Shown one piece after another: positions 1-64,000 of a stretch of 64,000 nt of DNA; position 1 is the first letter of the stretch; each line of letters starts with the position of its first letter. The position numbers and the translations under genes were made by a program. The stretch comes from Methanosarcinaceae archaeon. GTDB taxonomy: Archaea > Halobacteriota > Methanosarcinia > Methanosarcinales > Methanosarcinaceae. The notes beneath the pieces were generated by a model, which saw nothing but the letters and a program-made list of their open reading frames with translations, was not told the origin of the DNA and ran no database searches. The stretch covers positions 1-64,000 of the forward strand of contig JAIPUR010000012.1 in NCBI GenBank assembly GCA_020055655.1. Direction: 5' to 3'.

Positions 1-1095
<1,095 letters not shown>

Positions 1096-1183
1096 ACCTT
1101 TCTACTTTGCTTTGTCCGGGCGAAATCTGGTTATATGCATGCAATTATACACGAGTTCAATCCATCACTATAATCGTGAATGT

Positions 1184-1309
1184 GAGCTTGGCGGCCACAG
1201 CGGCGGGGCAATTCCTGTACCCATCCCGAACACAGAAGATAAGTCCGCCAGCGTTCCTTACTGTACTGAAGTATGAGAGTCTTCGGGAACTCTGGATCGC
1301 TGCCATCTC
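1184..1309 (+). rRNA. 5S ribosomal RNA
   Basis: The segment carries the conserved 5S core CCCATCCCGAACACAGAAGATAAG (about 1221-1244) and complementary ends (GGCGGCCA near 1190 with TCGCTGCCA near 1297). It lies about 90 bases after the 23S gene in the usual archaeal order. Exact ends are estimated. An 11-base flanking inverted repeat (1176-1186 with 1307-1317, one mismatch) extends the terminal helix and probably acts as the processing stem. A T-run (1325-1332) follows and may terminate the rRNA operon. Confidence 0.93.
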
Positions 1310-1530
1310 ACTTTCACATTAATACCTTTTTTAACTAGTAATTATCAATAGAATAGTTTTACGTTTGTTTACACACATGTCAATGATATAGCTCGGTTGA
1401 TGTGTATTTTATAAAACATTGTTAATATTTGCATGCTTGTATATTGATCCTTAGCCATGCATGTGTCATTTGCCAGACAAGTTTCATCCAGATCTAATAA
1501 TCATAAAAGAATGAGGAATAAATAGTATAT

Positions 1531-2556
1531 TCATTCCATCCTAACAACTATTCCCCGAAGAAGTCTTCCAAGTATATCAGAACCTGTAATTATTATCTTC
1601 TCAGGGTCTTCATCGTTCCAATAAATAATGAGGTCCTCATCAATAACATTATCTTCGGCATCCATTGGATATACCTTTAATTTATGCAGAATATCCCCTA
1701 TTTTTCTATCTGGATTAGTAACTATCAGTGGCCTATGGCAGTATTTGTGCGGCTTGAACTCATTGTCTACTTGTAAAGCCCCTCTTAAAAATCCATCTGA
1801 ATCAATAGCCATTCTAGGTTTTTCATCATCATCTATTACGATAATCCATTTTTTACCAGAAGCTGCTATTTTTTTCAGGAATACATCATCATTCTCTCCT
1901 GAAATATTCGGGAACATGGGCCATTCACTTTTAAACGGAAGCTTAATTATACTGCGTGTATCAAGAAGCGACCCTTCCTTTTTAATATTCAGATCATCGA
2001 TTGCCAGAAAATTCAAAGCGCCAGTGGCTTCAAGCCTGTCAATATCTGATATTGCTGATTTCATATGTTTTTCGATCATTATGCGAAAAGACTTTTCTTT
2101 ATAAAACTGTGTTTTTTCTTTACCCAGCCACCAATCAAGGATATGTGCAGAAGGCTTAGCTACAGGAAATAGCAGTAACTGGTAGAATTTAACAAGTGGA
2201 CTAAGGAATGCCCCCATCTTCAGGGCGTTTCGTGAGAAATATGCCTGCGGCATGATCTCTCCAAAAGATGTGATCATGATCGTTGAAAATATGAACGCTG
2301 TAGCCCCTGTCATGACAGACTCAGTCAGAAGCGTAAGCAGAACATTAATTCCAACATTTCCCCATAGAAGTGTTGCAAGTAAGTAATTTGAATCTTTACG
2401 CATTTTGAGGATCTTTAATGCATGTGGATTCTTTGACTCAGCTTCTATCTCAAGCCGGAGAGGTGTCAGGCCAAAAAGTCCGATGGTCAAACCTGAGAAA
2501 ACAGCGGACTGTACAAGACAAAGAATAATAAATATCCATGTGACTATTGCATCCAT
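1531..2556 (-). CDS. CNNM/DUF21-type membrane protein
   Basis: A 341-residue protein with an N-terminal DUF21 (CNNM) membrane domain followed by a cytoplasmic region. It opens with a hydrophobic helix (residues 4-27) and further membrane segments at about 58-77, 83-98 and 115-135. The conserved GN-type motif (LWGNVGIN, about 64-71) and the acidic GEIMPQ motif (about 98-103) match the ion-binding core of CNNM/CorC proteins, which are linked to Mg2+ or Co2+ efflux. Residues from about 180 on resemble a divergent CBS-pair region. The gene is convergent with the rRNA operon and divergent from tgtA. Substrate is unknown. Confidence 0.8.
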   Translation of the reverse strand: MDAIVTWIFIILCLVQSAVFSGLTIGLFGLTPLRLEIEAESKNPHALKILKMRKDSNYLLATLLWGNVGINVLLTLLTESVMTGATAFIFSTIMITSFGEIMPQAYFSRNALKMGAFLSPLVKFYQLLLFPVAKPSAHILDWWLGKEKTQFYKEKSFRIMIEKHMKSAISDIDRLEATGALNFLAIDDLNIKKEGSLLDTRSIIKLPFKSEWPMFPNISGENDDVFLKKIAASGKKWIIVIDDDEKPRMAIDSDGFLRGALQVDNEFKPHKYCHRPLIVTNPDRKIGDILHKLKVYPMDAEDNVIDEDLIIYWNDEDPEKIIITGSDILGRLLRGIVVRME

Positions 2557-2719
2557 GAGTCGCTATCCCGTTTAAAAAAGTTATTGAGTTTCATCATATA
2601 TATTCCGAACAGCCTAATCATCTGTGAATGGTAATAAAGATTTTCTTACATGGTGCATATTTCTACTTAATATATGTCAGTAGAAGTTTAAATATACCTT
2701 TACTCTTATTAAGGCAATT

Positions 2720-4189
2720 ATGTCATCACAATTCGATATCATTCATAAGGATGCAGCAGGTCGTATAGGGAAGCTGACAACTCCGCACGGAGTGATTGAA
2801 ACGCCAACTGTAATGCCTGTTATCAATCCTAATATCCAGACAGTAAAAGCATCTGAAATGAGAAGTTTCGGTGCACAAGTACTCATTACTAATTCATATA
2901 TTATCTATCGTAAAGATGAATTGCGGGAAAAAGCATTAAAAGATGGTCTGCACGCACTTCTTGATTTTGATGGCCCTATAATGACAGATTCAGGTTCATT
3001 CCAATTATCTGTATATGGGGACGTCGAAGTCACCAACGAAGAGATCATTGAATTTCAGCAAAAAATAGGCACTGATATTGGTGTTCCTTTAGATATTCCA
3101 ACTCCTCCCGATGTTACTCGTGAAAGGGCAGAAGAGGAACTTAAAATTACGATCGAGCGTCTGAAGGCTGCAAGGGAGCTTGTAAAAGATGGTATGTTAC
3201 TTGCAGGTCCGGTGCAGGGATCTACATATAATGATCTTAGGGAAGAATGTGCAAGAACCTTATCAGAAATGAAATTTGATGTTTATCCGTTCGGTGCAGT
3301 GGTCCCATTAATGGAATCATACCGTTACTCTGACCTGGTGGATGTCATAGCATCAGCAAAGAAAGGACTTGATCCAACGGCCCCTGTTCACCTGTTCGGT
3401 GCAGGCCACCCTATGATGTTCGCACTTGCCGTGGCACTTGGATGTGACCTTTTTGATTCTGCAGCATATGCATTATATGCTAAAGACAGACGTTACATCA
3501 CTGCCAGAGGAACTTATCATGTTGATAACCTGAGATACCTTCCATGCTCTTGCCCAATATGCATGTCTCACACAGCAGAGGAACTAAAAAAGGCTCATAA
3601 CTGCACTGAACTACTGGCAAAGCATAACCTCTACGTTACCTTTGAAGAGGTCCGTGAAGTCAAGCAAGCTATATGGGGCGGTAATCTATTAGAACTTGTG
3701 GAGCAGCGCTGCCGCTCACACCCTCGCATGCTTGAAGCACTCAAGACCCTGTCCAATTATTCCGAGTGGCTGGAACAGTGTGATCCTGCATCCAAATCAA
3801 CATTATTCTATTGTGGTCCAGAATCTGCTAAAAGACCTGAAGTGCTACGCTTCTCCAAACATGTGGAGAACTTCACAATACAGGGGTCTGCATTGATTCG
3901 TGCTTATCCTACAAAGCGTGATAATGAATATGAAAATGTATTGATATTCAAAGCACCATTCGGCACATATCCACAGGAACTTGCAGAGGTCTACCCATTG
4001 AACGCAGAGGTTGTTAAAACACCTGACAGTGAGTCACTCGAAGTTGCTTATCTCAATACCATCAAGCTTGTGGAATTGAACCCTGATGCACAGTTCACTT
4101 TCCTCATGCAGGGAAGATTTGAGCATCCACTGGTGGAAAAACTCGAAGCACTTCCAAACGTGGGAATAGTGCTGGCACACAATTACTGA
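2720..4189 (+). CDS. tgtA: Archaeosine tRNA-guanine transglycosylase (catalytic part)
   Basis: Exchanges guanine-15 in the D-loop of archaeal tRNAs for preQ0, the first tRNA step of archaeosine synthesis. The TGT barrel is clear: TDSGSFQ (residues 89-95, Asp90), GAGHP (227-231), and CDLFDSAAY with the probable nucleophile Asp246. Zinc ligands are the CSCPIC group (Cys276, Cys278, Cys281) and His302. At 489 residues it is shorter than full-length euryarchaeal enzymes (about 650) and lacks the C-terminal PUA domain, as in other Methanosarcinaceae where that part is encoded separately. A TATA-like TTTAAATATA (about 2689-2698) sits about 25-30 bases before the ATG, suggesting a very short or absent leader. 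The RaSEA gene at 53942 belongs to the same pathway. Confidence 0.95.
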   Translation: MSSQFDIIHKDAAGRIGKLTTPHGVIETPTVMPVINPNIQTVKASEMRSFGAQVLITNSYIIYRKDELREKALKDGLHALLDFDGPIMTDSGSFQLSVYGDVEVTNEEIIEFQQKIGTDIGVPLDIPTPPDVTRERAEEELKITIERLKAARELVKDGMLLAGPVQGSTYNDLREECARTLSEMKFDVYPFGAVVPLMESYRYSDLVDVIASAKKGLDPTAPVHLFGAGHPMMFALAVALGCDLFDSAAYALYAKDRRYITARGTYHVDNLRYLPCSCPICMSHTAEELKKAHNCTELLAKHNLYVTFEEVREVKQAIWGGNLLELVEQRCRSHPRMLEALKTLSNYSEWLEQCDPASKSTLFYCGPESAKRPEVLRFSKHVENFTIQGSALIRAYPTKRDNEYENVLIFKAPFGTYPQELAEVYPLNAEVVKTPDSESLEVAYLNTIKLVELNPDAQFTFLMQGRFEHPLVEKLEALPNVGIVLAHNY

Positions 4190-4264
4190 TTGCCAGTACT
4201 TATCACACCCTAATACTAATATATAATATAATGAATTATGAGCTAGAATCTACAGGTGATCATC

Positions 4265-5209
4265 TTGGTATCCACTTCTGACTCAAAGAAAAGAAACCCA
4301 TATTTAGAATTACTCCGGCCGGAAATTGCAGACATGGACTTTGCACTTCCAGCTGCAAGTGCATTGCTGGCCAGTTATCTGGCAGTAGGGGCATTGCCTG
4401 ATCCTATTCTTTTCATAATAGCAGTTATAGGTGGATATGCAGCCATCACCAGTTCATATGTTTATAATGACTGCTGTGATGTTGATATTGATAAGATCAA
4501 TCTTCCAAATAGGCCACTGGTGGCGGAAAAAGTCACGCGTAGTATGGCCTTGAAATATTCTCTGTTCCTTTTCATCGTAGCTGGCTTAGCTGCCTTCTAC
4601 CTGAATCCCGAATCTCTTTTCATACTTGTTATTGCCGTTGCAACGATCAGTATTTACTCCGCTGCAGCAAAAAGGCTGACATTTTTGAGTTTTGTTCCAG
4701 TGGGGATCGCATATGGCTTGGTGCCAATAGGTATATGGCTGGCCTTTGATCCTGCAGGAATTCTGAAACAACCTGATTATGGCGCTATTTTACCGCTCCC
4801 TGCAATATTCCTGGGACTCATGATGTGTTTCACTGACTGGGGATTCACACTTTCCGGTGTTGCTCGTGATGTAGAGGGTGACAAGGCACGTGGTGCTCCG
4901 ACTTTCCCAGTAACCTTTGGAGTTCCTGCTACAGCAAAGTTTGTAACTCTCATGTGGTTTATTGGTGTACTAGCATCTCTTGCAATAGGCTGGACTGCAA
5001 AGATCGGTCCAATATATTTTGCAGGTGCTATTCTTGCAGGCGGTTGGATGCTCACACAGTCTTTTGATTTCATAAAGACCCCAACTCCTGAACGTGGTGG
5101 AAGGCTTTTCCTTCAGGGCTCCAGATACAGGGGTATAATGTTTGGTTCACTTATATTGGATGTAATTCTATCCACTGTTCTTGCATCATATGCAGGAATA
5201 CTCTGGTAA
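4265..5209 (+). CDS. UbiA-family prenyltransferase
   Basis: Integral membrane prenyltransferase of about 314 residues with some eight to nine hydrophobic segments. Both aspartate-rich motifs of the UbiA superfamily are present: NDCCDVDID near residues 68-76 and RDVEGDKARG near 195-205; these bind Mg2+-prenyl diphosphate. Acceptor and prenyl donor cannot be read from sequence. In archaea this superfamily makes digeranylgeranylglyceryl phosphate and other prenylated compounds. The reading frame opens at GTG 4256, but that GTG lies inside a Shine-Dalgarno site (AGGTGATC, 4254-4261), so TTG 4265 is the preferred start. TATA-like ATATATAATAT is at about 4220-4230. It heads a tight operon with a geranylgeranyl reductase-like gene and a radical SAM gene. 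Confidence 0.85.
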   Translation: MVSTSDSKKRNPYLELLRPEIADMDFALPAASALLASYLAVGALPDPILFIIAVIGGYAAITSSYVYNDCCDVDIDKINLPNRPLVAEKVTRSMALKYSLFLFIVAGLAAFYLNPESLFILVIAVATISIYSAAAKRLTFLSFVPVGIAYGLVPIGIWLAFDPAGILKQPDYGAILPLPAIFLGLMMCFTDWGFTLSGVARDVEGDKARGAPTFPVTFGVPATAKFVTLMWFIGVLASLAIGWTAKIGPIYFAGAILAGGWMLTQSFDFIKTPTPERGGRLFLQGSRYRGIMFGSLILDVILSTVLASYAGILW

Positions 5210-5225
5210 TGATCGAGGCTCGATA

Positions 5226-6383
5226 ATGGATGCAGATATTATAGTCATAGGAGCTTCCCCTGCCGGTCTTATGGCAGCCAGAAATGCTTCTCGAAAAGGG
5301 TGCAATGTAATTGTCATTGATAAAAAGGAAGCTACAGGAGTTCCTCCTCATCCTGCAAACACTTTTTTCAAAGGAATGTTTGACAGAGCAGGTGAGGTAG
5401 TTGATCCAAGCTATGTTATAAAAACCCTCAAAGGTGCGCACATAGTGGCACCTTCCGGAAGAGAGGTAATATTTGAAGGCGAAGCTTACTTCCTTGATCG
5501 GAAAAAATTCGATGAATTCTATTCAAAGCAGACTGCAGACTCAGGTGTTGATATTCGTATGGGCATTGAGGCGTTCAATGTGCTCAAAAATGGCGACACT
5601 TTTGTTATAAGCACAACAGATGGAAAGTTGAAGTGTAAACTTGTAATAGTCTCAGACGGTATCAATTCAAAGATTGCCGGCCTTTTAGGTATGAAATCAC
5701 TGAAATACCCGCAGGACATTGCCTGGGCGCTTGAAGCAGAGGTTGAAGCAGATGGTATCGGTGAGCCCGATATGTTCGAATATTATGTTGGAAATCATGC
5801 ACCTGGCTGGAAATCCACTTATTCTCCATGTGGTGGAAATCGTGCCACCCTTGGGATGTATGTGCGTAGGAACGGCAGGGATGTTTCAGATTTCTTCGAT
5901 GCGTGGGTTGAGAAGTTCAAAAAGCTCAAAGGCATCGATGAGCTGAAATTCATAAGCAAATCAGTTGGCGGGGATCCAATTGTTGCAATCCCCAATGAGA
6001 TTATAATAGATGGCGTGATGCTTACTGGTGGTTCTGCAGGTCAGTCTGGTATTGGGTATGGCATGCATGCCGGGCAGATGTGCGGTGATGTTGCAGCAGA
6101 TGCAATTGCAAAAGGTGATGTTTCCAAAAAGGCACTTTCAGAGTATAGGAAACTCTGGAATGCTGCTTACAGGACTGAGTATTATTTGGGCAGGTTCGCA
6201 TTGGAATCCCTGAGAAAAATGACTGACAAAGAGATTGACGACCTGATGAAGGTCTTTGAAGGCGAGGATCTCACTGTTCTGGGTGGAACTCCTTTCAACC
6301 AGACTGTTCAGGTATCAAAGATGATCCTGAAGAAAAACCCGTCAGCAATTCTCTCATACAGGGCACTGTTCAGAAATAAGTAG
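5226..6383 (+). CDS. Geranylgeranyl reductase-family flavoprotein
   Basis: FAD-dependent oxidoreductase of 385 residues in the geranylgeranyl reductase/DGGGP reductase family, which saturates isoprenoid double bonds. The N-terminal dinucleotide-binding motif reads GASPAGLMAA, and a second FAD motif (LTGGSAGQSGIGYGMHAG, about residues 265-282) is typical of the family. No signal peptide or membrane helix is evident. The ATG at 5226 follows 16 bases after the prenyltransferase stop with a GAGG element upstream; an upstream in-frame extension overlaps the previous gene and is not favoured. The pairing suggests that the prenyl tail attached by UbiA is then reduced. Whether this is the general membrane-lipid reductase or a dedicated one is open. 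Confidence 0.85.
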   Translation: MDADIIVIGASPAGLMAARNASRKGCNVIVIDKKEATGVPPHPANTFFKGMFDRAGEVVDPSYVIKTLKGAHIVAPSGREVIFEGEAYFLDRKKFDEFYSKQTADSGVDIRMGIEAFNVLKNGDTFVISTTDGKLKCKLVIVSDGINSKIAGLLGMKSLKYPQDIAWALEAEVEADGIGEPDMFEYYVGNHAPGWKSTYSPCGGNRATLGMYVRRNGRDVSDFFDAWVEKFKKLKGIDELKFISKSVGGDPIVAIPNEIIIDGVMLTGGSAGQSGIGYGMHAGQMCGDVAADAIAKGDVSKKALSEYRKLWNAAYRTEYYLGRFALESLRKMTDKEIDDLMKVFEGEDLTVLGGTPFNQTVQVSKMILKKNPSAILSYRALFRNK

Positions 6384-6400
6384 GGAATATTGGCGAGTCC

Positions 6401-7546
6401 ATGAAAAACAAATATTATTTTTACAAGAACCCTGTGTTCAAAGTATATGCCAAAGTAGAGGATAACAAGGTCCAAATGAAGACCTCCGGTATTGCATCTA
6501 CCTTCATGGATTCTTTCATTTCTGACATGACTAGCATATTCGAGGGTACACAACCTGCAAAAGTGGAAGATGACAGGCTGATCTATTCAACATGGATGCC
6601 TCCAATACCAAGTAAGGCGTTTGCCAGGCTTGTATCAAGTCAGATGAAAGCCATGAGGGGAAAGTATGTTCCAGAACAAATAACAATTTCAATCACAGAA
6701 GAATGCCCCAACAAGTGTATACATTGTGCTCTTCCGGATACTAAAAACAAGGCAAGGCTTGAGCCTGATGCAGTAAAGAATATAATTGACCAGACGATCA
6801 ACCTGGGGTCCACACTCATTATCTTCGACGGCGGGGAGCCACTTTTGTATGATGGTCTTGAGGGCCTTATAAGCTATGTAGATCAGTCAAAGGCAATCCC
6901 AGCCCTTTTTACATCCGGTGTGGGTATGACTCCTGAACGTGCAAAGAGCCTGAAAGGTGCAGGTCTTTACATGTTAAGTGTAAGCTTAGATAGTGCAAAT
7001 GCAGAAGGTCATGACTACATGCGTGGCAGGTCCGGCGTTTTCGATGAAGCAGTTAATGCTGTAAAATACGGACTTGAAGCGGGTCTTTTAGTTGGCATTT
7101 ACGTTGTGCTCTCTCCGAAAAATGTTGATGAACTGGATGATTTCTATGAGCTTGCAAAGTATCTTTGTGTCCATGAGCTATCTTTTTATGAAATCGTCCC
7201 GACTGGCAGGTGGCAGGATCACGAAGGTGAAGTTGTTTCAGCTGAAGGTCTCAAAAAGTTCGATGAATTTGTGGAACGTACCTCAAATGATGAAGGCCCT
7301 CGCATATTCCCTATTCCTCAGATAATCAGAAAAATGGGATGTTTTGCAGGTAGGAAGTGGCTCCATGTAACTCCTGAGGGTGATGTTCTTCCATGTGCAT
7401 GTATGCCAAAGCCATATGGTAATATCCACAGTGAATCCCTGTCTTCCATATGGAAAAAGATATACAAAGACCCTGTTTTTACATCCGGGCCATGTCTTAT
7501 GCGGGATGAGTCTTTCCGCAAATCTCATTTGAACTTAATAGAGTAG
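6401..7546 (+). CDS. Radical SAM protein with SPASM-like C-terminus
   Basis: Contains the radical SAM cluster motif CxxxCxxC (Cys102, Cys106, Cys109), the GGEP motif (residues 144-147), and a C-terminal cysteine set (Cys314, Cys332, Cys334, Cys365) typical of SPASM/Twitch domains that hold an extra iron-sulfur cluster. The first 90 residues have no motif I recognise. It begins 17 bases after the reductase stop, so the three genes are almost certainly co-transcribed. Reaction unknown. Linkage to a prenyltransferase and an isoprenoid reductase suggests a radical step on a prenylated lipid or cofactor precursor rather than peptide modification, since no precursor peptide is visible nearby. Confidence 0.85.
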   Translation: MKNKYYFYKNPVFKVYAKVEDNKVQMKTSGIASTFMDSFISDMTSIFEGTQPAKVEDDRLIYSTWMPPIPSKAFARLVSSQMKAMRGKYVPEQITISITEECPNKCIHCALPDTKNKARLEPDAVKNIIDQTINLGSTLIIFDGGEPLLYDGLEGLISYVDQSKAIPALFTSGVGMTPERAKSLKGAGLYMLSVSLDSANAEGHDYMRGRSGVFDEAVNAVKYGLEAGLLVGIYVVLSPKNVDELDDFYELAKYLCVHELSFYEIVPTGRWQDHEGEVVSAEGLKKFDEFVERTSNDEGPRIFPIPQIIRKMGCFAGRKWLHVTPEGDVLPCACMPKPYGNIHSESLSSIWKKIYKDPVFTSGPCLMRDESFRKSHLNLIE

Positions 7547-7660
7547 ATCTTTCTCTGATTTTAATATTCAAATCGAGGCTTAAGTTTCAGCTTAACCTTA
7601 TGCCCATAGCTCAAGCTTAAAGGCAATTTGATTTTTTATAGAATTAGATAAAAAAAGATA

Positions 7661-7690
7661 CAATAATGGGTGATATCTCACCCATATTGT
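7661..7690. terminator. Convergent hairpin between radical SAM and coiled-coil genes
   Basis: ATGGGTGA (7666-7673) pairs perfectly with TCACCCAT (7678-7685) around a 4-base loop, and flanking CAAT/ATTG adds pairs after a one-base bulge. It lies between two converging genes, so it may end or stabilise transcripts from either side. Confidence 0.5.
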
Positions 7691-7700
7691 GATGTCCTCC

Positions 7701-8549
7701 TTATTTGAGCAGTCCAGATTTCTGGAGTGCCATAAGGTTTTCCATAGTAAGTTTTCCACCGGACTTGAACTTGTCGAAGATATCTTCTGCATCTTTGCGA
7801 GCATCTGCCTTCTTATCATCGACATCGCCTTTCTTCAACTTGCGAATTTCTTTGTCAATGTCGCGAATCTCTTTCTGTGCTGAAATGAATAGCTTGTGCT
7901 GCTCATCAGCGCTTTCCTGGAATTTAACGAATTCCTTGTGTGCAGCATCGGATTCTGCGCGGACTTTATCTGCCTCTTTGAAAGTGGTTATCATCTTGTC
8001 GTGATATTCCTGTGCTTTCTGGGCATATTCTGAAAGTGTAGTGTGATGTACTGAAGCCTCATCTCTGATCTCCTGAGCCTCTGCTAACAGCTTCTTGAGT
8101 TCATCGTTACCCTCAAACTGATCTTTCTTTGCAGCATATAATTTCTGAAGCTCAGTGATCTTGTTTACAAGTTCTCTTTCCTTGTTTGGTGTGAGGACCT
8201 CTGTCTGCTGGGTGAACTCTAGCCTGTCGACTTCCTTACGTATGTCCTTCATTGAAGGGCCGCCAAGGTTGCTGTCACCGCGGATTAGATCGATCTGTGC
8301 AAAAATCTCGTTTGCTTTTGCGTTAACTTCGTCACGAAGTACTTTGTACTTTTTGACGTTTTCGTTATTTTCATCACGAAGCTTCTTGTATTCCTGTGCT
8401 TCGTTGATAAGGTCCTTTGTGTTCTTGTTCAACTCATTACGCTTTCCAGCAAGTGTGCTTGCTTCTGCATTGAGTTCATTACGCTTTACTTTGTATTCTT
8501 CAGACTGGGTTTTAAGTGCAGTCTTCTTGTCGTTAAGTTCTTTCAACAT
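7701..8549 (-). CDS. Coiled-coil protein (COG1340-like)
   Basis: About 282 residues, almost entirely charged heptad-rich coiled coil (Lys, Glu, Asp, Asn, Ala), ending in a short less-charged tail near residues 255-282. It resembles the archaeal COG1340 coiled-coil family, whose function is not established. The frame can be extended 16 codons upstream, but ATG 8549 is chosen because GGGAGGATAATAAGGAC directly precedes it. It follows serB by about 70 bases on the same strand. A small hairpin (CCAGC/GCTGG, 8570-8585) lies in the gap. Long antisense frames here are shadows of the repetitive codons. Confidence 0.75.
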   Translation of the reverse strand: MLKELNDKKTALKTQSEEYKVKRNELNAEASTLAGKRNELNKNTKDLINEAQEYKKLRDENNENVKKYKVLRDEVNAKANEIFAQIDLIRGDSNLGGPSMKDIRKEVDRLEFTQQTEVLTPNKERELVNKITELQKLYAAKKDQFEGNDELKKLLAEAQEIRDEASVHHTTLSEYAQKAQEYHDKMITTFKEADKVRAESDAAHKEFVKFQESADEQHKLFISAQKEIRDIDKEIRKLKKGDVDDKKADARKDAEDIFDKFKSGGKLTMENLMALQKSGLLK

Positions 8550-8618
8550 GTCCTTATTATCCTCCCGATCCAGCAAAAAAGCTGGCATTTCATGCATTTC
8601 TAATGCACGATTCTGGCT

Positions 8619-9284
8619 TTACCCATCCAGTGATTCTATCACTGGAATTACTGCCTCAAGGTCCTTTTCTGTAATAACAACAGTGGCATGCTCGTGCAGA
8701 ACTGGCTTTGCGTTAAATGCTATCGCGTATTTTGCTACTTTAAAAATACAGATATCATTGGCTCCATCGCCCACTACAATGCATTCCTCTGGTTTGGTAT
8801 TATATTTACGAGATATCTCTTCCAGAACAAATTCTTTAGAACCTTGTCCTGTAAGTGGCCCAGTGACCTCTCCTGTAAGGCATCCTTTGTCGGTTATAAG
8901 CACATTAGCTACTACATGATCAATTCCCAGTGTTTTTCCCACTCGCTCAGCAGCCATGGTAAAACCTCCGGAGATCATTGCAGTCTTATAACCACGAGAT
9001 TTCAAAAAGCTGATAAGTTCCTTTGCTCCAGGCATAAAAGGCATACTGTCGACAGCCTCATGGGCTTCTTCGATGGTAAGGTCCTTTAGCAGTTTTGCTC
9101 GCTCAATAAGAGCTTTAGAAAAGTCCAGTTTACCCTGCATTGCTAGCTCGGTAATTTTGGAAACTTCGTCTCCAACTCCTGCTGCAATTGCTAGTTCATC
9201 TATGGTTTCAGTATCAACGAGGGTACTGTCCATATCAAAAACGATCAACTTATTCTTTTCCTCAAAACAATCGGTGCAATTCAC
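8619..9284 (-). CDS. serB: Phosphoserine phosphatase
   Basis: HAD-family hydrolase of 221 residues converting O-phosphoserine to serine. Motif I is DMDSTLVD near residues 17-24, with the nucleophile and acid aspartates; motif II ISGGF near 104-108; Lys in GSKEF near 148-152; and motif III GDGAND near 172-177. The SerB signatures (cap residues, GANDIxIFKVA) are present. Start is GTG at 9284, preceded by AGGTTTGATC. Co-directional with the coiled-coil gene. Phosphoserine is also the substrate that SepRS (sepS, in this window) charges onto tRNA-Cys in this group of organisms. Confidence 0.92.
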   Translation of the reverse strand: MNCTDCFEEKNKLIVFDMDSTLVDTETIDELAIAAGVGDEVSKITELAMQGKLDFSKALIERAKLLKDLTIEEAHEAVDSMPFMPGAKELISFLKSRGYKTAMISGGFTMAAERVGKTLGIDHVVANVLITDKGCLTGEVTGPLTGQGSKEFVLEEISRKYNTKPEECIVVGDGANDICIFKVAKYAIAFNAKPVLHEHATVVITEKDLEAVIPVIESLDG

Positions 9285-9464
9285 TTGATCAAACCTAGAT
9301 TTTGAATCCCGTCGTGAAACAGTATTTAATTGCCGAGATTGATGTGAAATGAGTTACATTGCTTTTAAGTTTGTCGGGTAAAATGAAGGTCCTATATCTT
9401 TTCTATCTGTATTATTTCTGTTGATAATCAGTATTGCCTATTATATGCCGTAGCATTCCAAAAA

Positions 9465-9472
9465 TAATATAT
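9465..9472 (+). promoter_or_regulatory. TATA box of mtd
   Basis: AATAATATATG-type A/T-rich box about 35-40 bases before the mtd ATG, at the spacing expected for an archaeal promoter with a short leader. The 220-base gap also serves divergent serB. Confidence 0.45.
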
Positions 9473-9505
9473 GCTACATAGCCTATTGCACTATTGTGAT
9501 TTTAC

Positions 9506-10327
9506 ATGGCAAAAATTGGATTTATTAAGTTAGGTAATCTTGGTATGAGCCAAGTGATCGATCTTGTACAGGATGAGATCGCAGCAAGAGAAGGAATCAG
9601 TGTACGTGTTTTTGGAACCGGTCCAAAGATGGGCAAAGACGAAGCAGTTGCAACAGAAGAACTCAAGAAGTTCGATGCAGACTTCTACGTAATGATCAGT
9701 CCAAATTCAAGTGCACCTGGTCCAACCGCAGCACGTGAGATATACAAGGACGTTCCATGTATTGTCATCTCAGATGGTCCTACAAAGAAGGATGACCGCG
9801 CAGCACTCGAAGAAGCAGGCTTTGGTTACATTATTATGACCGTCGACCCACTCATCGGTGCAAAGAGGGAATTCCTCGATTCTGTAGAGATGGCTTCATT
9901 CAACGCAGATGCAATGAAGGTACTTTCAACATGTGGTGTTGTAAGACTCATTCAGGAAGAACTTGACAAGGTCGCAGCAATGGCTGATGAAGGTAAGGAA
10001 CTTGAACTTCCACACATCCTTGCAAACCCAAACAAGTGTATCGAAAGAGCAGGCTTCAACAACCCATACGCAAAGGCAAAGGGTCTCGCATCACTCCACA
10101 TGGCTGACACTGTTGCAAAGATCAACTTCCCAGCATGCTTCATGCTCAAGGAAATTGAAGAGGTAACAGTTACAGCAGCAGCTGGTCACGAAATGATGCG
10201 CGCAGCAGCGCAGCTTGCAATTGAAGCAAGAGAGGTCGAAAAGATCAACGACTCCGTTACCAGAAAGCCACACGCTAAAGCAGGCGCAATTCTGGAAAAG
10301 ACAGCACTTTGCACAAAACCTGAATAA
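9506..10327 (+). CDS. mtd: F420-dependent methylenetetrahydromethanopterin dehydrogenase
   Basis: Interconverts methenyl- and methylene-tetrahydromethanopterin (sarcinapterin in Methanosarcinaceae) using coenzyme F420; a core C1 step of methanogenesis, run oxidatively during methyl-group disproportionation. The 273-residue length and the start MAKIGFIKLGNLGMS, the segment ISPNSSAPGPTAAR near residues 74-87, and the C-terminal EVTVTAAAGHEMMRAAAQ are characteristic of Mtd. Codon use is strongly biased (rich in AAG, GCA, CTC, ATC), consistent with high expression. Transcribed alone: a promoter lies upstream and a hairpin terminator follows the stop. Confidence 0.98.
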   Translation: MAKIGFIKLGNLGMSQVIDLVQDEIAAREGISVRVFGTGPKMGKDEAVATEELKKFDADFYVMISPNSSAPGPTAAREIYKDVPCIVISDGPTKKDDRAALEEAGFGYIIMTVDPLIGAKREFLDSVEMASFNADAMKVLSTCGVVRLIQEELDKVAAMADEGKELELPHILANPNKCIERAGFNNPYAKAKGLASLHMADTVAKINFPACFMLKEIEEVTVTAAAGHEMMRAAAQLAIEAREVEKINDSVTRKPHAKAGAILEKTALCTKPE

Positions 10328-10336
10328 AAATAAAAA

Positions 10337-10368
10337 AGTACCTTAATGGTACTTCTTTTCTTCTTTTT
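10337..10368 (+). terminator. Terminator of mtd
   Basis: AGTACC (10337-10342) and GGTACT (10348-10353) form a perfect 6-bp stem with a 5-base loop, followed by a pyrimidine-rich run (TTCTTTTCTTCTTTTT). Confidence 0.65.
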
Positions 10369-10533
10369 ATGAATTATTCAAGTATTTTTTTGATTGCAGT
10401 TTTGTCATATGCAGTTCTGGTAGCTTTGACATATCTTTCTTTTAAAGTTGCATTAGAAAATTCAAAGATAAAAAAAGCTGAAGAAAGTGAATCTGCTGAA
10501 GAAATTAGATCTGATGAACCTGAAAAATATTAA
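10369..10533 (+). CDS. Possible small single-helix membrane protein
   Basis: A 54-codon frame just after the mtd terminator. It encodes an N-terminal hydrophobic helix (about residues 5-27: IFLIAVLSYAVLVALTYL) and a charged tail rich in Lys, Glu and Ser. No Shine-Dalgarno site precedes the ATG, only the pyrimidine run of the terminator, so translation is uncertain. I do not recognise the family. The amphipathic design (helix plus acidic tail) argues mildly for a real protein. Confidence 0.35.
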   Translation: MNYSSIFLIAVLSYAVLVALTYLSFKVALENSKIKKAEESESAEEIRSDEPEKY

Positions 10534-10546
10534 AAAAGAATAAAAA

Positions 10547-10578
10547 GTGAACCATTAATCCTGGTATTTTCGGTTCAC
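10547..10578. terminator. Inverted repeat between small ORF and COG1751 gene
   Basis: GTGAACC (10547-10553) is the exact complement of GGTTCAC (10572-10578), with an 18-base loop. Located at the 3' end of the minus-strand gene 10589-11179; A-rich on its far side (T-rich on the minus strand), so it probably terminates that gene. Confidence 0.45.
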
Positions 10579-10588
10579 AGTAATTAGA

Positions 10589-11179
10589 TCATTGTTCTTC
10601 TTTTGCTCTTGGCATAGCAATTATTTCTCTTACCTGAAGATTAAAGAAATCAAAGGAATGTGCTGGCCTGACAACCACTGCAACATCAGCGCCCCAACGT
10701 GTGCCGCCTATTGAAATGATCTCTGTCTCTTTCGAAACAGGTATATGTCCTGAATCTGCAGCCATCATGGTACATTCAACAGCAACCTTGAATCCCTTTC
10801 CAAACATGGTGCGCAGTGTGTCTGATATAACATCTGCACGACTTGCTCCTCCAATACGCTTTGAGATAGCACGCTCAACACCAGAGAACATGTGTGATTG
10901 GGTGGTCATGAGAACTCCCAGTTCGTTCAGCTTTTTAAGCTTCTCTTCATTTACTTCCCATTTTCCACTTTCCTTCAGTCCGTATTGGTGGCTAATAGCA
11001 ATGAGTTTTACGTCCTGGTCTTTGAATGCTTCTGCAGCCTTTAATGCAGTTTCTCCTGTTGTACTTGCAAGGACCACGTATTCAATATTTAATTCACTTG
11101 CTCTCTTTGCAGCAAGTTCCATTATAGCTTCTGTATTTTCCGGTCCGACTTCATCAAGGTATGTTATTGATTTATCCAT
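10589..11179 (-). CDS. Pyruvate kinase C-terminal-like protein (COG1751)
   Basis: A 196-residue protein resembling the alpha/beta regulatory C-terminal domain of pyruvate kinase, found as a free-standing archaeal family (COG1751) of unknown function. The segment VVLASTTGETALKAAEAF (about residues 35-52) is the recognisable core, and an IGGTRWGADVAVVVRPAHS segment lies near 155-173. Catalytic pyruvate kinase domains are absent. The start ATG 11179 follows AGGGTGATCAG. Monocistronic; its neighbours do not suggest a role. Confidence 0.7.
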   Translation of the reverse strand: MDKSITYLDEVGPENTEAIMELAAKRASELNIEYVVLASTTGETALKAAEAFKDQDVKLIAISHQYGLKESGKWEVNEEKLKKLNELGVLMTTQSHMFSGVERAISKRIGGASRADVISDTLRTMFGKGFKVAVECTMMAADSGHIPVSKETEIISIGGTRWGADVAVVVRPAHSFDFFNLQVREIIAMPRAKEEQ

Positions 11180-11336
11180 CTGATCACCCTAGTTTTTACT
11201 GTTATAAGTATAAATCCAATCTTGCATATAAGTTTAGGTTTTTACAATTATGAAAGAAACGATGCTCTTATCTATGTCTTATGCAATATATCAGTATTAG
11301 GGAGTCTAGTTAGTTTTTAATTTAAAGGTGATTTTT

Positions 11337-12083
11337 TTGGCAGACACAGATTATGATAACAATGGTGTACAAATAACCACAAGCGAACTCAAATCTAATG
11401 GCCCGGTTCTTGTAGAAGGTTTTCCAGGTATTGGGCTTGTAGGCAATATTGCAAGTCAGCAGATTATCGATGAGCTTAATATGGAATATATGGGTTCCAT
11501 CGACTCCAGGCATTTTCCGCCGATAGCTGTTCTTTATGAAGGTCTGATCAATATGCCTGTGCGCATTTACGAAAGCGCTGAGCATAATATGGTTCTCGTA
11601 GTATCTGATATACCTATTAACCCGGTAGTGGCGTATGATGTAAGTAAGTCGCTTCTGGAATGGGCTGAATCCATTGGTGTAAGCGAGATTGTCTCTCTTG
11701 CAGGGATTGCGACCATGGACGATGAAAACAAGGTATTTGGTGCTGCAACCAACAATGATATGCTTGAGAAGATCAAGGATGAAGTAGAGCTTTTCCAGAT
11801 GGGTACAATTTCAGGCATATCCGGTAGTATAATGGCTGAATGCCTTGTCCGCCATATCCCTGCAATTGGTCTCCTTGGTTCTACAATGAGTCAGAATCCT
11901 GATCCAAGGGCTGCATCAGTTGTTATAGATGTCCTGAACAAGCTTTATGGTCTGGGTGTAGATACTGATTCCCTGCTTGAACAGGCAGAGAAGATCGAGA
12001 TCGAGATGCAAAGGCTTGCAGAAGATGTTCGGTCAACAGAACAGCCAACAGGTACCAGAAAAGAGTTCCCAATGTATGGGTGA
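11337..12083 (+). CDS. PAC2-family protein (proteasome assembly chaperone-like)
   Basis: About 248 residues of the archaeal PAC2/COG2047 family, related to eukaryotic proteasome-assembly chaperone 2. The signature EGFPGIGLVGNIAS is near residues 22-35, and GISGSIMAECL appears around 163-173. The C-terminus (about 210-235) is a predicted helix rich in Glu and Gln. The frame begins at GTG 11328, but that GTG is part of AAAGGTGAT; the TTG at 11337 is correctly spaced and preferred. The next gene starts five bases after its stop, indicating a two-gene operon. Partner and function in archaea are not settled. Confidence 0.8.
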   Translation: MADTDYDNNGVQITTSELKSNGPVLVEGFPGIGLVGNIASQQIIDELNMEYMGSIDSRHFPPIAVLYEGLINMPVRIYESAEHNMVLVVSDIPINPVVAYDVSKSLLEWAESIGVSEIVSLAGIATMDDENKVFGAATNNDMLEKIKDEVELFQMGTISGISGSIMAECLVRHIPAIGLLGSTMSQNPDPRAASVVIDVLNKLYGLGVDTDSLLEQAEKIEIEMQRLAEDVRSTEQPTGTRKEFPMYG

Positions 12084-12087
12084 TAAA

Positions 12088-12477
12088 ATGGAATATGTTG
12101 CACTTACCGGAATGTCTGAACGTGTAATATCTGAACTTAAACATCACAGGCTTCTTACTATCGAAATAAGAAGTCCGCATAATTTTCTGGCAGCACTAAA
12201 TCTTAGTGTAGGTGATCTTCTCTTATTGACTCATACAAGCCATGATGACGTAAGTTCAGGTAGCTCAGGGATTGTAGCAAAACTGGTCAAGCATCAGGTG
12301 TCCACTCACAGAACCATGCAAACAACTGAACACTATTCTGAAGAACGTGAAAGCATATCACTGCGCATCCAACTTGATCCACGATGTGTTGCACGTATTA
12401 GTAAAGTGGTCAATAATAAGATCGGTGAAGCAACTGTAGTAGTGGCAGATGAAGTTCCATTATATAATGCGCATTAA
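12088..12477 (+). CDS. DUF473 family protein
   Basis: A 129-residue protein of an archaeal family of unknown function (DUF473). The conserved centre TIEIRSPHNFLAALNL-x-VGDLLLLTHTS spans about residues 24-50. ATG 12088 is favoured over the longer upstream frame because GGGTGAT sits just before it and overlaps the end of the PAC2 gene. Likely co-translated with the PAC2 gene. No signal peptide or membrane helix is evident. Confidence 0.75.
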   Translation: MEYVALTGMSERVISELKHHRLLTIEIRSPHNFLAALNLSVGDLLLLTHTSHDDVSSGSSGIVAKLVKHQVSTHRTMQTTEHYSEERESISLRIQLDPRCVARISKVVNNKIGEATVVVADEVPLYNAH

Positions 12478-12483
12478 GCTCTA

Positions 12484-13104
12484 CTAATCAAATGTACTCG
12501 GGGTATTCTTTAGCCCCCATTCAATTTTTTCAATAAGTGCCTGGCTAATTCCACAAGGAACCTCTTCACTCGCATAATAGCTGTGCTTCCTTGATCCCTT
12601 ACATCCAAAAGAGAGTCCAAGTCCGTTTTTTAGCGGCTGCACCGTGCAGTCACCACAAATTGATGCCGCACCTATTGTATTAATGTTCTCGCCTTTGGCA
12701 AAATGGTATGCATAGGCTTGTATTATGCGCATTACTCTTTCAGGCTTAAGGTAGAGAAAAAGTATATCGTAATTTCCTGTATTTTGCGAGAGCGGCTCTA
12801 TTTTGATAGAACTATAGGTTTTTCCCATTCTGGGGAGGGAGTTAGCAGCTTTTTCTGCAGTTGGTCTGTCGATATATCTTCCTGAACGCAGATAATAATC
12901 AGCAGGACTATTTTCCGTAAATCCAAGAACATAGTCTCCGGCACTGCAGCGTTGTTTTTCTATAATGAACGATTCACCATACCTCGCTTTGTGTACCATC
13001 TCACAATATAGCAGGTCTGAATCTTGTCCCTTTTCATTTCCAAATGTAATGCACACAGGCTCTCCATCATCAACAAGAGTTCCTATCTCAGATATGTCGA
13101 TCAA
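12484..13104 (-). CDS. DUF169 family protein
   Basis: A 206-residue protein resembling DUF169/COG2043. Several cysteines occur (CSAGDYVLGF near 53-62, ICGDC near 150-154, FGCKGSRKHSY near 167-177), which suggests metal or cofactor binding. Start is TTG 13104, supported by AGGTGGAT four bases upstream. Convergent with the DUF473 gene (six bases between stops) and 36 bases downstream of sepS on the same strand, so it may be read with it. Function unknown. Confidence 0.7.
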   Translation of the reverse strand: MIDISEIGTLVDDGEPVCITFGNEKGQDSDLLYCEMVHKARYGESFIIEKQRCSAGDYVLGFTENSPADYYLRSGRYIDRPTAEKAANSLPRMGKTYSSIKIEPLSQNTGNYDILFLYLKPERVMRIIQAYAYHFAKGENINTIGAASICGDCTVQPLKNGLGLSFGCKGSRKHSYYASEEVPCGISQALIEKIEWGLKNTPSTFD

Positions 13105-13140
13105 TTTTATCCACCTGTGTGCCTCATCTTATTATTCGGA

Positions 13141-14760
13141 TTATTCTATCTTTGCTTTGACAGTAGTGAAAATAGGTCCTCGGATGTCTATTTTCTTATT
13201 GTTACTGGTAATGTAGCGTTGTGCCAGTGGTTCAAGACGTATATTGATCTCAGATGGTGCTTTTACTATCCTCACTCTGGTCTCAACCTCGCTTTCTCCA
13301 TTCTCAATGGCCTTTTCAATATCACTTGCAGCCTGCGCAGCAAATGCATCGAGGAACCTGAACCCAGACATTGCGGAGTGGTTTTCAAATACTTTTTTCC
13401 ACTTTTTCTTGTTGGGTACGCCCAGAATATCATTTTCAAACGCAGCAACTTCATTGAAGACGGCAGGTCCACAAAGTTTTGTTTCTTCTTCTGCCTCTAC
13501 AACAGAGACTTCCACAACTTTACCATTGATCTCTCCATTCCATGCAGGGAATTCACAAGGACTTGGTGTTGATCCATGTTCTTCACACACAGCAACAATG
13601 GCCTTGACAATTTCATTGCCTTGTGGGGTTTCGGGTACATTTTCCACGTAAACCATTCTTGCAAGTTCATCATCGGTCATGGTCCAATCTGAGTACTGTA
13701 CCATCTGTGGATATGCAAGTCCTCTCAGGTCCAGTGCATCATGAAGTATCATTGCGAGTCTTTCAACACCGAGTCCCAGATTCATCACAGGACATGAGAT
13801 GTTGTACTGTGCAAGGGCTGTTGGTGAATATATGCCAAAGGTTGCAACCTCTACCCATCCATCAGAGTACTTTGTGTTTGATCCTACAAGCTTTGGGTGA
13901 TAGGCAAATACTTCTATTTGTGTGTCGGGTACGTAGTATTTACTGCGCTTTTCATCCGGTCTGAACATGAATTTTTCGAAACCGAACTGTGACAACAATC
14001 CCTGAGATACGGCTTTTCCGTGATCAACGGTTACATTCTCATCTACTATCACGCAGGATGCAGAATAATATGTCATAAGCCTTGCAGCATCCTCTGCCTG
14101 TTCTCTTCTGAAACAGCGGTCAATCGAGAATAAATTGAATGGAGGTTTCTCACGCTCGGTGAGTGATTCAAGACTCAGGAACCATCCTGATGTCATATGA
14201 CTTCTCAGTGTTTTTCTTGTAGATTGTGGCACTAGTTCTTTGAATTCAGGGAAAACCTGATCGATCATTTCCACAATAAGTACATCTGATACATCTATTG
14301 CTGAAGATATCTCAGGAACAAGATCGTCTCCCTCTACCTCTCCTTTTTTGTAGGCATGAAGGATCTTTCTGATAATATCAATACCTTCATCACCGATGTC
14401 TCCAAGTATTGATTTGATCGTGCTGATGCGCTCATCGGATATTCCTACATTGGGCCGTGGCAATCCTGCAAGATAGTAACATCTGTCAAGCACAGCAAGG
14501 GATTCATGCCCGAATTGCTTGTGAACCTCTCTTTCATCAACTATAAGCGGGTTCATCATTTCTTCGAATCCCATGCGCATATATGCTTCACGAAGTTTTG
14601 ATATTGTATCATATATGGGATGTGGTTTTCCGAATTTCAGGGGATTGTGTGGGTACTGTTCGTTGATATCTGGCTTTTTAATGTACCTTTCCCCATTGTT
14701 CCATGCAGCATCAAAATCCTCTTCTGATTGCTTTTTAATTTCCTCAGGGTTGAATATCAT
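13141..14760 (-). CDS. sepS: O-phosphoserine--tRNA(Cys) ligase
   Basis: Class II aminoacyl-tRNA synthetase (SepRS) that charges tRNA-Cys with O-phosphoserine; a second enzyme (SepCysS) then makes Cys-tRNA. Found mainly in methanogens and relatives. Class II motif 2 is visible as FSIDRCFRREQAEDAARL (about residues 214-231) and motif 3 as LGLGVERLAMIL (about 327-338). The 539-residue length matches the family. ATG 14760 has GAGGATC upstream. SepCysS is not in the window. Phosphoserine supply is also drawn on by serB at 8619. Confidence 0.95.
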   Translation of the reverse strand: MIFNPEEIKKQSEEDFDAAWNNGERYIKKPDINEQYPHNPLKFGKPHPIYDTISKLREAYMRMGFEEMMNPLIVDEREVHKQFGHESLAVLDRCYYLAGLPRPNVGISDERISTIKSILGDIGDEGIDIIRKILHAYKKGEVEGDDLVPEISSAIDVSDVLIVEMIDQVFPEFKELVPQSTRKTLRSHMTSGWFLSLESLTEREKPPFNLFSIDRCFRREQAEDAARLMTYYSASCVIVDENVTVDHGKAVSQGLLSQFGFEKFMFRPDEKRSKYYVPDTQIEVFAYHPKLVGSNTKYSDGWVEVATFGIYSPTALAQYNISCPVMNLGLGVERLAMILHDALDLRGLAYPQMVQYSDWTMTDDELARMVYVENVPETPQGNEIVKAIVAVCEEHGSTPSPCEFPAWNGEINGKVVEVSVVEAEEETKLCGPAVFNEVAAFENDILGVPNKKKWKKVFENHSAMSGFRFLDAFAAQAASDIEKAIENGESEVETRVRIVKAPSEINIRLEPLAQRYITSNNKKIDIRGPIFTTVKAKIE

Positions 14761-14827
14761 GAATGATCCTCGTTGTTATTATTGTAATAATATAATAGCT
14801 GCAATAAGTGTAATAATTGTGCTGAAT

Positions 14828-15463
14828 TCAATTTAACTTGTATTCGAATTCTTTCATTGCTTTTTCCAGTTTCTGTTGCCTCATGGCGGTTGTGAGATCT
14901 CCTCGAGTTCTTTCTATGAGTGATCGAGTGGTGTCCGTTTTATGTCTGAGTCCCCGTATCATGGCATCAGGGAAGTCAAATACCATAAGGCATGTGTGGA
15001 TGGTTTCCATGGCAAGCAGGTATTTTTCTCCTTCTTCCTGCCTGTCCTTTCTGATAAGATTCAATATGTGTCTTCTAAGTTCCCCGCTAACGTCACCCAG
15101 TCCATTGAGGTATGCGGCATGCTCAACGTTGAGTTCTTCCGGCTCAGGGATATTGTCAATATCTGCATTGTTATGCAGGAGTGTGTATACTACGGTGCAT
15201 TCTACAAATTCCTGCTGAGCATGCTCTACAAAACCTGAATGGTAGAGATCCGGATAGTTTTCAAGCAAAGAATTCATATTTCCAAGAAGTTTTCCGGAGC
15301 TTTTGATGAGCAGGTAAGCATTATCAAATTCTCCTTTATGGATGCTAAACATCGCAGTGCGACATTCGCGAACGACATCTCGCGAAATTACTAGGGCGGC
15401 TTCTCTTGCAGCATCTTTCTTTTTAAAATCATTTCTGATACTGTCTGTAATTTCACTTATCAT
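14828..15463 (-). CDS. Translin-family protein (COG2178)
   Basis: An all-helical 211-residue protein resembling archaeal translin-like proteins, predicted to bind RNA or single-stranded DNA. The acidic motif FVECTVVYTLL (about residues 86-96) and the C-terminal region with GLRHKTDTTRSLIERTRGDLT (about 174-194, DxTRxxIExTRxD) are the family's best-conserved parts. Its stop is 68 bases before sepS on the same strand, so shared transcription is possible. Biological role in archaea unclear. Confidence 0.8.
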   Translation of the reverse strand: MISEITDSIRNDFKKKDAAREAALVISRDVVRECRTAMFSIHKGEFDNAYLLIKSSGKLLGNMNSLLENYPDLYHSGFVEHAQQEFVECTVVYTLLHNNADIDNIPEPEELNVEHAAYLNGLGDVSGELRRHILNLIRKDRQEEGEKYLLAMETIHTCLMVFDFPDAMIRGLRHKTDTTRSLIERTRGDLTTAMRQQKLEKAMKEFEYKLN

Positions 15464-15576
15464 CTTTATCCTTTAGTTCATTTGCAGCTTAATATAAACA
15501 TGTTTGCAGAATGCTCTGGACTTAAAAAAGCTACTTAGGGAAGAGTAAAAAAGATGAAAATAAAAAGTATATGGTA

Positions 15577-15600
15577 GTTGAGCTTAGAAGAACGCTCAAC
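15577..15600 (-). terminator. Terminator of UPF0147 gene
   Basis: GTTGAGC (15577-15583) pairs perfectly with GCTCAAC (15594-15600) around a 10-base loop; the minus strand continues into T-rich sequence. Confidence 0.55.
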
Positions 15601-15631
15601 AAAAAGAATTTAATAAAATCTATTCTTGAAA

Positions 15632-15898
15632 TTATTCATCCACAGGGATAGTCTCAAGCTGGCTTGCTACATCCCAAATGAGAGTTCTGGTGTGAACGGG
15701 GATGTTAGGGTCGTTACTGATATCCTCGAGTATGGATATGCTGGTTGATGTTCTGAGGAAAAGTGGCTCCCCATCTTTACGAAGTGTATCAAGTACTTCA
15801 TTTGCAGAACGTCTGATATTTCTTGGAACTGAGTTATCATTCGCGATGTATTCTAATTTCTGCTTACATTCTCCAATTACTTGCTCAAAATCTGACAT
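15632..15898 (-). CDS. UPF0147 family protein
   Basis: Small acidic helical protein of 88 residues in the archaeal UPF0147 family. Recognisable segments are [20 protein letters not shown] (about residues 21-40) and [18 protein letters not shown] (about 62-79), which look like two copies of one helical repeat. The frame starts at a GTG inside the Shine-Dalgarno AAGGTGAT; ATG 15898 is the properly spaced start. Function unknown. Monocistronic, with a hairpin terminator downstream. Confidence 0.8.
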
Positions 15899-16018
15899 AT
15901 AAATCACCTTGAAAATTTTAGAATAAAAATAAGTGCTATTTAAGTTAGTTCTAAATAGTTGTATGGTATAAAAAGACTTTCATTGGTATATATTTTGCGT
16001 ATCCCATGAGGAAATTCA

Positions 16019-16498
16019 ATGGCTAAAAAAGAAGACGATAAAGTACAGAAGATATCAAATATGCTGGAGATCGGTGCAACTATGCTTGCTGAACACTGTG
16101 GTGTTTGCGGAGCACCCATGTTTAGATATCAGGGGCAGGTTCTTTGCCCGCTCTGCAAAGATGTAGCTGATCCGCGCGACAGTTATCAGCAAACGTCACA
16201 ACCTGCTCAGGAGGAAAAAATAGTAAATACAAAACCTGTCACTACCAATATCTCACCGCAGAGCATGAAAGTGGAAGGTGCGGCTGATGAGTTCCTTTCC
16301 AAAATAGACAATTCTTCAGTTCCTCTAAGTGAAGACTCGTCTCCACTTTGCGCTGAACTGGAAACACTGTTGCTGAGAAAAATGGTTTCAATTGGGCATT
16401 CCATGCAGGATGAAGGTGATGCAAGGATCCTTACAGATTATATGGATCTGATGGAACGTGGCCTTTCGATAATTGAAAGTCTTAGGAAAACGATGTGA
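16019..16498 (+). CDS. Zn-ribbon protein of the autoantigen p27 (SSSCA1) family
   Basis: A 159-residue protein with an N-terminal helix (ISNMLEIGATML, about residues 12-23) followed by a zinc ribbon (HCGVCGAPMF at about 26-35, LCPLC at about 42-46), the arrangement of the COG1645/Sjogren autoantigen-1 family. The middle (50-110) is low-complexity linker and the C-terminus a helix. GAGG lies just upstream of ATG 16019. Convergent with hef. Function unknown. Confidence 0.75.
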   Translation: MAKKEDDKVQKISNMLEIGATMLAEHCGVCGAPMFRYQGQVLCPLCKDVADPRDSYQQTSQPAQEEKIVNTKPVTTNISPQSMKVEGAADEFLSKIDNSSVPLSEDSSPLCAELETLLLRKMVSIGHSMQDEGDARILTDYMDLMERGLSIIESLRKTM

Positions 16499-16535
16499 AT
16501 TAAGCATTCACATTTTTTATTTTAACTTTTAATTC

Positions 16536-18788
16536 TTAAAGTTTATACTCGCTGGAAACGATCTCTCTTATTTTTGCAGCGGTTTTCGAGCCGATGTTCT
16601 TGACCTTTAGCAACTCATCATTGTCCGCTTTCATCACATTCTCCACCGATCCAAAATGCATCAGAAGATTGCGGGCGGCAGTAGGTCCAATATCGGAAAT
16701 TGCAGAAACTACATATTCTTGCTGTTGGGGCAACATTTTCGATGATTTTCGACCATGCATGCTGATATTTCTTTTCTCATCTATTTGCTCTCTCTTTGCA
16801 ATTTGTTTTATGAGCACAGCGGTATCTTCTGCATCGCGGGTGTAAAACACGGCTACTCCAAAATCAAGGGATATGGCTGATAAAGCTCCATGTATTGCAT
16901 TTGGATTAATTCCTCTGGAATTGAACAAGCTTTCTCCTTCAAGGATGAGCACTGGCTTTTCATAGGCATTTGCAAGGTTGGATATTTGCTCAAATAATTT
17001 GTGTTCAATGAGTGAGCCTACAAAATCTTCAGAACTCTTTCTCTCAACGGCTATTCTGTCGCTTAATACATAGTCGCCAACTTCCAAGGTGTTCAGTGTA
17101 ATGTCCATGCCTGCTTTTTCCAATTCACGTGCAACAGTGCTTCTGACTTCTCTTTGGTCTATGACGACCTGTATTTTTTCACCATCATACTCTAAAAGAG
17201 TGACTTGTTCCTTCTCATTGCATGTTTCAGAGGTATATTCATTGTTAATACGGGCGGGCATCCTTTTCTGAAGTTCATGCATATTCTTTTCCATTTTCTT
17301 TTCCCTGGATTGGCTACTCCAGTAATATCCTTCATCTCTTGTTCCTTTGGTTACCAAAACGACTACGCGACCATCGTGCTTCCGTCCGGTCCTTCCTTTG
17401 CGTTGTATACTTCTGATCTCAGATGGTATGGGTTCATAGAAGAGTACAAGATCAGTGGATGGGATGTCCAGCCCTTCCTCCGCAACCGAGGTTGCTACAA
17501 GTACATTGTGATCTCCTGCCTTGAATTTATCAATAATCTCAACCTGCTGTTTCTGTGTAAGTCCCTTATCCTTGTACTTTGAAGCCTGTCCCACAAATTT
17601 TACAGGCCTGATATGTTCGATATCTGCAAGGGTATTAGTGATCATTTCCGCAGTGTCACGATAATTGGCAAATACTATAACCCTTGATTCAGGGTTGTTT
17701 TTGACCTGCTGTAACACTATGTCCTTCACATATTCTATCTTCGGATGTTCGCAGTCGCAGTCCTTGAGCCGATGTGATGCCTGCTTCATGTACAAATCTT
17801 CTGCAAGCCTTTTTGATGCTTTGCTTCCGCTTTTTGAATAGGCTTCGTTCTCAAGCCTTTCCATATACATACGCAGTGAGTCAAGCCCCTGAGTTTCGGT
17901 GATCTCAACAGCATGGTTCACCTTTAGTATTTCTGCGAGCAGGGATATGGCACTGTACACCGATGATTCCGGATTTCCTCTTAACTCTCCCTGAAGTCTC
18001 TGCTGCAAGCCCAGTAGGTCTTTCTTTGAGACATATTTCCGGTTATTTATGGAATAGCCACACTCGGTGAGTCTTTTGTACCTGTCTTCCAGTACCTTCT
18101 GTAACAGGTCTTTGATATCTTTCATTTCATTTGGTAGTTCAATGCGTTTCCATTCTATCTCCTTTTTGTGGATGTATGGTGCAACATCTATGTCAGACTC
18201 CGTCTTCACCGCAACGGATTCAATGTAAAGTCCCTCGCATACCTCAGCTATCTTCTCATCAGAACTTCCAGGACTTGCAGTAATGCCAAGGCATAGTGGA
18301 TTCTTTGCTGTCTCAAAATATTTCTCCGCGATATATACATAAGCATAATTGCCTGTGGCTCTATGCGCTTCGTCAAAAGTGATATGTGTGACATCCTCCA
18401 TGCTGATCCTTTTTGTCAGGATGTCATTCTCTATTACCTGTGGCGTGGATACGATAACTGTTCCTCTGTCCCATAGCTCAGAACGTTTTGCCGGGCTTAT
18501 GCTCCCTGTGAACGTGAGTATTTCCTCTTCAGGCAATTTGAGTACCTTTCGCAAAAAAAAAGCATGCTGCTCCACCAGTGGTTTGGTGGGCGAAAGTATC
18601 AGCGCTTTTCCACCAGCTTTCTCTAGCCTTGATGCTATAATTAAAAGTGCAACAATAGTTTTTCCAAGGCCAGTGGGCAGCACTACCAGTGTGGGTGTTG
18701 CAAGTGCCTTGCCGGCCAGGTCGAGCTGGTAAAGCCTTTGCTCTACAGTATCTGCTTTTATCAGGGGGTGTGTGATGTATGCTGCCAT
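16536..18788 (-). CDS. hef: Hef helicase-nuclease (FANCM/XPF-like)
   Basis: Branched-DNA repair enzyme of 750 residues that processes stalled forks and nicked junctions. The SF2 helicase half has LPTGLGKT (Walker A, about residues 37-44), FDEAH (about 138-142) and the QRKGRTGR motif VI (about 465-472). The XPF-type nuclease core shows GDYVLSDRIAVERKSSEDF (about 577-595, the ERKxxxDF active site). Two helix-hairpin-helix units close the protein (about 690-745). All catalytic motifs look intact. The start ATG has no strong Shine-Dalgarno. It is 72 bases downstream of glyS, so read-through transcription is possible. Confidence 0.95.
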   Translation of the reverse strand: MAAYITHPLIKADTVEQRLYQLDLAGKALATPTLVVLPTGLGKTIVALLIIASRLEKAGGKALILSPTKPLVEQHAFFLRKVLKLPEEEILTFTGSISPAKRSELWDRGTVIVSTPQVIENDILTKRISMEDVTHITFDEAHRATGNYAYVYIAEKYFETAKNPLCLGITASPGSSDEKIAEVCEGLYIESVAVKTESDIDVAPYIHKKEIEWKRIELPNEMKDIKDLLQKVLEDRYKRLTECGYSINNRKYVSKKDLLGLQQRLQGELRGNPESSVYSAISLLAEILKVNHAVEITETQGLDSLRMYMERLENEAYSKSGSKASKRLAEDLYMKQASHRLKDCDCEHPKIEYVKDIVLQQVKNNPESRVIVFANYRDTAEMITNTLADIEHIRPVKFVGQASKYKDKGLTQKQQVEIIDKFKAGDHNVLVATSVAEEGLDIPSTDLVLFYEPIPSEIRSIQRKGRTGRKHDGRVVVLVTKGTRDEGYYWSSQSREKKMEKNMHELQKRMPARINNEYTSETCNEKEQVTLLEYDGEKIQVVIDQREVRSTVARELEKAGMDITLNTLEVGDYVLSDRIAVERKSSEDFVGSLIEHKLFEQISNLANAYEKPVLILEGESLFNSRGINPNAIHGALSAISLDFGVAVFYTRDAEDTAVLIKQIAKREQIDEKRNISMHGRKSSKMLPQQQEYVVSAISDIGPTAARNLLMHFGSVENVMKADNDELLKVKNIGSKTAAKIREIVSSEYKL

Positions 18789-18860
18789 AATATCAGGTTT
18801 AAAGTTTTTCCAATATATGGTCTTTAAACTTTTAAACCTGTGGCAAGCGTGGTGAAAGTG

Positions 18861-20609
18861 TTAGAGTGCCTCTCCTGCACTCTCAAATTCCTTGTCATTA
18901 TACATCAGATCGTAGAGCACTTCCTGCAGACCGCTGATAGGTGCACGCACCTGTTTCATACTGTCACGTTCACGTATGGTGACTGTATTTTCATCTACCG
19001 TGTCGTAATCGATAGTGACTGAATAAGGAGTTCCTATCTCGTCGTTTCTTCTGTAACGGCGTCCAATGGTTCCGGAATCGTCATATGATACAAGCAATCC
19101 TTTTGTCCTGAGTCTGTTTTCAATGGATCTGGCGTGCTGAATAAGCTCTTCTCTGCTAAGCAATGGAAGTATGGCAACCTGTACCGGGGCAACTTCATTC
19201 TGAAGCTTCATGATGATCCTTGCATCTTCCTCTTCATCATCTTCGCTTTTGCCGAGCTTCTCTTCCAGAAATGCGTGTTCAATTACACTGTAGAATATCC
19301 TGTCAATTCCGTACGATGGTTCTATCACATGTGGAACAATGGTCTCGCCACTGATCTTTGTGGTTTCTTCCGCAAAAGTAACGATATCTCCGGGAACTGT
19401 ATATTCTTCTTCATTTACCATGACCTTGATCTCATCCTTTTCCAGTTCTTCCTGGGTCATAGCTTTAAGTGCATCAGCAACTGCCTTTGCCTTGCCTTTG
19501 AAAAGTGGTCCAAGCTGACCCATATTAGGTTTGACTATAAACTGAGTGGCCATTTTTGGTTCAGCATACTCTCTGTAGATGGAAAGCTCTGTTTTGCTGA
19601 CTGTGGAGTGTGCATTAAGGTCGTAGTCTGTCCTGTCAGCTATTCCTACGATCTCGATCCATCCAAACCTGTCAGTATCAACTTCAGCATCCCAGCAGTC
19701 AATGGCATAGTGTGCCATTTCGTCCTTGCGGTGCTGTCTGAATCTGAGTTTGTTTCCTGCAATTCCTACTCTCTGGAGGAAATGGTTGGTAAGTCCAATC
19801 TGGTACGCAAGGAACTCATGTGCAATGATGCCTTTGTCCAGTGCATCAGCAAGGCTGAGCTTTTCAACAATTCCTGTGTCCTGTCCTGCATCGGAATAAA
19901 GGTTGATCATAGTGTTTGCAAACCTTTCAATATTTGGATGCTTCTTGTCGTTGGGGTCAATGAATATCTCAGCTTCTGCCTGTGTGAATTCACGAAGTCG
20001 GATCACACCCTGTCTTGGTGAGATTTCGTTCCTGTATGATTTTCCTATCTGGGTTGCACCGAATGGGAGTTTTTCACGGTAAAAACGTGCAAGCCTGAGG
20101 AAATCCACAAACATTCCCTGTGCTGTCTCAGGTCGCATATATCCCTGCCTTCCATTTCCTGGGCCAATTTGTGTTTTGAACATGAGGTTGAATTCATATG
20201 CTTCCCCAAGCTCCCCTTCACATTCTGGACAGCTGACGCCATGTTCTTTGATGGCTGCATCTAGCTCTGCATTGCCCATTGTTTCAGCAGAAGGAACCAG
20301 CTTGTCGATAAGGTGGTCCGCTCGGAATGCTCCTTTACACTCCTTGCATTCACAAAGTGGGTCTGAAAATCCTCCTACGTGTCCTGATGCAAGGAAAATA
20401 TCTTCAATACCTACTGTTGGGGTTTCGATCTCCATGTATCCCTCATGGACCACATAGAGTTCTCTCCATATCTGCTCAATTCTTCTCTTGAGGGTACTTC
20501 CAAGAGGCCCGTAGTCGTAAAATCCGGCTGTACCTCCATAAAGTTCAAATGAATTCCATAGAAATCCCCGGCGTTTTGCCAGTTCTATTACTTGGTCATA
20601 TTTATCCAT
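18861..20609 (-). CDS. glyS: Glycyl-tRNA synthetase
   Basis: Class II alpha2-type enzyme of 582 residues charging tRNA-Gly. Motif 1 region starts YGGTAGFYDYGPLG (about residues 24-37), motif 2 is GKSYRNEISPRQGVIRLREF (about 190-209), and motif 3 is EPSYGIDRIFYSV (about 434-446). A zinc-site-like insertion (CECKECKG near 86-93, CPEC near 126-129) and a C-terminal anticodon-binding domain are present. ATG 20609 follows CTGAGGTATTTT. The upstream 500-base gap may hold its promoter. Confidence 0.95.
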   Translation of the reverse strand: MDKYDQVIELAKRRGFLWNSFELYGGTAGFYDYGPLGSTLKRRIEQIWRELYVVHEGYMEIETPTVGIEDIFLASGHVGGFSDPLCECKECKGAFRADHLIDKLVPSAETMGNAELDAAIKEHGVSCPECEGELGEAYEFNLMFKTQIGPGNGRQGYMRPETAQGMFVDFLRLARFYREKLPFGATQIGKSYRNEISPRQGVIRLREFTQAEAEIFIDPNDKKHPNIERFANTMINLYSDAGQDTGIVEKLSLADALDKGIIAHEFLAYQIGLTNHFLQRVGIAGNKLRFRQHRKDEMAHYAIDCWDAEVDTDRFGWIEIVGIADRTDYDLNAHSTVSKTELSIYREYAEPKMATQFIVKPNMGQLGPLFKGKAKAVADALKAMTQEELEKDEIKVMVNEEEYTVPGDIVTFAEETTKISGETIVPHVIEPSYGIDRIFYSVIEHAFLEEKLGKSEDDEEEDARIIMKLQNEVAPVQVAILPLLSREELIQHARSIENRLRTKGLLVSYDDSGTIGRRYRRNDEIGTPYSVTIDYDTVDENTVTIRERDSMKQVRAPISGLQEVLYDLMYNDKEFESAGEAL

Positions 20610-21109
20610 AAAATACCTCAGTGATAGTAATTATTTGCAATGAATTTATAGAACACCGATATTTCCATTGCATTTAATAGTATCGAGGTTTACATTCTGT
20701 GGGTATAGTGTATTCAATTCATATCCATGGCCATATTTACAAAAACAATGCCATAGTGTATATATGGATGTTCATACATTCTATGATTTGAGCAAGGTCA
20801 GAATACAATCATATCATATCATATCGTACCACCACACTTTATATGATTCATTGGTCATTTCAAATTTGACCTTGCTTTTCTTCTAACTTTTTCTTCTTGA
20901 TCACTACGCTATTTAATTGATAAAATATAATTTTGACACTAAGCATCTTTGCTTTTTAATTACTGCCTATGTTCATTATTACAGTAGCCATTCTTTTGTT
21001 TTTTAAAAATCTACAGGTTTTAAATAAAAATCTCAGGTAGAATTAGAAAAGAAACCCATGCTCATTGATACAGAGCATAAGCCGCATTGAATGTCTTTCT
21101 AGTTATTAC
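20610..21109. other. 500-base gap with nested inverted repeats
   Basis: No convincing protein-coding frame. The gap contains promoter-like A/T-rich DNA for glyS and a striking symmetrical block at 20791-20876 (listed separately). The far right end (about 21030-21109) is the 3' flank of the aldolase-like gene. Confidence 0.5.
20791..20905 (+). ncRNA. Candidate structured RNA or attenuator
   Basis: AGCAAGGTCA (20791-20800) is the exact complement of TGACCTTGCT (20867-20876). Nested inside, AATCATAT (20807-20814) complements ATATGATT (20841-20848). A run of CATAT repeats fills the inner loop. On the plus strand the outer stem is followed by TTTTCTTCTAACTTTTTCTTC, which looks like a terminator tract. 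Read the other way it would lie in DNA about 180 bases upstream of glyS. No known RNA family is recognised. Confidence 0.3.
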
Positions 21110-21901
21110 TCAGGATTCCATTGCTTCATCTGCTGTCATGCCATGGTGTACGATCTTTGAGATGCGTGCGACAAGCCTTATAGGGTCTTCTGACTGGAAC
21201 ACGTTTCTACCGATCGCAACGCCCTTTCCGCCAGCCTGAAGTGAATCATATACCATTTCAAGAAGCTCTTTTTCGGTGTTCATTTGTGGACCGCCTGCAA
21301 TGACGATCGGTACAGGACATCCATTGACAACTTCCTTGAATGATTCCATATCTCCAGTATAACTTGTTTTGACAATATCAGCTCCGAGTTCAGCCCCGAT
21401 CCTTGCAGCATGTTTCACATATTCTACATCATGCTCGGATGCGACCTTTGGCCCTCTTGGGTATGTCATGGCAAGTAATGGTATTCCCCATTCATCACAC
21501 ATGCGTGCAACATATCCAAGACCCTGAAGCATTTCAGCTTCATCCTCAGCACCTACATTAATATGTACGGAAACGGCATCTGCTCCAACTTTGATTGCTT
21601 CTTCCACAGTGGTCACAAGCACTTTGTGGTTTGGATCAGGTCCAAGAGATGTGGATGCTGAGAGGTGGATGATAAGCCCTACGTCCTGTCCATATCCTCT
21701 GTGTCCATGCTTTGGAAGGCCCATATGTCCCAGAACAGCATTTGCTCCGCCTTCTGCAATCTTGTTTACAGTATCAGGCAGGTTAATAATTCCTTTTATA
21801 GGACCGGCACCTACGCCATGGTCCATGGGTATGATTATTGCATTGCCCGTGTTACGATCGAATATCCTTTCCATCCTGACAGATTTGCCAATTTCACTCA
21901 T
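21110..21901 (-). CDS. DhnA-type aldolase, ADH synthase paralogue
   Basis: A 263-residue class I aldolase-like barrel of the DhnA/FbaB group, closely similar to the ADH synthase of the shikimate operon (31464). Shared features are [13 protein letters not shown] (about residues 22-34), the Schiff-base region [12 protein letters not shown] (about 176-187) and the phosphate-binding end [11 protein letters not shown] and [10 protein letters not shown]. It could be a second 2-amino-3,7-dideoxy-D-threo-hept-6-ulosonate synthase or a fructose-bisphosphate aldolase; sequence alone does not decide. It sits 39 bases after the dUTPase gene, not with aromatic genes. Confidence 0.8.
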
Positions 21902-21940
21902 GGAAGCCTAATAGGTTTAATTATTCATATTCTTTGTGTG

Positions 21941-22453
21941 TTATAAGTTCTCATTCTGATATTGGCCACAATATCCTTCACTGACCTCAGTGCGAAGTTC
22001 ATAGAAAACAAGCTGAAGCACACGTGCATTTTTTTTCAGTTTGAATCCATGGGGGTTGTATACCACAATCATGGACTCGCTCCTGCCTCTGTATCCTGAA
22101 TCCCATACTGCAGAATCCACAGTAACTCCACATCTAAGTAGACTGGACCTTGGCCTTGCGATGGCAGCGAGGTCCAGGGGTATGTTCACGATCTCATTGA
22201 ATCTTACTTTATAAGTCCCCGGTTTCAGGAATGTCCAACCTGCTTCATCAAAGTCTATTACTTTACTTGTGGGAATCTCTCTCTCACTATTGTCGAAATC
22301 GACTGCTCCGCCTGATTCAAAAGATTCGATACTTTTGAGTGTAAGTTCAAGACTATTGGGTTGTAATTGAGTACTAGTATCAATGGTGTTCTCAATGAGT
22401 GGTGGATTGCATTCGATCCGTTTTTTCAGTTCATCTCTTGATAGCATGGTCAT
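21941..22453 (-). CDS. dut: Deoxyuridine triphosphatase (DCD/DUT family)
   Basis: A 170-residue nucleotide hydrolase of the dCTP deaminase/dUTPase superfamily. The key motifs are LQPNSLELTL (about residues 30-39), ARPRSSLLRCGV (about 97-108), DSAVWDSGYRG (about 111-121) and a Gln-containing VLQLVFYE (about 143-150). Archaeal homologues of this length are annotated as dUTP diphosphatase; deaminase activity cannot be excluded from sequence. Two in-frame ATGs (22453 and 22447) are possible starts. Located between the ThrRS editing-domain gene and the aldolase paralogue on the same strand. Confidence 0.75.
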   Translation of the reverse strand: MTMLSRDELKKRIECNPPLIENTIDTSTQLQPNSLELTLKSIESFESGGAVDFDNSEREIPTSKVIDFDEAGWTFLKPGTYKVRFNEIVNIPLDLAAIARPRSSLLRCGVTVDSAVWDSGYRGRSESMIVVYNPHGFKLKKNARVLQLVFYELRTEVSEGYCGQYQNENL

Positions 22454-22544
22454 GACTACATCTTCTTTATGATTTGATATTAGAATTAAGACTGTTGTTT
22501 CTTGGGCTATCTGTGTTTCATGAAATATATGAATTCGGAAATTT

Positions 22545-22955
22545 TCATATCTCTTTGAATACCTTTGCCATTGATTCCCCTTTTACATGAATTGAGAATT
22601 CAGAGAAATATCCAAAGGGTGTGGTAAAAACTTCTATGTTCTTTTCCTCAAGCTTTTCTTTCATCCCATAAAGCAACTCGGCTGCAAATTCGGGAGATGA
22701 TGTGCTTGATGAAAGATGCGCAAATGAATGTAGTACAATTCTATTTTTGTCCAGTTTATTGAGGTACCACTTTAGGTTCTTCAAGGCAGTTTTCATAACC
22801 TTGTTTTTCCTTTCCTCATCTTCCAGCTCAACATGAATGAAAATGACTGCAGCATTATCTATTTTTTCTTCTGCTTTCACATCCTCAACATGCTCCAACG
22901 TTTTGCTGAAAGTCTCGAACCAGAATGATTCAGTATCAAACATTAGCATTTTCAT
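22545..22955 (-). CDS. Stand-alone threonyl-tRNA synthetase editing domain protein
   Basis: A 136-residue protein matching the archaeal N-terminal editing domain of ThrRS, a D-aminoacyl-tRNA deacylase-like fold that removes serine from tRNA-Thr. Diagnostic stretches are VLHSFAHLSSS (about residues 77-87) and TTPFGYFSEFSIHVKGE (about 114-130). No catalytic synthetase domain is attached, so this is a separate editing factor or a supplement to a ThrRS encoded elsewhere. The start at ATG 22955 is chosen because CAGGAG lies 8-9 bases upstream; the longer frame lacks a site. No synthetase gene adjoins it. Confidence 0.75.
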   Translation of the reverse strand: MKMLMFDTESFWFETFSKTLEHVEDVKAEEKIDNAAVIFIHVELEDEERKNKVMKTALKNLKWYLNKLDKNRIVLHSFAHLSSSTSSPEFAAELLYGMKEKLEEKNIEVFTTPFGYFSEFSIHVKGESMAKVFKEI

Positions 22956-23072
22956 ATGTTCTACTCCTGGATTCCTTAATGCATTCACATTATTTCACGT
23001 TGTTAATTAGAGTTTTTGCTAACCTTGTTAAGGAAAAGATATTACAAGAAAAATCATGCAAAAGAAGTGTAG

Positions 23073-23146
23073 TGGGCCCGGGGAGATTCGAACTCCCGAC
23101 CTCTGCCATGTGAAGGCAACGTCATGACCAGCTAGACCACGAGCCC
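23073..23146 (-). tRNA. tRNA-Val (CAC)
   Basis: The minus strand folds as a cloverleaf: acceptor GGGCTCG with CGGGCCC, anticodon stem TTGCC/GGCAG with loop TTCACAT (anticodon CAC), variable AGGTC, and T-arm GGGAG-TTCGAAT-CTCCC. Length 74; no CCA is encoded. No intron is apparent. Confidence 0.93.
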
Positions 23147-23202
23147 ATGTGCAAAATGAAATTGGCTTTGCCAGCTATATAATTTTCTAAAAATATGATT
23201 TT

Positions 23203-23400
23203 TCATTCCGTCTTTGATTTGACAAACATGTAGGTCAGTATTGAAACAACGATCGCTCCACCAAATATGGTAACCAGAGCAACGGTTGGCGTCAAGATTG
23301 TATATGCGGCAATTGCTATTAGTGTACCTGCTATAAATGCCAGAGGTATAAGCACTGAATTTCTTACCAGCATTTGCTGGTCAATGTCTATTTTTGTCAT
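23203..23400 (-). CDS. Small two-helix membrane protein
   Basis: A 65-residue protein with two hydrophobic segments (about residues 14-34 and 38-58) and a short charged N-terminus; the C-terminus ends in charged residues (KSKTE). The frame opens at TTG 23406 but ATG 23400 is the more natural start. Not recognised. Lies between tRNA-Val and a VTT-domain protein on the same strand. Confidence 0.5.
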   Translation of the reverse strand: MTKIDIDQQMLVRNSVLIPLAFIAGTLIAIAAYTILTPTVALVTIFGGAIVVSILTYMFVKSKTE

Positions 23401-23533
23401 TTTCAAGCCTTGGATATTTTGTTACTGATGTAATATATATTTATAGAACTTTTGTCGAGCGATGGTATATAAAATTATCTAATAAATTCGATATATGTAG
23501 TTATTTTTTGACCTGGGCAATTGCACTTACTTC

Positions 23534-23986
23534 TTATATACTGGCTGCAAGATAGGCAACACTTAAATATCGTAGTAGCTTTCCGATAATCACGTAGAAT
23601 GTAAATGTTTTAAAATTAAGTTTTAAAATTCCACCCGATACTGTAATAGCATCTCCTACTATGGGCAGCCAGGTAAACAATAGGGAATATGTTCCATATT
23701 TTTGAAACCAGTTATCTGCTTTTTCAAGTGTTGCTCTTGATATGGAAAGATATTTTTCAATAATGTCTTGTCTTCCTTTAAAGCCAATGTAATAACTGGT
23801 ACAAGCGCCAAGATAATTGCCCAATGTTGCGATTATTACCACCATAAACAAACTAAAACCATTTCTAATAAGTACCACTACAAGGGCTTCGGATCCAAGT
23901 GGGAGTACTGTGGATGCCAGAAAGCTGGTTATAAAAAGTCCGATATATCCGTAATCTGCTGTTAAATTACTTAAATATTCTAACAT
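23534..23986 (-). CDS. VTT/DedA-type membrane protein (YqaA-like)
   Basis: A 150-residue polytopic protein of the SNARE-associated/VTT group. The pattern YGYIGLFITSFLASTVLPLGSEAL (about residues 12-35), then GNYLGACTSYYIG near 55-67 and WLPIVGDAITVSGGIL near 103-118, is that of YqaA-like DedA relatives, proposed to move lipids or maintain the membrane. The start at ATG 23986 follows AGAGGAAA; an 11-codon upstream extension lacks a site. Exact function unknown. Confidence 0.7.
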   Translation of the reverse strand: MLEYLSNLTADYGYIGLFITSFLASTVLPLGSEALVVVLIRNGFSLFMVVIIATLGNYLGACTSYYIGFKGRQDIIEKYLSISRATLEKADNWFQKYGTYSLLFTWLPIVGDAITVSGGILKLNFKTFTFYVIIGKLLRYLSVAYLAASI

Positions 23987-24140
23987 TTTCCTCTTAGTGC
24001 TTATAATGACAATTTGCAATTCTTATTGTTGTAAAATCCGCTTGAAAATCTATGGTATTATGTACCTGATCTGGCAGGTATTAATGTAAATAAAGCTTAT
24101 TATATTATCTCAATATATATTATCATATATCATTTCATCT

Positions 24141-24333
24141 CTTAATTTTTACAAAATATTGGTGCCATATTATCAGATCGATGGTTCAATGGCAAGAAAA
24201 TATGGGCACAGTCCTTGGTTTGTATGTCAGTAAAAACATTTCTGAAATACACAATGGTGTCATTCATGTGGAAAGTGAAGAAGGCAGAGGCACTACTGTT
24301 CACGTTAGGTTCCCCATTTATCAATCTGAATAG
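24141..24333 (+). pseudogene. Remnant of a histidine kinase ATPase domain
   Basis: In one frame (from 24141) the DNA reads [20 protein letters not shown], a match to the N/G1-box region of sensor kinases. In a second frame it continues [18 protein letters not shown] and then [19 protein letters not shown] before TAG 24331-24333, the G2 box and last strand of the same domain. The two parts join at about 24200-24206 if two bases were lost (expected KYGGTGLGL). No kinase sequence is found upstream, so only the last 60-65 codons survive. Confidence 0.7.
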
Positions 24334-24365
24334 ACTTTGACCGGTCATCTGAATTGAACAAGGAC

Positions 24366-24375
24366 TTTATATATC
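24366..24375 (+). promoter_or_regulatory. TATA box of nth
   Basis: TTTATATATC lies 20-29 bases before the nth ATG, which has no Shine-Dalgarno site. Transcription would start at or next to the start codon, so the mRNA is probably leaderless. Confidence 0.45.
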
Positions 24376-24394
24376 GTGACCATTTCTTATTATC

Positions 24395-25006
24395 ATGTCA
24401 GTAGAGATCATAGTTTCCCGTTTGAAGGAATTGTATCCCAATGGATATTTTCACATAAATCGTGACCCTTTCTATCTTCTTATTTCCACGGTTCTTTCCC
24501 AGCGTACGCGGGATGAGGTTACTATTCCTACAACTCAGAAACTCTTTTCAGTCTTCAGCAATCCTCAGGAAATGGCAGAGGCAAGCCCCGATGAAATACA
24601 GGAACTCATCAAAGAAGTTGGATTCTATCGGGTGAAGTCTCAGCGGATAATTGATATCTCGCGCATGATTCTCATAGACTATGATGGCATAGTTCCTGAT
24701 AGTATGGCTGAACTTCTCAAACTGCCGGGAGTTGGTCGCAAGACTGCTAATTGTGTGCTAGGGTATGGATATGATCAGGATGTCATAGCTGTAGATACTC
24801 ACGTGCACAGAATATCAAATCGAATGGGGCTTATTCATACTAATACGCCGGATGAAAGTGAAACAGAACTGCAAAAAGTGATAGCTCAGGAAGTATGGAA
24901 GGATATTAATGGCCTCATGGTACTTTTTGGCAAACAGATATGTCGTCCGATAGGTCCGAAATGTGATAGTTGTATTATGGATGATATCTGTCCGAAGATA
25001 ATCTGA
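24395..25006 (+). CDS. nth: Endonuclease III (DNA glycosylase/AP lyase)
   Basis: Base-excision repair enzyme of 203 residues removing oxidised pyrimidines. The helix-hairpin-helix LPGVGRKTANCVLG (about residues 108-121) carries the catalytic lysine, AVDTHVHRISNRMGL (about 131-145) the catalytic aspartate, and the C-terminal CRPIGPKCDSCIMDDIC (about 183-199) the 4Fe-4S ligands spaced C-x6-C-x2-C-x5-C. Complete and typical length. Follows a kinase remnant; divergent from the membrane protein gene. Confidence 0.95.
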   Translation: MSVEIIVSRLKELYPNGYFHINRDPFYLLISTVLSQRTRDEVTIPTTQKLFSVFSNPQEMAEASPDEIQELIKEVGFYRVKSQRIIDISRMILIDYDGIVPDSMAELLKLPGVGRKTANCVLGYGYDQDVIAVDTHVHRISNRMGLIHTNTPDESETELQKVIAQEVWKDINGLMVLFGKQICRPIGPKCDSCIMDDICPKII

Positions 25007-25093
25007 TTTGTAGTAAACTAAAAGCGGGAGTTTTGGCAAACTATTTATTCATATATCTTATATAAAGGACAAATCTTGTATTTTGTGCCGTAA

Positions 25094-25105
25094 CTATAAT
25101 ATAAA
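25094..25105 (+). promoter_or_regulatory. TATA region of fae-hps
   Basis: CTATAATATAAAA lies about 75-85 bases before the ATG, predicting a 5' leader of about 50 bases. Confidence 0.4.
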
Positions 25106-25178
25106 AATTGCTAGTTTAGCACGAGTACTTATAATTCAAAATCAAATCATAGTTATCTAATATATAAGAGTGAGAATC

Positions 25179-26357
25179 ATGTTACTAATCGGAGAAGCAT
25201 TAATAGGCGAGGCACCAGAACTCGCACATATAGACCTTATGATAGGGAACAAAGACGGTCCTGTAGGTCAGGCATTTGCAAACGGTCTTACACAGTTATC
25301 AGCAGGTCACACACCTCTGCTTTCAGTGATCCGTCCAAATCTTCCAGCAAAGCCAGCTACACTCATTGTTCCTAAGGTCACAGTAAAGAACATGGGCCAG
25401 GCTGGTCAGATATTCGGTCCTGCACAGGCTGCAGTGTCCAAGGCTGTTGCAGATGCTCTTGAAGAAGGCGCATTTGGCGATATGGATATTGAAGACATAG
25501 TTGTTGTTGCAAGCGTGTTCATCCACCCTGAAGCAACTGACTACAACAAGATCTACAGATACAACTACGGAGCTGCAAAACTTGCTGTAAATCGCGCAGT
25601 AGATGGCTTCCCTAACGCTGACACAGTAATTGCAGAGAAGGACAGAATGGGCCATGCTATCATGGGATTCAAGGTATCCAGACTCTGGAATCCACCATAC
25701 CTCCAGGTTGCACTGGACAATCCAAACCTTCCTGTTATTCTTGACATTGTCAAGGAGATCCCTAAGAGCGACCACGTTATTCTTGAAGCTGGTACACCTC
25801 TTATCAAGCGCTATGGCGTTGACGTTATCTCCAAGCTCAGGGAGGTCCGCCCGGATGCATTCATAGTTGCTGACCTTAAGACTCTTGATACAGGTAACCT
25901 TGAGGCTCGTATGGTAGCAGATGCAACAGCAGACGCAATTGTTGTTTCCGCACTTGCTCCAATACCAACTCTTAACAAGGTAATTGAAGAAGCTCACAAG
26001 ACAGGTATCTATGCTGTAATGGACACACTCAACTGTGATGATCCTGTAGGTGTACTTGAACAGCTCGATGTACTTCCTGATGTAGTTGAACTTCACCGTG
26101 GTATCGATGTAGAAACATCAGCACACGCATGGGGCAGCATAGAAGACATAAAGGCACTCTCACCAAAGATCCTGGTGGCAGTAGCTGGTGGTGTACGTAT
26201 CAACACTATACCAGATGCACTTTCAGCAGGTGCTGACGTTCTTGTAGTTGGAAGAGCAATCACCAACGCAAAGGATGTAAGACAAGTTGCAGAGAAGTTC
26301 ATCGAAGGTCTCAACAACCCAGAAATTGACCAGTTCAGAGTAATGACTGACTTCTAA
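25179..26357 (+). CDS. fae-hps: Bifunctional formaldehyde-activating enzyme / 3-hexulose-6-phosphate synthase
   Basis: Fusion of Fae (about residues 1-160) and Hps (about 165-392). Fae condenses formaldehyde with tetrahydromethanopterin; Hps releases formaldehyde from hexulose-6-phosphate in archaeal pentose synthesis. Fae marks: [17 protein letters not shown] and [14 protein letters not shown] near the start, and [13 protein letters not shown] near 107-119. Hps marks: [11 protein letters not shown] near 175-185, [11 protein letters not shown] near 208-218, [10 protein letters not shown] near 233-242, [10 protein letters not shown] near 326-335. ATG 25179 is preferred over GTG 25170, which overlaps the GAGTGAG element. 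High-bias codons suggest strong expression. A second HPS domain is at 48371. Confidence 0.96.
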
Positions 26358-26370
26358 ATTTCAAACGTAC

Positions 26371-26412
26371 GGCAAGCGTGTGCAAAACACACGTTGCCTT
26401 TATTCTTTTTCT
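26371..26412 (+). terminator. Terminator of fae-hps
   Basis: GGCAA-G-CGTGTG pairs with CACACG-TTGCC (26371-26398), an 11-bp stem with one bulged G, followed by TTTATTCTTTTTCTC. Confidence 0.7.
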
Positions 26413-26519
26413 CAACTTTTTGTGGCTTTGCCCTTTCCTTTTAACGTTATATTTATAGGTGGAGTTACATCTATACTTTCAAGTAGATTATACTTATATT
26501 GATAATGGAGTGATAGAGT

Positions 26520-27188
26520 TTGAGTTCTACATTGATAGTCCTAAACCTCAAAACATATCTTGAGAGTACAGGCGAAGGCGCTGTAAAGATTGCACAGGCA
26601 TGTAAGGAAGTTGCAGATGATTCAGGAATGGAGATAGGTGTCGCACCGCAGTTCTGCGATATCTACCGTGTAGCATCACAGGTAGACCTCCCGGTCTATT
26701 CACAGAGTCTTGACCCTGTGGGTGCAGGCAGCTTTACAGGACAGGCGTTCGTCCAGTCCATCAAAGACGCAGGTGCAGTTGGAACCCTTATCAACCACTC
26801 CGAATGCCGTCTTACTCTTGCAAACATCGATGCATCAATCACCACGGCAAGAGATGCAGCTCTTAAGACAATAGTCTGTACCAACAACATTGCAACCTCA
26901 GCAGCAGCAGCCGCCCTTGGCCCAGACTATGTGGCAGTGGAGCCACCAGAGCTCATCGGCTCCGGCATTCCTGTATCAAAAGCAGACCCGGAAGTTGTCA
27001 CAGGTTCAGTTGATGCGGTCAAAAGGATCAACCCGGCAGTGCAGGTTCTCTGTGGTGCAGGAATCTCAAAAGGTGAAGACCTTTCAGCAGCTATGGAGCT
27101 TGGTTCTGTGGGCGTATTACTTGCATCAGGAATCGTAAAAGCGGAAGATCCAAAGGCTGCACTTGAGGATCTTGTGAGCAAGGTCTAA
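26520..27188 (+). CDS. tpiA: Triosephosphate isomerase
   Basis: Short archaeal-type TIM barrel of 222 residues interconverting dihydroxyacetone phosphate and glyceraldehyde 3-phosphate. Substrate-binding NLKTY (about residues 9-13), catalytic INHSECR (about 91-97, His), catalytic Glu in AVEPPELIGSG (about 140-150) and phosphate loops LCGAGISKG (about 180-188) and GVLLASGIVKA (about 201-211) are intact. Start is TTG 26520, with GGAGTGAT (26507-26514) upstream. Monocistronic. Confidence 0.96.
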   Translation: MSSTLIVLNLKTYLESTGEGAVKIAQACKEVADDSGMEIGVAPQFCDIYRVASQVDLPVYSQSLDPVGAGSFTGQAFVQSIKDAGAVGTLINHSECRLTLANIDASITTARDAALKTIVCTNNIATSAAAAALGPDYVAVEPPELIGSGIPVSKADPEVVTGSVDAVKRINPAVQVLCGAGISKGEDLSAAMELGSVGVLLASGIVKAEDPKAALEDLVSKV

Positions 27189-27270
27189 TTATTTCTTTTT
27201 TAATTCCGGAATATGGATTTGTTATGGCAAAATCAAATCTATTTTAAGCTTGAAAATTATTGGAAACAAT

Positions 27271-27414
27271 ATGAACTTTAGTTTCTTATGTGAACTTGGA
27301 ATCCATAAATGGAAAGATGCTGGCGGTGTTTCTTCTTTTTCATCAAGTGTAAGGAAAAAATATTATAGGTGTACAAGATGTGGAAAAAGGATGAGTAAGG
27401 TAACAACTAAGTAA
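27271..27414 (+). CDS. Small zinc-finger-like protein
   Basis: A 47-residue frame. It holds LCELGIHKWKDAG (about residues 6-18) and, after a serine-rich linker, a basic CTRCGKR (about 34-40). The C-x4-H and C-x2-C groups could bind one zinc ion, a layout reminiscent of small CxxGxHxW..CxRCG proteins (DUF1660-like; tentative). No clear Shine-Dalgarno; GGAAACAAT precedes the ATG. Convergent with tyrA. Conserved-looking cysteines make chance unlikely. Confidence 0.5.
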   Translation: MNFSFLCELGIHKWKDAGGVSSFSSSVRKKYYRCTRCGKRMSKVTTK

Positions 27415-27445
27415 TTCAATAATCGATGTTGTAAATCTTCATTTT

Positions 27446-28762
27446 CTATCCTCGAATAGCACAACCAATCCCCTTCAGTTGTCTTTCCACAACCTGCTGC
27501 ACCTTTTCAACTTCAAGATCGCCCATGATCATTATTCTGAATGTCGCGCTCAGCCTTTCAGTTCCCTCGATACCTTCATACCTGTCAATGATCTCAACTG
27601 AAACGATATCCTCGTTGCAGGAAATAAGTTCCATGATCACATCTGCATCGGCTCCTTTGGGGATGAGCACTGAAATATCTCTCAGGTGGTGGTCGAGGTT
27701 ATCGAGTTTCCATTCATGCATTTCCCCTTCAGTCAGAAGGCGTATGTTCTCTATTTTGAGGTGTATGAGCTTGCTTCCGCCTTTGATCACAACGGTTATC
27801 GGGGTTACTTTCTCAATGATGCCGGTGTGCACGATTCCTGAGTAGGTATGCTTCACTCCGATTTCCTGTCCTATGGAATCCAGCAACTTGTCAAATTCAG
27901 CGATCTTTGAATTAATGAGCTTATCCGAGCGGCGGAGTGCCGATGCTGTATCTCCGAAATGCGTGGCAGCATCTTTCATTTTATTGGTAAATGCTTCTAC
28001 GTCCTTTTTCCTGACAATGCTGGACATCTCACTGCACTGCTGCATGAAAGCATCATGTACTTTGAGAACTTCCGGGTTCTCCATCTGGATCAGTGCATAG
28101 AGGTAAGGATTCTGTCCCAGTATCCTGCCAACGAAATCAAGCATGATGTCGTAGACCGGACTCATGAATCTCCTTGATTCATTCACGCTGAAATCAAGGC
28201 TCTCAAAAGTAGTACCGATAGTGATGTAGGCAAAGTGTGTCAATCCCTGTACAACGGAAACGAATCTGTCATGTTCTGCCGGATCTATGACTTCTATATG
28301 TGCTCCATTATCCTCAAAGAGTGATCTCATCACAGGGAACCACTTATTTGATCGTTCCTCGATGGGTGTTAATATGAATATTTGACCATGTAGACTTGGT
28401 ATGGATGGGCCGAACATTGGATGCGTTCCAAGTATTTCCACGTCATTTGGTGCATATTTTTGCATTGCTTCGGTGGGCCCCACTTTCAATGATGTAAGGT
28501 CCATTAACAAGCTACCACTTTTCATTTTAGGTGCTGTTTCTGCGATAACCTTTTCTGTAATATCAATAGGTACTGTAACAATAACGATATCATTGCTGCT
28601 TATCGCAGCATCGAGATCGTGGGCAAATTCCACACCCAAACGCTCCGCTATCTCTACTTTGCCACTACTGCCCCACACAGTAATTTCGTAATTGTTTTTT
28701 TTAAAGAAACGGGAGAACCATTGTCCCATTTCTCCTGTGCCACCTATTATCAGCACTTTCAA
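27446..28762 (-). CDS. tyrA: Prephenate dehydrogenase
   Basis: Tyrosine-branch enzyme of 438 residues oxidising prephenate to 4-hydroxyphenylpyruvate. The N-terminus is a Rossmann fold (IIGGTGEMGQWF, about residues 4-15). The substrate region contains GTHPMFGPSIPSLHGQ (about 112-127, catalytic His) and QGLTHFAYITIG (about 172-183). A long C-terminal extension (about 310-438) includes a segment like an ACT-type regulatory domain, suggesting feedback control. It is the last gene of the shikimate operon and overlaps aroE by four bases (ATGA type). Confidence 0.9.
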   Translation of the reverse strand: MKVLIIGGTGEMGQWFSRFFKKNNYEITVWGSSGKVEIAERLGVEFAHDLDAAISSNDIVIVTVPIDITEKVIAETAPKMKSGSLLMDLTSLKVGPTEAMQKYAPNDVEILGTHPMFGPSIPSLHGQIFILTPIEERSNKWFPVMRSLFEDNGAHIEVIDPAEHDRFVSVVQGLTHFAYITIGTTFESLDFSVNESRRFMSPVYDIMLDFVGRILGQNPYLYALIQMENPEVLKVHDAFMQQCSEMSSIVRKKDVEAFTNKMKDAATHFGDTASALRRSDKLINSKIAEFDKLLDSIGQEIGVKHTYSGIVHTGIIEKVTPITVVIKGGSKLIHLKIENIRLLTEGEMHEWKLDNLDHHLRDISVLIPKGADADVIMELISCNEDIVSVEIIDRYEGIEGTERLSATFRIMIMGDLEVEKVQQVVERQLKGIGCAIRG

Positions 28763-29580
28763 GACTTAAGCCCCTCTAACACTGCCTTTTTCATCACGTA
28801 TATGGGCGGTTCCATACCAGTCCATATCTTAAAAGCTTCAGCACCCTGATAAACAAGCATCATAACACCAGGTACTGCTTTAGCGCCGGCTTTTTTTGCT
28901 TCTTTCAAGAGGCGTGTTTCAAGTGGATTGTAAACAATATCAAAAACAGTCAGCTTAGGGTGCATGTCCTCTGCTGTTGCTATTGTGGATTCGACGTTTG
29001 GATGCATTCCAAGAGTAGTACAGTTGATAAGAATATCAGAATCTGCGATAAGTCCCCTGAGATCATCAAGCCCACATCCCTTTGCATTTCCAACATCGCT
29101 TACTTCCTCTGCAAGCTCCAATGCTTTTTCTTCGGTCCGATTAGCTATTGTGATATTAGCTCCGTCCTTTGCAAACTGGAAAGCTATTGCACGGGATGCT
29201 CCTCCTGCACCTACAATGAGGACATTTGAACCTGATATTTGAACACCTTCTTCCTCAATACAGCGCTTAGCACCAATACCATCAGTATTGTAGCCTCTCA
29301 TTCCATCTTTAAAATCCACGGTATTAACTGCTCCAATGGCCGTTGCAAGGGGGTCGGCATCCACTATTTTTAGTGCTTCCTGCTTGAGGGGAACAGTGAG
29401 ATTCACTCCGCCAAATCCCATAGCTTGCGCCCTGAGTAACTTATCCCTTAGCCTTGCTGGCTTCACTCTGTACGCATGGTATGTGCAATCCATGCCCAGC
29501 TCCTTGAATGCAGCATTGTGCATATTTGGCGACAGGGAATGTTCTATGGGGTCGCCGTAGACTGCAAAAACAGTTCTCAA
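28759..29580 (-). CDS. aroE: Shikimate dehydrogenase
   Basis: NADPH-dependent reduction of 3-dehydroshikimate to shikimate. The shikimate-binding start YGDPIEHSLSPNMHNAAF (about residues 8-25), catalytic VNLTVPLKQEAL (about 59-70, Lys), NTDGIGAKR (about 98-106), nucleotide loop VGAGGASRAIAFQ (about 121-133) and C-terminal GAKAVPGVMMLVYQGAEAF (about 231-249) are all present. Standard length of 273. Overlaps aroD and tyrA by four bases each, indicating translational coupling. Confidence 0.95.
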   Translation of the reverse strand: MRTVFAVYGDPIEHSLSPNMHNAAFKELGMDCTYHAYRVKPARLRDKLLRAQAMGFGGVNLTVPLKQEALKIVDADPLATAIGAVNTVDFKDGMRGYNTDGIGAKRCIEEEGVQISGSNVLIVGAGGASRAIAFQFAKDGANITIANRTEEKALELAEEVSDVGNAKGCGLDDLRGLIADSDILINCTTLGMHPNVESTIATAEDMHPKLTVFDIVYNPLETRLLKEAKKAGAKAVPGVMMLVYQGAEAFKIWTGMEPPIYVMKKAVLEGLKS

Positions 29581-30281
29581 AAGAGTATCTCCATGGCAGA
29601 TTTTAGTTCATGAATTTTTATTTGGCCAGGTGCAACGGCTTTTGCTATCACTCCGTATGTCAGAAGTGAACCATAGCATGGTGCTACTATGCGGCTATGC
29701 TTGCCGATCTCTCCCATTGCAATGGTGCATACTGGTTTTTCCATGTCATTAGTTGCCTGCAAGAGGTCAAGAACATCCTGTTTTGTGTGGGCCATAACTG
29801 CAAGTTTAGCAATATCCGCACCGGCATTATGTGCTTCATTGATTATGTTCTTCATTTCGTCAACAGGTGGCGTAGTCTCAAAATCGTGAGCTGAAATTAT
29901 AACAGTCACATTTGCTTCTTTTGCTGCATCCACTACCTTGCTGCGTTGCTCCTCATCTGCACTTAACTCAATATCCACAGCTTCAACTAACGGCAGAACA
30001 TCAATTAATAATGCAATTCTTTCATCTTCAGTGCCTTCCCACTTACCACCATCTGATTGTATTCTATTGGTTGCAATACATGGAAGCTTTGTGTTCGATT
30101 TTATCCTTTCAATTATCTTTTTCATCTCATCAAGGTCTGATAAATTGAGAAGATCGAGTCTCAATTCCAGCAGGTTCGCACCAAGCCAGTTTGCAGCTTT
30201 AGCATCCTCAGCAGGATCATCGTCTATAACTGAGACTATGGCAGGCTTAGCATCAAGATCGAAATCTCCTATTTTTACCAT
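29577..30281 (-). CDS. aroD: 3-dehydroquinate dehydratase, type I
   Basis: Schiff-base dehydratase of 234 residues converting dehydroquinate to dehydroshikimate. NLLELRLDLL (about residues 34-43) is the substrate-binding strand, VIISAHDFETTPP (about 129-141) carries the catalytic histidine, and ADIAKLAVMAHTKQD (about 155-169) the Schiff-base lysine. Ten bases separate it from the dehydroquinate synthase gene and it overlaps aroE by four. Confidence 0.94.
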   Translation of the reverse strand: MVKIGDFDLDAKPAIVSVIDDDPAEDAKAANWLGANLLELRLDLLNLSDLDEMKKIIERIKSNTKLPCIATNRIQSDGGKWEGTEDERIALLIDVLPLVEAVDIELSADEEQRSKVVDAAKEANVTVIISAHDFETTPPVDEMKNIINEAHNAGADIAKLAVMAHTKQDVLDLLQATNDMEKPVCTIAMGEIGKHSRIVAPCYGSLLTYGVIAKAVAPGQIKIHELKSAMEILF

Positions 30282-30290
30282 AAAAACCGC

Positions 30291-31433
30291 CTACTGCTCA
30301 ATTATGGTCTCTTCGATCATCATTCCGAAATGACGTCCGACATCCTCAGAGTACACCAGTATCTCATCTCCTGGTTTAAGTTCGGCAACGGAGATCGGCT
30401 CCTTCTCTTTTGTGACAAGCTTGATAGTTTCTGCATTCTGCAATACATTTTTGATTATCTTACCGTTAAGGTCAGCTTCAACCAGCATAAGAGGTCTCCT
30501 TTCGATCTTGACTCTGCCTACCACTCCTTGTCTTTGGACACCGCTTGCATTTACAATAGTGACCTCATCTCCTGATTTGAGCTCTGAGAGGTATCGCGTC
30601 TTATCACCAACTCTTACATAAGCGTGAACTGCACCGGCATTTACTCTGAAAGGCCTGGATGCTACGTATGGACTATCATCTGATTCAGAATTGACCAAGA
30701 ACATCCCGTTTGCCTGTGAACCCACAAGCATCCCCTCTCCTCTTACCATCAGGTTACATGTGTCAACGCAAACACGGTCACCCATGCCTACAGATTCGAC
30801 TTTTGTAACGACGGCTGTTTCTAATTGAAGACTCTGTGAACTTGCATTTTCTACAACATTAACTGTCTTTTTGATCTGGCTGAAGTCATCCGTGTCCAGA
30901 AGAACACCATCTGTTCCGTGCTCCATAGTCTCGAATGCAATTCTTGCTTCTTCAGGATCTTTAACTCCTGATATGAGCTTGACATCCTTTTTTTGTAATC
31001 CTGCAATAAGGTTCTCAAGGGGAATGATCTGCCAGTCAGTGCCTATTGTTATGAGGTAATCACAAATACTACCCATCTCTGCTGCAAATGTTTCGTAGTC
31101 TTTGTTGTGAATTACCACGTAGGCTGCAACTTTAAAACCTTTTTCTTTGAGATTCAAAGCATTGGTAATATCAAGTGAACCTGCATAATCTGGTGGAAGT
31201 GGCTTTGTGCCGTCTCCCTCTCCACCTTTTCCAACAACAATAACGTCAGCACCTTCTACTTCCTTGTTGGAAAAAGCTGCAACCTTTACGTTACCTAACT
31301 CTTTTACTTTCTGTACATCGTCAGCATTGACAAGTATGTGGTCAACACCTGATTCCATCCCGGTTGTGATAATATCTTTTCGGCTATCCCAGGCTCCGTC
31401 ATCAGCTTTGATCCAAACTATTTTGTTACTCAT
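30291..31433 (-). CDS. aroB': 3-dehydroquinate synthase, type II (archaeal)
   Basis: NAD-dependent enzyme of the archaeal ADH route that makes 3-dehydroquinate from the product of ADH synthase, replacing bacterial AroB. Typical start NKIVWIKADDGAWDSRKDI, the core DGVLLDTDDFSQIKK (about residues 175-189), GDRVCVDTCNLM (about 218-229) and MLVGSQANGMFLVNSE (about 235-250) are family hallmarks. 380 residues is usual. Second gene of the operon, 30 bases after ADH synthase. Confidence 0.94.
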   Translation of the reverse strand: MSNKIVWIKADDGAWDSRKDIITTGMESGVDHILVNADDVQKVKELGNVKVAAFSNKEVEGADVIVVGKGGEGDGTKPLPPDYAGSLDITNALNLKEKGFKVAAYVVIHNKDYETFAAEMGSICDYLITIGTDWQIIPLENLIAGLQKKDVKLISGVKDPEEARIAFETMEHGTDGVLLDTDDFSQIKKTVNVVENASSQSLQLETAVVTKVESVGMGDRVCVDTCNLMVRGEGMLVGSQANGMFLVNSESDDSPYVASRPFRVNAGAVHAYVRVGDKTRYLSELKSGDEVTIVNASGVQRQGVVGRVKIERRPLMLVEADLNGKIIKNVLQNAETIKLVTKEKEPISVAELKPGDEILVYSEDVGRHFGMMIEETIIEQ

Positions 31434-31463
31434 AAGAATTCATCCACAGGCACGATAATTGTA

Positions 31464-32261
31464 TCATTTGAGCTTTTCAAGTGCCTCTTCTACTGTTTTA
31501 TTGTGGTGCACTATCTCTGTTATCGCTCTTGTAATTTTTGTTGGGCTCTCGTGCTGGAATACATTTCTACCAATGGCTACTCCTCTTGCGCCGCCTTCCA
31601 TTGAACCCTTGATCATCTGGAGGAATTCCTCATCGGTATTTGTTTTAGGACCACCTGCGATAACAATAGGAACCGGACATCCATTTACTACTTCTCGGAA
31701 TGACTCCGGGTCACCTGTGTACAAAGTTTTAACAATATCAGCACCAAGTTCTGCACCAACCCTTGCAGCATGAGCAACAAGTTTTGGATCATGTGGGTTC
31801 TTTACCTTCTTTCCTCGTGGGTACATCATTGCCAGAAGTGGTATTCCCCAGTAGTTGCACTGCTCTGCTACAGCTCCCAGTTGCTGTAATTGCTCAGCTT
31901 CAGTTTCAGACCCCACATTTATATGGATAGATACAGCATCAGCTCCCATTTTCATGACCTCTTCAACTGTGCAGGCCAGCACTTTGTTATTTGGATCAGG
32001 GCCAAGCACTGTGGATGCGCTCATGTGTACGATAAGACCAACATCATGTCCGTATCCTCTGTGGCCGTGTTTAACGATTCCTTTTTGCATGAGGATCGCA
32101 TCTGCTCCACCATCGGCTACTTTGTTTATGGAATCTGCAACATCTGTCAGGCCTTTGATGGGGCCATCTGATATTCCGTGATCCATGGGTATGAGTACGA
32201 TGTTTCTGCTGTCTCTGTGCATGATTCTTTCAGTACGTATCTGTTTACCAATTTCAGTCAT
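31464..32261 (-). CDS. aroA': 2-amino-3,7-dideoxy-D-threo-hept-6-ulosonate (ADH) synthase
   Basis: First enzyme of the archaeal shikimate route, an aldolase condensing aspartate semialdehyde with a deoxyketohexose phosphate. [13 protein letters not shown] (about residues 24-36), Schiff-base segment [12 protein letters not shown] (about 178-189) and [10 protein letters not shown] (about 203-212) are visible. The frame can extend 24 codons upstream, but ATG 32261 has GAAGGGATACAA before it and matches the paralogue at 21110. First gene of the operon; a TATA box (about 32299-32308) and a palindrome lie upstream. Confidence 0.93.
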
Positions 32262-32298
32262 TTGTATCCCTTCAATTAATCTGTGATTTTGCCGCTTA

Positions 32299-32308
32299 AT
32301 TATATAGC
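32299..32308 (-). promoter_or_regulatory. TATA box of the shikimate operon
   Basis: TATATAATTA on the minus strand, 38-47 bases before ATG 32261, consistent with a leader of about 10-15 bases. Confidence 0.5.
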
Positions 32309-32315
32309 AGTTATT

Positions 32316-32342
32316 CGTGACACTATGTGACATAGTAGCACG
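32316..32342. promoter_or_regulatory. Palindrome upstream of the shikimate operon promoter
   Basis: CGTG-AC-ACTATG-TGA-CATAGT-AG-CACG: two nested perfect arms (ACTATG/CATAGT and CGTG/CACG) around a 3-base centre. It lies 7-8 bases upstream of the TATA box on the minus strand, right by the expected BRE. It could be an operator or, less likely, the terminator hairpin of the KaiC-like gene, whose stop is 47 bases away and which lacks a T-run here. Confidence 0.4.
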
Positions 32343-32388
32343 GTGTAATATTTAAGGATTTTGCTGCCCTTAAAAAATAAATATCATT

Positions 32389-33765
32389 TTACATATCTTT
32401 AATGAAAGGTCCGATGTTAATTCCATTATCGTCCACATCATAGCTTATAATATGTTTTTCATGGATGCTACCGTGAACCTTTAAAACAGTAACAACTTTT
32501 CTGACTTCCTTTTCAATTTCAATATTTCTAAGAAGCAGAAGGTTATCAACTAATGATGATATTGGCATTTCATACTGGAGAATGTCATTGCCTGGTGCCA
32601 TATTTCCATCGGTGAGGACAGAAGTAACTCCTTTGTTCTTGAAAAGCCTTATAAGGTTGAATATGTGTCCTTTTTTCTCATTGATATCATCCATCATCAT
32701 ATCAAATGCAGAAATATCATCAATAAGAATTCTTTTTGCATTCATATTTTCAAGATTCTCCCTCAAAATAAGAGCATGCTTGCAGGAATTCATTTCAGAA
32801 GGCGATGTGTGGATTATTTTAACAAGCCCTTTTTCTTCGAGGTCAAAAAGGTTAACTCCAAAATTGGATGCATAAGATCTTAACTCTCTGGGAGTTTCCT
32901 CAAAACAGCTGATAATCCCCGGCTCTCCATTTAGTGCCCCTTCAATTATGAATTGTAGTCCAAAAAGAGTCTTAGCTGTACCAATGTTGCCTGCTATGAG
33001 GGTCGATGAGCGCTCAAATATCCCGCCACCTACGTATTCTTCAAGGCCAGGGATGCCTATTTTTATTTTCTTGATCTCCCAGTCCGATTCGATGATCTCT
33101 GGCTCTATCCTTGGGTATATTCTCATTCCGGAATTAGAAATATCAAAAGCATGCTCTCCGGGGATATAGTTGGAATTACTAAGTTTTACAATTTTTATAC
33201 AACGCTTGCTTCTTCTGTTTCCTAGGTTTTGTGATAGGTATACAACTCCGTCAACAATATCTGTAATTACTGATCTGCATAGATCTTCTGTTGACATGGT
33301 TCCTGTGAGGTAGACAATGGCATTCCATTCGCCAATGGCTGTATTAAGTGAGTAGATGAATCTTCTTCTTTCTGCTTCTGCAAAAGCAAAACCGATCGGT
33401 GTGACTGGATCAATCACAATACGATCGGGATTTAAGGATGCAACTAGATTTCCAAGCTCAACAAGCATTGTGAGTGGGTCTCTTTCAACAGAACTGATGT
33501 TGAAGGTATGAATATTCACTCTCTCATCAAAAAATTCATATCCGGAAAATATGTCCTGCAAGTTTTCTGTAGATTTTGGAGTAATTCCCACATAAAGAAC
33601 AGTTTCTCCTTCTTTAGCTGCAGCGCAGAGTGCCTGCATTCCAATTGTAGTTCTACCGGTGCCTGGGTTACCAGCTATGATCATGGTGGATGGTAATCCT
33701 ATACCTCCTCCTAATATCTCATCCATTCCTGGTATGCCTGTTGACTTGATCTCCAAAGCCGCCAC
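32389..33765 (-). CDS. Two-domain KaiC-like RecA-superfamily ATPase with altered Walker motifs
   Basis: A 458-residue protein with two KaiC-type domains (about residues 5-220 and 233-458). Domain 1 has GNPGTGRT (32-39), with Arg38 in place of the Walker A lysine, and lacks the usual Glu pair after the first strand. Domain 2 has GNIGTAKT (259-266), with Ala264 in place of glycine before Lys265, and keeps CFEETPREL with Glu289/Glu290 and Walker B RILIDD. Domain 1 may bind but not hydrolyse ATP. Archaeal KaiC-like proteins are generally signalling or regulatory ATPases. Next gene downstream is the shikimate operon, 128 bases on. Confidence 0.85.
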   Translation of the reverse strand: MAALEIKSTGIPGMDEILGGGIGLPSTMIIAGNPGTGRTTIGMQALCAAAKEGETVLYVGITPKSTENLQDIFSGYEFFDERVNIHTFNISSVERDPLTMLVELGNLVASLNPDRIVIDPVTPIGFAFAEAERRRFIYSLNTAIGEWNAIVYLTGTMSTEDLCRSVITDIVDGVVYLSQNLGNRRSKRCIKIVKLSNSNYIPGEHAFDISNSGMRIYPRIEPEIIESDWEIKKIKIGIPGLEEYVGGGIFERSSTLIAGNIGTAKTLFGLQFIIEGALNGEPGIISCFEETPRELRSYASNFGVNLFDLEEKGLVKIIHTSPSEMNSCKHALILRENLENMNAKRILIDDISAFDMMMDDINEKKGHIFNLIRLFKNKGVTSVLTDGNMAPGNDILQYEMPISSLVDNLLLLRNIEIEKEVRKVVTVLKVHGSIHEKHIISYDVDDNGINIGPFIKDM

Positions 33766-33948
33766 TCCTAAGTTTGTGAATAACTAATTTAATTATATTT
33801 AGTTTCATATTAAAGTTACTGTCCCCATTTAAAATTGGATATGATTCTACTTAATATTATTTATCAAGTATGTCTCTGAAAATGACTTATAGGGGAAATC
33901 ACAATAGCAATACATAGTATAATTCAACTTTTGGACAAGGCAATATAT

Positions 33949-34518
33949 ATGAAAACATTGAAAATTCTTGTGATCAATAATTATGGACAGTTTTGCCATC
34001 TTATTCACCGTGCAGTCCGTGATCTGGATATGGATACAAAGGTCATTCCTAACACTACATCAATAGAGGAGGTTCTTGCTGAAGAGCCAGATGGTCTTAT
34101 TTTAAGTGGTGGTCCTTCCATAGAACGCGCTGGAATATGTTCTGAATATGTGGAAAGCCTGGATATTCCAATACTAGGAATATGCCTTGGTCATCAGGTT
34201 ATTGCAAAAACATTTGGCGGAGAAGTAGGATCTGGCGATTCGGGTGGGTATGCTGACATCGAGATAGAGGTCATAGGACAAGGCGATCTTTTAAAAGGAC
34301 TTGGTCCAAGTACTTCTGTCTGGGCATCACATGCAGATGAGGTTCTTGTTATGCCGGAAGGCTTCATACAGCTTGCAAGATCAGATATATGTGAGATCGA
34401 AGCTATGAAACACCCTGATAGGCCAATTTATGGTGTTCAGTGGCACCCTGAAGTTGCACACACTGAAAAAGGAGAAGAATTATTGATGAATTTCCTTGAG
34501 ATATGTGAGAACTATTGA
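33949..34518 (+). CDS. guaAA: GMP synthase, glutamine amidotransferase subunit A
   Basis: Class I glutamine amidotransferase of 189 residues that feeds ammonia to GMP synthase subunit B; archaea encode the two halves separately. The nucleophile elbow GICLGHQV (about residues 77-84, Cys) and the catalytic VQWHPEVAH (about 164-172, His and Glu) are present. ATG 33949 is used; the frame opens earlier at TTG 33931 but ACAAGG lies between. The ATPase subunit is at 53027, about 19 kb away. Confidence 0.92.
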   Translation: MKTLKILVINNYGQFCHLIHRAVRDLDMDTKVIPNTTSIEEVLAEEPDGLILSGGPSIERAGICSEYVESLDIPILGICLGHQVIAKTFGGEVGSGDSGGYADIEIEVIGQGDLLKGLGPSTSVWASHADEVLVMPEGFIQLARSDICEIEAMKHPDRPIYGVQWHPEVAHTEKGEELLMNFLEICENY

Positions 34519-34520
34519 TT

Positions 34521-35840
34521 TCACATTCCCATTTTCTTCATCATTTTTTGCATATTGAATTTGCCGCCACGGAATCCTTTCATGGCATTTTGCATCATTT
34601 TATGATATTTGAGTAGCTCTCTTACATCATCAGCAGTGCAGCCGGATCCCCTTGCTATTCTCTTGATGCGTGCGCTACCGATAAGGCGTGGATTGAGCAT
34701 TTCTTCTTCTGTCATAGAATCCATTACAATTCTGTAACGCCCCATCTTGTCACCAGTATCCTGGTATGCATTTTCCGGTATCTTTGCTCCAAGTCCACCA
34801 AGTGGGAGCATTTGCATGATCTGCTTCATTGGGCCGAGCTTGTTGATACTTTCAAGCTGTTTGTACATATCTTTGAGGGTGAATTTACCTCTCATCATGG
34901 ATTCCATATCAATGTCTTCTTCACCGAGAGTTTCTTCAGCTTTCTCTATAAGACTTTTAATATCGCCCATTCCAAGAAGTCTGGAAATGAACCTGTCCGG
35001 CTCAAACCTTTCCAAGTCCTCTGGTGTTTCTCCTGTACCGATAAAAGCAATTGATGAATTTGTTTCACATACAGCTGATATTGCTCCTCCACCTTTTGCA
35101 GTACCATCAAGTTTGGATATTACTACACCGGAAATACCAACGGACTCATTAAAAGTTCGTGCCTGTTCACTTGCCTGCTGTCCAATCGCTCCATCAAGAA
35201 CCAGCAATTTATAATCAGGATTTGCGATGGCGTGAATGTTTTCCATCTCTTCTATAAGATCTGCTTCAAGGGAGTGACGGCCTGCAGTATCCACGATAAG
35301 TATGTCGTTCTTTTGCAGTTCCTTAAGACCTCTTTCTACGATACCCACAGCATCCGGGTTACCTTCCTCTCCGTAGAATGGAACGTTGAGTTTGGTACAA
35401 AGTGTATGGAGTTGCTGATATGCACCAGGTCGGAATGTATCTGCGCAAACAACTGCTGGACGCAGTCCTTTGCGCTGGAAATAACGTGCAAGTTTTGATG
35501 TAGTGGTGGTCTTTCCGCTTCCCTGTAAACCTATCATCATGATGGTCTGAGGTTTTAGCGGAACATCTGTGGCCTTACCAATGATATTAATGAGTTCCTG
35601 ATAGACGATCCTGAGCACATGTTCTCTTGGACTCGCGCCTGCAGGTACTTCTTCTTTAAGAGCACGTTCTTTTATGCTCTGTGACATTTCCATAACAAGT
35701 TTGACATTCACATCTGATTGGAGCAATGCTCTTTGGATGTCCTTGACAACTTCGTTTACAGTTCGTTCATCTATACGTCCTGATTTTACCAGTTTTTTGA
35801 GGGCATCCTGTAAAGAATTCCCGAGTTTGTCCATTACCAT
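34521..35840 (-). CDS. srp54: Signal recognition particle 54 kDa protein
   Basis: SRP GTPase of 439 residues that binds signal sequences and 7S RNA for co-translational membrane targeting. N domain about residues 1-90; G domain with [15 protein letters not shown] (about 104-118), [11 protein letters not shown] (about 137-147), DTAGRH (about 184-189) and [12 protein letters not shown] (about 240-251); methionine-rich M domain from about 300, ending in [18 protein letters not shown] precedes ATG 35840; a second ATG two codons later is also possible. Convergent with guaAA, with two bases between stops. Confidence 0.96.
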
Positions 35841-35937
35841 TTAAGGATCATCCTGAAAGTTCTAGTATTTTAATTCTAATAAATGGGTAGTTCATATTTA
35901 ATCCTGTTGTGGTTCACTCTTTCATTCGCCTCAAGTT

Positions 35938-36445
35938 TCATGCAATGAATACCACTGCTATTAGCGCAAGAACAAGCCTATCCATTGTTTTAATGTTGGT
36001 CATTCTTTTATGAATATACATGCCAGCAAGAACTGGCAGTTTCAGGCTATTGAGTTGAATTTTATCACTATTATCTTCTCTTGCTATCAGTCAGACGCCT
36101 GCTAAAGCAAAAATAAAACCTATTATCTGCACATTGGCAGGCATTCCTTCGTTAATAATTCCGAAGGATGCGGGTACAAGCGCGTGGTACAATGCCAGTA
36201 TTCTTATTCCATCTGTAATTCCTGCCAACGCACCCATATTATATTCTTACTGATCGGAATGCCTTCCTTAAATGAGATTGCAGCCATTATCAATAGCAAA
36301 AAGTCAATTATTTGTGCAAGTGTGGCAACACTTAGGACTTCACTCTACTTTGTTGCAAAACCTCCACTGAAATCACCTGCTCCCCAGAATATCGCAGATA
36401 ATATTTCAAACGTAATTATGTACAGTTCCGTGGAGTCATCTTTTT
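35938..36445 (-). pseudogene. Broken DMT-superfamily (EamA-like) transporter
   Basis: Minus-strand translation gives transporter-like pieces: FEILSAIFWGAGDFSGGFATK, then TAG, SEVLSVATLAQIIDFLLLIM, then a one-base frameshift at about 36243 (TGGGTGCG where TGGGGTGCG is expected), GALAGITDGIRILALYHALV, and VQIIGFIFALAGV followed by TGA where tryptophan is usual, then LIARED. No start codon is in frame. The tail (GMYIHKRM through to a TGA at 35938-35940) looks unlike EamA and more like the end of a different membrane protein, suggesting a deletion joined two genes. Three separate lesions make this a decayed gene. Confidence 0.75.
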
Positions 36446-36495
36446 AATGGCTGAGCTGCATCACTAAATGGTTTACTTATATTGGTATTCAAGTT

Positions 36496-36588
36496 CATAT
36501 AAAAGAAAGTTAGTAGCGGGGGATAGATTCGAACTATCGGTCTACGGGTTATGAGCCCGTCGGGATCTCCTGGCTACCCCACCCCGCT
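36496..36588. repeat. 93-bp direct repeat, copy 1
   Basis: Identical base for base to 36671-36763. Each unit contains the whole initiator tRNA gene plus 18 bases of its 3' flank (CATATAAAAGAAAGTTAG). Confidence 0.95.
36514..36588 (-). tRNA. Initiator tRNA-Met (CAT), copy 1
   Basis: Minus strand: acceptor AGCGGGG with CCCCGCT (initiator-type A1-U72 pair), D-arm with TAGCCAGGAGATCC, anticodon stem ACGGG/CCCGT giving three G-C pairs as in initiators, loop CTCATAA (anticodon CAT), T-arm GATAG-TTCGAAT-CTATC. Length 75, no CCA encoded. A TATA-like CTATATAG lies upstream in the minus direction near 36640-36650. Confidence 0.93.
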
Positions 36589-36670
36589 ACGGGGATGATT
36601 ATTTGTGTTTATTTCAAAGAAGCTTCTTCATGGACGAAAATATGCTATATACAGTTTTCTCGTTAACGGC

Positions 36671-36763
36671 CATATAAAAGAAAGTTAGTAGCGGGGGATA
36701 GATTCGAACTATCGGTCTACGGGTTATGAGCCCGTCGGGATCTCCTGGCTACCCCACCCCGCT
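36671..36763. repeat. 93-bp direct repeat, copy 2
   Basis: Second perfect copy of 36496-36588; the DNA flanking both units differs, so the duplication limits are sharp. Confidence 0.95.
36689..36763 (-). tRNA. Initiator tRNA-Met (CAT), copy 2
   Basis: Sequence identical to copy 1, 175 bases away and on the same strand. With 100 bases between them, each could have its own promoter. Two identical initiator genes are unusual for an archaeon, where one is common. Confidence 0.93.
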
Positions 36764-36863
36764 TCAGTTAGCTTGCTTGAGGTACTCCCCTACTACATTA
36801 TCATTGCTGATAAAGGTTGCGGGGTGCAGTGTGCAAAAAGATATATGGCATATCTATATCAAT

Positions 36864-36952
36864 ATACTCAGAGTAAGAGAATTAAATATGACTTTACCTG
36901 GCAAATTTATACTCAGAGTAGGAGAGAATTAAATATGGCTTTACCTGACAAA
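36864..36952 (+). repeat. Tandem duplication of a translation start region
   Basis: Unit 1 (from 36864) and unit 2 (from 36909) both read ATACTCAGAGTA-(GG)AGAGAATTAAATATG followed by (A/G)CTTTACCTG(G/A)CAAATT. They are 45-47 bases apart with a few substitutions and a 2-base insertion in unit 2 (AGGAGAG). Unit 1 encodes the 14-residue minicistron MTLPGKFILRVGEN, ending at TAA 36930-36932 just before ATG 36935 of the PRTase. Confidence 0.85.
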
Positions 36953-37633
36953 TTCAAATGTGTTGTTACAAACTGGGATTACATTTACAATCTTTGCAGA
37001 GACGTTGCTGATGACGTGAAAGCTTCAGGGTATGAACCTGATATGATAATTGCACTTGCCAGAGGTGGCTGGTTTGCAGGCCGTGTATTATGTGATTTTC
37101 TGGGCCTTGATGACCTTACAAGCCTTAAGGTCGAACACTACATTGGAACAGCACTTACAGGTGATGAACCACTTATAAAATATCCACTTGCAGATAAGGC
37201 TGTGGAAGGAAAGAAGGTATTGATCGTTGATGATATTACAGATACCGGTAAAAGCATGGAATACTCAAAAGAGTATGTTTCAAAGCAAAAACCAAAGGAG
37301 ATCCGTACAGCAACTCTTCAGTATCTTGACGCATCTACATTCGATCCCGACTACTGTGGCGAACGCCTCGAGGAATGGGCATGGGTCGTCTTTCCATGGA
37401 ATTTCATGGAAGACATGACAAACCTCATTGCAACTATGATGGCTAAAGAAGAAAGGCCAATGTGGGATGCTACTGATGTTAAACATGGACTCTACATGTA
37501 TCATTCACTGGATTCATTCGCCTTCGAAATAGCACAACCTTGCAGGATCACTGAGGTTATGGATGAAATGCATCGCAGGGGGGCTGTAAATTCCGTGCTT
37601 GAAGATGGAAAGAAGTACTGGAAGCTCGTATAG
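36935..37633 (+). CDS. Purine-type phosphoribosyltransferase
   Basis: A 232-residue PRTase (COG2236/hypoxanthine-guanine-xanthine group) predicted to salvage a purine base with PRPP. The PRPP loop VLIVDDITDTGKSM (about residues 95-108) and ALARGGWFAGR (about 40-50) are diagnostic. The segment EEWAWVVFPW near 150-159 fits the family. The longer upstream frame is not used: AGGAGAG precedes ATG 36935, and the N-terminal MALPDKF matches the duplicated unit. Followed 11 bases later by an MTAP gene, forming a purine-salvage pair. Confidence 0.85.
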   Translation: MALPDKFKCVVTNWDYIYNLCRDVADDVKASGYEPDMIIALARGGWFAGRVLCDFLGLDDLTSLKVEHYIGTALTGDEPLIKYPLADKAVEGKKVLIVDDITDTGKSMEYSKEYVSKQKPKEIRTATLQYLDASTFDPDYCGERLEEWAWVVFPWNFMEDMTNLIATMMAKEERPMWDATDVKHGLYMYHSLDSFAFEIAQPCRITEVMDEMHRRGAVNSVLEDGKKYWKLV

Positions 37634-37644
37634 TGGGAGTATCT

Positions 37645-38502
37645 ATGAACGAAAAAGCTGATATTGCGATAATTGGTGGCAGTGGAGTATATGATGCTAG
37701 TATTCTCGACAACGTGCATGAGGTTGATATTGATACTCCATTTGGTAAACCCTCTGATTCCATCACGATGGGTGAATATGGTGACAGGAATGTATGCTTT
37801 TTGCCACGTCATGGGAAAGGACACCGGATATCGCCCACTGAACTTAATTCAAGAGCAAATATATTCGCATTGAAGAAGCTTGGTGTCAAACGCATTATTG
37901 CAGTATCTGCTGTGGGAAGCCTGAAAGAAGAACTGGCACCACTGGATATTGTTATCCCTGATCAGATATACGACCGTACAAGGTCAAGACCAAGCACCTT
38001 TTTTGAAGATGGTATTGTTGTTCATATGGGATTTGCTGAACCTTTCTGTCCTGAAGCATCAAGCTCGATAGTTGATATTGCAAAGTCAAAAGGCTATAGT
38101 GTCAAGGAAGGCGGAACTTATGTTTGCATGGAAGGTCCGCAGTTCTCAACACGTGCGGAATCCCGGGTTTACAAGTCACTTGGATTTGATATCATAGGCA
38201 TGACCGCTATCCCTGAAGCAAAACTTGCCAGGGAGGCTGAGATCTGCTATTCCATGATAGCCACAGTAACTGATTATGATGTCTGGCACGATGAGGATGT
38301 TAATATCGAAACCGTCATTAAGAATGCAATCAAAAATGAGGCTGCAGTTAAAGATATAATCGTGCATTGTATCGAAAAACTGAGTCTTGAGCAGGGTTGC
38401 ATGTGCAAGGATGCTCTGTGCGGTGCAATAACCACTGCTCATGACATGATTCCTTATGAAAAGAAAAGAATGCTTGACCCTCTCATTGGTAGGCATCTCT
38501 AA
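37645..38502 (+). CDS. 5'-methylthioadenosine/methylthioinosine phosphorylase family
   Basis: Nucleoside phosphorylase of 285 residues. GGSGVYDA (about residues 11-18), FLPRHGKGHRISPTELNSRANI (about 52-73), CMEGPQFSTRAESRVY (about 164-179) and GMTAIPEAKLAREAEI (about 187-202) define the MTAP family. It recycles methylthioadenosine or methylthioinosine, base passing to the adjacent PRTase. A C-terminal cysteine cluster (CMCKDALC) is notable. The start at ATG 37645 follows GTGGGAG; the GTG at 37633 overlaps the PRTase stop and is not favoured. Confidence 0.88.
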   Translation: MNEKADIAIIGGSGVYDASILDNVHEVDIDTPFGKPSDSITMGEYGDRNVCFLPRHGKGHRISPTELNSRANIFALKKLGVKRIIAVSAVGSLKEELAPLDIVIPDQIYDRTRSRPSTFFEDGIVVHMGFAEPFCPEASSSIVDIAKSKGYSVKEGGTYVCMEGPQFSTRAESRVYKSLGFDIIGMTAIPEAKLAREAEICYSMIATVTDYDVWHDEDVNIETVIKNAIKNEAAVKDIIVHCIEKLSLEQGCMCKDALCGAITTAHDMIPYEKKRMLDPLIGRHL

Positions 38503-38598
38503 ATCATATTCTTGCTTGCTGGCCTGGCAACTTCCTACATTTTGCAGGCTATCGCAAGTGTTTTAATATATCATGGTTCTTATTTGATTCGGTGAATT

Positions 38599-39051
38599 AT
38601 GCCTCATAAGTGCACGAGATGTGAATCAATCTTTACCGATGGAGCTTCTGTGATCCTCACAGGCTGCCCGAATTGCGGCTGGAATAAATTCCTTTATGTG
38701 AAGGACGAGGAAGCCGAAAAATCTGAAGAGATGAAATCAGATCCAACTGAAGGGCCAAAAGAGCATGTAATCGACGAAACTTCTGAACATGCTGAAGATT
38801 CAACATCCTCGGAAAATATCATTCGTGAGATCGATGATATTATAGGTGTGGATGCAGAGGAGCAGAGTGTCGCTGAAGAGGAAGGCGAACGTGTGGAGTC
38901 TGTCCGCATACTTGGCCCTGGTTCCTATGAACTAAATCTTGATTCCCTGCTTGACAGAAAGGAAATTGTCATGGCTATAAAAGAGGATGGTGCTTACGCA
39001 CTGCATTTAGGTTCAGTTTTCAATAAGAATGATAAAAAGAAGAAAAAGTGA
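38599..39051 (+). CDS. Zn-ribbon protein of the OapC/ArvC (COG3364) type
   Basis: A 150-residue protein: an N-terminal zinc ribbon (CTRC at residues 5-8 and CPNC at about 23-26), a long acidic linker (about 40-105), and a C-terminal conserved block SVRILGPGSYELNLDSLLDR...GAYALHLGSVF (about 106-140) then a lysine tail. This architecture fits COG3364 archaeal Zn-ribbon proteins, which NCBI groups as OapC/ArvC; in haloarchaea the Arv genes are tied to vesicle formation (family knowledge, assignment moderately sure). Downstream of MTAP by 96 bases, upstream of a DUF1624 membrane protein by 27 bases. No OapA/OapB partner is seen here. Confidence 0.65.
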   Translation: MPHKCTRCESIFTDGASVILTGCPNCGWNKFLYVKDEEAEKSEEMKSDPTEGPKEHVIDETSEHAEDSTSSENIIREIDDIIGVDAEEQSVAEEEGERVESVRILGPGSYELNLDSLLDRKEIVMAIKEDGAYALHLGSVFNKNDKKKKK

Positions 39052-39078
39052 TATGCACTTATTTTTCTGGTTTGAACA

Positions 39079-39822
39079 ATGAGCAAGATCTCGAAAAACC
39101 GATTCTTTGAAGTTGATGCTTTTCGTGGTATAGCCATTCTTATGATGGTTATTTATCATTTCTTTTTTGACCTTGATTTTCTCGGCATCCATGAATATGA
39201 TATGCATTCCGGTATCCTTCTGATAATCGGACGCATTGCAGCAATTTTGTTCATATTTCTTGTGGGCGTTTCACTTACACTCAGTTATTCTCGCACGTTA
39301 CACTTGTATGGTACAGAAAAACAGTTCTCTCATTTTCTCAAAAGAGGCGCAGAGATATTTGCATGGGGTCTTCTGATAACCCTAATAACTGCAACACTGC
39401 TGGAAAAAGGCACAATTTATTTCGGGATCCTTCACCTTATTGGAGTTTCCATTGTACTGGCATATCCTTTTCTGAAATATCGGGCCGAGGCTTTCGCCAC
39501 AGGTTTCATCGTACTACTTCTTGGTATGGCCGTAGCTGAAATAGTGATCGAATCTCCCTTGCTTCTATGGCTTGGGATTATGCCACACGGTTTCTACTCA
39601 CTGGACTACTTCCCGCTTATCCCCTGGTTCGGAGTCGTACTTCTGGGCATCTTCACAGGCAATAGTCTCTACATAGATTATCAAAGGCAGTTTCGCATCT
39701 GTGATTGCAGCGAGAATTTATTTGTGAAGGTTTTTGGGTATCTGGGAAAAAGGTCTTTGTTGATTTATTTGCTGCATCAGCCGGTGATTGTTGGGGTATT
39801 ATTTTTGTATTCAATAATTTGA
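39079..39822 (+). CDS. DUF1624/HGSNAT-like membrane protein
   Basis: A 247-residue polytopic protein with about seven hydrophobic segments. The start RFFEVDAFRGIAILMMVIYHF (about residues 8-28), with the conserved DAFRG and YHF, marks the DUF1624/heparan glucosaminide acetyltransferase-like group (COG3503), membrane acyltransferase relatives. Further family-like parts are FGILHLIGVSIVLAYP near 115-130 and YLGKRSLLIYLLHQPV near 222-237. Donor and acceptor unknown. 27 bases after the Zn-ribbon gene. Confidence 0.78.
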   Translation: MSKISKNRFFEVDAFRGIAILMMVIYHFFFDLDFLGIHEYDMHSGILLIIGRIAAILFIFLVGVSLTLSYSRTLHLYGTEKQFSHFLKRGAEIFAWGLLITLITATLLEKGTIYFGILHLIGVSIVLAYPFLKYRAEAFATGFIVLLLGMAVAEIVIESPLLLWLGIMPHGFYSLDYFPLIPWFGVVLLGIFTGNSLYIDYQRQFRICDCSENLFVKVFGYLGKRSLLIYLLHQPVIVGVLFLYSII

Positions 39823-39861
39823 TTTTTCAATCAATTTATTGAATATGTGGACACATCATTT

Positions 39862-40713
39862 TCACTTAACAAAAGTCCCATTCTTGTATTCGTCAAAAGC
39901 CTGCTGCAATTCTTCCTGACTGTTCATGACAATGGGTCCATACCATGCAACTGGTTCTCCAATGGGTTTGCCGGTTATGAGCAGAAATCTCATGCCCTCA
40001 TCTCCTGCGGTGATCGATATCTGTTCGCCCTCATCGAACTGTATCAGATTCTCTTTTTTTGTGGACGAGCTGATTTCAGGATCAAAGAATCCGTCACCTT
40101 TTATCGCATAGGCAAGTACCGTATATCCTGATTCAGTGGGGTAATCAAAAGTTTGCTTTGCGGGAATTGTAATGTCCAGATATTCGGGCTTTGTGACTAT
40201 GTCCTGCACAGGTCCCTGTACTCCATCAATCTCTCCGCATATTATCTTGATATGGGTGCCGTTATCTGTAATGACTTCGGGGATGTCGGCACTTTTCACT
40301 TCCCTGTAGCGTGGTTCCATCATCTTGTGGGATGCTGGCAGGTTTGCCCATAGCTGGAAACCCCAGAGATTTCTGTTCTTATCTCCCTTTGGCATTTCCT
40401 GGTGAATTATTCCGCTTCCTGCGGTCATCCATTGTATGTCGCCTAAATTGATGGTGCCTTTATTTCCCATGCTATCTCCATGTTCAACATTGCCCTGGAT
40501 TACATAGGTGATTGTTTCTATTCCTCTATGTGGATGCCAGGGAAATCCCATGATGTAATCCTTCGGATCGTCCGAGTGGAAATCATCCAGCAGTAAAAAA
40601 GGATCAAGCTGTGGTGCATGGTGGGATCCGAAGGCCCTCTTCAGGTGAACTCCGGCTCCTTCAATGGTCGGCACGCTTTTGAGTATCTTTTTGATTTTCC
40701 TGACTTTGGCCAT
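39862..40713 (-). CDS. Pirin-family protein
   Basis: Bicupin of 283 residues. The metal-binding motif FPWHPHRGIETITYV (about residues 53-67) and GSGIIHQEMP (about 96-105, His and Glu) are intact, so iron binding is likely. Pirins include quercetin dioxygenases and redox-sensing regulators; the role here is unknown. The start at ATG 40713 has GGGGAGAAAT just before it. It is the third gene of a likely operon with two ferritin-like genes, which suggests a link to iron or oxidative stress. Confidence 0.9.
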   Translation of the reverse strand: MAKVRKIKKILKSVPTIEGAGVHLKRAFGSHHAPQLDPFLLLDDFHSDDPKDYIMGFPWHPHRGIETITYVIQGNVEHGDSMGNKGTINLGDIQWMTAGSGIIHQEMPKGDKNRNLWGFQLWANLPASHKMMEPRYREVKSADIPEVITDNGTHIKIICGEIDGVQGPVQDIVTKPEYLDITIPAKQTFDYPTESGYTVLAYAIKGDGFFDPEISSSTKKENLIQFDEGEQISITAGDEGMRFLLITGKPIGEPVAWYGPIVMNSQEELQQAFDEYKNGTFVK

Positions 40714-40752
40714 ATTTCTCCCCAATATGACACTGCCAGCAAGCATATTAGT

Positions 40753-41046
40753 TTATTTGCTGTCTTCTGTCAGGCACTCTCTTACGAAAGAATATTCTCC
40801 CATACAGTCAAGGAATACTGGGTCCACTTCCATCAATACTGTCTGGAACATAAGTACATGGATCATTTCCTCTCTTGCAACATCAAGGAGCATGGTTTTC
40901 ATATCTTCATCATCTGTGAGGTTTGCCATCTGCTCATAGAAACTGATCGCATCAAGCTCAGCGATCATTGCTAATCTCATGACTTCCTTGTCGATATCCT
41001 CTTTACTTACACTTGAAAGGTCAATAGGTAGTTCTGATAGCATCAT
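40753..41046 (-). CDS. Ferritin-like protein A (encapsulated-ferritin/rubrerythrin type)
   Basis: A 97-residue two-helix protein. The sequence KEVMRLAMIAELDAISFYEQ (about residues 20-39) and LDVAREEMIHVLMFQTVL (about 54-71) carries the Glu, Glu and His pattern of encapsulated-ferritin-like domains, where two chains make one di-iron site. It closely resembles the ferritin-like segment fused to encapsulin shells in Pyrococcus, but stands alone. The C-terminus (DCMGEYSFVRECL) differs from its neighbour. Starts at ATGATG with GAGGTGAA upstream, 11 bases after copy B. Confidence 0.8.
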   Translation of the reverse strand: MMLSELPIDLSSVSKEDIDKEVMRLAMIAELDAISFYEQMANLTDDEDMKTMLLDVAREEMIHVLMFQTVLMEVDPVFLDCMGEYSFVRECLTEDSK

Positions 41047-41057
41047 TTCACCTCTGC

Positions 41058-41342
41058 TTATCTGCCAAGTTCTTCATCGACTTCTTTTTTGCCAGCTTCG
41101 AGCTCTTCCACTTGTTCCTGGTCATGCTCGAGAAGGAGGGTCTGGAATTCTCCTACATGGGTCTTTTCTTCCTTCGCAACATCGAGCAGAACTCTTTTGA
41201 CCTCTTCGCTCTCAGCTAACTCTGCCATCTGTTCATAGAGACTTACAGCATCAAGCTCTGCAATTATGGCTGCTCTGAGAATTTCCTTGTTTATGTATTT
41301 CTTGTTAACTTTGCTAAGGTCAATAGGTATTTTTGATAACAT
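41058..41342 (-). CDS. Ferritin-like protein B (encapsulated-ferritin/rubrerythrin type)
   Basis: A 94-residue paralogue of the next gene, about half identical. IAELDAVSLYEQMAELAE (about residues 27-44) and LLDVAKEEKTHVGEFQTLL (about 52-70) hold the di-iron-type residues. The tail HDQEQVEELEAGKKEVDEELG is close to the corresponding linker in encapsulin fusions. AAAGGAG lies upstream of ATG 41342. First gene of the ferritin-ferritin-pirin set; a TATA-like ATATATAAAT lies near 41430-41440 on the minus strand. Confidence 0.82.
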   Translation of the reverse strand: MLSKIPIDLSKVNKKYINKEILRAAIIAELDAVSLYEQMAELAESEEVKRVLLDVAKEEKTHVGEFQTLLLEHDQEQVEELEAGKKEVDEELGR

Positions 41343-41513
41343 GTTGAAACTCCTTTCATTGATTATTTGTTGTTAAGCACTCAGGCATTATTGCTGACTG
41401 ACTAAACTCCCTCTTATAATCTGTGATTGGGATATTTATATATTCTGCAAAAATCAATAATGTGGCGAATGCAGATTCTGAATAAAAATGCCTATTATCA
41501 GTTGAAAATCAAT

Positions 41514-41557
41514 ATTAAAAAATAAGTAAAAAAGAAAAAGTAAGTTTTCACTTACTT
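41514..41557 (-). terminator. Terminator of PEF-CTERM gene
   Basis: Directly after the stop on the minus strand, AAGTAAG/CTTACTT (41538-41544 with 41551-41557) forms a 7-bp stem, followed by a T-rich run. Confidence 0.65.
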
Positions 41558-41558
41558 A

Positions 41559-42611
41559 TTACTCGTTCTTTCTTCTCTGGATTATCAAAGCAATACCAAG
41601 AATTGCAGCCATTGGCAAAACAATGGTTGGGAATTCAGGTATTTCTCCATTTGGTGCACATTCGTCTACTATCTTTACGAATTCAACTTGGGTGAATGGG
41701 CTCTTTGCACCATGTGCGTCAACAGCTGTGACCTGTACCATCCAGATGTCGTCTACTTCTGTATCTGTTGCAGGTACGCTGCTTCCGGTGTGCTCTCCAC
41801 GTCCGGCAAAGTCGTCATCAAGGAATCCACCGGTACCAACATCTACGAACCATCTGTATTCGTAGGAAACTGCATCGCCGTTTGGATCTGCGGGGTTAGG
41901 TCCTGTGATAGCTACTGAAAGGGCATCATCGTCAGCAACACAGTCAGCAGGTCTCTTTGCAACTTCTGGTTGGAACGGTGCCTGGTTTGACCCGTCAAGG
42001 GAGTAGTTTACAACAAGTTTACTGTAATCGAGCTCAGTTGCCCAAGTTCGGGATGTCGCAAACATGTCGATATCTATGAACATTTCCAGATTGCAGTCAT
42101 CTAGGAGGTTTGCAGTATTCACATCAAATGTTGTAAGTGACCATGTACCCCCTGTTCCCTGAAGGTAAACCGGGTTCATGTCGATTCCATCTGCAGTGAT
42201 ATGATCGTACTCTCCATTAAGTCCACGTTCTGGCTCTGCATCAACATCCCATGCTCTGATCTCAATTTGTACTGAGTTGATAGTCAAATTTGGATTAGTA
42301 CATACTGCTGCATCAAATGTATGGTTCCATCCATAGTCCTGATCGTACCAGCTGTATATTCCAAATCCACCACCATTTACAGGTGCCATGTATTGAGGTG
42401 CATCGCTGTTCTCATCAATTATCTGTGTGTATGTGAATGTTCCATCTCCATTGTCAACAATTGTTTCAGTTGAGGCAGCAGCCAAACTGAAAGAAGTTGT
42501 CTTTATGGCTGCTTCTGGGCCGGCTGAATTGAGATCATTTGTCTCGTATGCAGCAGCTGTTCCCATAAATAGGGATACAACTAGTAGCAAAGTCATTATT
42601 TTCCTTATCAT
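41559..42611 (-). CDS. Secreted surface protein with PEF-CTERM sorting signal
   Basis: A 350-residue exported protein. Signal peptide about residues 1-21 (MIRKIMTLLLVVSLFMGTAAA). The body is acidic and rich in Asp, Asn, Thr and Gly, with a beta-type look; residues about 205-310 resemble an Ig/PKD-like fold. The C-terminus is a tripartite sorting signal: GEIPEFPT motif, hydrophobic helix and QRRKNE, the PEF-CTERM signature processed by an archaeosortase. The sorting enzyme is not in the window. GGTGGTAT precedes ATG 42611. A palindrome covers the predicted promoter start. Confidence 0.88.
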   Translation of the reverse strand: MIRKIMTLLLVVSLFMGTAAAYETNDLNSAGPEAAIKTTSFSLAAASTETIVDNGDGTFTYTQIIDENSDAPQYMAPVNGGGFGIYSWYDQDYGWNHTFDAAVCTNPNLTINSVQIEIRAWDVDAEPERGLNGEYDHITADGIDMNPVYLQGTGGTWSLTTFDVNTANLLDDCNLEMFIDIDMFATSRTWATELDYSKLVVNYSLDGSNQAPFQPEVAKRPADCVADDDALSVAITGPNPADPNGDAVSYEYRWFVDVGTGGFLDDDFAGRGEHTGSSVPATDTEVDDIWMVQVTAVDAHGAKSPFTQVEFVKIVDECAPNGEIPEFPTIVLPMAAILGIALIIQRRKNE

Positions 42612-42638
42612 TTCTATACCACCATATTATTTTTAAAG

Positions 42639-42657
42639 TCCGAATCTTAAATTCGGA
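42639..42657. promoter_or_regulatory. Palindromic operator candidate of the PEF-CTERM gene
   Basis: TCCGAAT-CTTAA-ATTCGGA is a perfect 7-bp inverted repeat. On the minus strand the TATA-like TTATTAATAT (about 42661-42670) lies just upstream, placing the palindrome between TATA box and predicted start. Confidence 0.45.
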
Positions 42658-42807
42658 GAAATATTAATAAGTAATTAAAATTGAGTTCTATTCCTTCTTA
42701 TACTTTGCTAACAACAAGCGAATGATTTTATCATAGTTATGATGATATGGCGATTACTATAGAATTATTTAGTATTGTATGGTGTGCATATTAGCACTTA
42801 ACTCCGT

Positions 42808-43905
42808 TTACTGTCCCTCACAAAAATCACTAAGCAATGTTTGACGCTCATCTATCTTTTCAAGCTTAGTGACACCTACTCCGATCAATCTGAACTTACC
42901 GGTTCCTATAAATTCATTCATAAGCTCCGATGATGCTTTTTTGATGGATTTTATGTCTGTTGTGGCGGCCGAAAGTGTCTTTGCTCTGGTATATGTTCTG
43001 AAGTCACTGTACCGTACCTTAATAGTTACTGTCCTGAAACGGAATTTCTTTTTGAAAAGGGATGAGTGTACTTTCTCGGCAAGTTGAAGCATACTTTTCT
43101 GAATATCACTTAGGTCTGAAACATCTTTATCAAATGTATCTTCTGTGCTGATAGATTTTACTTCATCGCGTTCCTTTACCTCTCGTCTATCTATTCCATT
43201 TGCAAGTTGATGCATTACCAATCCTGATTTGCCAAAGCGTGCAATGAGTAATTGTACATCTGTCGTAGCAAGTTGTCCCACATTTTCCAGTCCCATATCT
43301 TTTAGGATGGGTTGTGTTTTCTTTCCGATGCCCGGGATATTTGAAATAGGAAGTGGGAACAGGAATCTCTCAATTTCATCCGGTCTTACGACTGTAAGTC
43401 CATTTGGTTTATTGAAATCAGAGGCGATCTTTGCTATGACTTTATTAGGCGCAACACCTATGGAACAGGTTATTCCATGTTTTCTGGCAACTTCCTCTTT
43501 TATTTTTTCAGCCAGCAGAATGGCAGACTCGTAATCATCAATACTGTCTGCGATGTCGAGATATGCTTCATCCACGCTTACTTGCTGAAATTTGTCTGCA
43601 AAGATGCGGATAAATTGCATTATCCTTTCTGAGCTTTCTTTATAAAGCTTCATATTCACAGGAAGGTATACTGCATCTGGACAAAGTCTGTAAGCCTTTG
43701 ATATTGGCATACCGGAATGTATCCCAAATTCTCTTGCTTCGTATGAGCATGTGCTCACAACACCTCTTCCAGCCCCCTCCTTTATGTCTGAACCTACAAC
43801 TACCGGTAAACCCTTTAATTCCGGTCTATCTCTCACTTCTACGGAGGAATAAAAACTGTCCATATCCACATGTAGTGTGATCCTGTGTTGTTTTGTTTCT
43901 CTCAT
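42808..43905 (-). CDS. dinB: DNA polymerase IV (Y family)
   Basis: Lesion-bypass polymerase of 365 residues. Catalytic HVDMDSFYSSVE (about residues 12-23), EAREFGIHSGMP (about 56-67) and the VSVDEAYLDI active site (about 109-118) are intact; helix-hairpin-helix PISNIPGIGKKT (about 190-201); little-finger domain from about 240. The C-terminus ends QTLLSDFCEGQ, a PCNA-interacting (PIP-like) motif. Monocistronic; the 100-base upstream gap contains an imperfect inverted repeat (CTGAAATAGC/GCTATTCAG). Confidence 0.95.
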   Translation of the reverse strand: MRETKQHRITLHVDMDSFYSSVEVRDRPELKGLPVVVGSDIKEGAGRGVVSTCSYEAREFGIHSGMPISKAYRLCPDAVYLPVNMKLYKESSERIMQFIRIFADKFQQVSVDEAYLDIADSIDDYESAILLAEKIKEEVARKHGITCSIGVAPNKVIAKIASDFNKPNGLTVVRPDEIERFLFPLPISNIPGIGKKTQPILKDMGLENVGQLATTDVQLLIARFGKSGLVMHQLANGIDRREVKERDEVKSISTEDTFDKDVSDLSDIQKSMLQLAEKVHSSLFKKKFRFRTVTIKVRYSDFRTYTRAKTLSAATTDIKSIKKASSELMNEFIGTGKFRLIGVGVTKLEKIDERQTLLSDFCEGQ

Positions 43906-44008
43906 TTTCCAGTTTTATGTTGTCAGTATTTCATAAAAGAATAATTGCTTCAAATCAACAACCTGAAATAGCATTAAGGATGTATTTGCGCTATTCAGGT
44001 GCAATTAA

Positions 44009-44299
44009 ATGTATATCTATATAGCAATGCTGGCTTATGTTGTTGTCCTTTTTCTTACTTTGCGCGACATTCGTATATTCAGGCGTACACGTTTGATGTC
44101 TTACCGTAAGGGTGCAATAAAAGGTCTTCTTGCATCAACAGTTGTCCTTTTTGGCGTGCTTATGACCGCATCAAATCCTGAATTTGGATTGCTTGTGGTC
44201 TTTATTGGGATCTATATTAACAAGAAAGGATTTGATAGAGAGAAGGTTTTTATAAATGCTGGTACAGTTGACCGTCTCCTTGGTAAAACTGATATCTAA
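44009..44299 (+). CDS. Small membrane protein
   Basis: A 96-residue protein with hydrophobic segments at about 2-18, 38-54 and 58-71, basic between helices ([11 protein letters not shown]), and a hydrophilic tail. CAGGTGC lies upstream of ATG 44009. I do not recognise a domain. It lies upstream of the rps17e-dapA-dapB cluster on the same strand, 122 bases away. Confidence 0.6.
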
Positions 44300-44421
44300 C
44301 CACAGTATTTGTCTTGTTATTGCAATCCAAAAGGTATAAATGTAAGAGTATTTATTATAAGGCGATACTATTTAGCGATTATTCAATTACACAATTACAT
44401 CATATTAATGGAGAATTAGAT

Positions 44422-44616
44422 ATGGGAAATATTAGACATAGTAACATTAAGAGAATTACACTTCGCTTAATTGAAAACTACGGTGACAAATTAACTACAG
44501 ATTTCGATGCAAACAAGCCTCTTGTAGCAAAGTACACTACAATTGAGAGCAAAGTAATAAGAAATCGTGTAGCTGGCTACGTAACAAGAAAAATGACCCA
44601 CAAGCCAATAGAGTAA
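44422..44616 (+). CDS. rps17e: Ribosomal protein S17e
   Basis: A 64-residue basic protein of the small subunit found in archaea and eukaryotes. [18 protein letters not shown], then FDANKPLV and [13 protein letters not shown], are typical. The longer frame from 44314 is not coding: GGAGAATTAG sits directly before ATG 44422. First gene of a cluster with dapA and dapB, 19 bases ahead of dapA. Confidence 0.93.
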
Positions 44617-44635
44617 TCTTTTGGGAGCTGGTTCT

Positions 44636-45511
44636 ATGTTCGAAGGAGTTATACCTGCCCTTGTAACGCCATTTGCAAAGGATAGCAGCATAGATGCTGA
44701 AAAATTCAGGGACATTGTCTCTTTTGTAGAAGATGGCGGTGTTTCCGGGATTCTTGCGTGCGGTACTACTGGTGAATCTGCTACTCTTTCTATTGCAGAG
44801 CACAAAGAGTTGATCGATCTTTCTGTTGATTGTGCAAAGGTGCCGGTTGTTGCTGGTACAGGCTCCAACAACACCGCTGAAGCGGTCGATCTGACCAAAT
44901 ATGCAGCTGATGCAGGTGCTGATGCAGCTCTCATCATATCTCCTTACTATAATAAAACGAACAATGCGGGACTACTTGCTCATTTTAATGCAATTGCAGA
45001 TTCTGCAGATATTCCTATTATACTATATAATGTACCTTCCAGAACGGGGCAGAATGTTCCACTGGAAGTTATATCCGAGCTTGCAAAAGTAGAAAATATC
45101 GTCGGTATCAAGGAAGCAAGCGGTAGTGTGGAAAACGTCTCTCGTATTCTTGAAGAAACTGTGGATGAGGACTTTGGGGTTCTTTCCGGAGAGGATGGTT
45201 TGGCATTCCCAATCACTGCACTTGGTGGTGCCGGTGTGATCTCAGTTGTCGCCAATCTGCTTCCTGAAATGATGGTCCAGATGGTAGATGCAAGCAAGAA
45301 AGGTGATTTTGCAATTGCCAGAGAACTTCACTATAAAATGGCTCCACTCATTCGCGTGTTGTTCAGTGAGACAAATCCTATACCAGTAAAGCGTGCTATT
45401 GATCTTATGGGACTTGCAAGCGGTGATATGAGGCTTCCTCTTGCACCGATAAGCAAGGAGAACGAAACCGTGCTTACTGATGTTCTACGCAGCATGGGGT
45501 GTATAGAATGA
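44636..45511 (+). CDS. dapA: 4-hydroxy-tetrahydrodipicolinate synthase
   Basis: Lysine pathway aldolase of 291 residues condensing pyruvate with aspartate semialdehyde. ALVTPFAKD (about residues 8-16), CGTTGESATLS (about 42-52), YYNKTNNAGLLAHF (about 107-120), YNVPSRTGQ (about 134-142) and Schiff-base IVGIKEASGSV (about 157-167) are all intact. The start is ATG 44636 with GGGAGC upstream. Its stop overlaps the dapB start (ATGA). Confidence 0.95.
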   Translation: MFEGVIPALVTPFAKDSSIDAEKFRDIVSFVEDGGVSGILACGTTGESATLSIAEHKELIDLSVDCAKVPVVAGTGSNNTAEAVDLTKYAADAGADAALIISPYYNKTNNAGLLAHFNAIADSADIPIILYNVPSRTGQNVPLEVISELAKVENIVGIKEASGSVENVSRILEETVDEDFGVLSGEDGLAFPITALGGAGVISVVANLLPEMMVQMVDASKKGDFAIARELHYKMAPLIRVLFSETNPIPVKRAIDLMGLASGDMRLPLAPISKENETVLTDVLRSMGCIE

Positions 45512-46299
45512 TCAAGGTAGCTATAACTGGTGCTTCCGGAAGAATGGGGAAAATGATCCTTGAAAATATCCTGAAATATGAGGGCATGCAATTATCAGCA
45601 GGATTTGATCTTGTGAACATCGGCAAAGATGTAGGTGAAGTTGCCCAGGTCGGTACGTTGAATGTACCAGTTTCTGATGTGGAAGATATGGAATCTGTCC
45701 TCAAATCTTCAAACACCGACGTGCTTATTGATTTTACAATTGCTGCCGCAACAATTGCCAATGCTCCAAGGGTTGCGTCTAGTGGTGTTAGTCTTGTAAT
45801 CGGGACCACCGGACTTACTGACGGGCAAAAAGATGTAATTGAAAGTTCTATAATAGAGAACAACGTTGCAGGCATTATCTCTCCTAATTTTTCTCTGGGT
45901 GTCAATGTTTTCTTTAATATCCTGAAAGAAGCTGCAAAGTATCTTGGTGAGATGGATATTGAGGTCATTGAAGCACATCACAATAAGAAAAAGGATGCAC
46001 CAAGTGGAACTGCTATTGGGGCAGCAAATGCCATCAGCGAAGTTCTTGGTGGAAAAGAATATGTTTATGGCCGTGAAGGACTTGCACCAAGGGGCAAGGA
46101 AATAGGCATACATGCAGTACGTGGTGGCGATATTATTGGTGACCATACTGTACTTTTTGCAGGTGATGGTGAAAGAATAGAGGTAAAGCATCAGGCACAC
46201 TCAAGACAGGCATTCGCTGGCGGTGCAGTAAAAGCAGCAGCATGGATAGCAGGTGCGAAACCAGGTGTCTATGATATGAAGGATATTCTCGGTCTCTAA
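45508..46299 (+). CDS. dapB: 4-hydroxy-tetrahydrodipicolinate reductase
   Basis: NAD(P)H-dependent second step of lysine synthesis, 263 residues. Nucleotide motif TGASGRMGKMI (about residues 7-17), VIGTTGLT (about 96-103), EAHHNKKKDAPSGTA (about 151-165, catalytic His and Lys) and RGGDIIGDH (about 205-213). ATG 45508 overlaps the dapA stop by four bases. A T-run terminator follows. Confidence 0.95.
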   Translation: MIKVAITGASGRMGKMILENILKYEGMQLSAGFDLVNIGKDVGEVAQVGTLNVPVSDVEDMESVLKSSNTDVLIDFTIAAATIANAPRVASSGVSLVIGTTGLTDGQKDVIESSIIENNVAGIISPNFSLGVNVFFNILKEAAKYLGEMDIEVIEAHHNKKKDAPSGTAIGAANAISEVLGGKEYVYGREGLAPRGKEIGIHAVRGGDIIGDHTVLFAGDGERIEVKHQAHSRQAFAGGAVKAAAWIAGAKPGVYDMKDILGL

Positions 46300-46340
46300 T
46301 ACCGAAATAAGCTCTTTTTATTTTTATTTCGTAAATCATG

Positions 46341-46363
46341 GCCATATATGGCATTTTTTTTAT
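46341..46363. terminator. Terminator between dapB and pyrI
   Basis: GCCATATATGGC (46341-46352) is self-complementary and followed by ATTTTTTTTA. A weaker CGAAATAA/TTATTTCG pair lies just before (about 46303-46331). Serves the plus strand best. Confidence 0.55.
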
Positions 46364-46368
46364 TTGCT

Positions 46369-46845
46369 CTATAGTAAATGCTCTCCAATATTTTCAGATA
46401 TAACTCTGCCACAGTAGCTGCATCTAAGTACTAATTTTTCATTACCGGAAGCAACATTGAATTTAGAAGTCATCGGTTCATTACTATTTGAGATGCAATT
46501 TGGATTTATGCATTTAACTATACCCTCAACAAATTCAGGTATATGAACCTTCTTTTTCTGGGATACGTCGTAATTGCGTATGATATTTATTGTTGCATTA
46601 GGTGCGATCAAAGCAATTCTGTCAACTTCCATTGCTTTAAGTTCTCGGCTTTCAATCTTAACAACATCTTTGTGCCCGTATTTTCCATGCGAATTCAATA
46701 GTACACTAACAACATCTTGCGATGAATCCGGGATGCCAAGTATTTTGAGTACGTTTAATGCCTGACCTGATTCGATATGATCTATCACTGTTCCATTCTG
46801 GATCCGGCGAACTCTCAATTCCTTATGGATGCCCTCTTCACTCAT
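46369..46845 (-). CDS. pyrI: Aspartate carbamoyltransferase regulatory subunit
   Basis: A 158-residue allosteric subunit. The N-terminal nucleotide-binding domain begins ELRVRRIQNGTVIDHI and includes KDVVKIESREL. The zinc domain has CINPNC (about residues 111-116) and CSYC (about 140-143), four cysteines in the usual C-x4-C...C-x2-C order. Overlaps the end of pyrB by four bases; GGGAGTGATC upstream. Confidence 0.95.
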   Translation of the reverse strand: MSEEGIHKELRVRRIQNGTVIDHIESGQALNVLKILGIPDSSQDVVSVLLNSHGKYGHKDVVKIESRELKAMEVDRIALIAPNATINIIRNYDVSQKKKVHIPEFVEGIVKCINPNCISNSNEPMTSKFNVASGNEKLVLRCSYCGRVISENIGEHLL

Positions 46846-47768
46846 TCGATCACTCCCAGAACAAGTGCTAATAATGCCATCCTTACGGGGACGCCATAAA
46901 AAGCCTGCTTAAAATAACATGCATGTGGTGTTGCATCTACCTCAGGTTTAATTTCATTCACCCTGGGCAATGGATGCATGATCTTTAACTCTGGCTTCAC
47001 ATTTTCGAGCGTTTCCACTGAGATCATCAGTTTATTGGCAACCTTTTGATACTCAGCAGGATCAGGGAATCTCTCTTTCTGTATGCGTGTCATATAGAGG
47101 ACATCCACATCATTGATAGCAGGATCAATGGCATCTGTCTCTGTAACATGGACTCCTCTGCTCTTAAGGTCATTAATTATTTCCTTGGGCATGCGCAGCT
47201 CATCCGGGGATATTAGTTTGATGTCAGCACCGTAGTGGGATAGCGCATAACATAAGGAGTGAACAGTGCGTCCATATTTGAGATCTCCTGCAAGTGCTAT
47301 CTTTAATCCGTCTAGGTGACTTTCTCTTTTAATTGTGTAGAGGTCAAGTAAGGTTTGAGTTGGATGATGGCCTGCACCGTCACCTGCATTTAGTATGGGC
47401 ACGCTGGAAAATTCTGCTGCCAGATGTGCAGCTCCTTCTTTTGGATGCCTGAGCACAATGGAATCTGCATAACCATCAATAACTCGAATGGTATCTGCAA
47501 GAGTTTCTCCTTTTGCTATAGAACTTGCGTCAACCGATCCCAGATTAAGCACATCTCCGCCAAGTCTTAACATTGCAGTTTCAAAGGACATTCGTGTTCT
47601 AGTACTTGGTTCAAAGAAAAGCACACCTAATATTTTTCCTTTGAGCAGGTCTGATCTTCTTTTTCCACGAGCTATTTCTTCCATCTTCTCAGCGGTTTGA
47701 AGAATATGGTCGATCATATCTCTGGAAAAAGAGGTCATTGAAATGATATGATGGTCCTTGAATTTCAT
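46842..47768 (-). CDS. pyrB: Aspartate carbamoyltransferase catalytic subunit
   Basis: First committed step of pyrimidine synthesis, 308 residues. Carbamoyl-phosphate loop EPSTRTRMSFETAM (about residues 52-65), SSIAKGETLADTIRV (about 81-95), the HPxQTLLDLYT segment (about 132-142) and MHPLPRVNEI (about 265-274) are intact. No Shine-Dalgarno precedes ATG 47768; a TATA-like ACATATATTT (about 47791-47800) predicts a leaderless or near-leaderless mRNA. A perfect palindrome lies right at the predicted start. Confidence 0.96.
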   Translation of the reverse strand: MKFKDHHIISMTSFSRDMIDHILQTAEKMEEIARGKRRSDLLKGKILGVLFFEPSTRTRMSFETAMLRLGGDVLNLGSVDASSIAKGETLADTIRVIDGYADSIVLRHPKEGAAHLAAEFSSVPILNAGDGAGHHPTQTLLDLYTIKRESHLDGLKIALAGDLKYGRTVHSLCYALSHYGADIKLISPDELRMPKEIINDLKSRGVHVTETDAIDPAINDVDVLYMTRIQKERFPDPAEYQKVANKLMISVETLENVKPELKIMHPLPRVNEIKPEVDATPHACYFKQAFYGVPVRMALLALVLGVIE

Positions 47769-47770
47769 CT

Positions 47771-47784
47771 ACTACTAAAGTAGT
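47771..47784. promoter_or_regulatory. Palindrome at the pyrBI transcription start
   Basis: ACTACT-AA-AGTAGT, perfect 6-bp arms with a 2-base centre, immediately upstream of the pyrB ATG and about 10 bases below the predicted TATA box. Confidence 0.35.
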
Positions 47785-47833
47785 TGCATCAAATATATGT
47801 TTGCTGGATGCTTCTACCTGTGATTTGTGCTTT

Positions 47834-48268
47834 TCATTTTGGACAGAGTTGTTTTCTTAGTTCATCCCATTCCTGAGCATTTATATCTTTGCAAATACAT
47901 TTGTCTATAGTTTTTTTCTTGTCATTATCTGCTATTTCTTTGAGATCCATTATGGCTCGCATAAGGCCAGCTGTTTCGTTGAACATTTTTTTCGCTTCAT
48001 CGCAAGTGATATTTTTTTGCTCAAGGCATGCTTCACAGTCTTTTTCTTTTTCACTTAACATGTCAATGAACATGTCAATACTTTTCATTTCATGCTCTGA
48101 ATATGTCTCTTTATTTACAATTTCCCATACAACTTCATGCAAATTTATTTCATTTCCTTCTATTTCAACAGTGCATGGTATTTTTTCACCAACCCAAAAA
48201 AGATGTGAATGCAACCTTTTCATGAGTTTATTTCTTTCCTTTTCTGAAATTTCTCTGTTATCACTCAT
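47834..48268 (-). CDS. DUF5788-like protein
   Basis: A 144-residue hydrophilic, mostly helical protein. The segment GEKIPCTVEIEGNEINLHEVVWEI (about residues 27-50) resembles DUF5788 proteins of haloarchaea and methanogens. Six cysteines, including CEAC (about 78-81) and CIC (about 123-125), could bind metal. TAGGAGATC precedes ATG 48268. Monocistronic, 65 bases upstream of pyrB on the same strand (minus). Function unknown. Confidence 0.6.
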   Translation of the reverse strand: MSDNREISEKERNKLMKRLHSHLFWVGEKIPCTVEIEGNEINLHEVVWEIVNKETYSEHEMKSIDMFIDMLSEKEKDCEACLEQKNITCDEAKKMFNETAGLMRAIMDLKEIADNDKKKTIDKCICKDINAQEWDELRKQLCPK

Positions 48269-48370
48269 ATGATGATCTCCTAACCTTTCCCAATTAACTA
48301 TTGCTCTTCATCCAATTAAATTTATAGCTTCTAAGGCATTTAGTATTGCATAAACATTGAAGGTGATCAA

Positions 48371-49651
48371 ATCAAAGCAATTATTCAGGTCGCTCTTGAC
48401 ATTCTGGAAATTGATCGTTCCATACAGATAGCCCGGGAATCCGTAGAGGGCGGTGTGGATTGGATAGAAGTAGGCACTCCTTTGATCAAAAGTGAGGGTA
48501 TGGATGCTATCAGGCAGATCAGGGAGCAATTTCCAAAGCAGACTATCATAGCTGATATGAAGGTCGCTGATACAGGTGCCATGGAAGTTGAGATGGCCGC
48601 AAAAGCAGGTGCCGATATTGTAGTTATACTTGGCAGTGCCGATGACTCTACTGTTCTTGAATCTGTTCGAGCTGCAAAAAAGTATGGTGCAAAGATAATG
48701 GCGGATCTAATATCTTTTTCCGAGCCAGTTTCCCGTTCTAAAGAACTACAGGACCTGGGTGTGGACTATATTAACGTTCATGCAGGCATTGACCAGCAGA
48801 TGATGGGGCAGGATTCTTTATCTATAATGAAAAAAGTCATTCAGGATGTATCAATTCCAGTTGCCATTGCAGGTGGTCTGGATGCTGATTCATGTGCGCA
48901 GGCTGTTCTGGCGGGTGCCAGTATTGTGATTGTTGGTGGAAATATTACTCGTTCATCCGACGTGCTTTCTTCCGCAAGATCCATAAGGGAAAGTGTGGAT
49001 GCGCCTTTTGATAAGCATTTATCTGAAAAGAGTATTGATGAGCAAATTCGCGATATTCTAATGTCAGTTTCCACTCCTAATATTTCAGATGCCATGCATC
49101 GTAAGGGTGCTATGCAGGACATTTTTCCCACCCTGAAAGGTAAAAAGATGGTTGGAACTGCTGTTACCGTTCAGACATTCAAAGGTGACTGGGCAAAAAC
49201 TGTTGAAGCTATCGATGTTGCTAAAAAAGGCGATGTCATTGTCATTTACAATGGCAGCAGGCACGTGGCACCATGGGGCGGCCTTGCTACACTGAGTTGT
49301 ATCAACAAGGAAATTGCCGGTGTAGTGATCGATGGTGCAGTAAGGGATATTGATGATATCTCTAAAATGAGTCTCCCGGTCTTTGCCACATGTGCTGTTC
49401 CAAATGCAGGCGAACCAAAGGGTTTTGGTGAAATAAATTCTGAGATCGTCTGTGGTAACCAGGAAGTCAGGTCCGGCGATTTCATAGTAGGCGACGACAA
49501 TGGTGTTGTTGTAGTTCCAAGGGAGCGTGCCTATGAGATTGCAAGGCGTGCAAAGGAAGTTGAAAAAACAGAGCAGCGCCTTTTTGAAGAGATCAAGAGG
49601 GGAAAAACCCTGTCTGAAATTATGAAGTTGAAGAAATGGGAGAAGCAGTGA
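48371..49651 (+). CDS. 3-hexulose-6-phosphate synthase fused to RraA-like domain
   Basis: A fusion of about 426 residues: HPS barrel (about 1-210) and an RraA/HMG-aldolase-like domain (about 220-420). HPS marks: [14 protein letters not shown] at the start, [13 protein letters not shown] (about 29-41), [13 protein letters not shown] (about 54-66). RraA marks: [24 protein letters not shown] and [20 protein letters not shown]. Homology begins at or before AIIQ, yet the first in-frame canonical start is GTG 48455, inside the HPS core. AAGGTGATC (48360-48368) directly precedes ATC 48371, where an ATG would be expected; a stop (TAG 48340-48342) lies just upstream. So the gene seems to use ATC (or ATT) or has lost its start. 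Overlaps nothing; the peptidase gene follows two bases after the stop region. Confidence 0.85.
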
Positions 49652-49652
49652 T

Positions 49653-50411
49653 ATGATCGAGATTCTCAAAGTACTGGCTTGTATGCCATTCTTACTTTAT
49701 GCATGTTATGCCGATATAAAAACTCGCAGAGTTGCCAATGAGACCTGGGTGGTAATGTTTGGTGTAGGTTTCATTTTTATAGTCGCCGATTTCATGGAGC
49801 TTGGCCTTCCGTATCTGATACGAAATATACTCTCGTTTGCTTTTATATTTGCATTCGTGTATGTTCTCTTCCAGTTTGGTGCATTTGGCGGGGCAGATGC
49901 CAAAGTTCTAATGGTTATATCTTTGATAATTCCCACATTCCCTGCTATCGTTCTTTTTGGAACATCTTATCCGCTTAATGGAGTTCCACCAATTGATTTA
50001 TTCGCTTTCAGCGTATTTGGTAACTCTGTGCTCCTGACAGTCATAGTGCCCATTGGTCTGGGTATGTATAATCTGGCACGCAATCCCGTAGAATCCATAA
50101 AAAAGCCGCTATACATGATAACCGGATACATGACTCCGATATCTAAACTCGAAAAAGGACATTTCCGTATGATAGAGTCCTATTCCCAAACAGATTCCGG
50201 CTTAAAATTCAGGTTCACAAGGTCGGGCACGGAGCTGAGCAACAATGTCATTAAAGAATTGAAAGGATATCTAAAGGAAGGTAAAGTAAAGGATAGAGTA
50301 TGGATTACTCCCGGTCTTCCCTTCATGATACCTATCACAGCAGGTTTTATCACAGCAGTGGTTTTCGGCGACCTTATATTCTACATCACCATGGAATTCA
50401 TGATGATGTGA
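49653..50411 (+). CDS. A24-family prepilin/preflagellin peptidase-like protein
   Basis: A 252-residue membrane aspartyl protease-like protein. Active-site aspartates are in YADIKTRR (Asp21) and FGGADAKVL (Asp82, the GxGD-type motif). Hydrophobic segments lie near 5-18, 32-50, 57-75, 84-98 and 124-142, plus one at the C-terminus (226-248). A soluble domain of about 80 residues (about 148-225) sits before the last helix, as in FlaK-type preflagellin peptidases. It would cut class III signal peptides of pilins or archaellins; no such substrate is seen nearby. Follows the HPS-RraA fusion by one base. Confidence 0.82.
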   Translation: MIEILKVLACMPFLLYACYADIKTRRVANETWVVMFGVGFIFIVADFMELGLPYLIRNILSFAFIFAFVYVLFQFGAFGGADAKVLMVISLIIPTFPAIVLFGTSYPLNGVPPIDLFAFSVFGNSVLLTVIVPIGLGMYNLARNPVESIKKPLYMITGYMTPISKLEKGHFRMIESYSQTDSGLKFRFTRSGTELSNNVIKELKGYLKEGKVKDRVWITPGLPFMIPITAGFITAVVFGDLIFYITMEFMMM

Positions 50412-50485
50412 TTTTCTTTTTTCTTCTCTTTTTTGAATAAGCTTTAATATCCTTCAATAGATAGTATTAATTGGAGGTGGGTTTC

Positions 50486-50620
50486 TTGGACAAGAAAGTT
50501 CCTGAAAACAAAGAAAATAAAGAAAAGAAAACTGATGAAGATGTAGCACATATATCTCCTATTCATCCCGGAGATACCCGGGGTCGGGGCAGGCGGCATT
50601 TGCTGGACACCTGTGAATAA
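50486..50620 (+). CDS. Small hydrophilic protein, 44 residues
   Basis: TTG start at 50486 preceded by the strong Shine-Dalgarno GGAGGTG (50473-50479) and a TATA-like TTTAATAT (about 50441-50448). The product has a Lys/Glu-rich N-terminal half and a basic C-terminal half containing HISPIHPGDTRGRGRRHLL. I do not recognise it. The complete set of expression signals makes a real gene likely. Convergent with recQ. Confidence 0.6.
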   Translation: MDKKVPENKENKEKKTDEDVAHISPIHPGDTRGRGRRHLLDTCE

Positions 50621-50646
50621 GTAAATAAGTGGATATTTGATCCATT

Positions 50647-52806
50647 TCATTTTTTAGTAAACAATTTTGTTAGCAAAGAGCGTATTTCATTTTCGGTGAA
50701 ATCGTCACTGAGTTTTGCTCTTGTCATTTTGATAATATCGTCCTCAAGTTCTCCTATTGTCTTGAGTATGATATCTTCTTTTTGAGTTTCCCTGCCTGGA
50801 GATTTTAACTCGTTTTCTTTGAAACGGTCTATTTTTGTTTCAGCAGGTTTTGTTACTTTTACCGCCTTTGCTGCTTTCTTAGCAGCTTCTTTTTTTAATT
50901 TATCAGAGGTGATCTTTGCTTGTTCTTGCTCTTCGAAATAATCTTCAATTTCCTTTAGGAAAATATCACCATATTTTTTCAGCTTATATTCTCCAACTCC
51001 GGTGATCTGTAAGAGTGATGCTTTGTCTCTTGGGAGTTTTGCAGCCATTTGTTTTAAACTGGTATCTGCAAAAATAATGTATGGAGGTACATCTTGCATA
51101 TCAGCCATTTTTTTACGGAGGTCCTTGAGCTTTTGTAGTAACTCTCCCTCAGGCTCAGGTGTTGATCCTTTAATCGTAGGCTCTGGTAATTTTGCTTTCT
51201 TTTTGAGATTTGATCTGGCATTTGATTTTGAAGCTGCTTCTGATCCATTCTTTGAATGGCTTGTGTGCTCTTCAATTGAATCGCCTTCATCAAAGTCCAC
51301 GACCTTGGTGAGGGTCACTTTGAGTTTATCGTTCAGAACATCCCGGCTGGCTTTGTTAAGTTTTAGGAGTGGGTATCTGCTACCCTGGACTGTGATCACT
51401 TTCTGCGCAAGCATTTCCCGGGCAATTTCCATCCATTCTGCTTTCTTGTACTTGTCCCCTGTTCCGTATGAGTTTAGAAGCTTGTGTTTTTTGTCTCTGA
51501 TGTTCTTTGTGTTGGCACCACTGAGCACATCCACAACATGATTCATCCCAAATCTCTGGTTTAGTTCACTAATGCATCTGATAAGTTGCTTCGCATCATC
51601 CGTTCCATCAGTAGTTATTCTTGGTTGGGTGCAGGCATCGCATTTTCCGCAGTTCTCTTCCTTTAATTCTTCTCCAAAATAGTTGAGGAGTACCTTTCTC
51701 CGGCATGTATTGCTCTCACAATAATTGACCATATCCTGAAGTTGCTTCAGGGCAATTTCCCGGTCTTCTTTCTTGTTCTTCTGTTTGATGAAGTACTCTA
51801 TTTTGTACCTGTCCCCTCTGCTGAAATAGAGCACACAGTCACATTCAAGGCCATCTCTGCCACCTCTGCCCGTTTCCTGATAATAACTTTCCAGATTCTT
51901 TGGCAGATCGTAATGAATAACAAAACGTACGTTGGGTTTGTCAATTCCCATGCCAAATGCCACGGTGGCCACAATGATCTCTGTCCTGTCCTTAATGAAC
52001 ATCTCCTGATTCTTTGCTCGCTGGCTATCAGTAAGTCCTGCATGATATGGGAGCGAATTGAAACCGTCTTTCCGTAATTTTTTAGCAATACTATCTACAG
52101 ACTTGCGACTCTGGCAATAAATGATCCCACTCTCACCTTTATGTTTCCGAAGGTAGCGCAGTATCTGATTGTAAGTGTCTGTTTTTGGCTTTATCTGGTA
52201 GAAGAGGTTCTTGCGGTCAAAACTTGCAACGTATGTGTTGCTGTTATCCATTTTGAGTTGTTCGAGGGTATCTTCCCGTACTTTTGGTGTAGCCGTTGCA
52301 GTAAGTGCTATTATGGGTACGTCAGGAAAATTTCTTTTAAGCACGTTAAGTCTGCGATATTCAGGTCGGAAATCATGTCCCCATTCAGAAACACAGTGAC
52401 TCTCATCAATTGCGAAAAGACTGACATTATTTTTCTTGAGTATTGAAAGGGTATGTGTCATTGTCAGCCTTTCAGGAGCTACGTAGAGTAATTTAACGTG
52501 CCCACGCTCAATATCCTGGTATATCCTCTGTGATTCAGTTGCACTCAGAGTACTGTTAAGATATGCTGCAGGCACTCCATTCTCTATTAGTCCATCTACC
52601 TGATCTTTCATCAGGGATATCAAGGGTGATACAACAACTGTCAATCCATCCATCAATAGAGCAGGCACTTGATAACAGATGGATTTACCACCACCGGTTG
52701 GCATCAATACGAAAGTATCTTTCTTGTCCAGAACATCTTTAATGATATTCTGCTGGAGTGGCCTGAATGAAGAATATCCAAAGTACTTTCTGAGTGTATC
52801 GTGCAT
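50647..52806 (-). CDS. recQ: RecQ-type ATP-dependent DNA helicase
   Basis: A 719-residue 3'-5' helicase. Walker A LMPTGGGKSICYQ (about residues 33-45), DESHCVSEWGHDFRPEY (about 133-149), and ATVAFGMGIDKPNVRFVIHYD with QETGRGGRDG (about 282-318). RecQ-C-terminal zinc cysteines are in CESNTCRRKVLL and CGKCDAC (about 360-395). An HRDC domain lies near 565-635, followed by a lysine-rich tail unique to this protein. RecQ is mainly bacterial and eukaryotic but occurs in Methanosarcinaceae, so lateral origin is likely. TAGGTAC precedes ATG 52806. Confidence 0.94.
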   Translation of the reverse strand: MHDTLRKYFGYSSFRPLQQNIIKDVLDKKDTFVLMPTGGGKSICYQVPALLMDGLTVVVSPLISLMKDQVDGLIENGVPAAYLNSTLSATESQRIYQDIERGHVKLLYVAPERLTMTHTLSILKKNNVSLFAIDESHCVSEWGHDFRPEYRRLNVLKRNFPDVPIIALTATATPKVREDTLEQLKMDNSNTYVASFDRKNLFYQIKPKTDTYNQILRYLRKHKGESGIIYCQSRKSVDSIAKKLRKDGFNSLPYHAGLTDSQRAKNQEMFIKDRTEIIVATVAFGMGIDKPNVRFVIHYDLPKNLESYYQETGRGGRDGLECDCVLYFSRGDRYKIEYFIKQKNKKEDREIALKQLQDMVNYCESNTCRRKVLLNYFGEELKEENCGKCDACTQPRITTDGTDDAKQLIRCISELNQRFGMNHVVDVLSGANTKNIRDKKHKLLNSYGTGDKYKKAEWMEIAREMLAQKVITVQGSRYPLLKLNKASRDVLNDKLKVTLTKVVDFDEGDSIEEHTSHSKNGSEAASKSNARSNLKKKAKLPEPTIKGSTPEPEGELLQKLKDLRKKMADMQDVPPYIIFADTSLKQMAAKLPRDKASLLQITGVGEYKLKKYGDIFLKEIEDYFEEQEQAKITSDKLKKEAAKKAAKAVKVTKPAETKIDRFKENELKSPGRETQKEDIILKTIGELEDDIIKMTRAKLSDDFTENEIRSLLTKLFTKK

Positions 52807-53026
52807 TTTGTACCTATAGAACGTTTTTTTCCAGAAATATGAGCTTTGTCTATTTAAGAATCTTCCAAGCAGGGTGTAAGTATTCCTATTCGCATCATCT
52901 GTATTTCTTGATGTAAATTTTCAATGGGACTTTCTGTGTAGATCACAATACAATTTTGTTCAGGAGAGCATTAATATGTACGAACTACCATTTGAGAATT
53001 AAATCCTATTCATGGAGCTCATATTC

Positions 53027-53941
53027 ATGGTAAAAGTAGATAAGTTCATTCCCAAAGCAATAGACAGAATAAAACAACAGGCTTCTGATCATACTATTAT
53101 TGCATTATCTGGTGGTGTAGATAGCTCAGTATGTGCAGTTCTTGCTCACCGTGCTATCGGTGATAAGCTCACTCCCATATACATTGACACTGGCCTTATG
53201 AGAAAAGGTGAAACTGAGAGGATCAAGGAAATATTCTTTGATATGAACCTTCAGGTAATTGATGCAAAGGAACGTTTCTTAACTGCATTAAAGGGACTTG
53301 AGGATCCTGAAGAAAAACGCAAAGCTGTTGGTGAAGCATTTATTCGCGTATTTGAGGAAGAAGCAAAAGAACTGAGTGCGGAGTATCTCATACAGGGGAC
53401 AATTTATCCAGACCGGATCGAATCAGAGGGTGGCATAAAATCCCATCACAATGTTGGTGGTCTTCCATCTGTTGTAGATTTCAAAGCAATTGTTGAACCA
53501 ATAGATGACCTTTACAAAGATGAAGTTCGTGAAGTTGCAAGGGCACTGGACCTTCCAGAAGAAATATGTGAAAGAATGCCTTTCCCCGGTCCCGGCCTTT
53601 CAGTAAGGGTCGTAGGCGAAGTTACAGAAGAACTAGTTGAAGTTGTAAGGGAAGCAAATGCCATTGTGGAAGAGGAGCTTGTTGAAAAATTCCATCCATG
53701 GCAAACATTTGCAGCGGTTGTCGGTAAAGGAACCGGTGTAAAAGGTGATGTAAGAGTACATGGATGGATCGTTGCTGTGAGGGCGGTAGGTTCAAGGGAC
53801 GGTATGACTGCAGAAGCTATGGAGCTTCCGTGGGATGTTCTCAGGAAGATCGAATCCAGGATCACTGCTGCTATTCCATCAGTTGCCAGAGTTGTGTATG
53901 ATATCACTCCTAAACCACCAGCTACAATCGAGTTTGAATAA
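53027..53941 (+). CDS. guaAB: GMP synthase subunit B (ATP pyrophosphatase)
   Basis: Amidates XMP to GMP using ammonia from subunit A (33949). The PP-loop [18 protein letters not shown] (about residues 27-44), [10 protein letters not shown] (about 53-62), [13 protein letters not shown] (about 137-149) and [15 protein letters not shown] (about 183-197) are typical. 304 residues, normal length for the archaeal split enzyme. ATG 53027 is preferred over ATG 53012 because GGAGC (53014-53018) precedes it. The next gene begins directly after its stop. Confidence 0.95.
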
Positions 53942-54982
53942 ATGTCACTTAACAAAGTAGTCCTTGATATAAGGAATAAGCAGAGGATAAAACCCTCTTC
54001 ACTGGAATACCCATGTGCTGCATGGACCGGGGTCGACCTGCTGGATTCTCAGGAGATCGCTACTCTTACAATGATCTTCAAAACATCAGGATGCTGGTGG
54101 GGCAAGGCAGGCGGATGTACCATGTGTGGCTATGTCTATGATAGTGCCGCAACTCCTCCATCTGATGCTCAACTGATCTCCCAGTTTGATAATGCAATGA
54201 AGAAAGCATCTGATTTTGATCGTTTCATAGTCAAGATCTTCACATCAGGTAGTTTCCTTGATGAAAATGAGATTCCTCTTGAGGTCAGGCACAGCATTTT
54301 AGATGTGCTTGAGGATGATAAGCGGGTTTCTAAGGTAATAGTGGAAACCCGGCCTGAATTTGTGACGGATGAAACCATGTCCGACTGCCAATCAACCCTG
54401 AAAGAAACTTTATTTGAAATAGCCACAGGTCTTGAAACAAGTTCAGATATGATCAGGAAAAATTCCATAAATAAAGGCTTCACTTTTGATGACTTCAAGA
54501 AAGCATCAAAGGCAGCAAGGGACAATGGTGCTACAGTAAAATCATATTTGATGTTGAAACCTCCTTTCTTAACTGAAAAAGAAGCACTGGATGATATGGT
54601 AAATTCAGTCTTTGAAGCTGCGGATCACACTGATATGTTCTCTATAAATCTGTGTAATATACAGGGCGGCACTTTTATCGAACGTCTCTGGGAGCGCGGT
54701 CAGTACAGACCACCCTGGCTCTGGAGCATTATTGAAGTAATGAAAAGAGTAAAAGCAGAACGTCCTGATATTATATTAGCTTCTGATCCGGTGGGTGCTG
54801 GCTCAAAGCGGGGACCACATAATTGTAAAAAATGCAGCAGGGATGTTGCTGATGCGATCAGAAGGTTCTCGGTCACTCAGGACATTTCAGTTTTTGATCA
54901 TGTAAACTGTGAATGCAAGGACTTGTGGGAAAATGTGCTGGAATTGGATGAGCACACCTTTGGTTCAGCAATTCTCGATTAA
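53942..54982 (+). CDS. raSEA: Archaeosine synthesis radical SAM enzyme RaSEA
   Basis: Radical SAM lyase that works with ArcS to turn preQ0-lysine in tRNA into archaeosine. The cluster cysteines are Cys51, Cys59 and Cys62 in GCWWGKAGGCTMCGY, the unusual C-x7-C-x2-C spacing of this family. VKSYLMLKPPFLTE (about residues 199-212), GTFIERLWERGQYRPPWLW (about 239-257) and the cysteine pair HNCKKCSRDVADAI (about 292-305) also fit. ATG 53942 directly follows the guaAB stop, so the two genes are coupled. tgtA is at 2720; ArcS is not in the window. Confidence 0.9.
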   Translation: MSLNKVVLDIRNKQRIKPSSLEYPCAAWTGVDLLDSQEIATLTMIFKTSGCWWGKAGGCTMCGYVYDSAATPPSDAQLISQFDNAMKKASDFDRFIVKIFTSGSFLDENEIPLEVRHSILDVLEDDKRVSKVIVETRPEFVTDETMSDCQSTLKETLFEIATGLETSSDMIRKNSINKGFTFDDFKKASKAARDNGATVKSYLMLKPPFLTEKEALDDMVNSVFEAADHTDMFSINLCNIQGGTFIERLWERGQYRPPWLWSIIEVMKRVKAERPDIILASDPVGAGSKRGPHNCKKCSRDVADAIRRFSVTQDISVFDHVNCECKDLWENVLELDEHTFGSAILD

Positions 54983-55032
54983 GCATTTAGGTATAAAATC
55001 AAAAATAAATGAGGATATTTAGTATTTAATAT

Positions 55033-55929
55033 TTATTCCTCATCTTCTCCTTCATAGACCATTGTACCTATTCCTGTGTCAGTGAAGAGCTCCAGAAGTA
55101 TGGAATGTGATACACTGCCATCTATTATATGTACTCTTTCAACACCACTTTGAACTGAAGCTGCAGCACTTCTCATCTTGGGGATCATCCCTCCTGAGAT
55201 CACTTCCGCATCAATAAGATCTTCAATATCATCAAAAGTGACTCTGGATATACGTGATTTCCTATCACTGGGATTTTTCAGAAGCCCTGGTACATCTGTC
55301 ATGAGGACAAGTTTTTTTGCTCTAAGGGCTGCTGCAATATCTCCTGCAACAGTATCAGCATTTATATTGAGTCCTTTCCCTGTAATGTCCATGGCAATAG
55401 GTGAAATTACTGGTATATAGCCTTCTTTTGTGACTATATCGATAATTTCCGGGTTGATTATTTCTGTGTCGCCTACCCATCCAAGATCTACTTCATGTTC
55501 GACATCTTCGATCATGATCATCTGTGACGGCTTCTTCTTGGCCATTATCATCTTTCCATCTTTTCCTGACAGTCCAATGCCTTTCCCATCATGCTGTCCG
55601 ATCAAAGATACGATCTCAGTATTGATGTTGCCAACAAGTACCATGCGTGCAATTTCCAATGTTTCTTCATCGGTTATTCGCAGCCCACCGACAAATTCTG
55701 GTTCTTTACCCATGCGCTTCATCTTTTCGGTAATCTCTGGCCCGCCTCCGTGGACTATTATCGGGTGTATTCCGACAAATCTGAGCAAAACTACGTCCTG
55801 AATAATATCATCCATTATTTCAGGATTGACCATTGCATGTCCGCCGACTTTGATGACCATGAATGAATCGTGAAATTTTCTGATGTATGGAAGTGCTTCA
55901 ATCAGCACATTCTCCCGTTTAAGTGTCAT
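55033..55929 (-). CDS. argB: Acetylglutamate kinase
   Basis: Second step of arginine synthesis, 298 residues. VIKVGGHAM (about residues 25-33), VHGGGPEI (about 58-65), NINADTVAGDIAAAL (about 179-193) and VLMTDVPGLL (about 200-209) are standard. GGMIPKM (about 240-246) carries the catalytic lysine. AAGGAC lies before ATG 55929. An ArgA-like N-acetyltransferase is at 60918. Confidence 0.95.
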   Translation of the reverse strand: MTLKRENVLIEALPYIRKFHDSFMVIKVGGHAMVNPEIMDDIIQDVVLLRFVGIHPIIVHGGGPEITEKMKRMGKEPEFVGGLRITDEETLEIARMVLVGNINTEIVSLIGQHDGKGIGLSGKDGKMIMAKKKPSQMIMIEDVEHEVDLGWVGDTEIINPEIIDIVTKEGYIPVISPIAMDITGKGLNINADTVAGDIAAALRAKKLVLMTDVPGLLKNPSDRKSRISRVTFDDIEDLIDAEVISGGMIPKMRSAAASVQSGVERVHIIDGSVSHSILLELFTDTGIGTMVYEGEDEE

Positions 55930-56072
55930 ATTATTGTCCTTATCCGCCAGATTGTAAAAATGTATATTGTTCTGGTATTTTATGGACCATGGATTATTCT
56001 CAAACGATTTAAAAGTTGTTTTTAAGAAAAGTAAATTTAAAAAAAGAACCCATTATGGGTTCAATAGTATAA

Positions 56073-56363
56073 TTAGATCTTTTCCAGCTTTTCAATGCCG
56101 ACCTTCTTAACAAACGGCTTATTAATTTTGTCAGGCATCCAGTCTGGCTTGTTCTTTGGTGCATTGACCATTTCTTTCCAGCCCTTGAATACGTGGATCT
56201 TCTTTGTACCACGCTCACGAAGCCTGATGTCTATTGGCTTCTTTTTTGTTCCTTTTCCTCTGTTTGCAACTTTCAGAGCAGCCTGTCTTGGCTGTTTTCC
56301 TGTAAATACCCCATGTTCATTTCCTTTTTTGTCTCTTAACACAAAATTTCTTGTTTCAGACAT
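56073..56363 (-). CDS. Chromosomal protein MC1
   Basis: Abundant DNA-bending architectural protein of Methanosarcinaceae and haloarchaea, 96 residues, rich in Lys and Arg. RNFVLRDKKGNEHGVFTGKQ (about residues 5-24), RQAALKVANRGKGTKK (about 25-40), IRLRERGTKKIHVFKGWKE (about 46-64) and APKNKPDWMP (about 68-77) match MC1. A strong TATA (CTATATATAT, 56421-56430) and GAGGTGACAT before ATG 56363 fit high expression. Monocistronic. Confidence 0.96.
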   Translation of the reverse strand: MSETRNFVLRDKKGNEHGVFTGKQPRQAALKVANRGKGTKKKPIDIRLRERGTKKIHVFKGWKEMVNAPKNKPDWMPDKINKPFVKKVGIEKLEKI

Positions 56364-56765
56364 TATGTCACCTCGTAATCATTATGTGGATTACCTCTGC
56401 AAATGTATTTAGTATGTAAACTATATATATTTTTCTTTTAATGTTGTCTTATGTACTTGATTTGTACAATTTCCTTTTTTTTGAAACACTTTTTAATTAT
56501 TTTTTACAAAAAATGCTAGTTTTTATTGAATGTGTTCAATCAAAATCTTAGCGCTATATAGAGGCTACACAAGTAAACTTGATTTGTCTGTGTGGCAATA
56601 TATGGTATATTGTATGCATCTATATTGGGCCAGTTATCACGACTTCCGATAATCATCAGGTTTACTGCATTCAAAACATAACCTTTACATGCAATGACTC
56701 CATTTCACAAGAGCATTACTATATTGTACTATAATTCGTTCCGATTTTCAATTTGAGGTTATATA
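56364..56765. other. 402-base divergent promoter region (MC1 / mptA)
   Basis: No coding frame seen. It holds the MC1 promoter (TATA 56421-56430, minus strand) and an mptA promoter (TATA-like ACTATATTG near 56719-56727). ATTGAA-TGTG-TTCAAT (56525-56540) is a perfect palindrome. The block 56430-56540 is very T-rich on the plus strand (long T-runs), A-rich on the other, which could be bendable DNA upstream of MC1. Confidence 0.5.
56421..56430 (-). promoter_or_regulatory. TATA box of MC1 gene
   Basis: ATATATATAG on the minus strand preceded by GAAAA (BRE-like), about 58-67 bases before the ATG, predicting a leader of about 35 bases. Confidence 0.55.
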
Positions 56766-57716
56766 ATGGAAGTCCCAGTTGTAAAATTACCGGATATTCA
56801 GGCAGATATGCCACAAATTCCGATCAACTTAAGTCGTGTAGGCGTAACTAACGTGAAAAAACTTGTAGAAGTAAAACGAAAGGACAAGCGCCCGATAGTT
56901 TTATTATCAACATTCGATATTTTCGTGGATTTGCCTTCTCGGCTTAAAGGTGCAAACCTTTCCCGAAATTTTGAAGCTGTTGATGAAGTACTTGAAAAAG
57001 CTATCAACATGCCAGTTTACGAGATTGAGCAGCTTTGCAGTGATGTTGCACAGAGCCTTTTGGTTCGTCATGAGTATGCAACTCGTGCAGAAGTCATTCT
57101 GAAAAGCGAGTACGTAGTGAAAAGAGAATCACCATCTACCAAAATGGAGTGTCAGGAAGTTGTAGATATTTTTGCTGAAGCAACAGCTCTGCGCGATGAT
57201 GGCGAAAACATGATCGTGAAGAAGCTCATTGGTGCGGAGGTCATAGGAATGACTGCATGTCCATGTGCGCAGGAGATCATGCGTGATAATGCAATGAACG
57301 AGCTTCGATCTATTGGTATTGAAGACATTAAGATTGCAGAGTTCCTTCACAGAGTCCCAATGGCAACGCATAACCAGCGTGGACGTGGAATAATATCAAT
57401 AGAGGTAGTTGGTGAGGATTTCGTATCTCTTGAGAGGATCATTGAGATTATTGAGAGCTCTATGAGCTCCAGCGTAGTTGAGCTTCTAAAACGTGCTGAT
57501 GAAGCAATGGTTGTTCAAAGAGCACACCAAAATCCAAAATTCGTAGAGGATTGTGTACGCACAATGGCCAAAAATCTGGTAAATGGATTTTCTTATCTTC
57601 CAGATGAAGCAATTGTCACTATCAAACAGATCAACGAAGAAAGCATACACAGGCATAACGCATTTGCCGAAAGGGTTGCAACACTTGGTGAACTGCGAAG
57701 TGAGATTGCACAGTAA
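56766..57716 (+). CDS. mptA: GTP cyclohydrolase MptA
   Basis: Fe(II)-dependent GTP cyclohydrolase (COG1469) that starts tetrahydromethanopterin synthesis by making 7,8-dihydroneopterin 2',3'-cyclic phosphate. [10 protein letters not shown] (about residues 159-168), [19 protein letters not shown] (about 195-213) and a C-terminal segment with [19 protein letters not shown] (about 292-310) mark the family. 316 residues. GAGGTTAT precedes ATG 56766. Supports the C1-carrier enzymes mtd and fae-hps elsewhere in the window. Confidence 0.94.
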
Positions 57717-57777
57717 TGGGCAGGCTTTAAATCCTGTCTATTTAATATCTATTTAGAACAATTATGGAGTTGATTTT

Positions 57778-58089
57778 TTGGAAGACTCACAGACCATTGA
57801 AGCTTTGGATATTAATGGAGATGTAATTGTTCCTGGCACGGTTCTTAGATATGTGAATGGGGACACTGTAGGCAGAGCTGTTGAGATAACAGGAGATGAA
57901 GATGGTATATGGGTTCTTTTGGATGTTACTGGTCTTTATTACAACGTTGAAGCCCTTGTCATAACTGACCCATCTGCTCTGAAAGCAAAGCATGATGGAG
58001 AGAAAACAGAGTTCAATGCCAAGGAATATGTCAAGCGTTTTGATTCCGAAGATACCGCAGATATTGGGCAGGTTACAGGTGGAGGTTAA
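57778..58089 (+). CDS. DUF2098 family protein
   Basis: A 103-residue acidic protein; TVLRYVNGDTVGRAVEI and GIWVLLDVTGLYYNVEALVI suggest a small beta-barrel fold, as in DUF2098 of methanogens. Start is TTG 57778 with GGAGTTGAT upstream. It follows mptA by 61 bases and is commonly near pterin or methanogenesis genes in related genomes (recollection, unverified). Function unknown. Confidence 0.7.
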   Translation: MEDSQTIEALDINGDVIVPGTVLRYVNGDTVGRAVEITGDEDGIWVLLDVTGLYYNVEALVITDPSALKAKHDGEKTEFNAKEYVKRFDSEDTADIGQVTGGG

Positions 58090-58175
58090 TCCACTCGCAT
58101 CCTGTTCATTCATTATTGACTTATTTTGACTTATTTTCCTTGTTTTTATTTTGATGTACTTTGATGATGTATGTC

Positions 58176-59117
58176 TTATATCATATTTTCATTCTCAAGA
58201 AGTGTAAGAGAACGTATCCATTCCCCTTTTGGTTCTCTTGAAGTTCCAACTACCAGACGCTTAATGTCATCAACAATTTCAACAACTCCGCTTGCTTCTA
58301 CTGTTTCTCCGGCAAGAGCCTGGCCTGCATAAGTGTGTGTGTAAGAAAGTACATGGTCGATATCTTCATGTTCTATTTTGTAGACTGATGGATTATCAAA
58401 TGCAAGATCTGCGTTGGTGACCTTTGCTTTGATCGTTCTTGTTCCAATGTCCTTGCCTCTTGGTATGGGTGCAGTGATCTGTTGCCAATCCTTTACAAAT
58501 AGCAGGTCGAAATAGGTTCCATCAACCATTCCACGGTTACCTTTTCTCTTCTCGTGAACTATGAACTCTTCAAATGATATTTCCGGGATGCGTTTTGTGT
58601 ATATCTTTTTCCACATCTCCTCATCAATATCCTCAATAATGCCATCTTCCGATTTTGCCTTTTCAATAGCATCTCTTGCAGTGAACCAGTCGTTGCCACA
58701 CACAACAAAATCAATATCTGATCCTTCATTTTGAAGTCCGGGTAGTAATGAGCCTGTAACTCCCATTTTTTCTCTGGGTACGCCTGCTTCATCAAGCACT
58801 TTGACAACTGCTGCGACTCGATGGTCTGATCTGATAAGTTGTTCAATAGCATCATTTGGTTGCAGCACCTTCTTGATCTTATCTTCAGGAACGATGTGGA
58901 CGTCCTCTACCCATTCTGGCCGATTCTCACGCATGAAATCAAAGGCAACATCAAAATCATATTTTTTGTATCGTTTGCCGTTGAGTTCTCTTTCCCCATT
59001 TTCATCTGGTACATACCTCAATACGCCTCTGACTCCATGTGGGTGAAAATAATCAGCAACTGCAAATATCCAGTCATCATTAGTTACTAGAAAGTCCCTT
59101 ATCCTTGCTTTAATCAT
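58176..59117 (-). CDS. Predicted nucleotidyltransferase (COG1665-like)
   Basis: A 313-residue protein with a polymerase-beta-type nucleotidyltransferase centre: GVTGSLLPGLQNEGSDIDFVVCG (about residues 118-140, GS...DxD). An N-terminal region with WIFAVADYFHPHGVRGVLRYVPD (about 16-38) matches archaeal COG1665 proteins. Residues about 225-313 form a small domain of unknown type. Substrate unknown. CAGGATGGTAT lies before ATG 59117. Confidence 0.75.
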   Translation of the reverse strand: MIKARIRDFLVTNDDWIFAVADYFHPHGVRGVLRYVPDENGERELNGKRYKKYDFDVAFDFMRENRPEWVEDVHIVPEDKIKKVLQPNDAIEQLIRSDHRVAAVVKVLDEAGVPREKMGVTGSLLPGLQNEGSDIDFVVCGNDWFTARDAIEKAKSEDGIIEDIDEEMWKKIYTKRIPEISFEEFIVHEKRKGNRGMVDGTYFDLLFVKDWQQITAPIPRGKDIGTRTIKAKVTNADLAFDNPSVYKIEHEDIDHVLSYTHTYAGQALAGETVEASGVVEIVDDIKRLVVGTSREPKGEWIRSLTLLENENMI

Positions 59118-59274
59118 TTATACCATCCTGAAAGAAAATCTGTATATGCTTGTGTAATGTCTGCTTTTACATAAGAACAGTTTGATTTAACTTTTTTGTC
59201 TGTTGGAATAAACATAAATAGCACAGTCTATATGATATATCTGGAATCACTGGCCATATTTCCGGGGGGTGTAT

Positions 59275-60471
59275 ATGCTGAATTTACTTGATGAATGGAT
59301 AAGGGGTATAAGACGTGATTTTCACCGAAACCCTGAACTAAGTTTTAATGAATATCGTACGCAGGAAAAAATTATCTCAATTCTTCATGAAATTGGTATT
59401 CAATGCAGTAAAATTGCAGAAACAGGTGTTATTGCTGATATTCATGGATATGTACCAGGCCATTGCATAGCCATTCGTGCTGATATGGATGCTCTTGCGG
59501 CAAGCGAGGTACTGACCGAATCCAACAGAGCTTACATCTCCAGCTCAGATGGCGTGATGCACGCATGCGGGCACGATGGGCATATGGCTATGGTCCTTGG
59601 CCTTGCGCACCTCTTACACGAAAATAAAGATACATTTTCCGGTTCTGTCAGATTTATATTCCAACCTGCAGAAGAGGTCCCGCCGGGTGGTGCCATCAGG
59701 GTGATCGAGGAGGGTGGCCTTGCAGGGGTAGATGCTATTCTTGGAATTCACATATTTGGAAATGTAGATGTAGGGACAATCAATCTTCGGGAAGGTGCAT
59801 TTATGGCAAGTTCCAACCGTTTCAGTCTCCATATCTATGGTAAAGGCGGGCACCATTCCACTCCTGAATATTGCATAGATCCTATCAAGATATCCTCTGA
59901 ATTTGTCCTGTCTTTAGGTGCTGAGTTGCCAACTCGGGTGGATCCCAATAATTATGTTCTGGGCTTTGGGACATTGAATTCTGGTGGTCAGTTCAATCGT
60001 AGTCCTGATGAGCTTAATATGGTGGGCAGTTTCAGGACATTCGATGATAATGATATTGATAATGTTGGATCTGTCATGCGGGATATCTTAGATTCTCTCA
60101 TGGCGAAATATTCTAAAGGATCATTTGATGGCTATCCTTACTATGAGCTTGATATATTGCGTGGATACCCGGTCCTCGTTAACCATCCAATTTTTACACG
60201 TGCAGCTTCCAGTCGTTTATCCAGTCATTTTTCTGATGTCAATGGGGATGCTGAATCCATATTTGGCGCAGAGGATTTTGCCTATTATCTTCAAAAGGTG
60301 CCGGGTACTTACGTTATCATTGGAACCAGAAATCCAGAAAAAGGAATCGTTGAGGGAAACCATTCAAATAGTTTTGATATTGATGAAGATGTCCTAATCA
60401 AGGGAACTCGTATGCTTTATCTTCTTGCTCTTGAATTCCTGGAAAACCCCGGGAGTTTCCTCGAATGTTGA
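59275..60471 (+). CDS. M20-family amidohydrolase
   Basis: Metallopeptidase-like hydrolase of 398 residues, like N-acyl-amino acid or IAA-conjugate amidohydrolases. RRDFHRNPELSFNEY (about residues 13-27), IRADMDAL (about 68-75), MHACGHDGHMAM (about 95-106), QPAEEVPPGGA (about 131-141) and the C-terminal GAEDFAYYLQKVPG (about 340-353) provide the metal and dimer motifs. GGGGGGTGT upstream decides ATG 59275 over GTG 59269. Its stop overlaps the next gene's ATG, so it is coupled to a GNAT acetyltransferase. Confidence 0.9.
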   Translation: MLNLLDEWIRGIRRDFHRNPELSFNEYRTQEKIISILHEIGIQCSKIAETGVIADIHGYVPGHCIAIRADMDALAASEVLTESNRAYISSSDGVMHACGHDGHMAMVLGLAHLLHENKDTFSGSVRFIFQPAEEVPPGGAIRVIEEGGLAGVDAILGIHIFGNVDVGTINLREGAFMASSNRFSLHIYGKGGHHSTPEYCIDPIKISSEFVLSLGAELPTRVDPNNYVLGFGTLNSGGQFNRSPDELNMVGSFRTFDDNDIDNVGSVMRDILDSLMAKYSKGSFDGYPYYELDILRGYPVLVNHPIFTRAASSRLSSHFSDVNGDAESIFGAEDFAYYLQKVPGTYVIIGTRNPEKGIVEGNHSNSFDIDEDVLIKGTRMLYLLALEFLENPGSFLEC

Positions 60472-60905
60472 TCAAAGCATTTTCAGTAGCTGATGCATTA
60501 CAAGTGCGTTTAATGGTGCTTGAAATTCTGGCAGGCGAAGGCTTCCAATATGATCCACTGAAGGATTCTGATCTCGAGGACATTCCTGATTTTTATCTAA
60601 AAGGAGGTGGTGCATTTTTTGTAGCAGTAGATGGGGATGAGATTGTTGGCAGTTCTGCTGTGCGAATGGTTGGCTCTGGCAGATGTGAGGTCAAAAGGAT
60701 CTATGTGAAAAGCAATCATCGTGGCAAAGGTATTGGCACTGCTCTTCTATTAAAAGCACTAGATTTTGCAGAACAGAAATGCTCTCTTGCTACCTTAAAG
60801 ACTGATCTATATCTTGATGATGCAATTCGATTGTATCTTAAAAATGGGTTTTTAATTATAAAAGAAGATGATGGGACAATATATTTTGAAAAACAACTTC
60901 ATTGA
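60465..60905 (+). CDS. GNAT-family N-acetyltransferase
   Basis: A 146-residue acetyltransferase. The acetyl-CoA loop is SNHRGKGIGTALL (about residues 83-95, RGKGIG), preceded by the strand CEVKRIYV. The substrate is unknown. The ATG overlaps the amidohydrolase stop, so the pair may acetylate and deacetylate related substrates, though this is only inference. Convergent with the ArgA-like gene. Confidence 0.85.
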   Translation: MLIKAFSVADALQVRLMVLEILAGEGFQYDPLKDSDLEDIPDFYLKGGGAFFVAVDGDEIVGSSAVRMVGSGRCEVKRIYVKSNHRGKGIGTALLLKALDFAEQKCSLATLKTDLYLDDAIRLYLKNGFLIIKEDDGTIYFEKQLH

Positions 60906-60917
60906 TATATTGGCTAC

Positions 60918-61370
60918 TTATATTTCTTTCATCATGGCAATTTCATCACAATCAGGAAACTTTGAGCATTTTAGACACGCAGTCCATATTTTGTGTGGTA
61001 GTGTATGCTTGTCTACAGTATGGAATCCAAGTTTTTCAAAGAATGGGATTGCATAAGTAAGTGTGAAAACATTCTCAATTCCCAGTTCTTTTGCATCTCC
61101 AAGGCATGTATATACAAGCTTGCTACCAATTCCTTTTTTTTCATACCCTGGTTTCACGGCAAGTGATATCACTTCTGCAAGCTTTTCCCAGCTGACCTGA
61201 AGGGCACAGCAACCTACGATCTCGTCCTCGACCTCGCATAAGTAAAAACTACGGGTGCATTCATAAAGCTCGCTCAGGGAACGCGGTAACATCATCTCTT
61301 TCTTAGCATGATAGTTGATGATTTCCCTAATTTCCGGGATATCGTTTACTGTAGCCTTCCTGATAATCAC
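60918..61370 (-). CDS. ArgA-like N-acetyltransferase (putative N-acetylglutamate synthase)
   Basis: A 150-residue GNAT of the COG1246 type. IRKATVNDIPEIREIINYHA at the start, the acetyl-CoA loop KPGYEKKGIGSKLV (about residues 74-87), FFEKLGFHTVD (about 110-120) and the terminal cysteine-rich CLKCSKFPDC (about 132-141) are typical of short GNATs proposed to make N-acetylglutamate. Start is GTG 61370 with GGAGGGC upstream. argB in this window uses its product. Downstream of tRNA-Arg. Confidence 0.78.
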   Translation of the reverse strand: MIIRKATVNDIPEIREIINYHAKKEMMLPRSLSELYECTRSFYLCEVEDEIVGCCALQVSWEKLAEVISLAVKPGYEKKGIGSKLVYTCLGDAKELGIENVFTLTYAIPFFEKLGFHTVDKHTLPHKIWTACLKCSKFPDCDEIAMMKEI

Positions 61371-61405
61371 TTTATGCCCTCCACAAATTAAATAATAGAA
61401 AAAAG

Positions 61406-61480
61406 CGAGCGTGAAGGGATTTGAACCCCTGGCTTGCAGCTTAGGAGGCTGCCGCCATATCCTGACTAGGCCACACGCTC
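61406..61480 (-). tRNA. tRNA-Arg (CCT)
   Basis: Minus strand: acceptor GAGCGTG/CACGCTC, D-arm with TAGTCAGGATAT, anticodon stem GCAGC/GCTGC with loop CTCCTAA (anticodon CCT), T-arm AGGGG-TTCAAAT-CCCTT. Length 75, no CCA encoded. A T-run (CTTTTTTC) follows its 3' end on the minus strand. Confidence 0.92.
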
Positions 61481-61574
61481 ACAATGTGTACTCTGGTAAT
61501 AGGGTTCAATATCTTAAACTTATTGGTATATTATTTTCTCTTGGCTTTGTCATTTCACTCTTTAATAAATAATT

Positions 61575-62267
61575 TCAGGAAAATATCCTGAATATAAAAA
61601 GCAGGTAGTATATAGAAACTACTATCATAATAGCTCCTGATGCCACATTGATCTTCCTTTTCTTGTTAACAAGGAATCCTATTACAGTAGCGCTGGATGC
61701 ACCGGACAGCAAGGAGAATACCAGCAATGGTGCTCCCAAACCCAAGCCGAAGAACAGGAAATTCAGCATATTTTCAATAAAACCAGACGTCCCTGAAAAG
61801 GAAAGTGTGAAAAATGCTGCAATAAATGCGGGATTACATGGTATTACAATAGCTCCGAAAAAGAACCCATAGAGGAATGCATCAATGAATGGATTATTGG
61901 AGCTGGGCGTTTTTCCAGCTGGGAGGTATTTTCCTATATCTATGTCTAGGACCAATACTATTCCAATAATTCCCAGAATTGCAAAAGCAATCGGTGAAAC
62001 TACTCCTATTACCTTTGTAAGGGATATTTTCAATATGGTGGTAAATATCAATCCCAGAAGGAGCATAAATGTAATGACGCCCGCTGTTACGATAAATCCA
62101 AAGAGTACCAATACTTTTCGATTCTCTTCGCCTGATTCCTGCGTTTTTGAGATCTGTCCTGAAAGGTATGCCAGAAACCCCGGGTAAAGTGGCAGGACGC
62201 ATACTGCGGTCAAAGGTGTAAGTAAACCCAGAATGAATGCCTGAAATATATTTGCCAGAATTATCAT
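61575..62267 (-). CDS. ccdA: CcdA-type membrane thiol-disulfide transporter
   Basis: A 230-residue protein with six hydrophobic segments. The paired redox cysteines are in LTAVCVLPLYPGFLAYLSG (about residues 19-37) and AIVIPCNPAFIAAFF (about 139-153), matching CcdA/DsbD transmembrane domains, which carry reducing power across the membrane for thiol or haem-protein maturation. GGGAGC precedes ATG 62267. It follows hdrB by 92 bases on the same strand; possible functional link to cysteine-rich or cytochrome proteins. Confidence 0.88.
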   Translation of the reverse strand: MIILANIFQAFILGLLTPLTAVCVLPLYPGFLAYLSGQISKTQESGEENRKVLVLFGFIVTAGVITFMLLLGLIFTTILKISLTKVIGVVSPIAFAILGIIGIVLVLDIDIGKYLPAGKTPSSNNPFIDAFLYGFFFGAIVIPCNPAFIAAFFTLSFSGTSGFIENMLNFLFFGLGLGAPLLVFSLLSGASSATVIGFLVNKKRKINVASGAIMIVVSIYYLLFIFRIFS

Positions 62268-62359
62268 TCAGCTCCCTTATATTGTCAGAATAATGCAAAG
62301 AATGCTGCAATATATAATCTATTTGCATCTATAAAAGGGATTCCAGGCTTTCTATAAGC

Positions 62360-63262
62360 TCAATCCTGAGCTTGTTGGCATTTCTCCAGCTTCTCAATGA
62401 ATTCCGTGTTATTGGTAGTATTCATACTTATTCCAAGCATTTCAGGTTTAAATCCAAGGGACAATCCAAGTAACTGGGTGTAATGAAGTACTGGTATATT
62501 ATATTCGGTACCTGTATTTTCCCTAATGTCCCTCTGCCCAGCGTCAAGCTGCATATGGCAAAATGGGCATGCGTTTACAATGCAGTCCACTCCTGCCTCC
62601 TCTATCTTCGAGAGCTTGTGCTCTGCCATTTTCAGGGATTCTTCCTTTAATGCAGAACGCATGCCTCCTCCTGCTCCGCAACATTCGGTTTTATCAGTGT
62701 AATCTATACTCTTTGCACCAACAGCTTCCACAAGTTCATCAAAGAATCGTACTTTTTCAAAATTACCTAATCCTCTATCTCTGGAAGGTTTTAGCAAATG
62801 GCATCCGTAATGAACTGCAACCTTGATGTTCAGTGGCTTTTCAACAGCAGCTTTAATCTGCTCCACTCCGACCTCTCTGAAAAGATATTCCATAATGTGT
62901 CTTACATCGATATTGCCTCTGAACTCTTTTCCGATCTTTGACAGGTGGCTATTTATTTCAGCTTTGAGTTCAGTTTCCGTCTTAAGTTTGTGATTTGCAT
63001 CTGCAAGTGATCCGAAACACCCATTGCATATTGTTAGTATGTCTCGCTGCATTTTTTCGGAAAGGACAATGTTTCTGCTGGCCAATGCAAGCCATGTTGC
63101 TTCATCAAAAGATCTGAATACTCCAGGTGCAGGACAGCATGATGCTCCTTCTATATCTACAAAGTCAACATCAAGTTTTGCCAGACATAATCTTGTAGCC
63201 AGTTCTATGCCTGGATATCTATTTGGTACTAAACAACCCAGAAAAAGTGATAATCCTGTCAT
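62360..63262 (-). CDS. hdrB: CoB-CoM heterodisulfide reductase subunit B
   Basis: Catalytic subunit of cytoplasmic Hdr, 300 residues, binding two non-cubane 4Fe-4S clusters through two CCG motifs. CCG 1: Cys10, the ASCCPAPG pair (about residues 42-43) and CNGC (about 79-82). CCG 2: Cys154 in HYGCHLLKPS, TECCGAGGG (about 193-201) and ACPFC (about 232-236). Reduces CoM-S-S-CoB together with HdrA and HdrC. GAGGACTTAAA precedes ATG 63262. 35 bases after hdrC. hdrA is not in the window. Confidence 0.94.
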   Translation of the reverse strand: MTGLSLFLGCLVPNRYPGIELATRLCLAKLDVDFVDIEGASCCPAPGVFRSFDEATWLALASRNIVLSEKMQRDILTICNGCFGSLADANHKLKTETELKAEINSHLSKIGKEFRGNIDVRHIMEYLFREVGVEQIKAAVEKPLNIKVAVHYGCHLLKPSRDRGLGNFEKVRFFDELVEAVGAKSIDYTDKTECCGAGGGMRSALKEESLKMAEHKLSKIEEAGVDCIVNACPFCHMQLDAGQRDIRENTGTEYNIPVLHYTQLLGLSLGFKPEMLGISMNTTNNTEFIEKLEKCQQAQD

Positions 63263-63297
63263 TTTAAGTCCTCATCTAATTTCTACACAGTCTTCAA

Positions 63298-63801
63298 TCA
63301 TTCATTTCCCGTTTCCAACAGTTCTTCAAACCCGCAGGACTTCAAAAGGGTCTTCACTTCTTCAAGTCCTTCAGAATATTTGTGTACCGTTTCTGGTAAT
63401 TCTTCAAGCCCAAGACTTGTTCTTTTCAATTTGTTCTTTTCATCTATGGGTACAGCGTGTCCGTGCTTGACAAGAAGTTTTCCGACGTTTCTGTGTTCTT
63501 CTAGCATTATGCCTTCGCGGACTGCTACAGCTCTTATTGCAAGCACAGAGTCAACGATATCAATATTTCTTGGGCAGCGTTCCTGGCAGTTGTAGCACGT
63601 TGTGCACATCCACAACTGCTCATCATTGAGGACGTCGGTTGTTCTGGTTGCATTTCTGACTATTTTTCTGATATTGAGGCTGGTGTGCCTTCCAGAGGGG
63701 CAACTTCCGCTGCAAACACCACACTGCATGCATTTCATAATTTCTGCACAGTTTTCTTTTAATTGCCCTAAAACTCCCTTTTTATTGCATGCCGCGCTCA
63801 A
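63298..63801 (-). CDS. hdrC: CoB-CoM heterodisulfide reductase subunit C
   Basis: Electron-transfer subunit of 167 residues with two 4Fe-4S motifs, CMQCGVCSGSCP (about residues 24-35) and CTTCYNCQERCP (about 66-77), passing electrons from HdrA to HdrB. The sequence SGRHTSLNIRKIVRNA between them is typical. Start is TTG 63801 with AAGGAGC (minus) eight bases upstream. TATA-like ACATATAATT near 63846-63855. Heads hdrC-hdrB-ccdA. Confidence 0.94.
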   Translation of the reverse strand: MSAACNKKGVLGQLKENCAEIMKCMQCGVCSGSCPSGRHTSLNIRKIVRNATRTTDVLNDEQLWMCTTCYNCQERCPRNIDIVDSVLAIRAVAVREGIMLEEHRNVGKLLVKHGHAVPIDEKNKLKRTSLGLEELPETVHKYSEGLEEVKTLLKSCGFEELLETGNE

Positions 63802-63905
63802 ACTTCTAGCTCCTTATATTATAGTAAGTGAATGATCTGTCAAAATTATATGTCTAATGCTTCTGATATGCTATTTTTGGCAAGAATGATAAATCTTCCG
63901 ACTTT

Positions 63906-64000
63906 TTATTCGATCCCTGCTTCACTTTGTATGTAGTGGCCATTAGCTCCTGATGGTGTTGGGTTACTAATAATGTCCTCATAATTCGCTGAGTAACTTT
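63906..64000 (-). CDS. Possible C-terminal end of a gene cut by the window edge
   Basis: The last 31 codons on the minus strand are open and end at TAA 63906-63908, reading ...YEDIISNPTPSGANGHYIQSEAGIE. I do not recognise the protein, and a competing 42-codon frame overlaps it, so this may be chance. Between it and hdrC lie about 100 bases that include the hdrC promoter. Confidence 0.2.
   Translation of the reverse strand, partial: SYSANYEDIISNPTPSGANGHYIQSEAGIE

Follow-up and report, generated by a model that had tools for sequence, protein, structure and literature searches.

Several described systems resemble the gene set analysed here. The futalosine menaquinone pathway (MqnA-E, with the UbiA-type MqnP), together with the menaquinone-specific prenyl reductase of Archaeoglobus, likewise combines radical SAM enzymes with a UbiA step that prenylates a membrane redox carrier and a GGR-type enzyme that saturates the side chain of this carrier. 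It differs from our set in that the genomes tested that carry the set lack MqnA and MqnD, the radical SAM protein is of the SPASM/twitch type and a phenazine ether is proposed as the product. A GGR-type reductase acting on the quinone side chain has been described in Archaeoglobus (Hemmi 2005, as cited in PMC4683180). The methanophenazine pathway itself has been described as unknown, and one study states that mining genomes for it was not possible (PMC4683180). M. mazei MM_0789, a methanophenazine-specific geranylfarnesyl-diphosphate (GFPP) synthase, is the sole enzyme assigned to it (PMC3017947). MM_0789 (NF040627) belongs to the same proposed pathway as the genes described below and adjoins one of them, rSAM2, but makes the side chain only; in the literature we found, UbiA, GGR and radical SAM genes are not linked to it. 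The bacterial Phz pathway has a phenazine product in common with the proposed route. No phz genes were present in the loci inspected, and PhzF is only sporadic among methanogens that contain methanophenazine (PMC5244752).

Two further groups of enzymes share features with individual members of the set. Radical SAM/SPASM proteins of the AhbD/NirJ/PqqE type have the CX3CX2C motif and a C-terminal auxiliary-cluster region in common with rSAM1; in contrast to them, rSAM1 falls under all curated cut-offs, shares three auxiliary cysteines with its paralogues and has an N-terminal domain lacking a significant PDB match. Archaeal DGGGP synthase and GGR share superfamily, Asp-rich motifs and FAD fold with the first two proteins, whereas the lipid work in this genome falls to separate orthologues and the GGR motif differs.

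A three-gene operon in Methanosarcinaceae

The window, a 64,000-nucleotide stretch of contig JAIPUR010000012.1, comes from a Methanosarcinaceae genome that clusters with Methanolobus in the rSAM3 tree. It carries genes for a UbiA-family prenyltransferase, a GGR-like flavoprotein and a radical SAM/SPASM protein, rSAM1 (Table 1). A preliminary description had presented these as one tightly spaced set, and we confirmed the open reading frames, the common strand and gaps of 16 bases (UbiA/GGR) and 17 bases (GGR/rSAM1). The longest UbiA frame runs from a GTG at 4256, which is a possible alternative start judging from the reading frame; the in-frame TTG at 4265 yields MVSTSDS, resembling the MVSISDS start of an orthologue (L152). 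The UbiA-GGR-rSAM order is contiguous in 30 of 30 Methanosarcinaceae loci inspected, arguing that the arrangement is not due to chance. This contiguity extends to three further genera, one of them represented by L152, for 8 Methanosarcinaceae genera overall. Only in this family do the three genes form a single operon: UbiA and GGR are still neighbours in f2 (ANME-2a/b), and in f3 (ANME-2c) and f6 (Methanothrix-type) all three lie dispersed. The upstream position of tgtA is retained in several Methanosarcinaceae genera, and its co-transcription with the trio is possible. In ANME-2c (L147 6850-9014, G045:C22), UbiA lies immediately 3' of the gene for A-type ATP synthase subunit C.

Table 1. Positions of the trio, of the gene upstream and of a compact cluster
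Feature	Position	Strand	Remarks
tgtA (archaeosine tRNA-guanine transglycosylase)	2720-4189	+	66-75 bases upstream of trio
UbiA-family prenyltransferase	4265-5209	+	candidate phenazine (or precursor) O-prenyltransferase; PF01040, Asp-rich motifs
GGR-like FAD prenyl reductase	5226-6383	+	candidate reductase of one side-chain double bond
rSAM1, radical SAM/SPASM (three-cysteine, twitch-like)	6401-7546	+	one of three paralogues
Compact cluster, example	L135 6697-14254 (G107:C1)		archaea without McrA

The UbiA protein matches PF01040 with 141 bits (Pfam cut-off 34.2) and has both Asp-rich motifs noted in the preliminary description, NDCCDVDID and DVEGD, which stand at residues 71 and 205 when counted from the GTG. 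By sequence comparison its closest solved structure is the ether-forming DGGGP synthase 6m31, a relationship that fits an ether product. The GGR-like protein is a flavoprotein of the FAD/lycopene-cyclase type (Pfam) in which both predicted FAD loops, GASPAG and GGSAGQSGIG, are present; its closest solved structure, 3oz2, is a DGGGPL reductase. These nearest relatives are what one would expect if the trio modified membrane glycerolipids by means of a second DGGGP synthase, a lipid reductase and a lipid-modifying radical SAM enzyme. However, the UbiA protein reaches only 84 bits with the best DGGGPS model (NCBIfam cut-off 296), a cut-off exceeded by the other UbiA of the genome, a DGGGP synthase at 359.5 bits, and the GGR-like protein scores 110 bits against GG-red-SF, under the cut-off of 158.8. 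The motif YxWxFP is typical of GGR and DGGGPL reductases; the trio protein has APGWKSTYSP at the position where the classical GGR, encoded separately in the genome, has YxWxFP. The lipid alternative raised in the preliminary description is thus weakened, since DGGGP synthase and classical GGR are separate genes. The trio is also missing from sister families that need ether lipids too, and we know of no lipid trait that follows its distribution. We consider a role in lipid modification unlikely.

In rSAM1, Pfam identifies Radical_SAM (76 bits) and SPASM (34 bits) domains. Cysteines C102, C106, C109, C314, C332 and C365 are invariant across 39 homologues. This upholds the radical SAM motif and three of the four C-terminal cysteines proposed earlier; the fourth, C334, is a cysteine in only 12 of the 39, and the auxiliary-cluster cysteines common to the paralogues number three, not four. 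The AlphaFold model (pLDDT 92) resembles SkfB, CteB, SuiB, BlsE, MoaA and PqqE as a whole, whereas the N-terminal domain of about 90 residues, modelled alone with moderate confidence (pTM 0.67), gave no PDB match at E<=0.001 and appears to be new. We considered and rejected a RiPP maturase with an RRE: the whole model is near SkfB, CteB and SuiB, yet the N-terminal domain has no PDB match. PHROGs returned generic radical SAM matches only, and the top NCBIfam models, AhbD haem b synthase (124.6 bits) and NirJ2 (121 bits), have cut-offs of 500.

Radical SAM paralogues and related clusters

Every trio-positive genome encodes two more radical SAM proteins of about 40% identity, rSAM2 and rSAM3, and the paralogy of the trio member, one of three, is new here. 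The paralogue tree places rSAM3 in one clade spanning trio genomes and the compact-cluster archaea described below, with rSAM1 and rSAM2 as sisters. The rSAM2 gene follows a GFPP synthase gene in every tested genome of the Methanosarcinaceae and of the Methanothrix type; f2 and f3 lack this arrangement. In G177 this synthase scores 615 bits (curated GFPS cut-off 600) and lies 141 bases from rSAM2. Haem-synthesis genes are divergent neighbours of rSAM2, a setting matched by that of the Methanohalophilus MM_0789 orthologue, reported near haem and ATP-synthase genes (PMC3017947). A point against a methanophenazine pathway is that GFPS-like synthases are present also in menaquinone makers (e.g. 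f9, f20 and f32). rSAM3 stands alone; a search for a conserved neighbour common to Methanosarcinaceae and Methanothrix found none.

The proximity of rSAM2 to haem genes, together with AhbD and NirJ2 being the top matches of the radical SAM protein, could suggest a modified or prenylated haem as the product of the set. Against this, both scores are far under the cut-offs, AhbD has a gene of its own in the haem cluster and does not belong to the paralogue clade, and a Methanothrix-type genome has the pair of rSAM2 and GFPP synthase genes without a haem cluster, making a haem product very improbable.

A compact cluster with members of the radical SAM family is also present in distant archaea, namely Candidatus Methanohalarchaeum, SCG-AAA382B04 and MAGs that bear the label Methanocellales; in some genomes it is divided between two places. 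It comprises an rSAM3 orthologue, two more radical SAM proteins of the family, a GGR orthologue, a PTO1314-type radical SAM protein, a divergent UbiA-like protein (in L135 without the first Asp-rich motif) and an NMT1-like protein (in L135 related to solute-binding proteins). We rejected the last as a general member of the pathway, its strong orthologues being confined to compact-cluster families. Most compact-cluster genomes, including those of f11, f17 and f21, lack McrA and HdrE, and their product may therefore differ; the gene set may be older or broader than methanogenic use of methanophenazine. These genomes would fit a trio whose product is another prenylated carrier (such as that of the compact cluster) or a cofactor with an accessory role in the same electron chain. 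Such a product is improbable for the trio, however, given that the linked GFPP synthase in Methanosarcinaceae is assigned to methanophenazine and that methanophenazine is the prenylated carrier reported from this family.

Two other occurrences were observed. A lone, long-branched family member (L143 8708-9916, G187:C9) is found in a genome of f29 that gave no match to McrA or HdrE. A contig labelled Bathyarchaeota (L158) carries an rSAM3 that is 72% identical to the Met33H copy, and because of this identity its label or binning may be wrong.

Distribution among methanophenazine and menaquinone families

We searched for orthologues of UbiA in 80 genomes, of GGR and rSAM2 in 60, and of rSAM1 in 296 genomes of the phylum, and placed families by comparing McrA with solved structures. 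McrA of f3 matches the ANME-2c structure 9qm5 (1271 bits), and that of f4 the ethyl-CoM reductase 7b1s (1407 bits), identifying f4 as Ethanoperedens. The f10 protein matches 3sqg, which we take to be ANME-1, and that of f5 is closest to 9qqt/9qr1, presumably Methanoperedens. Assignment of f2 to ANME-2a/b is by elimination, and f6 is called Methanothrix-type from a named scan. UbiA is bimodal, with at least 293 bits in f1, f2, f3 and f6 and at most 57 bits elsewhere; GGR orthologues occur in the same four families and in the small-genome compact-cluster archaea. Strong orthologues of UbiA, GGR and rSAM1 are thus found in Methanosarcinaceae, Methanothrix-type archaea, ANME-2c and (by elimination) ANME-2a/b, and within these scans trio orthologues are absent from the Methanoperedens-like (f5) and Ethanoperedens (f4) families of the same order.

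In our panel MqnA/MqnD are found in none of 23 trio genomes and in 7 of 7 trio-less genomes of the same order (f4, f5), a contrast that does not amount to 30 independent observations because the two trio-less families may share one loss. HdrE does not discriminate, being present in f4 and f5 as well. Methanophenazine production is predicted outside this phylum too, in Methylarchaeales. Methanophenazine was undetected in a Methanoperedens enrichment (PMC4683180), and it has been predicted for ANME-2a/b/c, with a quinone in ANME-1 (PMC9012536). The comparison suggested in the preliminary description, between archaea with and without methanophenazine, therefore finds the trio in the families that make or are predicted to make it and not in same-order families that encode menaquinone synthesis. 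This is the pattern expected of a methanophenazine pathway, based on few independent losses; a single gain and a single loss may account for it. A possible exception was a menaquinone-type Syntropharchaeum-like MAG (G125) with four Mcr copies and an rSAM1 at L070 7707-8837 (G125:C36). We rejected it, as this gene clusters with ANME-2c and lies on a 12-kb contig, probably a contamination.

A candidate methanophenazine pathway

The earlier proposal of methanophenazine as the product is supported by this distribution, by the separate lipid genes and by the position of rSAM2 beside the side-chain synthase, a comparative rather than biochemical link. From these genomic comparisons we estimate at roughly 80% the probability that some of the enzymes of methanophenazine biosynthesis are encoded by this operon. 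Beside the observed gene content, linkage, paralogy, distribution and cluster-binding residues, we infer all chemical steps of the following route. A C25 all-trans chain would come from the GFPP synthase encoded elsewhere, next to rSAM2. UbiA would attach this chain through an ether bond to the hydroxyl of a hydroxyphenazine or of a precursor, and the GGR-like flavoprotein would then saturate one double bond, as the menaquinone prenyl reductase does in Archaeoglobus. Methanophenazine has a side chain with one of its double bonds saturated. The steps on the aromatic nucleus would be carried out by rSAM1, rSAM2 and rSAM3, all of the radical SAM/twitch type, with the substrate perhaps held by the three-cysteine auxiliary 4Fe-4S cluster. 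Action on the nucleus is suggested by the three copies that accompany every complete set and by the lack of an evident Phz-type route in the inspected loci. Only tentatively do we propose that the three paralogues build the phenazine nucleus or rearrange it, in an anaerobic, Phz-independent route predating the split between Methanosarcinia and the compact-cluster archaea.

Overall, their presence in presumed methanophenazine archaea and absence from close relatives that use menaquinone make the trio and the two related radical SAM genes strong candidates for the methanophenazine pathway. The paralogues represent a radical SAM family with an apparently undescribed N-terminal domain. The gene set offers concrete knockout targets in tractable Methanosarcina and a genomic marker by which uncultured archaea that use methanophenazine could be told from those that use menaquinone.
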